A DNA stretch of 38,932 nt from Prevotellaceae bacterium (GTDB lineage Bacteria > Bacteroidota > Bacteroidia > Bacteroidales > Bacteroidaceae): assembly GCA_021204845.1 (NCBI GenBank), contig JAJPYT010000071.1, positions 1-38,932 on the forward strand. Direction: 5' to 3'. The notes under the pieces are model-generated. The model searched no databases and was not told the DNA's origin. It worked only from the letters and a program-made list of their open reading frames with translations. Both the position numbers and the translations under genes were made by a program. The number at the start of each line of letters is the position of its first letter. The stretch's first letter is position 1. Below, in pieces: positions 1 through 38,932 of this stretch.

Positions 1-28
1 GTCCGCCCGCCTTCCCGCCTTCCCGCCT
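1..28. repeat. GC-rich short tandem repeat at window edge
   Basis: Units of CCCGCCTT lie at 6-13 and 14-21, with a partial third at 22-28, preceded by GTCCG. The repeat lies just downstream of the fkp stop (minus strand) and may continue outside the window. A related string, GTCCGCCTTCCC, occurs at 3940-3951 at the start of fcl, so this may be an interspersed extragenic element. No coding potential is claimed. Positions 29-91 hold nothing I recognise. Confidence 0.5.
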
Positions 29-91
29 ACCAATAACCGAACCAGAAAGACCTACTTATTGTGTTTTCCTTTTGCAGGTAAGCGGCAGTGT

Positions 92-2929
92 TTAGCTGCG
101 GCTGGTCTGAAGACCGCTCTTGCTAAGCTTCATATCCACGAATCGGGCACGGCTGCCCGGCGGAGCGGAGGTGAGCAGCTGGCGAATGCGGGCGGCGGCT
201 TGCGGGTCGCGGGCAACCATGTAGAGGAAGCCTCCTCCACCAGCGCCAGGGAGCTTAAGACCAAGGCACAGGGGGCTGACTCTGTCGATGATGGCCCGCA
301 CTTCGGGCGGACAAGTGCCAGAGTCGAGCAGCTGGTTCTGGGCCCACGTCTTGCCTATGAGGCGGCCGTAAGAGGAGAAATCGCCCTGCATTATCACCTC
401 GTGCAACTGCAGCGCATGCTCCTTCATTCGGGCGAGCAAGGCAAGTGTGCGATTGTCGGCGAGAAACATTCCACGTACTATCTCTGAGAGAATCTTCTTT
501 GCCGTGCGCGTGATGCCAGTGTAGTAAAGCAAATGGCAGGGAGAGTAAGTGGCGTCGGTGAAGAGAGAGTCGGGCAACCAACGAACCACTGGAGTCTGGG
601 GACAGCCTGGGGAGGTGCGCAGGAGCTTCAGCCCGGGCATAACACCGCCATACTGGTCTTGCCATCCGCCACCTGTCGTGAGCATCTGCTCCAGAACGAG
701 AGTGCGGCGGCAAACCTCTGCCCTGTCCCACGAGAGACCGCAAAAATCGCTTACGGCAGCCAGCACCGTGGAGGCGAGGAGACTGCTGGTGCCCATGCCG
801 CTGCCAGCGGGCACGGCACTGAGAAGCGTGACTTCCAGGCCGCAACCGAAAGCGCGGAGCTGGTCGGCAAGCGTCTTGTACTTCGACCGCGAGAAACGAG
901 GCAGGAAGCCAGCCAGCGCAAGAGCCGCCTTAGGTATGGAGAAAGGACTGCCCACCCTGGCAAAATCCCCCAATTGTTCATAAGTGGTGACCACCTCCTG
1001 GGCTCCCAAATCTATGCTGCGGAGAATAATCCGGGGCTGGGCGGAGCATTTGACGTATGCCTGCAAGGGAGGCTGGCCATTTAGCTCAACAGCCACATTC
1101 ACAACGTTGCCCCCGTCGGTGAGGCAGAAGGGGGGAGTGTCGGTCCAGCCGCCGGCAAGGTCTATGCGCAGAGGGCTGCGGCTCCAGACAATCTGGTCGG
1201 AGGAGACGGCTCGGTAGGGATTCTGAGGCTGCGAGACGGCATCGGCGACGAGAGCATGGCGCAAGAGGGAAAAAGCCTGCCTCTCGTGGAGGCTGCCGTC
1301 ACGCTCCTGCAAGCGCTGCAACTGACTGCGGAACATCTGGTCGCTGACTCGCTTAAGCAGAGGCTCGCCCTCGTCCAGCTCTGCCGGCACTGGCACTCCC
1401 AGCTCTGAGAACTGGCGCGCCATATCGCCCAAGTCGGTCTGATAGAAAACGCTGAACCTGTGATTGACAGCCAACTCGGAGAGGTTTTCCTTCAAGAACT
1501 CCTGCCGCTGCGCCGCAAGCCTGCTGGCGTTGGCGGCGTTGCCCAAGTCGCCAGCGCTAACCTTGGCAGACCGACGATAGAGAGCCTCGCCCTCAGCGCC
1601 CTCGCCCGTGAGCATCCAGCGAAGAAGCGGTTCCATATCACGCACATCGCTCACGACGGGGAAAAGGGCGGAATATTGAATGTCGGCACTGCCCTCAAAG
1701 TCCTCGGCTCGCAAGCCATGGGCAGAGAGCCATGTGGAGACTGAGATGCCTAAATAACGCGTGGAACAGTCGGCAAGCGAGCCGCTGAAAGCATCGTCGA
1801 AACCGTAGGGGCGAAGCACATATTCCCGCTCTCCCCAAGGAACGACGTCGACGCACACGCCTGCGGGAAGCGTGATCTGCCAGTCGTTTTGCGGCACACC
1901 GGTTATTATGTGGCTATGGCTGAGCGTCCAATGCCGCCCTACACAGGAGTTCTCTATCCAGATATTCTGATTGTCAGACGTGAAGCAGACCTCGGAATGG
2001 GAATTCTGGATGAAGATGGAAGGATGGGGCTTAGTGCACACGTGGAAAGCCTGCCGCCCCTCGGGCACAAGATTCTGCAGGGCAAGCGTGCTGCCAGTGA
2101 GCTCGCGGCTGGTGCCGAAATGATAGAACTCGCCGTCGCGCAAGGGAACCACAGCCACAGAGAGAGCCGCCACATCGGGGTCGCAGAGAGCAGGACTGTC
2201 ACCGAGCGCAAGACCAAAAGTGCCATACATGTCGTAAAACGCCATCTGTCCGTCGGGAGCGACGCTTCGCCGCATCAGCACCTCTACGGCACGGTCGCTG
2301 AGAAGCCATATGCCAGTGTCGAGCAGCAGTTGGTGGTCGGGGAGCAGACTGGCCATCTCCCTCACCGAGGGCTTCTGCAACATGCGCATGAGACGCTGCG
2401 GAACGGTAGGACTTGACACAAACACCCCATGGCGCGATGCCAAGGCAGGGTCTGCCCAAACGCCATAGACTACGACATCGGCCTGCGGAACATCGGGGAG
2501 ACGGCCCAGCCTTACGAAAACATCGCCACTGGCGACAAGGGTGTGCACCGTGGAGGGAGCAGCCTCGAGAATGCTCTCGTAGAGCGGCAACTGCAGCTGC
2601 AAGAGATTTTGCGATATGCGCTGCCCGCGCGCCCAGCGAAAGACGGGTATGGGGGTGAGAACCTTGCCTACAGGGGCGTAAGCCGGCAAGCGGCGGCTCT
2701 GACCGCCAGCGTGCAAGAGAACACGCTTCTCACTGGCGAGCCACGCGTCAAAAGGGAGCTGTGGCTCTGTTGCCTCGTGACACGAGCGGAGCAGCCAACA
2801 CGTGCCGCCGCCAGAGCCCAAGCGCCTGTCCTGGGGGTCGCTCGTGCAGAAATACTCATCCGTGCCCGCCTTCTCCACTTCGTGGAACCGGCTTACTAAG
2901 CTGGGAGGCAAGGAGAGCAGCTTCTTCAT
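92..2929 (-). CDS. fkp: Bifunctional L-fucokinase / fucose-1-phosphate guanylyltransferase
   Basis: Salvage enzyme (945 aa): phosphorylates L-fucose with ATP, then transfers GMP from GTP to give GDP-L-fucose in the cytoplasm. The N-terminal half is the pyrophosphorylase, with a nucleotide-binding run at about residues 73-95 (HAGGQSRRLP, then K89). The C-terminal half is a GHMP kinase: RIDLAGGWTD at 588-597, the ATP loop PAGSGMGTSS at 707-716, TGGGWQDQYGG at 752-762, and a glycine-rich GAGGGG near the C terminus. The length matches known Bacteroides Fkp. It is the last gene of the manC-gmd-fcl-fkp operon, 32 nt after fcl, so salvage and de novo GDP-fucose synthesis would be co-transcribed. No frame disruption is seen. 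The family call is firm. Confidence 0.95.
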   Translation of the reverse strand: MKKLLSLPPSLVSRFHEVEKAGTDEYFCTSDPQDRRLGSGGGTCWLLRSCHEATEPQLPFDAWLASEKRVLLHAGGQSRRLPAYAPVGKVLTPIPVFRWARGQRISQNLLQLQLPLYESILEAAPSTVHTLVASGDVFVRLGRLPDVPQADVVVYGVWADPALASRHGVFVSSPTVPQRLMRMLQKPSVREMASLLPDHQLLLDTGIWLLSDRAVEVLMRRSVAPDGQMAFYDMYGTFGLALGDSPALCDPDVAALSVAVVPLRDGEFYHFGTSRELTGSTLALQNLVPEGRQAFHVCTKPHPSIFIQNSHSEVCFTSDNQNIWIENSCVGRHWTLSHSHIITGVPQNDWQITLPAGVCVDVVPWGEREYVLRPYGFDDAFSGSLADCSTRYLGISVSTWLSAHGLRAEDFEGSADIQYSALFPVVSDVRDMEPLLRWMLTGEGAEGEALYRRSAKVSAGDLGNAANASRLAAQRQEFLKENLSELAVNHRFSVFYQTDLGDMARQFSELGVPVPAELDEGEPLLKRVSDQMFRSQLQRLQERDGSLHERQAFSLLRHALVADAVSQPQNPYRAVSSDQIVWSRSPLRIDLAGGWTDTPPFCLTDGGNVVNVAVELNGQPPLQAYVKCSAQPRIILRSIDLGAQEVVTTYEQLGDFARVGSPFSIPKAALALAGFLPRFSRSKYKTLADQLRAFGCGLEVTLLSAVPAGSGMGTSSLLASTVLAAVSDFCGLSWDRAEVCRRTLVLEQMLTTGGGWQDQYGGVMPGLKLLRTSPGCPQTPVVRWLPDSLFTDATYSPCHLLYYTGITRTAKKILSEIVRGMFLADNRTLALLARMKEHALQLHEVIMQGDFSSYGRLIGKTWAQNQLLDSGTCPPEVRAIIDRVSPLCLGLKLPGAGGGGFLYMVARDPQAAARIRQLLTSAPPGSRARFVDMKLSKSGLQTSRS

Positions 2930-2961
2930 CTTTCTGAAAAGGGCGTGAGAAAAGGACTCGT

Positions 2962-4035
2962 TTAACGCTCTGCCCTAACGGGATTGTTGAGGAAATCGGC
3001 GTATGCCAGGCGTATGCCGTCGTCGAGTTCGGTGCGGTAGGTCCAGCCAAGGGCTGTGGCCTTGCTCACGTCCAGGAGCTTGCGAGGCGTGCCGTTGGGC
3101 TTCGAAGTGTCCCAGCGTATCTCTCCCTCGTAACCTACCACATGCGCCACCTTCCGCGCCAGCTCACGTATTGTGAGCTCTTTGCCAGTGCCGGCATTCA
3201 CGGTCTCGTTGCCGCTATAGTGGTTCATAAGGAAGACACAGAGATTTGCCAAGTCGTCAACGTAAAGGAACTCGCGCAAGGCGCTCCCGTCGCCCCAGCA
3301 GGTGACACTTGGGGCGGCGCTAAGCTTTGCCTCATGGAAGCGGCGGATGAGAGCCGGCAACACATGGCTGTGAGTGGGATGGTAGTTGTCGTTGGGCCCG
3401 TAGAGATTGGTGGGCATCACGGAGATGTAGTCCGTGCCGTACTGACGGTTGAGGAACTCGCAGTATTTCAGTCCGGTAATCTTGGCGAGGGCATACGCCT
3501 CGTTGGTCTTCTCCAGTTCGCCAGTGAGCAGGCAGCTCTCGGGCATGGGCTGGGGCGCGAGGCGCGGATAGATGCACGAAGAGCCCAGGAACTCGAGTTT
3601 CTTGCAACCGCCAACCCATGCGGAATGCACCACGTTCATCTCCAGCATCATGTTGAGATACATGAAATCTGCCAGGGCGCTTTGGTTGGCTTCTATGCCT
3701 CCCACTTTGGCTGCCGCCAGAAAGACGTATTCTGGTTTCTCGGCAGCGAAGAAAGCCTCCACCTGAGCCTGGTTGCAGAGGTCCAACTCCTGATGCGTGC
3801 GCATGATTATGTTGTCGTAACCCTGGCGCTGCAACTCACGCACTATCGCGCTGCCCACCATGCCGCGGTGACCAGCAACATATATTTTCGCTCCTTTCTC
3901 CATCCGAGGGCTTGAAAGCCCCCGGCTACCACTGTTCAGGTCCGCCTTCCCAAGCGACTTATCAGACGTCGCTTGCTCTCCAAAATCTATCATACCGCTT
4001 TTGCCCGCTGGGGCTGTATAAGAATTGTCATTCAT
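2962..4035 (-). CDS. fcl: GDP-L-fucose synthase
   Basis: Epimerase/reductase that turns GDP-4-keto-6-deoxymannose into GDP-L-fucose with NADPH. The Rossmann motif GHRGMVGSA follows residue 54 of the long form, and the catalytic Tyr-xxx-Lys is YALAK at 181-185 with Ser152/153 in GSSCIYP. The ATG at 4035 sits 1 nt after the gmd stop, which suits coupled translation, so it is given here. The first 44 residues are unlike the family, however. Starting at the ATG at 3903 (MEKGAKIYVAGHRG) puts the catalytic residues at Ser108, Tyr137 and Lys141, close to what I recall for E. coli (107, 136, 140). The real start may therefore be 3903. The extra stretch contains a GGGCT/AGCCC hairpin and a GC-rich repeat string. 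Confidence 0.92.
   Translation of the reverse strand: MNDNSYTAPAGKSGMIDFGEQATSDKSLGKADLNSGSRGLSSPRMEKGAKIYVAGHRGMVGSAIVRELQRQGYDNIIMRTHQELDLCNQAQVEAFFAAEKPEYVFLAAAKVGGIEANQSALADFMYLNMMLEMNVVHSAWVGGCKKLEFLGSSCIYPRLAPQPMPESCLLTGELEKTNEAYALAKITGLKYCEFLNRQYGTDYISVMPTNLYGPNDNYHPTHSHVLPALIRRFHEAKLSAAPSVTCWGDGSALREFLYVDDLANLCVFLMNHYSGNETVNAGTGKELTIRELARKVAHVVGYEGEIRWDTSKPNGTPRKLLDVSKATALGWTYRTELDDGIRLAYADFLNNPVRAER
3904..4035 (-). repeat. Repeat-like insert at the 5' end of fcl
   Basis: Between the gmd stop and the conserved start of fcl lie about 130 nt that read as an open frame but resemble extragenic DNA. They hold an inverted repeat, GGGCTTGAAAGCCC at 3908-3921, and GTCCGCCTTCCC at 3940-3951, which matches the tandem repeat at the window's left edge. 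Either a spacer that happens to stay open, or a repeat that added 44 residues to the protein. Confidence 0.4.
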
Positions 4036-4036
4036 T

Positions 4037-5134
4037 TTATTTATCTACTCCTCTCTCAAGATATTCCGCCAGATTGATGCGCATGACGTTAGCCACGTGC
4101 TCTGCCGCTATTTTCTGCATATCGTGCTTTACCATGATGGCGACCAACTGCTCGAAAGTGGTCTTAGCCGGATTCCAGCCTAAAACGCGGCGTGCCTTCG
4201 AGGGGTCGCCCAAGAGATTCACCACGTCGGTGGGGCGATAGAAATCCTCGCTCACCTCCACGAGGCAGCGCCCGGTGGACTTGTCGTAACCTTTCTCGTC
4301 GATGCCCTCGCCCTTGAACTCAAGTTCTATGCCAACGGTCTTGAAAGCCAGATAGCAAAACTCCCGCACGCTGTGCTGGACTCCAGTCGCGATGACAAAA
4401 TCTTCGGGCTTCTCGTGTTGCAGAATCATCCACATACACTCCACGTAGTCCTTGGCGTAGCCCCAATCGCGCAGACTGGAGAGATTGCCAAGATATAGCC
4501 TATCCTGCTTACCCTGCGCTATGCGCGCCGCGGCAAGCGTTATCTTGCGCGTGACGAAGGTCTCGCCCCTGCGCTCGCTCTCGTGGTTGAAGAGGATGCC
4601 GCTGCAACAGAACATGCCGTATGCCTCGCGATATTCCTTCACAATCCAGTAGCCGTAGAGCTTTGCCACAGCGTAAGGGCTGTAGGGATGGAAGGGTGTC
4701 TCCTCGTTTTGCGGCACCTGCTCCACCTTGCCGTATAGCTCGCTGGTGGATGCCTGGTAGATGCGGCAGGTGCCCTCCAAATGATTGGTTCTCACCGCCT
4801 CCAGAACACGCAACACGCCCACGGCATCGACATCGGCTGTGAACTCGGGAGCGTCGAAACTTACCTGCACATGGCTTTGCGCCGCCAGATTGTATATCTC
4901 GTCGGGGCGCACCTTACCCACCAACTTAACCAAGGACATGGAATCGCCCAAGTCGGCATAATGAAGATGGAAATTGGGCAAGCCCTCGAGGTGGGCTATG
5001 CGCATTCTGAAATCTACCGAGCTGCGACGTATGATGCCGTGCACCTCATAGCCCTTCTCCAGCAGGAACTCACTCAGGTAAGAGCCATCCTGCCCCGTTA
5101 CTCCTGTGATAAGGGCGACTTTTTTCTTTTCCAC
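4037..5134 (-). CDS. gmd: GDP-mannose 4,6-dehydratase
   Basis: First committed step of de novo GDP-fucose synthesis (365 aa): GDP-mannose to GDP-4-keto-6-deoxy-D-mannose, NADP-dependent. It is a short-chain dehydrogenase fold with the nucleotide loop [11 protein letters not shown] at 10-20. Catalytic residues are Thr130 and Glu132 in QASTSELYG, and Tyr154/Lys158 in YAVAK. RRSS at 36-39 fits the NADP-binding loop. The start is GTG at 5134; no in-frame ATG lies upstream before a stop. It is 15 nt from the manC stop and 1 nt from the long fcl start, so it is tightly operonic. Nothing is unusual in the coding frame. Confidence 0.96.
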
Positions 5135-5149
5135 TGACTTATATATGTA

Positions 5150-6226
5150 TTATTTGTTTCCAGGCGCGGCACCGCTGAACTCGCGTATTCTCTGTTCCTC
5201 CGTCAACTTGCAGATGAGCAGCGAACCGTCTTTCTCCGCGACTATGTAGCCGTTCAGTCCCTGCACTATAACTCTCTCTTTCTCAGGCATGCGTATGATG
5301 CAGTTGGCTGTCTCGTAGACATCCACGTTGCCAACGATGGAGTTCCCCTGACTGTCTTGCCTTGCGCTCTCGTGCAGAGCCTTCCACGTGCCCAAATCGC
5401 TCCAGCCAAAGCTTGCGGGATAGCAGAAAATCTCGTCCGCCCGCTCCAGCACGGCGTAGTCTATGGAGATGCGCTCACAGGCAGCGTATGCCTTGTTGAC
5501 CTCGCTTTGCTCCTGGGGAGTGCCGTAAATGTCGAGCAGCTTCTCGAACTCGTTGGAAATGGAATTGGCATAGATGCGCAGCGCGTTCACAATGGTGTTG
5601 ACATTCCAGATGAAAATGCCGGCGTTCCAGAAGTAATTGTTGTCGGCGAGATACATCTGGGCCGTCTCAAGGTCTGGCTTCTCGTGGAAAGCGTCTACCC
5701 TATAAATATTCTTGTTCCGGGGGCAAGAGGCGGTCATGTCCAGTTGTATGTACCCATATCCCGTGTCGGGGCGTGTCGGCTGCATGCCTAAAGTGACTAT
5801 GGAATCGCTCTCCCCAGCGAACTTCAGGCTGGAAGCTATCACGTTGCGGAACTCGTCTGTGTCCATCACGATGTGGTCACTGGGCGTGACCACAATGTTG
5901 GCCTTGGGGTTTATGCTCTTTATCTTCCAGCTGGCGTATGCTATGCATGGCGCTGTGTTGCGGGGGAAGGGCTCCTTCAGGATGTTCCTATGCGGAAGCT
6001 CTGGCAATTGTTCGTGTACTATGGGGGCATAACGCTCGGAGGTGACGACCCACGTGTTTTCTTCAGTGACAATTCCCTTGAAGCGGTCGAGCGTCAATTG
6101 AAGGAGCGACCTTCCACACCCGAGGACATCAATGAACTGCTTCGGCATCTGTTCGGAGCTGATGGGCCACAAGCGACTCCCCACTCCGCCTGCCATGATT
6201 ACGAGATGGTTGTTTGATGCTGACAT
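5150..6226 (-). CDS. manC: Mannose-1-phosphate guanylyltransferase (short form)
   Basis: Makes GDP-mannose from mannose-1-phosphate and GTP, feeding gmd. The N-terminal signature is MAGGVGSRLWPIS at 11-23, followed by PKQF, typical of the sugar-nucleotidyltransferase fold. At 358 aa it lacks the C-terminal phosphomannose isomerase domain of the long bifunctional ManC, so mannose-6-phosphate isomerase must be encoded elsewhere. It is the first gene of the minus-strand GDP-fucose operon, divergent from fabD across a 215-bp spacer. The start at 6226 directly precedes the conserved N terminus. Confidence 0.94.
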   Translation of the reverse strand: MSASNNHLVIMAGGVGSRLWPISSEQMPKQFIDVLGCGRSLLQLTLDRFKGIVTEENTWVVTSERYAPIVHEQLPELPHRNILKEPFPRNTAPCIAYASWKIKSINPKANIVVTPSDHIVMDTDEFRNVIASSLKFAGESDSIVTLGMQPTRPDTGYGYIQLDMTASCPRNKNIYRVDAFHEKPDLETAQMYLADNNYFWNAGIFIWNVNTIVNALRIYANSISNEFEKLLDIYGTPQEQSEVNKAYAACERISIDYAVLERADEIFCYPASFGWSDLGTWKALHESARQDSQGNSIVGNVDVYETANCIIRMPEKERVIVQGLNGYIVAEKDGSLLICKLTEEQRIREFSGAAPGNK

Positions 6227-6252
6227 TTACTGTTTTTTTAGATATTCTGGTG

Positions 6253-6260
6253 CAAATGTA
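6253..6260 (-). promoter_or_regulatory. Possible -7 box of the manC-gmd-fcl-fkp operon
   Basis: On the minus strand this reads TACATTTG, matching TAnnTTTG, about 27 nt upstream of the manC start. No good TTTG -33 box is seen at the right distance, so the call is weak. Confidence 0.35.
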
Positions 6261-6364
6261 TTAAAAAATTGGCACTTTTCCATGATATTTAGAACAAAAA
6301 GACCACACCTGCCAAACATTTTTGTGAAAGTTATGCGCCCCAAGGCTCTCTTTTTGCAAAAAGC

Positions 6365-6397
6365 TTGCAATAATTAAGAAGAAAATCAATAACTTTG
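6365..6397 (+). promoter_or_regulatory. Probable fabD promoter
   Basis: TAACTTTG at 6390-6397 is a perfect TAnnTTTG -7 box. TTG at 6365-6367 is a -33 candidate with 22 nt spacing, slightly long. It would give a leader of roughly 35-40 nt before the fabD ATG at 6442. Confidence 0.55.
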
Positions 6398-6441
6398 CAA
6401 GCGCAGAAACATTTTTATCAGGTAAAAAGAACAAAAAGAAG

Positions 6442-7335
6442 ATGAAAGCATTTGTATTTCCCGGTCAAGGGGCCCAGTTCAGCGGCATGGGTAAAGAACT
6501 TTACGACACGAGCGAGACAGCCAAGGCTCTATTCGACAAGGCTAACGAGATTCTTGGCTTCAACATTACTGACATCATGTTCAGCGGCAGCGCTGAGGAT
6601 TTGAAACAGACGAAAGTGACGCAGCCCGCTGTTTTCCTTCACAGCGTTATCAGCGCCATTTGCTTGGGCGAGGCTTTTGCTCCCGACATGGTGGGCGGTC
6701 ACTCTCTCGGAGAGTTCAGCGCTCTGGTGGCGGCTGGCGCTCTCCAGTTCGAGGATGGCTTGCGCTTAGTGCACGCACGCGCCCTCGCCATGCAGAAGGC
6801 TTGCGAGAAAGTTCCTGGCACTATGGCTGCCATCATAGCCCTGCCAGACAGCACAGTGGAGCAGATTTGAGCCGAGGTGAGCACAGAGGAGAAACCCGTT
6901 GTCCCAGCCAACTACAACAATCCCGGCCAGCTGGTGATAAGCGGCAACAAGGAGGCTGTGGAGGCGGCTTGCGAGCGACTGAAAGCAGCGGGCGCAAAGC
7001 GCGCGCTTCCCCTGCCAGTGGGCGGAGCCTTCCATTCACCCCTGATGCAACCGGCAAAAGAGGAGTTGCAGGCTGCCATCGAGGCTACCGATTTCGCTAC
7101 ACCTAAATGCCCGGTATACCAGAATGTGGACGGCAAGGCCCACACCGACGCTGCTGAAATAAAGCAGAACCTGATTGCTCAGCTTACGGCAAGCGTACGC
7201 TGGACCGAGGAGGTTCAGAACATGCTGAAGGCTGGAGCCACGGAGTTTACCGAATGCGGTCCCGGCAAGGCTCTCCAAGGGATGATTGCCAAGATAGCAA
7301 AAGGCGTGGAAGGTATTGTCATCCAGGGACTGTGA
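6442..7335 (+). pseudogene. fabD: Malonyl-CoA:ACP transacylase, interrupted by one in-frame TGA
   Basis: FabD loads malonate onto acyl carrier protein for fatty acid synthesis. The frame 6442-7335 (297 codons plus stop) reads as a full-length FabD except for TGA at 6868-6870, codon 143. Upstream are GQGAQ at 8-12, the nucleophile Ser88 in GHSLGE, and Arg113. In the same frame downstream are ANYNNPGQLVISG, His198 in GGAFHSPLM, and GPGKALQGM near the end. The break falls in the small ferredoxin-like subdomain between the two catalytic residues. From memory the family often has cysteine here (I-C-A-E-V), so one base change TGY to TGA would explain it. TGA is a true stop elsewhere in the window (miaA, lpxD, and fabD itself). 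A sequencing error, recent mutation, readthrough or restart at GTG 6877 are all possible. Because fabD is normally essential, function may be retained. Confidence 0.85.
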
Positions 7336-9014
7336 TGAACCAGAAAATTATTATATATCAAGTGCTTCCGCGCCTGTTTGGCAACGACATACGCACTTGC
7401 CAACAGTGGGGAGACCGCAACACCAACGGTTGCGGAAAGATGGACGATTTCACCTCCATCGCGCTTAACAACATTGTCGCCTTGGGTGCCACACACATCT
7501 GGTACACAGGGCTTTTGGAGCATGCCACACAGGCAGATTACTCCATTTACGGCATACGTAGCGACCACCCGGGCGTGGTGAAAGGCATAGCGGGCTCTCC
7601 GTATGCCATTCGTGATTACTACGACATAGACCCCGACCTTGCGACCAGCGTGCCTGCCCGAATGATGGAGTTTGAGGCTCTCGTAAGCCGCACCCACGAG
7701 GCTGGGCTGAAGATGATTATAGATTTCGTCCCCAACCACGTGGCAAGGCAATATCGCAGCGACGTGAAGCCTGAGGGCGTGGTGGACTTGGGAGCTAACG
7801 ACAACAGCACGGAAGCCTTCCTGCCGCACAACAATTTCTATTACACTCCCAACGAGGAGCTGCACGCCAGCGATTTCAGTTTAGGCGGTTACAGGGAATT
7901 CCCTGCCAAAGCGACGGGCAACGACAATTTCTCCGCATGGGTAAGCCGCAACGACTGGTATGAGACCACTAAGCTGAACTACGGGGTGGACTACCTCAAC
8001 GGACGCGCCTGCCACTTCGACCCCGTGCCGCGCACGTGGAAACAGATGCTTGACATTCTGCTATACTGGGCTGCGAAGGGCATAGACGGCTTCCGCTGCG
8101 ACATGGCTGAGATGGTGCCTGTGGAGTTCTGGAAATGGGCGATAACGCAGGTGAAGGCGAAATATCCTGAGATAATCTTCATTGCCGAGGTTTATAATCC
8201 CGCTGAATATCGTAATTACATCTATCAGGGACATTTCGACTACCTGTATGACAAGGTGGGCATGTACGACTGCATGAGAGCCGTCATCTGCGGCAACGCG
8301 CAAGCGGCGGACATAACTCACTGCTGGAAGGATGTGCACGACATACGCTCCCGCATGCTTTATTTCCTGGAAAACCATGACGAGCAGCGTCTGGCGAGCG
8401 ACTTCTTCGCGGGCAGCGCCTCCAAAGGACGTGCGGCTCTCATAGTGAACGCTTGCATGGGCAACAATCCTATGATGATTTACTTCGGGCAGGAGCTTGG
8501 CGAGCGGGGCATGGACCAGGAGGGCTTCAGCGGACGCGACGGCCGCACTACTATTTTCGACTATTGGATGGTGGACAGCATACGTCGCTGGAGAAACGAG
8601 GACCGCTTCAACAACCGCCAGCTCACCCCTGCCGAGGTTTCACTGCAGCAGTTCTACAGCCGTGTGCTAACTCTTTGCAACCAGGACGAGGTGCTGCGCG
8701 AGGGCGAGTTTTACGATTTGATGTATGCCAACCTGCGCAACCCCGAGTTCAACACGGGCAAGCAATACGCCTTCCTGCGCCACGCAGGCAACGAAGTGAT
8801 TCTGGTAGTGGCAAACTTCGACGAACAGGACGCTCAGTTGGGCGTGAACATTCCGCAGCACTTCTTCGAGCACTACTCCCTGCCCGAGCGAGACGACGTG
8901 AAAGTAAAGGGCCTGATGTCCAACTCCTTCTTCCACTTCTCCTTCAACAGCCACACCCCCACCCGCGTGCTCGTGCCCGCACTGAACGGCAGAATCCTCA
9001 GATTCACTTTATAA
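7335..9014 (+). CDS. Alpha-amylase family glycoside hydrolase (GH13), cytoplasmic
   Basis: A 559-aa (beta/alpha)8-barrel enzyme expected to act on alpha-glucans or oligosaccharides. All four GH13 regions are visible: DFVPNH at 130-135; GFRCDMAE at 252-259 with nucleophile Asp256; acid/base Glu285 in IAEVYNP; and ENHDEQ at 346-351 with Asp349. There is no signal peptide or lipobox, so it is probably cytosolic. I chose the ATG at 7335 because it overlaps the fabD stop (TGATG, coupled translation) and the protein starts with the usual beta-1 strand (IIIYQVLPRLF). Upstream codons in this frame are fabD coding sequence. Exact substrate and subfamily cannot be read from the sequence. Confidence 0.9.
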   Translation: MNQKIIIYQVLPRLFGNDIRTCQQWGDRNTNGCGKMDDFTSIALNNIVALGATHIWYTGLLEHATQADYSIYGIRSDHPGVVKGIAGSPYAIRDYYDIDPDLATSVPARMMEFEALVSRTHEAGLKMIIDFVPNHVARQYRSDVKPEGVVDLGANDNSTEAFLPHNNFYYTPNEELHASDFSLGGYREFPAKATGNDNFSAWVSRNDWYETTKLNYGVDYLNGRACHFDPVPRTWKQMLDILLYWAAKGIDGFRCDMAEMVPVEFWKWAITQVKAKYPEIIFIAEVYNPAEYRNYIYQGHFDYLYDKVGMYDCMRAVICGNAQAADITHCWKDVHDIRSRMLYFLENHDEQRLASDFFAGSASKGRAALIVNACMGNNPMMIYFGQELGERGMDQEGFSGRDGRTTIFDYWMVDSIRRWRNEDRFNNRQLTPAEVSLQQFYSRVLTLCNQDEVLREGEFYDLMYANLRNPEFNTGKQYAFLRHAGNEVILVVANFDEQDAQLGVNIPQHFFEHYSLPERDDVKVKGLMSNSFFHFSFNSHTPTRVLVPALNGRILRFTL

Positions 9015-9042
9015 ACAAGCGACCATACCTAATAGAATAAGG

Positions 9043-9074
9043 AGGGCTCACACAAGATGCGGAGCCCTTTCTTT
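9043..9074 (+). terminator. Intrinsic terminator after the GH13 gene
   Basis: AGGGCTC at 9043-9049 pairs with GAGCCCT at 9062-9068, with a 12-nt loop, followed by a T-rich tail (TTTCTTTATTT). It ends the fabD-GH13 unit before the convergent antitoxin gene. Confidence 0.75.
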
Positions 9075-9112
9075 ATTTAATATCTGCAAAGCAGAAAAGC
9101 GACAAAATATGG

Positions 9113-10204
9113 TTACTTATATAAATCTATCTTCTCTATTAAGTCCGAATTCTGGGTATAAGGTATAATTCTTTTGTGCTGTAGACGACCAACTATCACG
9201 CCTGGATGAGTGTTGAACTTATCAGCGTACACCATGATTGCCGCAGCGGAGAAATCCCCACTCTTTATCACCTCAGCCTCTTCTGCTTGCGAAAGCAACA
9301 AATTGGCGGCAAAACTATCGGCTGCATTCTCCTTTTCCTGTTGCTTGTCAATGTAATCCGCACTCTCCAGGAAGATGTCTTTCTTCCCATGAAGCAAGAT
9401 GTGCGCCAGCTCATGGAAGAATGTGAACCAAAATATATCATTCCGTTTGTGCCTTCCTGTTATCTGGATGCAGGGTACGTCATTAATCCATCGAGTAGAG
9501 CCGTTGATAGGCGCTTTGGGCAAACAAGGTGTATAAATAAGTTTCACGCCATGTTGCCCGCAAATGTTTTGCAACTCTTTAGCGAAACCTTGCGGATGTC
9601 GCGCACAGAGCGTCTTCATATCTGGAATTGACTCACGCAAGCCCTTTTCCGTGAAAGCAGACACATGCATTTCTGCCGCTTGCAATTCTCCCTCACGCAA
9701 CCATGCAGATATGGAGTGCGGTTCCTTTATGTTGCTCAACGAAATGCGAAAAGCTACTTTCAGTTGTTGGTTTAGATAGTAATCCTCCCATGCCTTTGCC
9801 GTGCTCACTTGAAAGAAAGAAAACAAAGACTTGACTTTCTCATCTAACGTCTTGGCAGCGCTCACCCACCCCATCCGTTCCATCTGGGCAAAAGGAAAGG
9901 CACGTGCCCACTGATAAGCCGATGTCAGCTGCTCCTCTCGCCTTTCACGGGCCATATATTCATCATACAAGCGTTGCTTCTCCAGCCAAAAATGTGCGGG
10001 AATCCTCGTGACACTCTCAAAAGCCACAGCCATATCGGGTGTTACTGAACTCGTTCCCTTTATGACGGCAAACACCGTTTTCTCTGGTTTCGACGTGCGG
10101 ACTGCGAACTCCTTTACACTCATCGCCATCTCTTTAAGTTTTTCCGCAAGCGTTACGCCTGGATGGAACGCCACTGGCGGAACAAATTTACTTAACGTTG
10201 CCAT
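9113..10204 (-). CDS. HigA-type antitoxin fused to ImmA/IrrE metallopeptidase domain
   Basis: A 363-aa protein. Residues ~14-75 form an XRE-like helix-turn-helix of the HigA/VapI type (HPGVTLAEKLKEM, then KPEKTVFAVIKG). The C-terminal part is an ImmA/IrrE (COG2856-like) zinc peptidase: HELAH at 264-268 with Glu292 in KENAADSFA as likely third ligand. In this family the N-terminal domain usually represses its own operon and neutralises a HigB/RelE-like toxin encoded just upstream. Here that gene is a broken remnant. The start at 10204 is backed by an AGGAGG sequence 6 nt upstream, strong for this phylum. With no intact toxin, it may act only as a regulator or protease, or protect against toxins elsewhere. 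Confidence 0.85.
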   Translation of the reverse strand: MATLSKFVPPVAFHPGVTLAEKLKEMAMSVKEFAVRTSKPEKTVFAVIKGTSSVTPDMAVAFESVTRIPAHFWLEKQRLYDEYMARERREEQLTSAYQWARAFPFAQMERMGWVSAAKTLDEKVKSLFSFFQVSTAKAWEDYYLNQQLKVAFRISLSNIKEPHSISAWLREGELQAAEMHVSAFTEKGLRESIPDMKTLCARHPQGFAKELQNICGQHGVKLIYTPCLPKAPINGSTRWINDVPCIQITGRHKRNDIFWFTFFHELAHILLHGKKDIFLESADYIDKQQEKENAADSFAANLLLSQAEEAEVIKSGDFSAAAIMVYADKFNTHPGVIVGRLQHKRIIPYTQNSDLIEKIDLYK

Positions 10205-10210
10205 GATATA

Positions 10211-10216
10211 CCTCCT
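10211..10216 (-). promoter_or_regulatory. Strong Shine-Dalgarno of the antitoxin gene
   Basis: AGGAGG, 6 nt before the ATG at 10204, overlapping the last base of the toxin remnant's stop codon. Such a clear site is uncommon in Bacteroidota and fixes the antitoxin start. Confidence 0.7.
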
Positions 10217-10441
10217 TACTTTCCGTGATAATTGACTATTTCTTTTATTTCCACTCCTTTTATCTCTATCCAGATGTATCTCCCATGCTCATCCGTCGGT
10301 ATCGGTTCTTCATTGAGCCGCATACAGGTCATTCAAACGCTGGAGAAACAGTCGGGCGCGCGTCTCGCCCATTTCCTTTACGCACTTCCTGGGGTCCGAG
10401 GCTGCCCTCTCAATTTTCTTCGTCCGAAAAGATATCTCCAT
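10216..10441 (-). pseudogene. HigB/RelE-like toxin remnant with internal deletion and frame shift
   Basis: From the ATG at 10441, 43 codons read MEISFRTKKIERAASDPR... LQRLNDLYAAQ, then TGA at 10312-10310. From just there a different frame continues EEPIPTDEHGRYIWIEIK... KEIVNYHGK and stops at TAA 10218-10216. These two pieces match, from memory, the N-terminal third and the C-terminal end of the plasmid-maintenance killer/HigB family (about 105-110 aa, ending in E-x-x-DYH-x-K). The middle, with the beta-sheet core, is missing: roughly 35-40 codons plus a frame change (226 nt remain, not a multiple of 3). It sits 11 nt before the antitoxin gene, the usual toxin-first order. The peptide could still be translated but should be inactive. 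Confidence 0.75.
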
Positions 10442-10460
10442 CGAATGTGAGTCTTTTGTC

Positions 10461-10530
10461 TTACACTACCTGTTACTCATTTCTGTCGCAAAGTTACGCT
10501 TTTATTTTGAATTACGCTTTCTGTTACTCA
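10461..10530. repeat. Pair of 19-bp direct repeats flanking the antitoxin promoter (candidate operators)
   Basis: Plus-strand copies at 10461-10479 (TTACACTACCTGTTACTCA) and 10512-10530 (TTACGCTTTCTGTTACTCA) match at 16 of 19 positions and start 51 bp apart, about five helical turns. A weaker third match (TTTTCTGTTA) is at 10551-10560. They bracket the putative -7 box at 10489-10496. Placement fits binding by the HTH domain of the antitoxin, but that is inference. Confidence 0.5.
10489..10496 (-). promoter_or_regulatory. Putative -7 box of the toxin-antitoxin operon
   Basis: Reads TAACTTTG on the minus strand, a perfect TAnnTTTG, about 48 nt upstream of the toxin remnant's ATG. No convincing -33 box is at the right spacing, as is common for a repressible promoter. 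Confidence 0.5.
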
Positions 10531-10589
10531 AAAAACTGCTATCATTAACATTTTCTGTTATGGCACATAGCTTTTACCTCCAACGAATG

Positions 10590-10621
10590 TTTGCGATTAG
10601 ATACAATTTTATATAACTTTG
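10590..10621 (+). promoter_or_regulatory. Promoter of the amidase-mce-dnaA run
   Basis: TTTG at 10590-10593 and TAACTTTG at 10614-10621 with 20 nt between them is a near-ideal Bacteroidota promoter. Transcription would start about 10628, giving a leader of only about 12 nt before the GTG start at 10640. Confidence 0.75.
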
Positions 10622-10639
10622 CAGGGTGATTTCATTCCA

Positions 10640-11404
10640 GTGAAAAGAATAAAGAAGTATATATTGTTGTGTTTGTGCGCTTTAGCTCCTCTCCAGAGTT
10701 GGGCTTTCACCGTTGTTATCGACGCTGGGCACGGAGGGAAGGACGCAGGTGCCTTGGGCTTGTTCTCCCAGGAGAAAGACATAAATCTGAAGATTGCGCT
10801 GGCGGTGGGAAAGCTCATCGAGCAGAATATGAAGGACGTGACGGTGGTCTACACCCGCAAGACAGACGTTTTCGTGGAACTCGACGAGCGAGCCAACATA
10901 GCAAACCGCAACAAGGCGGACCTATTTATGAGCATCCACACCAACAGCACTGCGGCTGGCAAAGCTGGCACTACAGCTCAAGGTACGGAGACTTATACCT
11001 TAGGAATGCACCGCGCCGCCGAGAACTTGGATGTGGCGAAACGAGAGAATAGCGTAATCTCACTCGAGAGCAACTACGAGGAGAAATACGAGGGCTTCGA
11101 CCCGTCTTCAAGCGAGAGCTACATAATATTTGAGCTCATGCAGGACGACTACATGAAACAGAGCGTGCGCTTCGCCGACCTTGTGCAAGGGCAGTTCCAG
11201 TCATATGCAGGGCGAGTGAATAAGGGGGTGTTCCAGGCGGGTTTCCTCGTGCTCAGAAACACGTCTATGCCAAGCGCGCTCATTGAGCTCGGATTCATAA
11301 ATAACAGGACGGAAGAACAGTTCCTCAACTCCGACGCGGGAGTGGAAAAGATGAGCCGCAGCATCTACAACGCATTCAAGACATACAAGGGAGATAACAA
11401 CTAA
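10640..11404 (+). CDS. N-acetylmuramoyl-L-alanine amidase (Amidase_3), exported
   Basis: Zinc enzyme cutting the amide between MurNAc and the stem peptide in peptidoglycan, acting in the periplasm. The N terminus is a signal peptide (KRIKKY, hydrophobic LLCLCALAPL, likely cut after SWA at about residue 22). Zinc ligands fit the family: His in DAGHGG, Glu in the following QEKD, and His in MSIHTN; the catalytic Glu is in LIELGF. I chose GTG at 10640 (254 aa). Upstream in-frame TTG at 10619 lies inside the -7 promoter box and cannot be transcribed. It is first in a run with mce and dnaA. There is no LysM or AMIN domain. Confidence 0.9.
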   Translation: MKRIKKYILLCLCALAPLQSWAFTVVIDAGHGGKDAGALGLFSQEKDINLKIALAVGKLIEQNMKDVTVVYTRKTDVFVELDERANIANRNKADLFMSIHTNSTAAGKAGTTAQGTETYTLGMHRAAENLDVAKRENSVISLESNYEEKYEGFDPSSSESYIIFELMQDDYMKQSVRFADLVQGQFQSYAGRVNKGVFQAGFLVLRNTSMPSALIELGFINNRTEEQFLNSDAGVEKMSRSIYNAFKTYKGDNN

Positions 11405-11431
11405 GTAACAGAGTAAAAGACAGATAACACC

Positions 11432-12313
11432 ATGAAAAGGGAATTTAAGATTGGACTTACGGGCATCGTCGCCCTCGTATTGCTCTTCTTGGGTATAAAG
11501 TTTCTGAAGGGGGTTAACCTCTTCAAGAACAACAATTCCTATTATATAGTGTTCGCAAACGCCAAAGGGCTCACAAAGAGCAGCACCGTCTATGCCGACG
11601 GTTTCAACATCGGAATTGTGGACGACATCTCCTACCTGCGCCCTGGTGAGGTGGTAGTGAGAGTAAATGTTGACGGCAGCGTGAAAATCCCCATTGGCAC
11701 AACGGCGCACCTCGACGAGGCAATGCTGGGAGGCTGCACCCTGAATATGGTGATGGGTCCTGACCCTGAAAACTGCTTCTCCCCCGGAGACACGATAGCG
11801 GGCAGCGATGTCAGCGGACTTATGGACGCGGCTGCCGGCGTAATCCCGCAAGTACAGGTCTTGCTTGACCATATAGATTCGCTGGTGCTGACGCTCAACA
11901 CCATAGCCTCCAGCCCCGACATAAACGCCACGCTGCAAAATGCCAGGGAACTCACCGCACACCTGAATGAAAGCACCGTGCAGCTGAACTCGCTGCTTAA
12001 CAACGACGTGCCGGAGATACTATCCACGTTCAACAAAACAGGACAGAACTTAGACACGCTCTCCGTTAATCTGGCGCAGTTGGACATACAGTCGACCCTT
12101 GACAAAGTGGACAGCACCTTAGACAATCTGCATGAAGCTTCGCAAAAGCTCTACACGCCAGACAACAACGTGGGGCTTCTGCTTAGCGACACCTCGCTAT
12201 ACGGGAATCTCAACAACACGATAAACAGCGCTACCCTCTTGCTCGAGGATATGAAAGCACACCCTGGCAGATACATCAATATCTCCGTTTTCGGCAGGAA
12301 GAACAAACAGTAA
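11432..12313 (+). CDS. MCE/MlaD-family membrane-anchored lipid transport protein
   Basis: A 293-aa protein with one N-terminal membrane helix (about 8-25, GIVALVLLFLGIKFL) and an MCE domain at about 36-115 (GLTKSSTVYADGFNIGIV... MLGGCTLNMVMG). A long helical region rich in DNL/LN follows, likely a coiled stalk (about 135-270). MlaD-like proteins bind phospholipids in the inner membrane as part of ABC-type lipid transport between membranes. No partner mlaE/mlaF genes are adjacent here. It is 27 nt after the amidase and 24 nt before dnaA, so probably co-transcribed. The family is clear; the cargo is not. Confidence 0.88.
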   Translation: MKREFKIGLTGIVALVLLFLGIKFLKGVNLFKNNNSYYIVFANAKGLTKSSTVYADGFNIGIVDDISYLRPGEVVVRVNVDGSVKIPIGTTAHLDEAMLGGCTLNMVMGPDPENCFSPGDTIAGSDVSGLMDAAAGVIPQVQVLLDHIDSLVLTLNTIASSPDINATLQNARELTAHLNESTVQLNSLLNNDVPEILSTFNKTGQNLDTLSVNLAQLDIQSTLDKVDSTLDNLHEASQKLYTPDNNVGLLLSDTSLYGNLNNTINSATLLLEDMKAHPGRYINISVFGRKNKQ

Positions 12314-12337
12314 GAAAGAGAGAGGGAATAAGGAGAA

Positions 12338-13738
12338 ATGGCTAAACCTTCGCCTGGGAAGCTCTGGACGCGTTGCCTTAGCATCGTAAAGGTAAACGTG
12401 ACTGAAGACGAATACAACACGTGGTTCGCGCCAATCGTTTTCGATTCTGTCGACTTGGAGAAGAAAATGATTGTGCTTCGTGTGCCCAGCCACACCATCT
12501 GCGAGACGCTGGAGGCTGAGAAAAGGTTCCGCCACCTGCTCTACAACATCATTTGGCGGGTATATGAGGCGGAGCTGATGATTACCTACCGCGTGCTCGT
12601 CGACAGCACCACAAACCAGACAAACGACGTGCAAGGCACAGCTGGCAGCACCGCCAAAGAGCCTATAAACGCACGCACCAAGAAGGTGCAGCAGTCTGCC
12701 AGCAGCGAGCTCGACTCGCAGCTCAACGAGAGCTACACGTTCGAGAATTTCATTGAGGGCGAGGGAAATAAGCTGCTACGCTCTGTGGGGCTAAGCATAG
12801 CCACAAATCCCAAGCAGACGGCGTTCAATCCCCTCTTCATCTATGGTAGCTCGGGCGTGGGGAAAACTCATTTGGCTAACGCCATAGGCATTCAATTCAA
12901 GCGCAATTTTCCCGAAAAGCGGGTGCTCTACGTGACAGCAAACCTATTTAAAGTGCAGTTCATGACGGCTCGCGTGCAAAACCACATCAACGATTTCATC
13001 TATTTCTACCAGACGATAGACGTGCTAATAATAGATGACATGCAGGAGTTCGCTGGGCTGACCGGCACACAGCAGACCTTCTTCCACATCTTCAACCATC
13101 TGAAGATGAACGGCAAGCAAATAATACTTACCAGCGACCGCTCGCCAGCAAGCATGCCGGGGATGGAGGAAAGACTGCTCACACGTTTCAAGTGGGGACT
13201 CTCAGCCGAGCTGGAGAAGCCCGACCACGAGCTGTGCCGCAAGATTCTGGAGAGCAAAGTGCGGCAGGACGGACTTGCCGTGGGGGACGATGTTATAGAC
13301 TTCATAGCCAACAACGTAAGCGGCAGCATACGTGACTTGGAGGGAGTGCTTAGCTCTCTCATGGCTCACGCTTTGGTCTACAACCAGGATATTGACATGG
13401 AAATAGCCCAGCGCGTGATAAACAAATCCAAGAAATCACGCTACCAGACCGTCACCATCGACATGATTGTCGATAAAGTCTGCAATTATTTTGACCTCAG
13501 CGAGAGCGATATCGTATCGAAAGGGCGCAAGGCAAACATAGTGAACGTAAGGCAACTTATCATGTATCTGGCGCAGAAGCATACGAAAATGACCGCCAGC
13601 AAGATAGGCATCCGAATTGGCGGGCGCAGCCACGCCACCGTGCTTCACGCTGTAAAGCAGATCACTGCCCAGCTGGAGCAGGACAAGCCCTTTGCCCAGA
13701 AAGTCTCCGAGATAGAATCGATACTAAATTTCGTCTAA
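12338..13738 (+). CDS. dnaA: Chromosomal replication initiator protein DnaA
   Basis: AAA+ ATPase (466 aa) that binds DnaA boxes and opens oriC. Domain I is at about 8-88 (WTRCLSIVKVNVTEDEYNTWF). A short polar linker follows (about 90-130). The ATPase core has Walker A GSSGVGKTH at 170-178, Walker B VLIIDD at 229-234, and a sensor/arginine region RLLTRFKWGL. The C-terminal DNA-binding domain carries the DnaA signature GGRSHATVLHAVKQ. Length and order are normal. Its 3' end overlaps the convergent nitroreductase by 15 bp. I found no clear cluster of DnaA boxes nearby, so the window does not show oriC. Confidence 0.97.
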   Translation: MAKPSPGKLWTRCLSIVKVNVTEDEYNTWFAPIVFDSVDLEKKMIVLRVPSHTICETLEAEKRFRHLLYNIIWRVYEAELMITYRVLVDSTTNQTNDVQGTAGSTAKEPINARTKKVQQSASSELDSQLNESYTFENFIEGEGNKLLRSVGLSIATNPKQTAFNPLFIYGSSGVGKTHLANAIGIQFKRNFPEKRVLYVTANLFKVQFMTARVQNHINDFIYFYQTIDVLIIDDMQEFAGLTGTQQTFFHIFNHLKMNGKQIILTSDRSPASMPGMEERLLTRFKWGLSAELEKPDHELCRKILESKVRQDGLAVGDDVIDFIANNVSGSIRDLEGVLSSLMAHALVYNQDIDMEIAQRVINKSKKSRYQTVTIDMIVDKVCNYFDLSESDIVSKGRKANIVNVRQLIMYLAQKHTKMTASKIGIRIGGRSHATVLHAVKQITAQLEQDKPFAQKVSEIESILNFV

Positions 13739-14479
13739 AAAGCCCTGGCGGCGCAAAGCCTTCAGGAAGCCCTCGCTCATGGCTTCATTGTCCGCCTTAG
13801 TGTAGCGTATATCAGTGAATATCTGCGCCAGCGTCTCTTTGGCGTTAATCTCCACGAAATGCTTGTTCTCTGGCAGTGCCTCTTTCGCACGGTAGAACCT
13901 GTCTATGTCGCTTGCGGAATAGTCGTGATAGGTTTCCTGGTGCACGAACGACGCCACTGGCAAGCGGTCGCTCAGGGCTGGCTCTTCTGCTGGCCATCCG
14001 AGGGAAAGAGTGGCGAGCGGCATCACCAGACGAGGCAGCCGCAGCGTCTCTATTATCTGCTCTGGCTGGTAAACCGTGGTGCCTAAGTAGCAAAGCCCAA
14101 GTCCCTGCTCCTCCGCCAGATTGCAGAACGTCTGTGTGAACAGGAGAGCGTCTATCGCGGCATTCACGAAACTGAGGAAATTGCTGTATCCTGGCTCTGC
14201 CTTACGGCACTCACACCACGCCACAGTGCGGTGAAAATCAGCACAGACAGTCAGCACTACGGGAGCTTCCGTAACCATCGGCTGGCAGAAATGCAGGGGA
14301 GAAAGGCGTTTTTTCATCTCCTCGCTGCGAGTCACAACCACGCTGTAGAGCTGCAGGTTGCCCATAGTCTGCGTGCGCCCTGCCGCCTCGAAGAGGCTGT
14401 TAAGCAGCTGGTCACTCACTTCCTTGTCGCTGTATTTGCGCACGCTGCGACGCCGGGCGCATTGTTCCTTCAGAGTCAT
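13724..14479 (-). CDS. Nitroreductase family FMN oxidoreductase
   Basis: A 251-aa NAD(P)H-dependent flavoprotein of the NfsA/FRP-like nitroreductase fold. The N-terminal FMN phosphate-binding motif is RRSVRKYSD at 10-18, followed by the usual helix and GNLQLYSVVV strand. ALLFTQTFCNLAEEQGLGLCYLG is typical of the core helix and active-site strand. Physiological substrate is unknown; nitroaromatics, quinones or flavins are usual in vitro. It is transcribed from its own promoter, divergent from the ribonucleotide-reductase-like gene, and convergent with dnaA. Confidence 0.9.
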   Translation of the reverse strand: MTLKEQCARRRSVRKYSDKEVSDQLLNSLFEAAGRTQTMGNLQLYSVVVTRSEEMKKRLSPLHFCQPMVTEAPVVLTVCADFHRTVAWCECRKAEPGYSNFLSFVNAAIDALLFTQTFCNLAEEQGLGLCYLGTTVYQPEQIIETLRLPRLVMPLATLSLGWPAEEPALSDRLPVASFVHQETYHDYSASDIDRFYRAKEALPENKHFVEINAKETLAQIFTDIRYTKADNEAMSEGFLKALRRQGFLDEI

Positions 14480-14508
14480 GTTTCGTGTCTTTTATCAATC
14501 CTATTAGG

Positions 14509-14539
14509 CAAAAGTAAGCGAAAACTTTGAGACCACAAA
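14509..14539 (-). promoter_or_regulatory. Nitroreductase promoter
   Basis: On the minus strand, TTTG at 14539-14536 and TACTTTTG at 14516-14509 are 19 nt apart, matching the Bacteroidota -33/-7 pattern. The predicted start is about 25 nt before the ATG at 14479. It overlaps the opposing promoter at 14526-14557. Confidence 0.7.
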
Positions 14540-14557
14540 ATAGTTTTTGTAAATTTG
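14526..14557 (+). promoter_or_regulatory. Promoter of the ribonucleotide-reductase-like small gene
   Basis: TTTG at 14526-14529 and TAAATTTG at 14550-14557, spaced 20 nt, a near-consensus promoter. It rules out the TTG at 14555 as a start codon and points to TTG 14573 or GTG 14579. Confidence 0.7.
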
Positions 14558-14578
14558 TGCGTTAAATATGGCTTGAAA

Positions 14579-15190
14579 GTGGAAGAAAGAACCTACACTT
14601 ATGATGAGATTTTCCGCGGTGTGCTGGACTACTTCAACGGCGACGAGACGGCAGCGCGTGAGTGGATAGTGAAATACGTTGACGCTGGCCGCCCCGATGT
14701 CATAGAGGTGCGACCCACGGAACTGGAGTGCGACGTGGTGCGTTTTCAGAACAAGAAGGAGAAATGGGTGGCATTCGTGGGACTGAAGAACGAGCGCCCC
14801 TACGAGATTTTCACTGGCTTGATGGACGACGAGGAGGGCATAGTGCTGCCCAAAAGCGTGACGCACGGCAAGATTATAAAGGCGAAAAATGCTGATGGCA
14901 CCAACCGCTACGACTTTCAGTTCCAGAATAAGCGCGGATACAAAATCACCGTAGAGGGACTATCTGGCAAGTTCAACAAGGAATATTGGAACTACGCCAA
15001 GCTTATCAGCGGCATACTGCGCTACCACATGCCTCTGCAAAACGTGCTCCACTTGATTGAGTCCCTCTCGCTCGACGCTGAGAACATCAACACATGGAAG
15101 ATGGGCGTTGTACGCGCATTGAAGAAATACGTTTCTGGCAGTGAAAACACTGAGACAGATGAGCCAGACGTTGACGAAGATAATTATTGA
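14579..15190 (+). CDS. Core-less B12-dependent ribonucleotide reductase-like protein (ends only)
   Basis: A 203-aa protein. Residues ~1-37 (YTYDEIFRGVLDYFNGDE, AAREWIVKY) look like the extreme N terminus of the large Bacteroidota adenosylcobalamin-dependent ribonucleotide reductase (NrdJ, about 850 aa by memory). Residues ~40-190 (LECDVVRFQNKKEKWVAFVG, RPYEIFTG, YDFQFQNKRGYK, EYWNYAKLISGILRY) look like its C-terminal domain. The catalytic barrel of some 600 residues is absent, and so is the terminal Cys-rich tail; the protein ends in an acidic run. The frame is open throughout and has a good promoter. Start GTG 14579 is chosen because 14555 lies in the promoter; TTG 14573 is possible. It cannot be a reductase. 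It may be a remnant or a repurposed regulator. Confidence 0.7.
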   Translation: MEERTYTYDEIFRGVLDYFNGDETAAREWIVKYVDAGRPDVIEVRPTELECDVVRFQNKKEKWVAFVGLKNERPYEIFTGLMDDEEGIVLPKSVTHGKIIKAKNADGTNRYDFQFQNKRGYKITVEGLSGKFNKEYWNYAKLISGILRYHMPLQNVLHLIESLSLDAENINTWKMGVVRALKKYVSGSENTETDEPDVDEDNY

Positions 15191-15530
15191 CCGCCAGAAA
15201 GTCTTCGCCCACCACGGTGCCTTGCCTCAGGAGCAAGCTGTGGGCGCATATTTCTACGTGAGCGCTGAGCTTGTGATGGAAGGTAACCCATCAGCCATCT
15301 CCGACAATCTCTCCGACACAGTCAACTACGCCTCTGTCTCACAAGCAATCACTGAGGAAATGGCGATACGCAGCGACCTGCTCGAGCACGTTGCTGGTCG
15401 CATACAGAAGCGCCTGCTCAGCGAACATCCCACAGCCCTGCAAATCACCGTACGTGTGATGAAAGAGAACCCGCCCCTCGGCATCCAGTGCGAAGGAGCT
15501 GGAGTGGAGGTAAGCTACTTGCGAATGTAG
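15159..15530 (+). CDS. folB: Dihydroneopterin aldolase
   Basis: Folate pathway enzyme (123 aa) converting 7,8-dihydroneopterin to 6-hydroxymethyldihydropterin and glycolaldehyde. Family signatures are IIIDRQKVFAHHGALPQEQ near the N terminus, the middle DTVNYASV, and the C-terminal VRVMKENPPLG with the catalytic lysine. The ATG at 15159 gives the normal N terminus; an earlier ATG at 15141 adds six atypical residues. Either start overlaps the end of the preceding gene (32 bp for 15159), so translation is likely coupled. No other folate gene is nearby. Confidence 0.9.
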   Translation: MSQTLTKIIIDRQKVFAHHGALPQEQAVGAYFYVSAELVMEGNPSAISDNLSDTVNYASVSQAITEEMAIRSDLLEHVAGRIQKRLLSEHPTALQITVRVMKENPPLGIQCEGAGVEVSYLRM

Positions 15531-15561
15531 CTTTGTGGCCTTCCCCTTTGTGATAAATTTA

Positions 15562-15732
15562 TCAGTTGCAGTCAAGCAGCCTTATCTCAGTAGACACATA
15601 GTTCTCTGCTGTCAAGACTATCTCCTCGTCGTAATACATTCGCTTTACCTGCATGTAAGCCTCCCGCTCCGTGGCAGCGCTCACGGTGACATGTGTGGCA
15701 AGAGTTTCCTCTATTTCAAAAATATATTCCAT
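15562..15732 (-). CDS. Small DpnD/PcfM-like protein
   Basis: A 56-aa protein starting MEYIFEIEETLATHVTVSA, with EREAYMQVKRMYYDEEIVL and a final STEIRLLDCN. This resembles the DpnD/PcfM family, small proteins known from the DpnI restriction locus and from conjugative elements, of unknown function. An ATG-less extension to 15792 is possible but unlike the family. It faces folB, 31 nt apart, and its stop lies in a perfect 14-bp palindrome (15551-15564). It borders the repeat-rich gene-free stretch to the right. The family call is from memory; function unknown. Confidence 0.65.
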   Translation of the reverse strand: MEYIFEIEETLATHVTVSAATEREAYMQVKRMYYDEEIVLTAENYVSTEIRLLDCN

Positions 15733-15918
15733 AACAGATGCAAAGGAACGAAAAAGATGAGAGGAAAAGGGGAAAAGATCAATTATTAACATTATCAGCC
15801 AAAAACGTGGAACAAGTGATATTTGCCGTTGCCATGCAAATAATTTGCAGTGGAAACAAGCACTAACGACGCAAGGAAATTCTGTTCACTACACAGGGAA
15901 ATTCCGCGAATGACTGCT

Positions 15919-15952
15919 GTGACCAAGCTCAATCAGTGACCCAGCTTAATGA
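15919..15952. repeat. 17-bp tandem near-repeat
   Basis: GTGACCAAGCTCAATCA (15919-15935) is followed at once by GTGACCCAGCTTAATGA (15936-15952); 14 of 17 positions match. With the palindrome 18 bp further on, it could be a protein-binding array. Confidence 0.6.
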
Positions 15953-15970
15953 CCACAGAGATTTGGGTTA

Positions 15971-15984
15971 GTCAGTGCACTGAC
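15971..15984. repeat. Perfect 14-bp palindrome
   Basis: GTCAGTGCACTGAC reads identically on both strands. This is the form expected of a dimeric regulator's operator, about 275 bp upstream of oadG. Confidence 0.55.
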
Positions 15985-16186
15985 AAGGGGACGTTCAGAA
16001 CTCTCGGACATAAGTCCACATATCACTGTCCGCCCCATCGCGATGCGGCATTGTTTGCCCGTTTCCCTTGGACCTTGGTAAATCGGACAAGTTCGTTTGC
16101 TCTCATGACAACGCGGCTCTTTTGATGGCTATGCGGTGCGGAGAAAAACTTTTTCTGTTCGATAGCGTATTTTGGCACTGAATAAG

Positions 16187-16217
16187 TTGGAAATTTGATT
16201 TTTTGTTATTAACTTTG
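16187..16217 (+). promoter_or_regulatory. Promoter of the oxaloacetate decarboxylase operon
   Basis: TTG at 16187-16189 and TAACTTTG at 16210-16217, 20 nt apart. The leader would be about 35 nt before oadG. A direct repeat overlaps it: TTTGGCACTGAATAAGTT (16171-16188) and TTTGGGCACTGAAAAGAGTT (16214-16233). Confidence 0.65.
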
Positions 16218-16258
16218 GGCACTGAAAAGAGTTAAGTTAACGAAGAAATTAGAGCATT

Positions 16259-16531
16259 ATGGAGAACATAGGTCTTGGATTTGAGCTCATGATTGTGGGC
16301 ATGTGCACCGTTTTCGTGATTCTGATTATCGTGATATGGGGTGGCAAACTGCTCATTAGGATCGTAAACAAAATAGCGCCAGAGGAGGTTGTGGCTCCAA
16401 AGAAGGCGCAAGCGGCAGCGGCAACGCCCGCGGCGGCGGCAATAGACGCCACCACAATGGCCATACTGCAAGAGGCAGTGAAGAAGCTCACCGCAGGGAA
16501 AGGGCACATAGCCTCGGTGAAGAAAGTGTGA
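16259..16531 (+). CDS. oadG: Oxaloacetate decarboxylase gamma chain
   Basis: A 90-aa small subunit of the sodium-pumping decarboxylase. One membrane helix at about 8-35 (LMIVGMCTVFVILIIVIWGG) is followed by a positively charged segment and an Ala/Pro-rich linker (KKAQAAAATPAAAA). The gamma chain anchors the alpha subunit to the membrane beta subunit and helps assembly. It is first in the order oadG-oadA-oadB, 52 nt before oadA. Small size and low conservation mean the name rests partly on context. Confidence 0.85.
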   Translation: MENIGLGFELMIVGMCTVFVILIIVIWGGKLLIRIVNKIAPEEVVAPKKAQAAAATPAAAAIDATTMAILQEAVKKLTAGKGHIASVKKV

Positions 16532-16583
16532 GATAGTGCCGAGTGGAAACAGTTTCAAGACAAGGAAAGGAGAATAAACGATA

Positions 16584-18440
16584 ATGAAAAGAGAAGTTAA
16601 GTTCAGCCTCGTATTCCGTGATATGTGGCAGAGTGCCGGCAAGTACCAGCCCCGCGTGGACCAACTCGTTAAAGTGGCGCCGGCAATCATAAAGATGGGT
16701 TGCTTCGACCGCGTGGAGACCAACGGCGGCGGCTTCGAGCAAGTGAACCTGCTGTACGGGGAGAACCCAAACAAGAGCGTGCGCGCCTGGACGAAGCCCT
16801 TCCGCGAGGCGGGCATACAGACACACATGCTGGACAGGGCGCTCAACGGCCTGCGCATGAGTCCATGCCCGAAGGACCTGAGAAAGCTCTTCTACAAGGT
16901 GAAAAAAGCCCAGGGAACGGACATCACCCGTATCTTCTGCGGACTGAACGACCCCCGCAACGTGATACCCTCGATACACTACGCGAAGGACGCTAACATG
17001 ATAGCCCAGGCAGCCCTCTGCATCACCCACTCCCCGATACACACGGTGGAGTACTACGTGGGGCTGGCGAAGCAGTTCATCGATGCCGGCGCAGACGAGA
17101 TTTGCCTGAAGGACATGGCAGGAATTGGCCGCCCAGTGTCGCTCGGCAAGATAGTGAAGGGAATAAAAGACTACAAGAAGAACATAATCGTTGAGTATCA
17201 CTCACATGCAGGCCCAGGCTTCAACGTGGCTTCCATACTGGAAGTGGCTGAGGCTGGCTGCGACTACATCGACGTGGGCGTGGCTCCACTGTCGTGGGGA
17301 ACCGGGCATGCCGATGTGATAACGGTGCAGGAGATGCTGAAAGACGCCGGGTTCCAGGTGAAAGAGATAAACATGGAAGCCTACATGGATGTGCGCTCGC
17401 AGATACAGGAGATGTGCGACGACTTCTTGGGTTACTACATTCCCGAGCAGAACCACATAAACAACTCTCTGCTCGTGAAGCCGGGACTGCCAGGCGGCAT
17501 GATGGGCTCGCTGATGACAGACCTTGAGGACAACCTGAAGTCGCTGAACAAGTGGAAAGTGAAGAACGGGCAACCCGAGCTTACCACCGACCAGCTGCTG
17601 GTGAAACTCTTCGACGAGGTGGCTTACGTGTGGCCCAAGGTCGGCTACCCCTGCCTGGTGACCCCGTTCTCGCAATACGTGAAGAACCTCTCGCTGATGA
17701 ACGTGATACAGATGGAGAAAGGCAAGGAGCGCTGGAGCATGATTGCCGACAACATCTGGGACATGATCCTGGGCAAGAGCGGACAGCTGCCAGGTCCCGT
17801 GGCGCAGGAGCTGAAGGACATGGCAAAGGCGCAAGGGCGTGAGTTCGAGACGGCTGACCCGCAGAGCTACTACCCCGACGACCTGGAGGACTACAAGAAG
17901 AAGATGATAGAGAAAGGCTGGGAGCTGGGCGAAGACGACGAGGAACTGTTCGAATACAGCATGCACCCGTCGCAGTACGAGGCATACAAGAGCGGCAAGG
18001 CAAAGGCCGACTTCGAGAAAGACCTGGCAGAGCGCAAGGCCAAGAAGCAAGGAGCCGGAGCGGCGGCTGAACTGCCAAAGACGGTGACCGTCTCGCTGAA
18101 CGGACAGAACTACCAGATAAACATCGCCTACGGCAATGAGACCCCGGCAGCCACACAGGCAGCGCCCGCGGCAACTGGCGCGCCAGCACCCGCCACAGGC
18201 GAGGGAGAGGACATTCTGGCTCCACTGGAGGGCAAGTTCTACCGCGTGAAAGACGGGCAGGAGACCCCGAAGAACCCAGGCGACGAGGTGAAGAAAGGTG
18301 ACGTCATCGGCTACATAGAGGCGATGAAGACCTACAACGCCATTCGCGCCGACTTCGACGGAGTGCTCACCGCCATACTGGTGAACAGCGGCGACAGCGT
18401 GGAGGAAGACGACCCAATCATGAAGATCGCAAGAAAGTAA
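16584..18440 (+). CDS. oadA: Oxaloacetate decarboxylase alpha chain (carboxyltransferase + biotin carrier)
   Basis: A 618-aa cytoplasmic subunit. The carboxyltransferase barrel fills about 1-460 (DRVETNGGG, DEICLKDMAG, and the metal-site HSHAGPGFN). The conserved carboxylase domain continues to about 475. An Ala/Pro-rich flexible linker (TPAATQAAPAATGAPAPATG) leads to the biotinyl domain, where Lys582 in EAMKTY is the biotin site, 36 residues from the C terminus as expected. It moves CO2 from oxaloacetate to biotin for release by OadB. The residue after the biotin lysine is Thr rather than the usual Met. Methylmalonyl-CoA decarboxylase use of the same chassis cannot be excluded, but the barrel looks OadA-like. 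Confidence 0.92.
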   Translation: MKREVKFSLVFRDMWQSAGKYQPRVDQLVKVAPAIIKMGCFDRVETNGGGFEQVNLLYGENPNKSVRAWTKPFREAGIQTHMLDRALNGLRMSPCPKDLRKLFYKVKKAQGTDITRIFCGLNDPRNVIPSIHYAKDANMIAQAALCITHSPIHTVEYYVGLAKQFIDAGADEICLKDMAGIGRPVSLGKIVKGIKDYKKNIIVEYHSHAGPGFNVASILEVAEAGCDYIDVGVAPLSWGTGHADVITVQEMLKDAGFQVKEINMEAYMDVRSQIQEMCDDFLGYYIPEQNHINNSLLVKPGLPGGMMGSLMTDLEDNLKSLNKWKVKNGQPELTTDQLLVKLFDEVAYVWPKVGYPCLVTPFSQYVKNLSLMNVIQMEKGKERWSMIADNIWDMILGKSGQLPGPVAQELKDMAKAQGREFETADPQSYYPDDLEDYKKKMIEKGWELGEDDEELFEYSMHPSQYEAYKSGKAKADFEKDLAERKAKKQGAGAAAELPKTVTVSLNGQNYQINIAYGNETPAATQAAPAATGAPAPATGEGEDILAPLEGKFYRVKDGQETPKNPGDEVKKGDVIGYIEAMKTYNAIRADFDGVLTAILVNSGDSVEEDDPIMKIARK

Positions 18441-18456
18441 AATATAAGAGTCATTT

Positions 18457-19692
18457 ATGGAAGCGATATTAGACAGAATTTACGGCATGACCGCCATCTC
18501 CGACATAGTGGGGAACCCTCTGTTCCTCATCATGTATCTGCTGGCTTTCGTTCTGCTGTACTTGGGCATAGTGAAGAAATATGAGCCCCTGCTGCTTGTG
18601 CCCATTGCTTTCGGAGTGCTGATTGCCAACTTCCCTGGCGGCGGCATGGGGGTGACACAGGCCGACCCCAACGGCATGGTGATGGTGAACGGCACGATGA
18701 AAAATATTTATGAGATGCCCCTTCATGAGATAGCCCACGACATGGGACTTATGAACTATCTCTACTACGCGCTGATAAAGAGCGGACTTCTGCCGCCAAT
18801 CATCTTCATGGGCGTGGGCGCGCTCACTGACTTCGGTCCCATGCTGCGCAACCTGAAGCTCGCCATCTTTGGCGCGGCTGCCCAGATGGGCATTTTCGCG
18901 GTGCTGCTGGTGTCTCTGCTTTGCGGTTTCACCCCTCAGGAGGCTGGCTCGCTTGGCATCATTGGTGGAGCCGACGGCCCTACAGCCATCTTTACCACCA
19001 TTAAGCTCGCCCCGCATCTGCTGGGCCCGATAGCAATAGCGGCTTACAGCTACATGGCTCTCGTGCCAGTGATTATCCCGCTGGTGGTCAAGCTTCTGTG
19101 CACTAAGAAAGAGTTGCTCATCAACATGAAGGAGATGGACAGGCTCTACCCGAACAATACGCAGATAAAGAACATGCGAGTGTTAAAGATTATCTTTCCG
19201 ATCGCGGTAACTACAATTGTGGCTATCCTGGTGCCGACGGCTGTAAGCCTCGTGGGAATGCTAATGTTCGGTAACTTACTGAAGGAGATAGGAAACGACA
19301 CGTTCCGCCTGTTCGACGCCGCGTCAAACGGAATCATGAACGCCGCCACAATATTCTTGGGGCTCTGCGTAGGCGGGACGATGACCGTGGAAGCCTTCAT
19401 CAACGTGCGCACTCTTGGTATAGTGGCAGGCGGTTTCTGCGCCTTTGCCCTGAGCATCGCTTCCGGTATCTGCATGGTGAAAATCTGGAACCTCTTCGCT
19501 AAGAAGAAGATTAATCCGCTTATTGGTGCCACTGGTCTCAGCGCCGTGCCAATGGCAAGCCGAGTTTGCAACAATATCTCAACAAAGTACGACCCGAAGA
19601 ACCACGTGCTGAACTATTGCATGTCGAGCAACATCTCTGGTGTGATAGGCTCTGCGGTGGCAGCTGGCGTACTCATCAGTTTCTTGGGATAA
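18457..19692 (+). CDS. oadB: Oxaloacetate decarboxylase beta chain, Na+ pump
   Basis: A 411-aa polytopic inner-membrane protein that decarboxylates carboxybiotin and exports Na+. About nine hydrophobic segments are visible, starting with PLFLIMYLLAFVLLYLG. The conserved ion-path motif GGADGPTAIF lies near residues 170-180, with GVGALTDFGPML upstream and NNIS near the C terminus (VCNNISTKYDP). It is 16 nt after oadA and followed by a strong terminator, so it closes the operon. A pump of this kind would couple fermentation through oxaloacetate to a sodium gradient. Confidence 0.93.
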   Translation: MEAILDRIYGMTAISDIVGNPLFLIMYLLAFVLLYLGIVKKYEPLLLVPIAFGVLIANFPGGGMGVTQADPNGMVMVNGTMKNIYEMPLHEIAHDMGLMNYLYYALIKSGLLPPIIFMGVGALTDFGPMLRNLKLAIFGAAAQMGIFAVLLVSLLCGFTPQEAGSLGIIGGADGPTAIFTTIKLAPHLLGPIAIAAYSYMALVPVIIPLVVKLLCTKKELLINMKEMDRLYPNNTQIKNMRVLKIIFPIAVTTIVAILVPTAVSLVGMLMFGNLLKEIGNDTFRLFDAASNGIMNAATIFLGLCVGGTMTVEAFINVRTLGIVAGGFCAFALSIASGICMVKIWNLFAKKKINPLIGATGLSAVPMASRVCNNISTKYDPKNHVLNYCMSSNISGVIGSAVAAGVLISFLG

Positions 19693-19715
19693 ACGTTACG
19701 CGAATAACCCCTACA

Positions 19716-19749
19716 GAAGAGGAAAGGACTACCTTTCCTCTTCTTTTTT
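19716..19749 (+). terminator. Strong intrinsic terminator after oadB
   Basis: GAAGAGGAAAGG (19716-19727) pairs perfectly with CCTTTCCTCTTC (19732-19743) around a 4-nt ACTA loop, followed by TTTTTT. It separates oadGAB from purM. Confidence 0.92.
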
Positions 19750-19788
19750 GCCTGTGAAATAGTGCCAAATGATTTCCATGGGCAGGAA

Positions 19789-19820
19789 TTTGGAAATGTA
19801 ATATAATATGCCTAAATTTG
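19789..19820 (+). promoter_or_regulatory. Promoter of the purM cluster
   Basis: TTTG at 19789-19792 and TAAATTTG at 19813-19820 with exactly 20 nt between. The leader would be 13-22 nt. It is probably the main promoter for the downstream co-directional genes. Confidence 0.75.
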
Positions 19821-19839
19821 CAAGGTAGATTGCACATAA

Positions 19840-21015
19840 ATGCATAAGATGGACAACCAGAGATATTTGCAGCGAGGCGTGAGCGCAGCCAAGGAGGACG
19901 TGCATAATGCAATTAAGAATATTGACAAGGGCATCTTCCCCTTGGCTTTCTGCAAGATAATTCCCGATATATTGGGCGGAGACCCCGAATACTGCAACAT
20001 AATGCATGCGGACGGAGCGGGCACGAAGTCGAGCCTGGCATACATCTACTGGAAAGAGACGGGCGACCTGAACGTCTGGAAAGGCATAGCGCAAGACGCG
20101 CTGATTATGAACACCGACGACCTCCTTTGCGTGGGGGCGGTTGACAACATACTCGTGAGCAGTACTATCGGCAGGAACAAAATGCTGGTTCCAGGCGAGG
20201 TGGTGAGCGCCATAATAAACGGCACGGACGAGTTGCTACACGAGATGAGGGAAATGGGGATTGGCATATACAGCACTGGAGGCGAGACGGCAGACGTGGG
20301 CGACCTGGTGCGCACAATAATCGTGGACAGCACCGTGACTTGCCGCATGAGAAGGGCAGACGTGATAGACAACGCCAACATACGTCCAAGCGACGTGATT
20401 GTAGGACTCTCGAGCAGCGGACAGGCAAGCTACGAGAAGGAGTACAACGGCGGCATGGGCAGCAACGGGCTCACGAGCGCAAGGCACGACATGTTCTGCA
20501 AATATTTAGCTGAGAAATATCCAGAGAGTTACGACCACCAAGTGGCGGAGGAACTCGTCTACAGCGGAAAATACCGGCTGACGGACGAGGTGGAGGGAAG
20601 CCCCCTGAACGCCGGAAAACTGGTGCTCTCCCCCACCCGCACCTACGCCCCGATAATCAAGCGGCTGCTGAAGGAGATGCGCCCGAAGATACACGGTATG
20701 GTGCATTGCACAGGAGGGGCGCAGACGAAAGTGCTGCATTTCGTGGGCGAGAATTGCCGCGTGGTGAAAGACAACATGTTCCCCGTGCCGCCTCTTTTCA
20801 AGGCCATACAGGCATGCAGCGGCACAGACTGGGCGGAAATGTACAAAGTCTTCAACATGGGGCACAGAATGGAGATATACGTGGCGCAGGAGGACGCGGA
20901 GCAAGTTATAAATATCTCGAAGAGCTTCAACGTGGACGCGCAGGTCGTGGGCCGCATAGAAGAGGGAAAACGCTCGCTGACCATACGGAGCGAATACGGA
21001 GAATTTAAATACTAA
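19840..21015 (+). CDS. purM: Phosphoribosylformylglycinamidine cyclo-ligase (AIR synthetase)
   Basis: Purine synthesis enzyme (391 aa) that closes the imidazole ring of FGAM using ATP to give AIR. The long Bacteroidota form is recognisable: QRGVSAAKEDVHNAIKNIDK, the HADGAGTK substrate/ATP site, MNTDDLLCVGA, GGETADVGD, and GMGSNGLTSARHD. The C terminus (NMGHRMEIYV, SEYGEFKY) is complete. The first ATG (19840) is given; ATG 19849 (MDNQRYLQRG) is equally plausible and closer to family N termini. It leads a tightly packed cluster; the next gene starts 5 nt after its stop. Confidence 0.93.
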   Translation: MHKMDNQRYLQRGVSAAKEDVHNAIKNIDKGIFPLAFCKIIPDILGGDPEYCNIMHADGAGTKSSLAYIYWKETGDLNVWKGIAQDALIMNTDDLLCVGAVDNILVSSTIGRNKMLVPGEVVSAIINGTDELLHEMREMGIGIYSTGGETADVGDLVRTIIVDSTVTCRMRRADVIDNANIRPSDVIVGLSSSGQASYEKEYNGGMGSNGLTSARHDMFCKYLAEKYPESYDHQVAEELVYSGKYRLTDEVEGSPLNAGKLVLSPTRTYAPIIKRLLKEMRPKIHGMVHCTGGAQTKVLHFVGENCRVVKDNMFPVPPLFKAIQACSGTDWAEMYKVFNMGHRMEIYVAQEDAEQVINISKSFNVDAQVVGRIEEGKRSLTIRSEYGEFKY

Positions 21016-21020
21016 GGACT

Positions 21021-21977
21021 ATGGAATGCGCATCATGGAAGGAGGCTATCCTAAAAAGTCTCGAAAACATTCACAGCGGCACCGCTAAGGAGGTGTTCAC
21101 TGACATCGAGAAAAACTGCTATTACCCCTCAAGCAAGGGTAAAACCCCTGAGGCGACAGTTCAAGCCCAACTCGGTGATTTGATACGGAATAAAGACGTA
21201 CGAATAAAGAGAGTGAAGAACAAGGATAATGTCTTCTACTATTACCTGACGAAGTACGAGGATGAGGTGGAAATCTCGCCATCTATGCCAGTTGGGGGAA
21301 CCGATGCTAAGGGAAAGCCGGTCTACGTCGAGCGCGACTTACATCCTCTCTTATGCACATTCCTTCGCGAAAAAGATATACTTACAAGAACCATCTTCCA
21401 TGAGCAGTCGAAGAAGAAAGAGGAATACCAGAAATGGATTCATCCAGATATAGTAGGAGTGAGGTTTATTGAGCCTCAAAACAGTGTGTGCCGTCAGCTC
21501 TTTAATGTCATTAATCACAAAAACAGGGTAGACATATACTCATATGAACTGAAGAAGGCTATTAACTCTGACTACGAACTGAAGAAGGCATACTTCCAAG
21601 CGGTTTCCAACTCGAGCTGGGCTAACTACGGCTACCTCGTGGCAATGGAAATTGGCGATAACCTGCGGGATGAAATAGAACGGCTAAACCAATCGTTCGG
21701 CATCGGTGTGATTCACCTGAAAGGGAATGCATTCGAGAGCGAGATATTTGCACAGTCGAGGCGTAGGGAGATAGACTTCAAGACGATGGATAAACTGTGC
21801 AAGACAAACGATGATTTCGAAAAGTTCTACGGACAAGTGGAGAAGGCACTTACTGCTGACACGAAATTCTCCACCGATGTCATGGCGGCTCTGAAAGGAT
21901 TGTGCGACAAAATATTCGAGAACGACAGTGAGATAGAGAAGTATTGCAAAAGTAAGAATATACCCTTCGAGAAATGA
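21021..21977 (+). CDS. HARE-HTH domain protein with PD-(D/E)XK-like nuclease motif (HrgA/COG2958-like)
   Basis: A 318-aa protein. Residues ~4-76 form a HARE-type winged helix (SWKEAILKSLENIHSG, GKTPEATVQAQLGDLI), seen in restriction and chromatin proteins. The C-terminal region has HPDIVGV (Asp143), then YSYELKK (Glu176-x-Lys178), then FQAVSNSSWANYGYLVA (Gln193), which is the pattern of a PD-(D/E)XK nuclease core. It resembles HrgA-like proteins that replace restriction enzymes in Helicobacter. No methyltransferase is adjacent. It lies between purM and prfA, which I remember as neighbours in related genomes. Its stop overlaps the prfA start (ATGA), so it is translationally coupled to an essential gene. 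DNA target and activity are unknown. Confidence 0.7.
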   Translation: MECASWKEAILKSLENIHSGTAKEVFTDIEKNCYYPSSKGKTPEATVQAQLGDLIRNKDVRIKRVKNKDNVFYYYLTKYEDEVEISPSMPVGGTDAKGKPVYVERDLHPLLCTFLREKDILTRTIFHEQSKKKEEYQKWIHPDIVGVRFIEPQNSVCRQLFNVINHKNRVDIYSYELKKAINSDYELKKAYFQAVSNSSWANYGYLVAMEIGDNLRDEIERLNQSFGIGVIHLKGNAFESEIFAQSRRREIDFKTMDKLCKTNDDFEKFYGQVEKALTADTKFSTDVMAALKGLCDKIFENDSEIEKYCKSKNIPFEK

Positions 21978-23086
21978 CAAACAGCGACTCCCTACTAAAT
22001 AGACTGAACGGACTCGTGAGCAGATACGAGGAGGTGGCGACCTTAGTCACTGACCCCGATGTGATCAGAGACCAGAAGCGCTATGTGAGGCTGACCAAGG
22101 AATACAAGGACTTAGGCAAAGTGATGGAAGCACGGAAGGAATATCTCGGTCACATGCAGAACGTGAAAGACGCGAAGGAACTGCTGAACACGGAGGAGGA
22201 CCGCGAGACACGTGAAATGCTGAGGCAGGAAATGGACGAGAGCGAGAAGAGGCTCGGTGAACTGGAAGAGAAGATAAAACTGCTGCTGGTGCCCGCTGAC
22301 CCAGAGGACGACAAGAACGTTGTGATGGAGATACGCGGCGGCACAGGCGGCGACGAGGCGGCTCTGTTCGCAGGAGACTTGTTTCGCATGTACTCCAAAT
22401 ACATCGAGAACAAGGGCTGGAAAATGAGCGTGAGCAGCTTCAACGAAGGCACCGTAGGGGGATATAAGGAGATAATATTCAACGTCACGGGAGAGGGAGT
22501 TTATGGCATTCTGAAGTACGAAAGCGGGGTGCACCGCGTGCAGAGAGTGCCTGCCACCGAGACGCAAGGACGCGTGCACACAAGCGCCGCCACCGTGGCA
22601 GTGCTACCCGAAGCCGAGGAATTTGACGTGGAGATAAACGAGGGTGCTATAAAGTGGGACACCTTCCGCTCGTCGGGCGCTGGAGGCCAGAACGTGAACA
22701 AGGTGGAATCGGGCGTGAGAGCCAGATATATGTGGCGTAATCCCTTCACGAATGAAGACGAGGAGATACTGGTGGAGTGCACCGAGACGCGTGATCAGCC
22801 TAAGAACAAGGAGAGAGCCCTCGCCCGCCTGCGCACTTTCATCTACGACAAGGAACATCAGAAGTATCTGGATGACATAGCATCGAGGCGAAAGACCCTC
22901 GTGAGCACAGGCGACCGCAGCGCAAAGATAAGGACTTACAACTACCCCCAAGGCAGAATAACTGACCACCGCATAGGCTACACAATCTACAACCTCTCCG
23001 CCTTCATGGACGGACAAATACAAGATTGCATAGACCACCTGATAGTGGCGGAGAATGCCGAGAGGCTAAAGGCAAGCGAACTCTAA
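21974..23086 (+). CDS. prfA: Peptide chain release factor 1
   Basis: A 370-aa protein recognising UAA and UAG at the ribosome and triggering peptide release. The catalytic GGQ is at 237-239 in GAGGQNVNKVESGVR, and the RF1 tripeptide PAT at 193-195 distinguishes it from RF2. The N-terminal coiled region and RGGTGGDEAALFAGDLFRMY are typical. The ATG overlaps the preceding gene's TGA (ATGA). pyrF follows after 45 nt. RF1 does not read UGA, so it has no direct bearing on the fabD stop. Confidence 0.97.
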   Translation: MTNSDSLLNRLNGLVSRYEEVATLVTDPDVIRDQKRYVRLTKEYKDLGKVMEARKEYLGHMQNVKDAKELLNTEEDRETREMLRQEMDESEKRLGELEEKIKLLLVPADPEDDKNVVMEIRGGTGGDEAALFAGDLFRMYSKYIENKGWKMSVSSFNEGTVGGYKEIIFNVTGEGVYGILKYESGVHRVQRVPATETQGRVHTSAATVAVLPEAEEFDVEINEGAIKWDTFRSSGAGGQNVNKVESGVRARYMWRNPFTNEDEEILVECTETRDQPKNKERALARLRTFIYDKEHQKYLDDIASRRKTLVSTGDRSAKIRTYNYPQGRITDHRIGYTIYNLSAFMDGQIQDCIDHLIVAENAERLKASEL

Positions 23087-23131
23087 GAAAGGAACATACA
23101 TGAACAGCTCTGGAATAACAGGAAAGCGCCT

Positions 23132-23959
23132 ATGAACAAAGAACAGATATACAAGAAGATAAAGGAGAAAAGGACATTCCTCTGCGTGGGGCTGGACACC
23201 GACATAAAGAAAATACCAGAGCACCTGATGCTGGAGGAAGACCCTATCTTCGCTTTCAACAAAGAGATTGTGGACGCCACAGCGCCTTACTGCATAGCCT
23301 ACAAACCCAATCTGGCATTTTACGAATGCTTAGGAACGCGGGGATGGGTTGCCTTGGAGAAGACAGTGCAGTATATCAGAGACAAACATCCCGACCAGTT
23401 CATAATAGCTGACGCGAAACGCGGTGACATTGGCAACACGAGCGCCTTGTACGCGCGCACCTTTTTCGACAGGATGGACATCGACGCTGTTACAGTGAAC
23501 CCATATATGGGCGAAGACAGCGTTACGCCTTTTCTCGGCTATGAGGGAAAGTGGGTGATTCTGCTGGCACTGACGAGCAACAAAGGCAGCAACGACTTCC
23601 AGCTGACAGCTGACGGCGAGGGAGAGAAACTTTTCGAGAAAGTGCTGCGCAAAAGCCAAGAGTGGGCAAACGAGGAGCAGATGATGTATGTGGTGGGCGC
23701 AACACAAGGGAGAGCCTTCGAAGACATACGGAAGATAGTGCCCGACCACTTCCTGCTCGTGCCTGGCATAGGAGCGCAGGGCGGCTCGCTGGAAGAGGTT
23801 TGCCGCTACGGGATGAACAGCCAGTGCGGCCTGATAGTGAACAGCAGCCGCGCCATAATCTATGCCGACCACACGGAACGGTTCGCCGAAGTGGCTGGAG
23901 AGAAAGCAAAGGATGTGAAACGGGAAATGGAAAAACAACTCGAGAAATATGGAATTTAG
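23132..23959 (+). CDS. pyrF: Orotidine 5'-phosphate decarboxylase (type 2)
   Basis: Last step of UMP synthesis, OMP to UMP plus CO2. A 275-aa TIM barrel with active site [10 protein letters not shown] at 94-103 (Asp94, Lys96, Asp99), substrate-binding GLDTD near 20 and YKPN at 57-60, and GIGAQGG near the phosphate site. Length fits the longer type 2 (PyrF275) group. The end overlaps the lpxD start by 11 bp. Confidence 0.95.
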
Positions 23960-24995
23960 CGCTGAAGTAATCGCAAGCCTCATCGGAGGCACCATAGAAG
24001 GAGACCCCTCTGTCCGCATTAACAACTTCGCGAAAATCGAGGAGGGACGGCCAGGCTGCATCTCGTTCCTGGCAAATGACAAATATCTCCACTACCTGCA
24101 CGAGACACAGAGCAGCGTAGTGATAGTGAACCGAGACTTCCAGACCGAAGGACAGACGAAAGCCACCCTGATACGCGTGGACGACGCCTACGAGGCGATA
24201 GCCAAACTTATGACCATTTACGAGAGCATGAAGCCCAAGAAAAAGGGCATAGACAAGCTGGCATTCATAGCGGCGAGCGCCGAAATAGGAGAAGACTGCT
24301 ACATCGCTCCCTTCGCATACATAGGGGAAAACGTGAGAATAGGGCGCGGCACACAGATTTATCCGCATGCGGTAGTATATGACGGAGCTTCTGTGGGGGA
24401 AGACACAACACTATATGCGAACGTGAGCGTGTACCACGACTGCAAGATAGGCAACCGTTGCGTCATACACTCGGGGGCAGTAATCGGGGCTGACGGCTTC
24501 GGCTTCGCCCCCACAGAACAAGGATATGAGAAGATTCCGCAAATAGGCATAGTGACCATAGAAGATGACGTGGAGATAGGGGCAAACACTTGCGTGGACC
24601 GCTCAACGATGGGCAGCACATACGTGCGGAAGGGCGTGAAACTTGACAATCTGGTGCAGATAGCCCACAACGACGACATAGGGGAAAACACTGTGATGAG
24701 CGCACAAGCAGGCGTGGCAGGCAGCACTAAAATAGGCCAGTGGTGCATGTTCGGCGGACAAGTGGGAATAGGGGGACACGCCACCATAGCCAACCGTACA
24801 ATGGCTGGAGCTCAGGCTGGCATACCAAACACGATAAAACGTGAAGGGACAGCCATACAGGGTTCGCCAGCGATAGATGGAAAGCGATTCTGGCGCGCGA
24901 GCGTGGTGTTTAAGCAGTTGCCCGAACTGGATGCCACAGTGAGCAAGATGAAGAAAGAAATAGAAGAACTAAAAAGGCAGATAGCAGGAAAATGA
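23949..24995 (+). CDS. lpxD: UDP-3-O-acylglucosamine N-acyltransferase
   Basis: Third step of lipid A synthesis: adds a 3-hydroxyacyl chain from ACP to the glucosamine nitrogen. A 348-aa left-handed beta-helix enzyme. The N-terminal uridine-binding domain ([18 protein letters not shown]) precedes hexapeptide repeats from about 105 to 290, including the [11 protein letters not shown] and [14 protein letters not shown] stretches with the catalytic His. The C-terminal helix ([18 protein letters not shown]) is usual. It overlaps pyrF at the start and lpxC/fabZ at the end (ATGA). Confidence 0.96.
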
Positions 24996-26380
24996 TAAAT
25001 AAACAACATACATTGGCAGGCAGCTTCTCCTTGAGCGGTAAGGGGCTGCACACGGGGCTGAACCTGACGGTAACCTTCAACCCCGCCCCTGAGGGCTACG
25101 GCTATAAAATACAACGCATAGACTTGCCCGACAAGCCCGTTCTGGAAGCCACCGCGGAGAATGTGGTGGACACCACCCGCGGCACGGTGCTGGGAAAAGG
25201 CGACGTGAGATGCAGCACCATAGAACATGGAATGGCAGCGCTTTACGCCATGGGGATTGACAACGTGCACATAGAGGTGGACGGACCAGAGTTCCCTATA
25301 CTCGACGGCAGCGCTGAACTCTACGTGAGAAAGATTCATGAAGTAGGCATAAAGGAGCAAGATTTCGCAAAAGACTTTTACGTCATAAACCACAAGATGG
25401 AGTTCAAGGACGAGAAGACGGGCAGCTGCATCACGCTGCTCCCTGACGACCAGTTCTCCATCACGGTGATGATTGACTTCGACTCGCATTTCATAAGCAG
25501 CCAGTTCGCCACACTCGACGACGGGGCGTTCTTTGAGAAAGAGATAGCCCCAGCGCGCACCTTCGTGTTCGTGCGCGAGATTGAGCCCTTGCTCACGGCA
25601 GGACTGATAAAGGGCGGTGACTTGGACAACGCCATAGTGATATATGAGAGGCAGATAAACCAGGAGAATCTCGACAAGCTCTGCAAGCTCACAGGCACGG
25701 AACACCACGACGCGACAGAACTGGGCTACATACAGCACAAACCTCTTGTGTGGAAAAATGAGCCGGCACGCCACAAGCTGCTGGACATCATAGGCGATAT
25801 GGCACTGATAGGGAAGCCGCTGAAGGGACGCATAATCGCCACAAGACCTGGGCACACGATAAACAACAAGTTCGCGCGCATGATGAGGAAAGAGATACGC
25901 AAGCACGAGGTGCAAGCGCCAATCTATGACCCCAACAAGCCAGTGCTCATAGACAACGTGAGAATACGTGAGCTCATGCCCCACCGCTACCCCATGCAGC
26001 TGGTGGACAAAATACTGGAGATAAAGGACAACTACATAATAGGGCTAAAGAACGTGACCACCGACGAGCCTTTCTTCGTGGGGCATTTCCCTACAGAGCC
26101 AGTGATGCCTGGTGTATTGCAGGTGGAGGCACTGGCTCAAGCTGGCGGGCTGCTTGTGCTGAGCACCATAGACGACCCTGAATGCTGGAGCACTTACTTC
26201 CTGAAAATCGACGATGTGAAGTTCCGCCAAAAAGTGGTGCCAGGCGACACGCTGATATTCCGCGTCGCCCTTATGACCCCTATACGCCATGGGATAGCCA
26301 CAATGAAAGGGCACGCTTTTGTGGGAGAGAATTGTGTGATGGAAGCTTCCTTCACGGCGCAAATAACTAAGAACAAATAA
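24992..26380 (+). CDS. lpxC/fabZ: Bifunctional UDP-3-O-acyl-GlcNAc deacetylase / 3-hydroxyacyl-ACP dehydratase
   Basis: A 462-aa fusion characteristic of Bacteroidota. Residues 1 to ~300 are LpxC, the committed zinc deacetylase of lipid A synthesis: His79 (IEHGMAALY), His261 and Asp265 (HKLLDIIGD) are the expected ligands, with another His in RPGHTINN. Residues ~315-462 are FabZ, dehydrating 3-hydroxyacyl-[12 protein letters not shown], then His365 and Glu379 in [17 protein letters not shown]. The fusion places fatty acid elongation next to lipid A synthesis. ATGA overlap with lpxD; lpxA begins 12 nt later. Confidence 0.97.
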
Positions 26381-26392
26381 CATAAACACACT

Positions 26393-27160
26393 ATGATAAG
26401 CCCATTAGCATACATACATCCCGAAGCCGTAATCGGGGAAAACTGCGAGATAGGACCCTTCTGCTTCATAGACAGAAACGTGGTGATAGGTGACAACAAC
26501 ACCCTCATGAACAGCGTGAGCGTGCTTTATGGGGCACGAATAGGGAACGGCAACATCTTCTTCCCAGGGGCTGTGATTAGCGCCATACCGCAAGACCTGA
26601 AGTTCCGAGGAGAGGAGACCACAGCCGAGATAGGCGACAACAACAAGATACGCGAGAACGTGACAATAAACCGCGGCACAGCAGCCAAAGGACGGACAAG
26701 AGTGGGAAACGGCAACCTGCTCATGGAGACAGTGCACGTGGCTCATGACGCCACCGTGGGCAACGGGTGCGTCATCGGCAACGGGACAAAACTGGCAGGC
26801 GAGACCATTATAGATGACTTCGCTAATATAAGTGCCAACGTGCTCCTGCATCAGTTCTGCCGTATCGGCTCTTACGCCATGGTAGGCGGAGGCACGCGCA
26901 CCAGCCAGAGCATTCTGCCTTACACCATAGCGGCACGGGAGCCAGCCTCCTATTGCGGCCTTAACTATGTGGGACTGCGCCGACGCAATTTCACAAGCGA
27001 GACGATAGAACAACTGCACCGTGCCTTCCAGATTATACTGGGCGGGGGAAAGCTCTCCGACAACATGGAACGGGTGAAGGCGGAAATCGGCATGACCCCC
27101 GAAGTCACATACATCTTACAATTCATAGACGACACGCAGAACAGAGGATTTATCAGATAA
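26393..27160 (+). CDS. lpxA: Acyl-ACP--UDP-N-acetylglucosamine O-acyltransferase
   Basis: First enzyme of lipid A synthesis (255 aa). A left-handed beta-helix of hexapeptide repeats from residue 1 (SPLAYIHPEAVIGENCEIGP) to about 185, with the catalytic His in VAHDATVGN and the HQFCRIG turn, then the C-terminal helical domain (GLRRRNFTSETIEQLHRAF). Length is standard. It follows lpxC/fabZ by 12 nt, keeping lpxD-lpxC/fabZ-lpxA as one unit. Confidence 0.96.
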   Translation: MISPLAYIHPEAVIGENCEIGPFCFIDRNVVIGDNNTLMNSVSVLYGARIGNGNIFFPGAVISAIPQDLKFRGEETTAEIGDNNKIRENVTINRGTAAKGRTRVGNGNLLMETVHVAHDATVGNGCVIGNGTKLAGETIIDDFANISANVLLHQFCRIGSYAMVGGGTRTSQSILPYTIAAREPASYCGLNYVGLRRRNFTSETIEQLHRAFQIILGGGKLSDNMERVKAEIGMTPEVTYILQFIDDTQNRGFIR

Positions 27161-27191
27161 CAAAGAACTCCAGCTGTGAAACAGGAGACAG

Positions 27192-28091
27192 ATGAAGACG
27201 CTTGTCGTGATATTGGGACCAACTGGCGTAGGGAAGACAGCCGTGAGCGTGCAGATGGCAAGAATGCTACATTGTCCCATTCTTAATTGCGACAGCAGAC
27301 AACTGTTCCAGGGGCTGGAGATTGGCACGGCAACTCCTACGGCGGAGCAACTTGGCAGCGCAGAACACTATTTCGTGGGTTCATTGGACATAGACGAATA
27401 CTACAGCGCGGCACGATACGAGGCAGATGCCTTGGTGTTACTCTCACGGCTCTTCACTAAGTACGACAGGGTGATTCTCTCTGGTGGCAGCATGCTGTAC
27501 ATCGACGCAGTGTGCCAGGGCATAGACGACATTCCCACTGTGGACCCTGCGACCCGCTCGCTCATCAAACAGCGCCTCGCGCGAGAGGGACTTGAGAGCC
27601 TGGTGGCAGACCTTGAAAAGAGAGACCCCGAATATGCCGCCATAGTGGACCGCAAGAACACGCGCAGGGTGGTGCACGCCTTGGAAATATGCGAAATGAC
27701 GGACCGCACCTACACTTCCTTCCGCACCAGATCGCAAAAGCGACGCCCATTCAGCGTGCTGAAAATAGGTCTCAACCGCCCTCGCGAGGAGCTTTTTGAC
27801 TGCATAAACAAACGAGTGGACGAAATGATGAAGGCAGGGTTCTTGGATGAGGTGCGTCGCATGGTGCCACATCGCCAGGCAAACGCGCTTAACACCGTGG
27901 GCTACAAGGAACTGCTTCGTGTGATAGACGGAGAGTGGGAGCTGCCCATGGCAGTCGAGAGAATAAAGAAGAACACCCGCGTCTATGCAAAAAAACAGCT
28001 GACTTGGTTCGCTAAAGACAAAGATATACATTGGTTCCATCCCTCACAAATCGACGCCATTAAAACCCTGATTCTAACATACCCATCATGA
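27192..28091 (+). CDS. miaA: tRNA dimethylallyltransferase
   Basis: Adds a dimethylallyl group to A37 of tRNAs reading UNN codons. A 299-aa P-loop enzyme with GPTGVGKTAVS at 9-19, the DSRQLFQGLEIGTATP motif just after, and SGGSMLYIDAVCQGID. The C-terminal tRNA-binding part has NTVGYKEL and the KKNTRVYAKKQLTWF motif. Length is normal. The stop overlaps the PBP1A start (ATGA). Confidence 0.95.
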   Translation: MKTLVVILGPTGVGKTAVSVQMARMLHCPILNCDSRQLFQGLEIGTATPTAEQLGSAEHYFVGSLDIDEYYSAARYEADALVLLSRLFTKYDRVILSGGSMLYIDAVCQGIDDIPTVDPATRSLIKQRLAREGLESLVADLEKRDPEYAAIVDRKNTRRVVHALEICEMTDRTYTSFRTRSQKRRPFSVLKIGLNRPREELFDCINKRVDEMMKAGFLDEVRRMVPHRQANALNTVGYKELLRVIDGEWELPMAVERIKKNTRVYAKKQLTWFAKDKDIHWFHPSQIDAIKTLILTYPS

Positions 28092-30613
28092 AAGTACAGC
28101 AATTCATCCAGCGCTATTTCAGCTACGCCAATGTAAAGGCAAACTGGCATCGCTTCTCTGTCGTAACGAGGCGGTTCCTGCACAAAGCGGGAAAATCCAT
28201 TATCGCCGTTTATGGCGGTCCATGGTGGAGGCGCGTGCTCATGTGGATTCTCACGCTCGTGCTTGTGTTTGTCCTTCTGCTCCTCGCCGTTTACGTCAAC
28301 TTCCTTGGCTTTTTTGGACGCACCCCAGGTTTTGCCGATATAGCCCAACCCCCTGTCACCGAGGCGTCCATCATATTTAGCGCAGACAGCGTGCAAATAG
28401 GCACTTACTACAACGAGAACCGCACTCCCGTCGCATACGAGGAGATTAGCCCAATCCTCATGCGTACGCTGGTGAGCACCGAGGATGTCCGGTTTTACCA
28501 TCACCACGGGGTGGATTTCACGGCGCTTTTCTCCGCCACCAAAGACATCATCTCTGGCCATGCACGCGGAGCCAGCACCATCACACAGCAGCTGGCTAAG
28601 AATCTTTTCAAGGTGCGCAGGGTAGACGGCAAGTATTCTACTGGACTTCTGGGCAAGATTCCTGGGATAAAGATACTCATTATGAAGGCGAAAGAGTGGA
28701 TTGTAGCCATGGAATTGGAGACGGTTTACTCTAAAGAGGAAATCCTAACCATGTATCTCAACACGGTGGACTTTGGTAGCAACGCATACGGCATCAAAAC
28801 AGCTTGCAGCACATATTTTGGTATAACGCCTCATCAGCTTAATTATCAGCAAGCCGCCACCCTTGTAGGACTGCTGAAAGCCACGAGCACATATAATCCC
28901 AAGCGCAACCCGGAAAAGAGCATGGAACGCAGAAATGTGGTGCTGGAAAACCTGTTCAAAAACGGACAGATGATCATAAATGGCTATCCTGCCACAGAGA
29001 AGCAGTTGGACAGTCTGAAGGCTCTGCCAATAGTAGTTGCCGAACACATAGACACAAGGAGCAATCTGGGCACTGTCCCCTATTTCCGCAAAGCCTTGGA
29101 AAACTATGTGGATATGCTTTGCGAGAAAGGGCTTATAGATGGCTACGACGAAGATGACAAGATAGACTTATACACCGACGGACTGAAGATATACACGACG
29201 TTGGACACTCGCATACAAAAATATGCCGAGGATGCGGCAAGGAAGCAGATGCAGACTGTTCAGCGCAACTTCGACAATCATTGGGGCAGCACTCCACCTT
29301 GGCAGGATGCCAGCCATCGCGAGATTCCAGACTTCATAGAAGACATAGCGAAGAAAACCACTGAATATAAGTATCTTGTGAAGAAATATGGCGAAGGCAG
29401 CGATTCTGTGGATTTCTACCTAAACCTGCCTCATAGCGTGACGGTATTCTCCTACGACGGTGAACAGGAGAAAGAATTGAGCGTAATGGACTCTATACGC
29501 TATATGGTCCGTTTCATGCACTGCGGGTTCGTGGCTATAGAGCCAGACACTCGACAAGTAAAAGCGTGGGTAGGAGACGTGGACTTTAACTCTTGGGAAT
29601 ACGACAAAGTCACAGCTATGCGCCAACCTGGCTCCACTTTCAAACTCTTCGTCTACACAGAAGCTATGAACCAGGGACTTACACCCTGCGACCGCCGTGT
29701 AGACGAATGGATCGCCTACCCTGACACTGTGGATGGCAAACCCACTACTTGGGCTCCGCACAATGCGAACGGATTCTTCACAGGAGCTGACATGCCACTT
29801 AAAAGCGCCTTCGCACAGAGTATAAACAGCATCGCAGTGAAAGTGGGCCTGGAGGTGGGCATTGCCAACGTGGCAAGAACTGCGCATGCCATGGGCATTG
29901 AAAGCCCTCTTAAGGAAACGATGTCACTAAGTCTTGGCTCAAGCGACGTGAATCTGCTGGAACTTGTAAACGCATACTGCACCCCCATAGATGACGGAAA
30001 ATACAATATGCCCATCATGGTTACCCGGATAGAAGACCGCAATGGCAATGTTATTTATGAGCCTAAACTGAAAGAGACACAGGCAATTCCCTATCGCTCG
30101 GCTTACCTGATGCAGAAGATGTTGCAAGCCGGTCTCACAGAACGTGGAGGAACTACAGCAGCCTTGTGGCAATATATCCACCCCATATTAAACACAGGAA
30201 CAGATTTCGGTGGGAAGACTGGCACCACGAACAATCATTCAGATGCCTGGTTCGTGGGTGTGACCCCTGGCCTCGTGGCTGGCGCATGGGTAGGAGGTGA
30301 GTATCGTAGCATACACTTCCGCACAGGAGAGTTGGGACAAGGAAGCCGAACTGCCTTGCCCATATTCGGTTACTTCGTACAGAATCTGTTGCAAGACCAA
30401 CGCTTTAGTAAGTATTACAGGAAGTTTAGTGATACACCTCGTGAAGCTATAGACCCATCGTGCTGGACTTGCGCTGGATACTACGCTACACCTGACTCTC
30501 TGGAACGAGACACTATTGGTTATGAAGACTCTAACCCTTCTGCCAATACCGTGGTGCTTTCCAATGAGACCAACGAAAACGATGCCGCAGACCTATCTTC
30601 AGAGGAAGAGTAG
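28088..30613 (+). CDS. Penicillin-binding protein 1A (glycosyltransferase/transpeptidase)
   Basis: Class A PBP (841 aa) that polymerises and crosslinks peptidoglycan. A cytoplasmic N-terminal tail precedes one membrane helix at about 50-73. The GT51 domain has EDVRFYHHHGVD (Glu132) and GASTITQQLAKNLF at 161-174. The transpeptidase has the three expected motifs: S516-T-F-K519, S578-I-N580 and K710-T-G712. The tail after about 780 is acidic and low-complexity. It ends the purM cluster; no clear terminator hairpin follows. The symbol is left blank because mrcA/ponA naming varies here. Confidence 0.95.
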   Translation: MKVQQFIQRYFSYANVKANWHRFSVVTRRFLHKAGKSIIAVYGGPWWRRVLMWILTLVLVFVLLLLAVYVNFLGFFGRTPGFADIAQPPVTEASIIFSADSVQIGTYYNENRTPVAYEEISPILMRTLVSTEDVRFYHHHGVDFTALFSATKDIISGHARGASTITQQLAKNLFKVRRVDGKYSTGLLGKIPGIKILIMKAKEWIVAMELETVYSKEEILTMYLNTVDFGSNAYGIKTACSTYFGITPHQLNYQQAATLVGLLKATSTYNPKRNPEKSMERRNVVLENLFKNGQMIINGYPATEKQLDSLKALPIVVAEHIDTRSNLGTVPYFRKALENYVDMLCEKGLIDGYDEDDKIDLYTDGLKIYTTLDTRIQKYAEDAARKQMQTVQRNFDNHWGSTPPWQDASHREIPDFIEDIAKKTTEYKYLVKKYGEGSDSVDFYLNLPHSVTVFSYDGEQEKELSVMDSIRYMVRFMHCGFVAIEPDTRQVKAWVGDVDFNSWEYDKVTAMRQPGSTFKLFVYTEAMNQGLTPCDRRVDEWIAYPDTVDGKPTTWAPHNANGFFTGADMPLKSAFAQSINSIAVKVGLEVGIANVARTAHAMGIESPLKETMSLSLGSSDVNLLELVNAYCTPIDDGKYNMPIMVTRIEDRNGNVIYEPKLKETQAIPYRSAYLMQKMLQAGLTERGGTTAALWQYIHPILNTGTDFGGKTGTTNNHSDAWFVGVTPGLVAGAWVGGEYRSIHFRTGELGQGSRTALPIFGYFVQNLLQDQRFSKYYRKFSDTPREAIDPSCWTCAGYYATPDSLERDTIGYEDSNPSANTVVLSNETNENDAADLSSEEE

Positions 30614-30743
30614 CTTTGCTTAGATTCACAGGTTACTTCTGCCTTTTCCGCCCTTGCTTAGCACAATAATGCTCGCCTTTCATTATAGTTACACCAGCAA
30701 AACTGTTAAAAATGAAACCCGAAACTAAATTTTTTCTCAATTA

Positions 30744-30776
30744 TTTGGTAAAACGATGAAAATAACATTAAATTTG
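30744..30776 (+). promoter_or_regulatory. Promoter of the FAS1-SusC-SusD operon
   Basis: TTTG at 30744-30747 and TAAATTTG at 30769-30776, spaced 21 nt. The start would be about 30783, leaving a 44-nt leader. The rest of the 213-bp spacer after PBP1A is AT-rich and holds nothing else I can name. Confidence 0.7.
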
Positions 30777-30826
30777 CTAAAATAATCGAAAGGAACACAA
30801 TAGTAATAACAAAAAAAGGAACGTGT

Positions 30827-33799
30827 ATGAAAAACCGTTTAAGCAAAGTGAGCAGTAAGGTATCGTGGATACTGGCGGTGCTGGTTGCCTGCGGCGTGAC
30901 ATCTGCGTGCAAGGACGAGTATACCCTTGACGACGAGAAACCGTCGTGGCTGAACTCGAGTATTTACGAGAGCCTGCTGGAAAGCGGCACTTTCTCGTAC
31001 TACCTGCGCCTGCTGGCAGACCCAGACGTGAACACCTCGGAAGACGCCGACAACAACCGCGGACTGGTGGATATCCTCTCCAAGACTGGCTCGAAGACTG
31101 TATTTGTGGCAGATGACGACGCATGGGAGGAATTCTTTGCCAGCAACGCCCAACTGCCAGAAGAGGACCCGTGGCACACGGCTACCTGCTACGAGAACCT
31201 AAGCGAAAGCCAGAAAAAGTTGCTGATCCACGCCAGCATGCTGAACAATGCCATAGTACTGGAGAACATGGCGACTAGCGAAGGTGAGGACGGCATCAGG
31301 GGAGAGTATATGCGCCGCTACACCGACTATGAGGCGACCGACTCCATCACCTATCTGCCCAGCAGCTCAATACCCATAAACTACAACATAGACAATGGGG
31401 AGACTGACTACTGGAGCCGCTTCCGCGAGGAAAACGGCGGTAACGGGCTCTACGTGGTGACAGACTCGTCGTGGAACATGATGCTCTTCTTCACCAGCGA
31501 GTTCTTGACCAGGAACAACATAACGGACGATGACTTCTCCGTGTTCATGGGCAAAGAGAGGGTGACAAGCGACGTACACATCTACGATGCGAGAATACTG
31601 AGCCAGGACGAGGTTTGCGAAAACGGATACATAAACGTGACGGAGAGCGTGCTGAAACCCCTGCCCAACATGGCGGAACTGCTGCGCACCAACGGGCAGA
31701 CCCGCATATTCAGTCACATGCTGGATAGGTGGAGTGCTCCGTTCTATAACTCTGTGGTGACATGGTATTACAAGAACATCATGGCTGCCAAGGGCTTGAC
31801 GTGGAACGACTCTATATTCTCGAAGCGCTACTTCTCTGATATGAGCTACGGTCACGAGGCGCTGAACACAGGACCCAACGGGGAACAGTTCCGCGATGCA
31901 GCCTCAACGGATGTGACACTGAAGTTTGATCCAGGATGGAACGCATATTATAATGAGAAAAATGGACCTCAGTATGACATGGCTGCCATGTACGTGCCCA
32001 TCGACGAGGTGATGTGGACTTACTTCACCACAGGCGGCGGCGGCTGGCAACTGATTCAGACATACTGCGACCCGACAGTGGAGTACAGCGCGTCTCACAC
32101 AGAAGAGGACTACGAGAGGTTATTCCGCAACATTGACCAGATTCCTCTCTCGACGCTACGCTCGCTGATAAACGTGATAATGTTCCAGAGCTTCATTTCA
32201 AGCGTGCCAAGCAAGATGACAAAACTGCGTGACGACGCACAGGAGCAGATATTCTACCCAGAGGATCTGGAGCACGTGGTAAACAGCCTGGTGGCATGCA
32301 ACGGCATAATATACCTGACGGACAAAGTCTATGGTCCCGCTGACTATACCTCCGTAGCCGCACCAGCATACATAAGCAAGGACAACCTGGTGATGCGCTG
32401 GGCCATCTACAACGGCTCAACCGCAGCGACAGACTACATGGGACTTAACTACTATGCTTATCTTAAGGCCATGCAGAGCAGATTCATCCTGTTCCTGCCG
32501 AGCGACGCGGCACTGAACTACCTGTACGACCCAGTGAGTTTCAAGAGCCAGAAACCGCGTGTGCTGCATTTCTCGATGAAAGAAAACGCGAACACCACGA
32601 GTGGCACGACCTTCCCGATAGACTATGAGCTGTACGCCTATGATGCGACAACAGGTGAGATAGGCCGCCAGTACAGCTCGCTGGTGGAGACCATGCAGAA
32701 CTCGGAGATAACGAACCGCCTAAAGGACATTCTGGAGAGCCATACCATAGTGATGGAAGATGGCTCGGATGAGATAGATACAGCTGAAGACGAATACTAC
32801 GTGACAAAGAACGGCAGCGGTGTTCGCGTGATACGCGAGGGAGGCAAAGTGGTGAAAGTTCAAGGCGGCTTCGAGGCAGAGAACGAGAGAGCCGGCCTAA
32901 CGAATATAAACCCAGGTGTGACTCAGAATAGCGTGACCGACGAACAATATATGTCGAACGGAACGACATACATTCTGGACAGCCCGATTATCCCGTCGGC
33001 AAGGAGCGTATACAACATTCTTACGGACGACGAGAAGTATGACGACGACATTTACGAGACTTTCTATGAACTTTGCGACGGAAACGAGGATATAATACGC
33101 GCCTGCGGCCTGGTGGATGAGAAGAGCTTGACCTCCAGCCAGCAAAAGACGGAACTGAAGAAGTACCAGATATTCGCCGACGAGTCGGGTCCTGACTACA
33201 GCGTACAGTTCTTTAACAACTACCGCTACACCATCTTTATCCCGACCAAAGAGGCCATTCAGGCGGCTTTCAACGCAGGTTTACCTTCATGGGAAGACAT
33301 AGAGGAAGACTTCATGAGCTGCATGAACGAGGACGAGCACCCGAAGACTTACGAGGACAGCTTGCGCCTGCAGACAAAGATAACATACCTGACAAACTTC
33401 CTGCGCTACCACTTCATAGACAACAGCGTGTTCGTGGACAAGAGCGACATTGACGAGTCGGAGTATGTGACAGCAAGTTACGATAATGACAAGGGACTCT
33501 TCTGCAAAGTGATCATAAGGCGTCAAGGCGGCACGCTGCAGGTGGAGGACAACTACGGCGGTGACTGGTGCACCGCTTCTGGACAAGTGAACATCATGGC
33601 ACGTGACATCACCTGTAACAAAACTCCCAAAAACGCAAGCAGCATGGCAGGCATAACAATCGACGGATCGAGTTTCGCTGTGTTGCACCAAATAAACGGA
33701 GTACTTAACCACACAACCCTGGTGAATAACAGATATGACAGCACATGGGCTACAGTCTCGAGCTGCAAGAAGTATTTGGAAAGATATGCAATCCACTAA
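30827..33799 (+). CDS. Fasciclin (FAS1) domain surface lipoprotein
   Basis: A 990-aa predicted outer-membrane lipoprotein. The signal peptide ends in TSAC with Cys28 followed by KDEY, acidic as in Bacteroidota lipoprotein export signals; Cys22 (LVAC) is an alternative. FAS1-like segments are visible near the N terminus (TVFVADDDAWEEFF, then LLIHASMLNNAIV), possibly in the middle (FILFLPSDAALNYL) and at the C terminus (YTIFIPTKEAIQAAF, then LRYHFIDNSVFV). FAS1 domains usually mediate adhesion or ligand binding. It is 11 nt before a SusC gene, so it is probably a partner of that uptake system. Ligand unknown; repeat boundaries are approximate. Confidence 0.85.
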   Translation: MKNRLSKVSSKVSWILAVLVACGVTSACKDEYTLDDEKPSWLNSSIYESLLESGTFSYYLRLLADPDVNTSEDADNNRGLVDILSKTGSKTVFVADDDAWEEFFASNAQLPEEDPWHTATCYENLSESQKKLLIHASMLNNAIVLENMATSEGEDGIRGEYMRRYTDYEATDSITYLPSSSIPINYNIDNGETDYWSRFREENGGNGLYVVTDSSWNMMLFFTSEFLTRNNITDDDFSVFMGKERVTSDVHIYDARILSQDEVCENGYINVTESVLKPLPNMAELLRTNGQTRIFSHMLDRWSAPFYNSVVTWYYKNIMAAKGLTWNDSIFSKRYFSDMSYGHEALNTGPNGEQFRDAASTDVTLKFDPGWNAYYNEKNGPQYDMAAMYVPIDEVMWTYFTTGGGGWQLIQTYCDPTVEYSASHTEEDYERLFRNIDQIPLSTLRSLINVIMFQSFISSVPSKMTKLRDDAQEQIFYPEDLEHVVNSLVACNGIIYLTDKVYGPADYTSVAAPAYISKDNLVMRWAIYNGSTAATDYMGLNYYAYLKAMQSRFILFLPSDAALNYLYDPVSFKSQKPRVLHFSMKENANTTSGTTFPIDYELYAYDATTGEIGRQYSSLVETMQNSEITNRLKDILESHTIVMEDGSDEIDTAEDEYYVTKNGSGVRVIREGGKVVKVQGGFEAENERAGLTNINPGVTQNSVTDEQYMSNGTTYILDSPIIPSARSVYNILTDDEKYDDDIYETFYELCDGNEDIIRACGLVDEKSLTSSQQKTELKKYQIFADESGPDYSVQFFNNYRYTIFIPTKEAIQAAFNAGLPSWEDIEEDFMSCMNEDEHPKTYEDSLRLQTKITYLTNFLRYHFIDNSVFVDKSDIDESEYVTASYDNDKGLFCKVIIRRQGGTLQVEDNYGGDWCTASGQVNIMARDITCNKTPKNASSMAGITIDGSSFAVLHQINGVLNHTTLVNNRYDSTWATVSSCKKYLERYAIH

Positions 33800-33810
33800 A
33801 CTACACTGCT

Positions 33811-36800
33811 ATGAATAAATATATAAAATCCATTTTATTATTGGTCATTGCATTGGTTGCAATGCCCGTAAGTGCACAGATAAGTCGTATTAGTGGTACT
33901 GTATCTGATGAGTTTGGTGGTATACCAGGCATTCTTATTAAAGAGGTAGACTCAAACAACCGTATCGTAAGTAGTGCCGTGACCGATGCCAACGGTAACT
34001 TCACCATGAGCGTGAAAAACAAGAAGAACAAGCTTGTGTTCCACGGCATGGGTTACACGGACAAAGAGATGGCCATCAACAAGACTGTGTACAAAGTAAG
34101 CATGAGTGAATCGTCGAAGCAGATGAATGAGGTGCTGGTGACAGGTAAGAAAATGTCTCCCACCACGGGTCTGGAAATTCCCGCCAGAGAATATGCAGGC
34201 GCGGTATCTTCAATGCAGATGGACGATTTGGAAGGTTTGGCCTTCGAGTCAGTTGACCAAGCCCTGCAAGGACAGATAGCAGGACTGGACATCGTGGCTA
34301 ACTCTGGTAACCTTGGTTCAGGTACGACAATGCGCTTGCGTGGTACTACGACCATCAACGGTGACGCAGAACCTCTTATTGTAGTAAACGACCATATCTT
34401 CGAATTGCCTGACGATGCTCAATCGGTAAACTTTGAGGATATGGATAACGAGGAACAGTTCTCTACCCTTCTGAACGTGAACACTGAGGATATCGAAAGC
34501 ATTACGGTATTGAAAGATGCCGCCTCGGCAGCCAAGTGGGGTGTTAAAGGCGCGAATGGTGTTATTGAGATAAAGCTGCGTCGTGGTAAGCGTGGTCCCA
34601 CTCAAGTTAACTTCTCTTATAAGTTCAATGGCACATGGCAGCCCGATGGCTATAAGATGCTGAATGGTGATGGATATACAATGATGCTTAAAGAAGCTTA
34701 TTTCAATCCTTATCAGGAGTCGAGTTACACCAATGATATAGCTGAGTTGAACTACAATCAGTCCATGCCTTACATCTACAACCACTTTAATCACAACACA
34801 GATTGGGTGGATGCGGTGAAACAGTTCGGTAAGGAAAATCGCTACTACATAAATCTTAGTGGTGGTGGTGAGAAAGCTCAATTCCGCATTGGTGCGGGCT
34901 ACAACAAGAGCACAGGTTCCATAATAGGTCAGAAAATGGACCAGTTCACGGAATCGACCACGCTGGACTATCAGGTGAGTGACCGTATACAGTTCCGCAC
35001 AACTGTGAATATGACATTTACCAGTAACCATAAAAACTACGGAAACGACATATTGGCACGCGCATATAAAGCAATGCCTAACATGAGCATTTACGAATAT
35101 GACGCACAAGGCAACCTGACAGGTAACTACTTCAATATGTTCCCATTGTCGGCAACCTTGACTACTTCCGAAACGACCATGATCGACCAGATAGACGGAA
35201 CGACGAGCTACTATCTGAGCGATATGTTTGTAAACGGTAACCCCGTGGCACGCGCTAAGAAGGCTTGGTGGTTGCAGAAGCAATACAACATGACTCCGCA
35301 GTTTGACGTAACGTATAAGTTGTGGGGTAAGGACGGAGACCAGCACCAGTTGAACTACAAGGGTGATGTGCAGCTGAATGTCTACAACACCAGCAACGAC
35401 GAATATTGCCCAAGCGAATTGAAAAACATGGATTGGGTATTCGGTGGCGACAATGCCGCATACCTGACGGACAACGAACGTAACTTGGTTTCCAACTCTG
35501 AATACAAATCGTTGGAGTTCACCACACGTCACGACCTGATGTATTACAGTAGCTTCAAGAATCCCGACCACAGTCTTTCTGGCTTGTTCCGCTTTGAAAT
35601 GGCTACAGGTAGCAGCACAACGCAGACTTTGGGACTTTGGAACGTGCCTGACGGTATCAGCGACCCGACGGTAGTGGCCCTGCTCAGCAGCGTGAGTGTA
35701 AGCACAAGTGAATGGCGCAGCCATAGTTTCTTTGAGCAGTTGCACTATTCGTACAAGAGCAAATACTCTATCGACGTGAGTGTACGTACCGACGGTTCAA
35801 CCGCTTTCGGCCGCGGACATAAATACGGCACATTTCCCTCGTTTGGCGGACGCTGGAACATCATAGACGAGAAGTTCATGGCTAAGACGAGGAAAGTAAT
35901 AAGTATGCTGGCGTTCCGTCCTACGTGGGGTGTTACAGGTAACACCAGCAGCGCAAGCGGAAACCAATATAACAAGTACAGCTCTGACGGATACTACAAC
36001 GGACACTCTGTGGTTACTCCTGACAACTTGTCTCTAACAAGTCTGAAATGGGAAAAGACTGCACAGTGGAACTTAGGTTTCAACTTGGGCTTGTTGAACG
36101 ATCTGTTCACCTTCGAGTTTGAGGTATACAACAAAAAGACGACTGACTTGCTGATGGAAAGCAGGCGTATCGCCAGTGCGAATGGCTTCAGCACTTTAGA
36201 CTGGGTGAATGGTGGTACGTTACGCAACAAGGGTTGGGAGTTGAACGTTAGCACCTCCAAGTTTGCTAAAGTCGGCAAGTTCTCCATGAAACTACGTGGT
36301 AACCTCTCTCAGAACTTCAACACCGTGGAAGATATGGATGCTATGATCCTGGAGAACTTGAATGGCTCTGACACCTGGAACCCGACAAACCTCTCTTATA
36401 ATCAGCGAGTGCAAGTGGGTAATGCCCTCGGATCCATCTACGGTCTAAAATACAAAGGTGTGTTCCGCTACGATTATGACCACAATGGATATACGACAGC
36501 TTCGTTCCAGAGTTATGGATATGCCGAGGTTGACGCAGACGGAAATGTATGTTCCAGTCCTGACTACGCTGTAGCTTACGGTACAGGTTACGACGCTGCA
36601 GGAAATGCGATCAACACAGCCGCAGCGGCAGCTCGTCGAGGCGAGAACTACACTTGCCCTATAGCATACGATGCCGACGGCAATATGTTAACTGATGCGA
36701 AAGGTAATCCTCTTCCCCTGTACTACTGCTACAACGAGTCAAGTCGTTACCAATTCCAGGGCGGTGATGCCATTTATGAGGATATAAACCACGACGGTTC

Positions 36801-37341
36801 TATTGACCGCTACGATATGGTATACTTAGGCAATTCGAATCCTAAGTGCTATGGTGGTTTCGGCATCAACTTATACTACGGAAACTTCGAGCTCAACGCT
36901 TCCTTCAACTTCCGCATGGGCAACCAGATAGTGAACCTGGCACGCGGAGAATATGAAAGCATGACCGCCAACACTAACCAGAGCTACGCAACTACATGGC
37001 GCTGGCGCAAGAATGGCGATATCACCGAGATTCCACGTGCCTTGAGTTCCGTTTACGGTTACGAGAGTTACAACTCCCTGCCCAGCGACCGCTATGTGGA
37101 GAACGGAGATTACCTGCGTTTCCAGTATTTGCAGCTGAAGTATAATTTCGATGCCAAGAAACTTAAGAAGTATGGCATTCGTAGCCTCTATCTCTCTGCG
37201 ACGATTAACAATCTTTTCTGCTGGACCAAGTACACTGGTGTTGACCCAGAGGTCAGCATAGGTGGATATGCGGTGGCAACCGATAGCAGTAAGACACCTC
37301 GTTCGAAATCTTTCACTTGCAGTATTAACCTTGGGTTCTAA
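33811..37341 (+). CDS. SusC/RagA-type TonB-dependent outer membrane transporter
   Basis: A 1176-aa protein with signal peptide (KYIKSILLLVIALVAMPVSA, cut before Q). Next come a carboxypeptidase-regulatory-like beta domain at about 25-100 (ISGTVSDEFGGIPGILIKEV), then the plug (LQGQIAGLDIVANSG, MRLRGTTTINGDAEPLIVVN, ITVLKDAASAAKWGVKGANG), then the beta-barrel with its C-terminal FTCSINLGF ending in Phe. The ATG at 33811 is chosen; an earlier in-frame ATG at 33745 lies inside the FAS1 gene. With SusD it should import a glycan or peptide ligand. Codons shift toward GGT, CGT and ATC compared with the flanking genes, as in highly expressed genes. Confidence 0.95.
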   Translation: MNKYIKSILLLVIALVAMPVSAQISRISGTVSDEFGGIPGILIKEVDSNNRIVSSAVTDANGNFTMSVKNKKNKLVFHGMGYTDKEMAINKTVYKVSMSESSKQMNEVLVTGKKMSPTTGLEIPAREYAGAVSSMQMDDLEGLAFESVDQALQGQIAGLDIVANSGNLGSGTTMRLRGTTTINGDAEPLIVVNDHIFELPDDAQSVNFEDMDNEEQFSTLLNVNTEDIESITVLKDAASAAKWGVKGANGVIEIKLRRGKRGPTQVNFSYKFNGTWQPDGYKMLNGDGYTMMLKEAYFNPYQESSYTNDIAELNYNQSMPYIYNHFNHNTDWVDAVKQFGKENRYYINLSGGGEKAQFRIGAGYNKSTGSIIGQKMDQFTESTTLDYQVSDRIQFRTTVNMTFTSNHKNYGNDILARAYKAMPNMSIYEYDAQGNLTGNYFNMFPLSATLTTSETTMIDQIDGTTSYYLSDMFVNGNPVARAKKAWWLQKQYNMTPQFDVTYKLWGKDGDQHQLNYKGDVQLNVYNTSNDEYCPSELKNMDWVFGGDNAAYLTDNERNLVSNSEYKSLEFTTRHDLMYYSSFKNPDHSLSGLFRFEMATGSSTTQTLGLWNVPDGISDPTVVALLSSVSVSTSEWRSHSFFEQLHYSYKSKYSIDVSVRTDGSTAFGRGHKYGTFPSFGGRWNIIDEKFMAKTRKVISMLAFRPTWGVTGNTSSASGNQYNKYSSDGYYNGHSVVTPDNLSLTSLKWEKTAQWNLGFNLGLLNDLFTFEFEVYNKKTTDLLMESRRIASANGFSTLDWVNGGTLRNKGWELNVSTSKFAKVGKFSMKLRGNLSQNFNTVEDMDAMILENLNGSDTWNPTNLSYNQRVQVGNALGSIYGLKYKGVFRYDYDHNGYTTASFQSYGYAEVDADGNVCSSPDYAVAYGTGYDAAGNAINTAAAAARRGENYTCPIAYDADGNMLTDAKGNPLPLYYCYNESSRYQFQGGDAIYEDINHDGSIDRYDMVYLGNSNPKCYGGFGINLYYGNFELNASFNFRMGNQIVNLARGEYESMTANTNQSYATTWRWRKNGDITEIPRALSSVYGYESYNSLPSDRYVENGDYLRFQYLQLKYNFDAKKLKKYGIRSLYLSATINNLFCWTKYTGVDPEVSIGGYAVATDSSKTPRSKSFTCSINLGF

Positions 37342-37353
37342 AACAGAGGAATA

Positions 37354-38932
37354 ATGGAAAAGAATATGAAAACGATAAAAATAGCAAGTGCGCTAATTGT
37401 GATAATATTGGCTGCTTCTTCATGTCAGGACTGGCTTACAGTATATCCTCAAACCCAAGTAGTAGAGGAGGATTTCTGGGAAGACAAGAACGACTTGGAG
37501 GGTGTCCGCTATGCCGCCTACAAGCAAATGTGCAGCACGTTGGAAAAGTTAGTACTTTGGGGAGACCTGCGCTCAGACTCATACACCCTGAGCTCCGCAG
37601 ACGAAAGTACCACAACACAACAACTCTACAAGGAAATACGTGAGGGGCGTCTGGACCGCGACTCTGCCGAGTCATACTTCGAATGGGGAGGTCTCTACAC
37701 CACTATCAACTATTGTAACAAGGTGTTGCAGCATGGTGAAGAGATATTAGAAAAGGACAAGCAGTTCACTTCTGCGGAATGGGCTCAGATGAAGGCGGAA
37801 ATGACGGGCTTAAGAGCTCTCAACTACTTCTATCTGATACGTGCTTTCAAGGACGTTCCCTACACGACGAAAGTGATAAACAACGATACGGAAGTCACAT
37901 CCTTCAGCGCAACCAACCAGCTTGTCATCTTAGACTCGCTCATCGTGGATGTGGAAAGCGTGAAGGGACGCGCCCGTAACCGCTTCACTTCAACGGCAGA
38001 CACTAAAGGACTGATGACAAACGCTGCCATTTATGCCCTACTTAGTGATATGTATTTGTGGAGAGCTTCTCTACATCAGGGACGCGGAATAGACAATGAT
38101 ACTGTTCACGTGACAAATCATCCAGAAAGCACTGACACTATTGTCCCACACTCCGTGAATGGTGACTACCAGCTTTGCGCCGATTATGCAGACCTGGCAA
38201 TGTCCGCATTAGCGTCGCAAACAGAGGATACGAGCGACATGTTCGGCAGCACTCAATTAGAAACGGTTTCTTATGGCCTCACCGATGTAAATCTCCTAAA
38301 GAACAGCTTCGAGAATTTCATTGGCGGGGAAACTCCTGAGTTGACTGCTTATGATCAAATCTTCACAAACGGTAATTCGGACGAGAGCATTTTCGAATTG
38401 CAGTTTAACACGAGTGATTCCAGAAGCAACACGGTTCTTACCAGCCTGTGGGGTTACGGAACAGCGGTTCATTTAGCTATGAGTGACGGTGCTTTAAGTG
38501 CCATTTACACTGGCTCGGAACAATCACGCGACAGTCGCACATGGTTCTCCGCCTGGAACAATGTGGCAGCCATCGGCAGCACCACATATAGCAGCTCATT
38601 GCCTGCCAACTATTGCTTCAAGTGGAGAGACGTGTCACTTACAATGCCGAATAGCACGTCCCCTGAATGTTCCGATCTTAAGATCAGCACGAGCGGAACC
38701 TCTGCGGATTCATATCGTAACTGGATAATCTACCGTCTCAGTGACGTTATGCTGCAGAAGGCAGAGGCTTTGGCTATGCTGGGAGAAAGTGTTGAAGCAA
38801 TGAAATATGTGAATGCCATACATCGCCGCTGGTATTGCAACGACAGCCAAAGCAGCACGATGCAGCCAAGCGATGATTTTACCTCTTTAACGAGTTCTAC
38901 ACTCTTCAGTGGTACCACAAGCGCAACATTAG
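37354..38932 (+). CDS. SusD/RagB-type outer membrane lipoprotein (partial, runs off window)
   Basis: Open from ATG 37354 to the end of the window, 526 codons with no stop. A lipoprotein signal (IASALIVIILAASSC, Cys at residue 24) is followed by QDWLTVYPQTQV, the usual SusD opening. Further SusD signatures are YTTINYCNKVL, AEMTGLRALNYFYLIRAF with DVPY, ALLSDMYLWRAS, and the late RLSDVMLQKAEALAMLG. The protein would cap the SusC barrel 12 nt upstream and bind the ligand at the cell surface. An ATG at 37366 is an alternative start. The 3' end lies outside the window. Confidence 0.93.
   Translation, partial: MEKNMKTIKIASALIVIILAASSCQDWLTVYPQTQVVEEDFWEDKNDLEGVRYAAYKQMCSTLEKLVLWGDLRSDSYTLSSADESTTTQQLYKEIREGRLDRDSAESYFEWGGLYTTINYCNKVLQHGEEILEKDKQFTSAEWAQMKAEMTGLRALNYFYLIRAFKDVPYTTKVINNDTEVTSFSATNQLVILDSLIVDVESVKGRARNRFTSTADTKGLMTNAAIYALLSDMYLWRASLHQGRGIDNDTVHVTNHPESTDTIVPHSVNGDYQLCADYADLAMSALASQTEDTSDMFGSTQLETVSYGLTDVNLLKNSFENFIGGETPELTAYDQIFTNGNSDESIFELQFNTSDSRSNTVLTSLWGYGTAVHLAMSDGALSAIYTGSEQSRDSRTWFSAWNNVAAIGSTTYSSSLPANYCFKWRDVSLTMPNSTSPECSDLKISTSGTSADSYRNWIIYRLSDVMLQKAEALAMLGESVEAMKYVNAIHRRWYCNDSQSSTMQPSDDFTSLTSSTLFSGTTSATL

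Follow-up and report, generated by a model that had tools for sequence, protein, structure and literature searches.

The window, the whole 38,932-nucleotide stretch of contig JAJPYT010000071.1 of a Prevotellaceae bacterium, carries an orphan gene for the C-terminal domain of the B12-dependent ribonucleotide reductase NrdJ at 14579..15190 (+). The gene lies in a conserved locus that begins with dnaA (12338..13738, +), named from its sequence and neighbourhood and backed by orthologues and synteny. The next gene, ntr (13724..14479, -), encodes a nitroreductase-family flavoprotein (PF00881, 55.9 bits), and in many relatives the same gene is fused in front of the domain. Against NF008033 it scores 108 bits, below the cut-off of 223, and an assignment as BluB, the B12 lower-ligand enzyme, is rejected at 33.3 bits against a cut-off of 150. 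The folB gene (15141..15530, +; PF02152, 96.8 bits) overlaps the 3' end of the orphan gene. Elsewhere in the window, at 9113-10204 (-), lies a gene whose motifs suggest that a HigA-like helix-turn-helix is joined to a peptidase of the ImmA/IrrE type.

The Bacteroidota promoter consensus is TTTG-N19-21-TAnnTTTG. Six matches are present in the window where 0.22 are expected. A match at 14526..14557 (+) precedes the orphan gene, and a divergent match that overlaps it, at 14509..14539 (-), precedes ntr. Matches in both directions are also present upstream in two related loci, L032 (genome G135) and L111, and a forward match is found in just 11 of 47 distinct upstream stretches of short forms. The locus order mlaD-dnaA> <ntr nrdJ> folB> is found with an intact nrdJ in Paraprevotella, Phocaeicola and Bacteroides, the dnaA, nitroreductase, nrdJ, folB series being seen in Bacteroides mediterraneensis, Phocaeicola plebeius, Paraprevotella and others. 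Outside the family, ntr adjoins nrdJ in 7 of 20 fetched loci, four of which also include dnaA.

A two-part gene of NrdJ origin

The orphan frame runs from a GTG at 14579 to a stop at 15188-15190, making 203 codons with no internal stop, and its start residue is common to its orthologues. It was compared with profiles of the N-terminus and of the body of the CRD (the cysteine-rich C-terminal domain) of NrdJ, each built from 52 full-length Bacteroidales NrdJ only. Residues 2-34 (14582..14680, +) are a remnant of the NrdJ N-terminal region and match positions 2-34 of the N-terminus profile at 41.5 bits. Residues 39-186 (14693..15136, +) are the CRD body, an IscU-like or TSCPD-like domain, and match its profile at 274.7 bits (E 5e-83); the body shows a mean column identity of 84% over 15 chosen relatives. 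The remainder (15137..15187, +) is an acidic, cysteine-free tail in the place of the six-cysteine zinc/redox end of NrdJ. In congeners with full-length NrdJ, the protein matches both ends of one frame of 850-900 aa. Among the matches listed, same-genus full-length NrdJ shows 44-49% identity over the first ~50 residues (18 rows) and about 72% over query residues 37-187. These separate matches at the two ends of one frame place the junction near residue 35-38.

What lies between those ends in NrdJ, and the zinc/redox tail that follows them, are missing. The PF02867 catalytic barrel has no match in the protein, the active-site motif NPCGE is absent from its sequence, while NPCxE is present in all 52 full-length NrdJ, and its tail has none of the six C-terminal cysteines (four zinc, two redox). 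On its own, the protein has no match in Pfam, PHROGs or a search of sequences of solved structures (PDB), and a single sub-threshold match in NCBIfam. PF02867 is also not found anywhere in the window's assembly, which at 83.7% completeness does not make that absence final.

The same join of N-terminus and body recurs in three other genomes (G062, G063 and G135), where the orthologues are 77-86% identical, and a further protein that is 98% identical (P0002) has five member sequences on two contigs. Such recurrence makes a chance deletion during assembly an unlikely origin. Short and decayed relatives of the gene also occur in records not labelled as MAGs: a 233 aa short form in the NrdJ-less Alloprevotella sp. 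Lung230 (L145), whose genome (G246) has a different PF02867 reductase, and pseudo-NrdJ in Alloprevotella tannerae ATCC 51259 (L135) and Bacteroidales bacterium KHT7 (L182).

The initial annotation, made from the letters alone, had described a 203-residue open frame in which the start of NrdJ is joined to its C-terminal domain around residue 38, with the barrel, the active-site cysteines and the Cys-rich tail gone, a consensus promoter ahead and folB overlapping the end. Each of these points holds, and both NrdJ ends are matched in alignment. Its further proposal, that the gene derives from a full-length nrdJ of the dnaA-nitroreductase locus, is supported by the intact nrdJ at that locus in relatives. 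The two-part NrdJ origin is shown, and it is equally shown that barrel and redox cysteines are both missing.

Forms and distribution of the domain

Forms were classed from 167 domain-bearing frames in fetched loci, amounting to 145 distinct proteins, with some genomes repeated. Full NrdJ accounts for 52 frames (52 distinct), the stand-alone domain for 57 (45 distinct), the fusion of nitroreductase and domain for 29 (26 distinct) and the domain with a zinc end for 14 (10 distinct). The window's own type, an N-terminal remnant plus the domain, is seen in 7 frames (4 distinct), and 8 frames, all distinct, are pseudo or partial forms; three contig-edge or broken NrdJ frames that have all six cysteines (L106, L108 and L109) were excluded from the pseudo-form analysis. 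The retained N-terminal pieces, given as profile positions, are 2-34 in the window, 2-64 in G139 and G168 and 3-80 in G137, and four further loci (L117, L119, L123 and L096) match positions 46-80 weakly, at 8-12 bits. Different pieces in different lineages are as expected of separate deletions. In addition, L217 (1990-3333, -; genome G109) has the domain behind ~285 residues without a match to the NrdJ core or to the nitroreductase, and at L285 (3233-6062; genome G421), nrdJ lies in two overlapping frames of 240 and 711 aa, either a natural split or a frameshift. Databases name two of the short proteins, of 193 and 197 aa (P0104 and P0093), "ribonucleoside-triphosphate reductase". The name is a warning for annotation.

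Two genomes, G055 and G120, have the nitroreductase fusion at the dnaA locus together with a complete NrdJ elsewhere (L229 and L246 in G055; L228 and L247 in G120). The G055 fusion shows one TGA in the whole-genome match, and in the fetched locus, L229, the frame is open through the domain. Since fusion and complete NrdJ coexist, the two are perhaps not redundant. The second, complete NrdJ might be an enzyme re-acquired by gene transfer.

For the distribution, a genome was taken as near complete at >=90% completeness and <=5% contamination; many of those sampled are incomplete MAGs. In the window's genus, the domain is found in 130 of 139 genomes (18/18 near-complete), the PF02867 barrel in 39 (7/18) and the class III reductase NRDD in 127 (18/18). 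The domain has no match in one of the barrel genomes, G025, which leaves 92 genomes of the genus with the domain and no barrel. By score, full-length NRDD frames sort into roughly three groups (E about 1e-195, 1e-100 and 1e-78); this suggests that more than one kind of class III reductase exists within the genus, with two in some genomes. In the family sample, 186 of 201 genomes have the domain and 152 the barrel, and 24 of the 28 near-complete genomes without a barrel keep the domain. PF02867 takes in class I enzymes as well, which makes "barrel-less" a conservative label. The same search finds barrels in 11 of 14 control genomes. In the order sample, 222 of 247 genomes have the domain, and among the matches listed the frames are nearly all full length, with one clear exception of 161 aa (G569). 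In the phylum sample, 18 of 296 genomes match: three belong to the family, 12 carry frames of full length (849-900 aa) and the other three give weak matches. Across all these samples, Bacteroidales is thus the only order in which free-standing forms were seen, most of them in a single family.

Some genomes do without the body. Eight genomes of the genus lack both barrel and domain, and in four of these (G046, G075, G079 and G089) the dnaA-ntr locus is intact, reading dnaA-ntr-(folB or oadG), yet shows nothing of the domain. In the others, G002 and G053 have contig breaks, and G034 and G098 are not judgeable. In the family sample, four near-complete genomes lack both barrel and body, one of which (G322) has a contig end beside ntr. 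Full-length, core-less and absent forms are all found at dnaA-nitroreductase loci.

Changes between full and core-less forms were counted on a tree of dnaA with 87 rows. At least five are needed, all five forced by well supported branches, and the label for nitroreductase fusion changes three times. A first quick tree of 98 rows gave seven changes of each kind, with long branches and with two genomes scored as full for a complete NrdJ elsewhere. The 87-row tree was built by a careful method, with those two genomes labelled by the state of the locus and 11 rows dropped (G267, G065, G116, N187, N149, G208, G119, G012, G105, G229 and G321). The domain-plus-zinc genomes G229 and G321 are among the dropped rows, so that lineage is outside the count of five; Alloprevotella and G569 are also outside this tree. 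The trees count label changes and do not distinguish gain from loss. Since full nrdJ is found at the same locus across families, losses are the natural reading of the changes. Barrel-less forms with the body kept are shown at several places in the tree.

Loss of the redox end and selection on the body

What the window protein has lost at its tail is precisely the part of the CRD that forms the zinc/redox end. Counting de-duplicated proteins, all six cysteines are present in 51 of 52 full NrdJ tails, the exception being L141. Among the 10 distinct core-less forms with a zinc end, nine keep only the four zinc cysteines, and L050 lacks just the last cysteine. Four of the five pseudo-NrdJ likewise keep only the four zinc cysteines, and L174 has no ribbon. 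Both redox cysteines, which in NrdJ pass electrons to the active site, are therefore lost in 14 of 15 distinct core-less or pseudo forms of this kind, and the fifteenth keeps one. The stand-alone, N-terminus-plus-domain and fused forms (93 rows, 75 distinct) have no zinc end. Electron transfer was dropped, and the body, with whatever else it does, was kept.

The pseudo-NrdJ show the core decaying around the body. In all five, the catalytic cysteine of NPCGE is replaced (N in L097 and L135, D in L174, S in L178 and L182). Compared with the intact NrdJ of L160, their cores are 17% (L097), 37% (L135 and L174) and 52% (L178 and L182) identical, and their bodies 84% (L097), 86% (L135) and 90% (L174, L178 and L182). 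Intact NrdJ bodies compared with each other give 86 and 88%, similar to the pseudo forms. L178 and L182 are 96% identical to each other, with a dN/dS of 0.005 in the body and 0.048 in the dead core, and so the dead core of this pair is itself still constrained. A nearly full-length NrdJ at L141 (4036-6552, +) keeps NPCGE, has 53% core identity and lacks the redox pair; it is possibly an early stage of decay.

In ten pairs of core-less forms, the body dN/dS is 0.004-0.068, and in an eleventh (G036/G071) dS is saturated. Six pairs of full NrdJ give 0.000-0.024, so that the ratio is on average slightly higher in core-less forms. Pairs from the clade of the window fall at the top of the core-less range, at 0.058-0.068, and the window body against its two nearest orthologues gives 0.061 and 0.058. 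Between the window and G063, the body at 0.061 compares with 0.111 for dnaA, 0.114 for ntr and 0.294 for folB; several dS are near saturation and some in this set exceed 1, making the values rough. Five pairs of nitroreductase fusions give a finite value, and in each of them constraint is tighter on the body than on the nitroreductase part. At the level of single positions, 80 columns are at least 98% conserved in 48 distinct full NrdJ; 61 of these have the same residue at 95% or more in 81 distinct short forms, and nine fall below 80% or change residue. The body is thus under strong purifying selection, and in intermediate forms the core of NrdJ decays around a hardly changed body.

Proposed function and comparison with known systems

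In many gut and rumen Bacteroidales the tail domain persists almost unchanged although the catalytic part was lost, more than once, which suggests a second job for the domain. We read the window gene as the remainder of nrdJ after loss of the barrel, with the body kept for that job and likely acting in trans as an adaptor, and give this a probability of about 0.6. On this reading nrdJ lost its catalytic barrel, and a short N-terminal remnant and a complete CRD body remained. The second job would already have been present inside NrdJ and would need neither ribonucleotide reduction nor dithiol exchange. Set free, the body may be a small oligomerising adaptor, possibly responsive to purine dNTPs as the CRD is in NrdJ, that would act on another protein of DNA-precursor metabolism. 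This draws on Stackebrandtia NrdJ, in which the CRD is required for the tetramers and hexamers induced by dATP and dGTP (PMC5704485).

The partner can be named only tentatively. The class III reductase NrdD is a possible candidate at roughly one chance in four by our judgement, suggested by function only; it is the one reductase kind found in the window's assembly. A little less probable is the neighbouring nitroreductase-like flavoprotein, suggested by adjacency and by its fusion to the body in several lineages. In all three genomes scanned, NrdD has an ATP-cone of its own and so no obvious need for a nucleotide sensor in trans, which does not support the idea of a cone-less NrdD borrowing the domain as its sensor.

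Should the flavoprotein be the key, the body could be a docking or oligomerisation domain for it, the pair serving another substrate once catalysis was lost, and in the intact system the flavoprotein might even be the electron donor of NrdJ of the CRD type. We consider this reading unlikely, at about the level of the flavoprotein's candidacy as a partner. The old adjacency of ntr and nrdJ speaks for it, as do the repeated changes of the fusion label (three on the careful tree, seven on the quick one) and the report that the CRD-type NrdJ of Stackebrandtia is not reduced by three tested thioredoxins and glutaredoxins, its donor not having been found in the work described (PMC5704485). However, clear ntr orthologues are present in only 124 of 201 family genomes. 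The 77 without one include G139 and G168, which have the stand-alone domain, and G011, which has full NrdJ; this co-occurrence does not support an obligate partnership. In addition, ntr persists alone where the body is lost, and a deletion could also fuse adjacent genes as a side effect.

The remaining alternatives are all much less probable. In Pseudomonas aeruginosa, a separate CRD protein, NrdJb, works with NrdJa (PMC4520616, PMC5704485), and the window protein could likewise be a subunit serving a separate, unrecognised NrdJ catalytic chain. We regard this as very improbable, since PF02867 has no match in the window's assembly or in 100 of 139 genus genomes (11/18 near-complete), and the protein lacks the redox cysteines through which NrdJb acts. 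Equally improbable is a decaying relic that persists by accident or because it affects folB in cis, through overlap and translational coupling. The gene clearly did arise by deletion, folB overlaps its 3' end, and the four genus genomes with an intact locus and no domain would fit. Yet a decaying remnant accords poorly with a dN/dS of 0.004-0.068 in ten pairs, with an internal stop in only one of the genus matches listed (the TGA of G055) or with in-frame fusion of the domain behind the nitroreductase. A folB effect is an unlikely reason for retention, as the domain is kept at loci where folB is undetected nearby or lies on the other strand (L090-L095, L107, L120, L127, L136 and L171). Least probable of all is an Fe-S scaffold that holds or delivers a cluster, for example, to the radical-SAM NrdG or to NrdD. 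AlphaFold gives IscU-like models for representative class II C-termini, but in IscU the ligands are an Asp, two Cys and a third residue that is Cys or His (PMC9669993), and most bodies have a single cysteine: 51/55 stand-alone, 7/7 N-terminus-plus-domain, 20/27 fused and 14/14 zinc-end rows, not de-duplicated. The window's body also has one, and so, judged on cysteines, does not supply the three Cys/His plus Asp.

Our preferred reading thus remains the kept body with a second job. The initial annotation had suggested that the gene would be a relic of the nrdJ locus, and allowed that the C-terminal domain might be a regulator, a decoy or a stand-alone family. The nrdJ origin and the stand-alone family are upheld, the latter by its wide distribution, several tree changes and strong purifying selection. 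The relic is not, given a body dN/dS of 0.061 and 0.058 to the nearest orthologues and an open frame, and the regulator or decoy is a conjecture. A more general proposal, to which we give somewhat under even odds, is that the Bacteroidales class II reductase is two-functional, with the IscU-like domain having an independent, nearly immutable task and the enzyme being the disposable half. The enzyme would then decay to a pseudo-enzyme and be deleted, repeatedly, and the domain would persist alone or on a carrier such as the nitroreductase. Purine-dNTP-responsive assembly, or control, of another protein would be an example of such a task.

Nature has in effect done a separation experiment more than once, removing catalysis and electron transfer and keeping the domain. 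The role of the domain can therefore be tested with a protein of ~170 residues and with allele comparisons in Bacteroides. It is also a clear bacterial case of an enzyme that dies while one of its domains is kept.

The closest known relative is the CRD of the dimeric class II NrdJ (Loderer et al. 2017, PMC5704485). By sequence, the window's body is the ~150-residue domain of full-length Bacteroidales NrdJ (274.7 bits), and it lies at the locus where relatives have nrdJ. The equation of the Bacteroidales region with the Stackebrandtia CRD is by position and the six-cysteine end rather than by alignment. As described there, the Stackebrandtia CRD has six C-terminal cysteines, of which four are proposed to bind zinc and Cys-933 and Cys-945 to form the redox pair. 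The window protein differs in having no catalytic barrel, zinc finger or redox cysteine pair. The NrdJb of the Pseudomonas NrdJa+b system (PMC4520616) resembles it in having the CRD on a gene of its own. However, NrdJb is described as mediating dithiol exchange and needing NrdJa, and the window has no cysteine pair, nor its assembly an NrdJa-like gene. Of 11 relatives scanned, four match TSCPD (PF12637) weakly at the body, their scores of 14.0-16.6 bits lying below the Pfam gathering cut-off of 22.8, and the window protein does not match it at all. The IscU-like domain of long class II C-termini (PMC9669993, 2022) is presumably the same domain, judging from its position. In section 8 of that paper, its role is given as unreported, oligomerisation is suggested, and it is described within reductases, including split NrdJb, and not as a free-standing product of enzyme loss. 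A literature search on TSCPD, NrdJ/NrdJb and Bacteroidetes ribonucleotide reductases, with subscription journals mostly uncovered, listed no report of a free-standing domain without a reductase. The window gene represents a known enzyme domain in orphan form, one that recurs and is under strong selection, and what is new is the free-standing variant.
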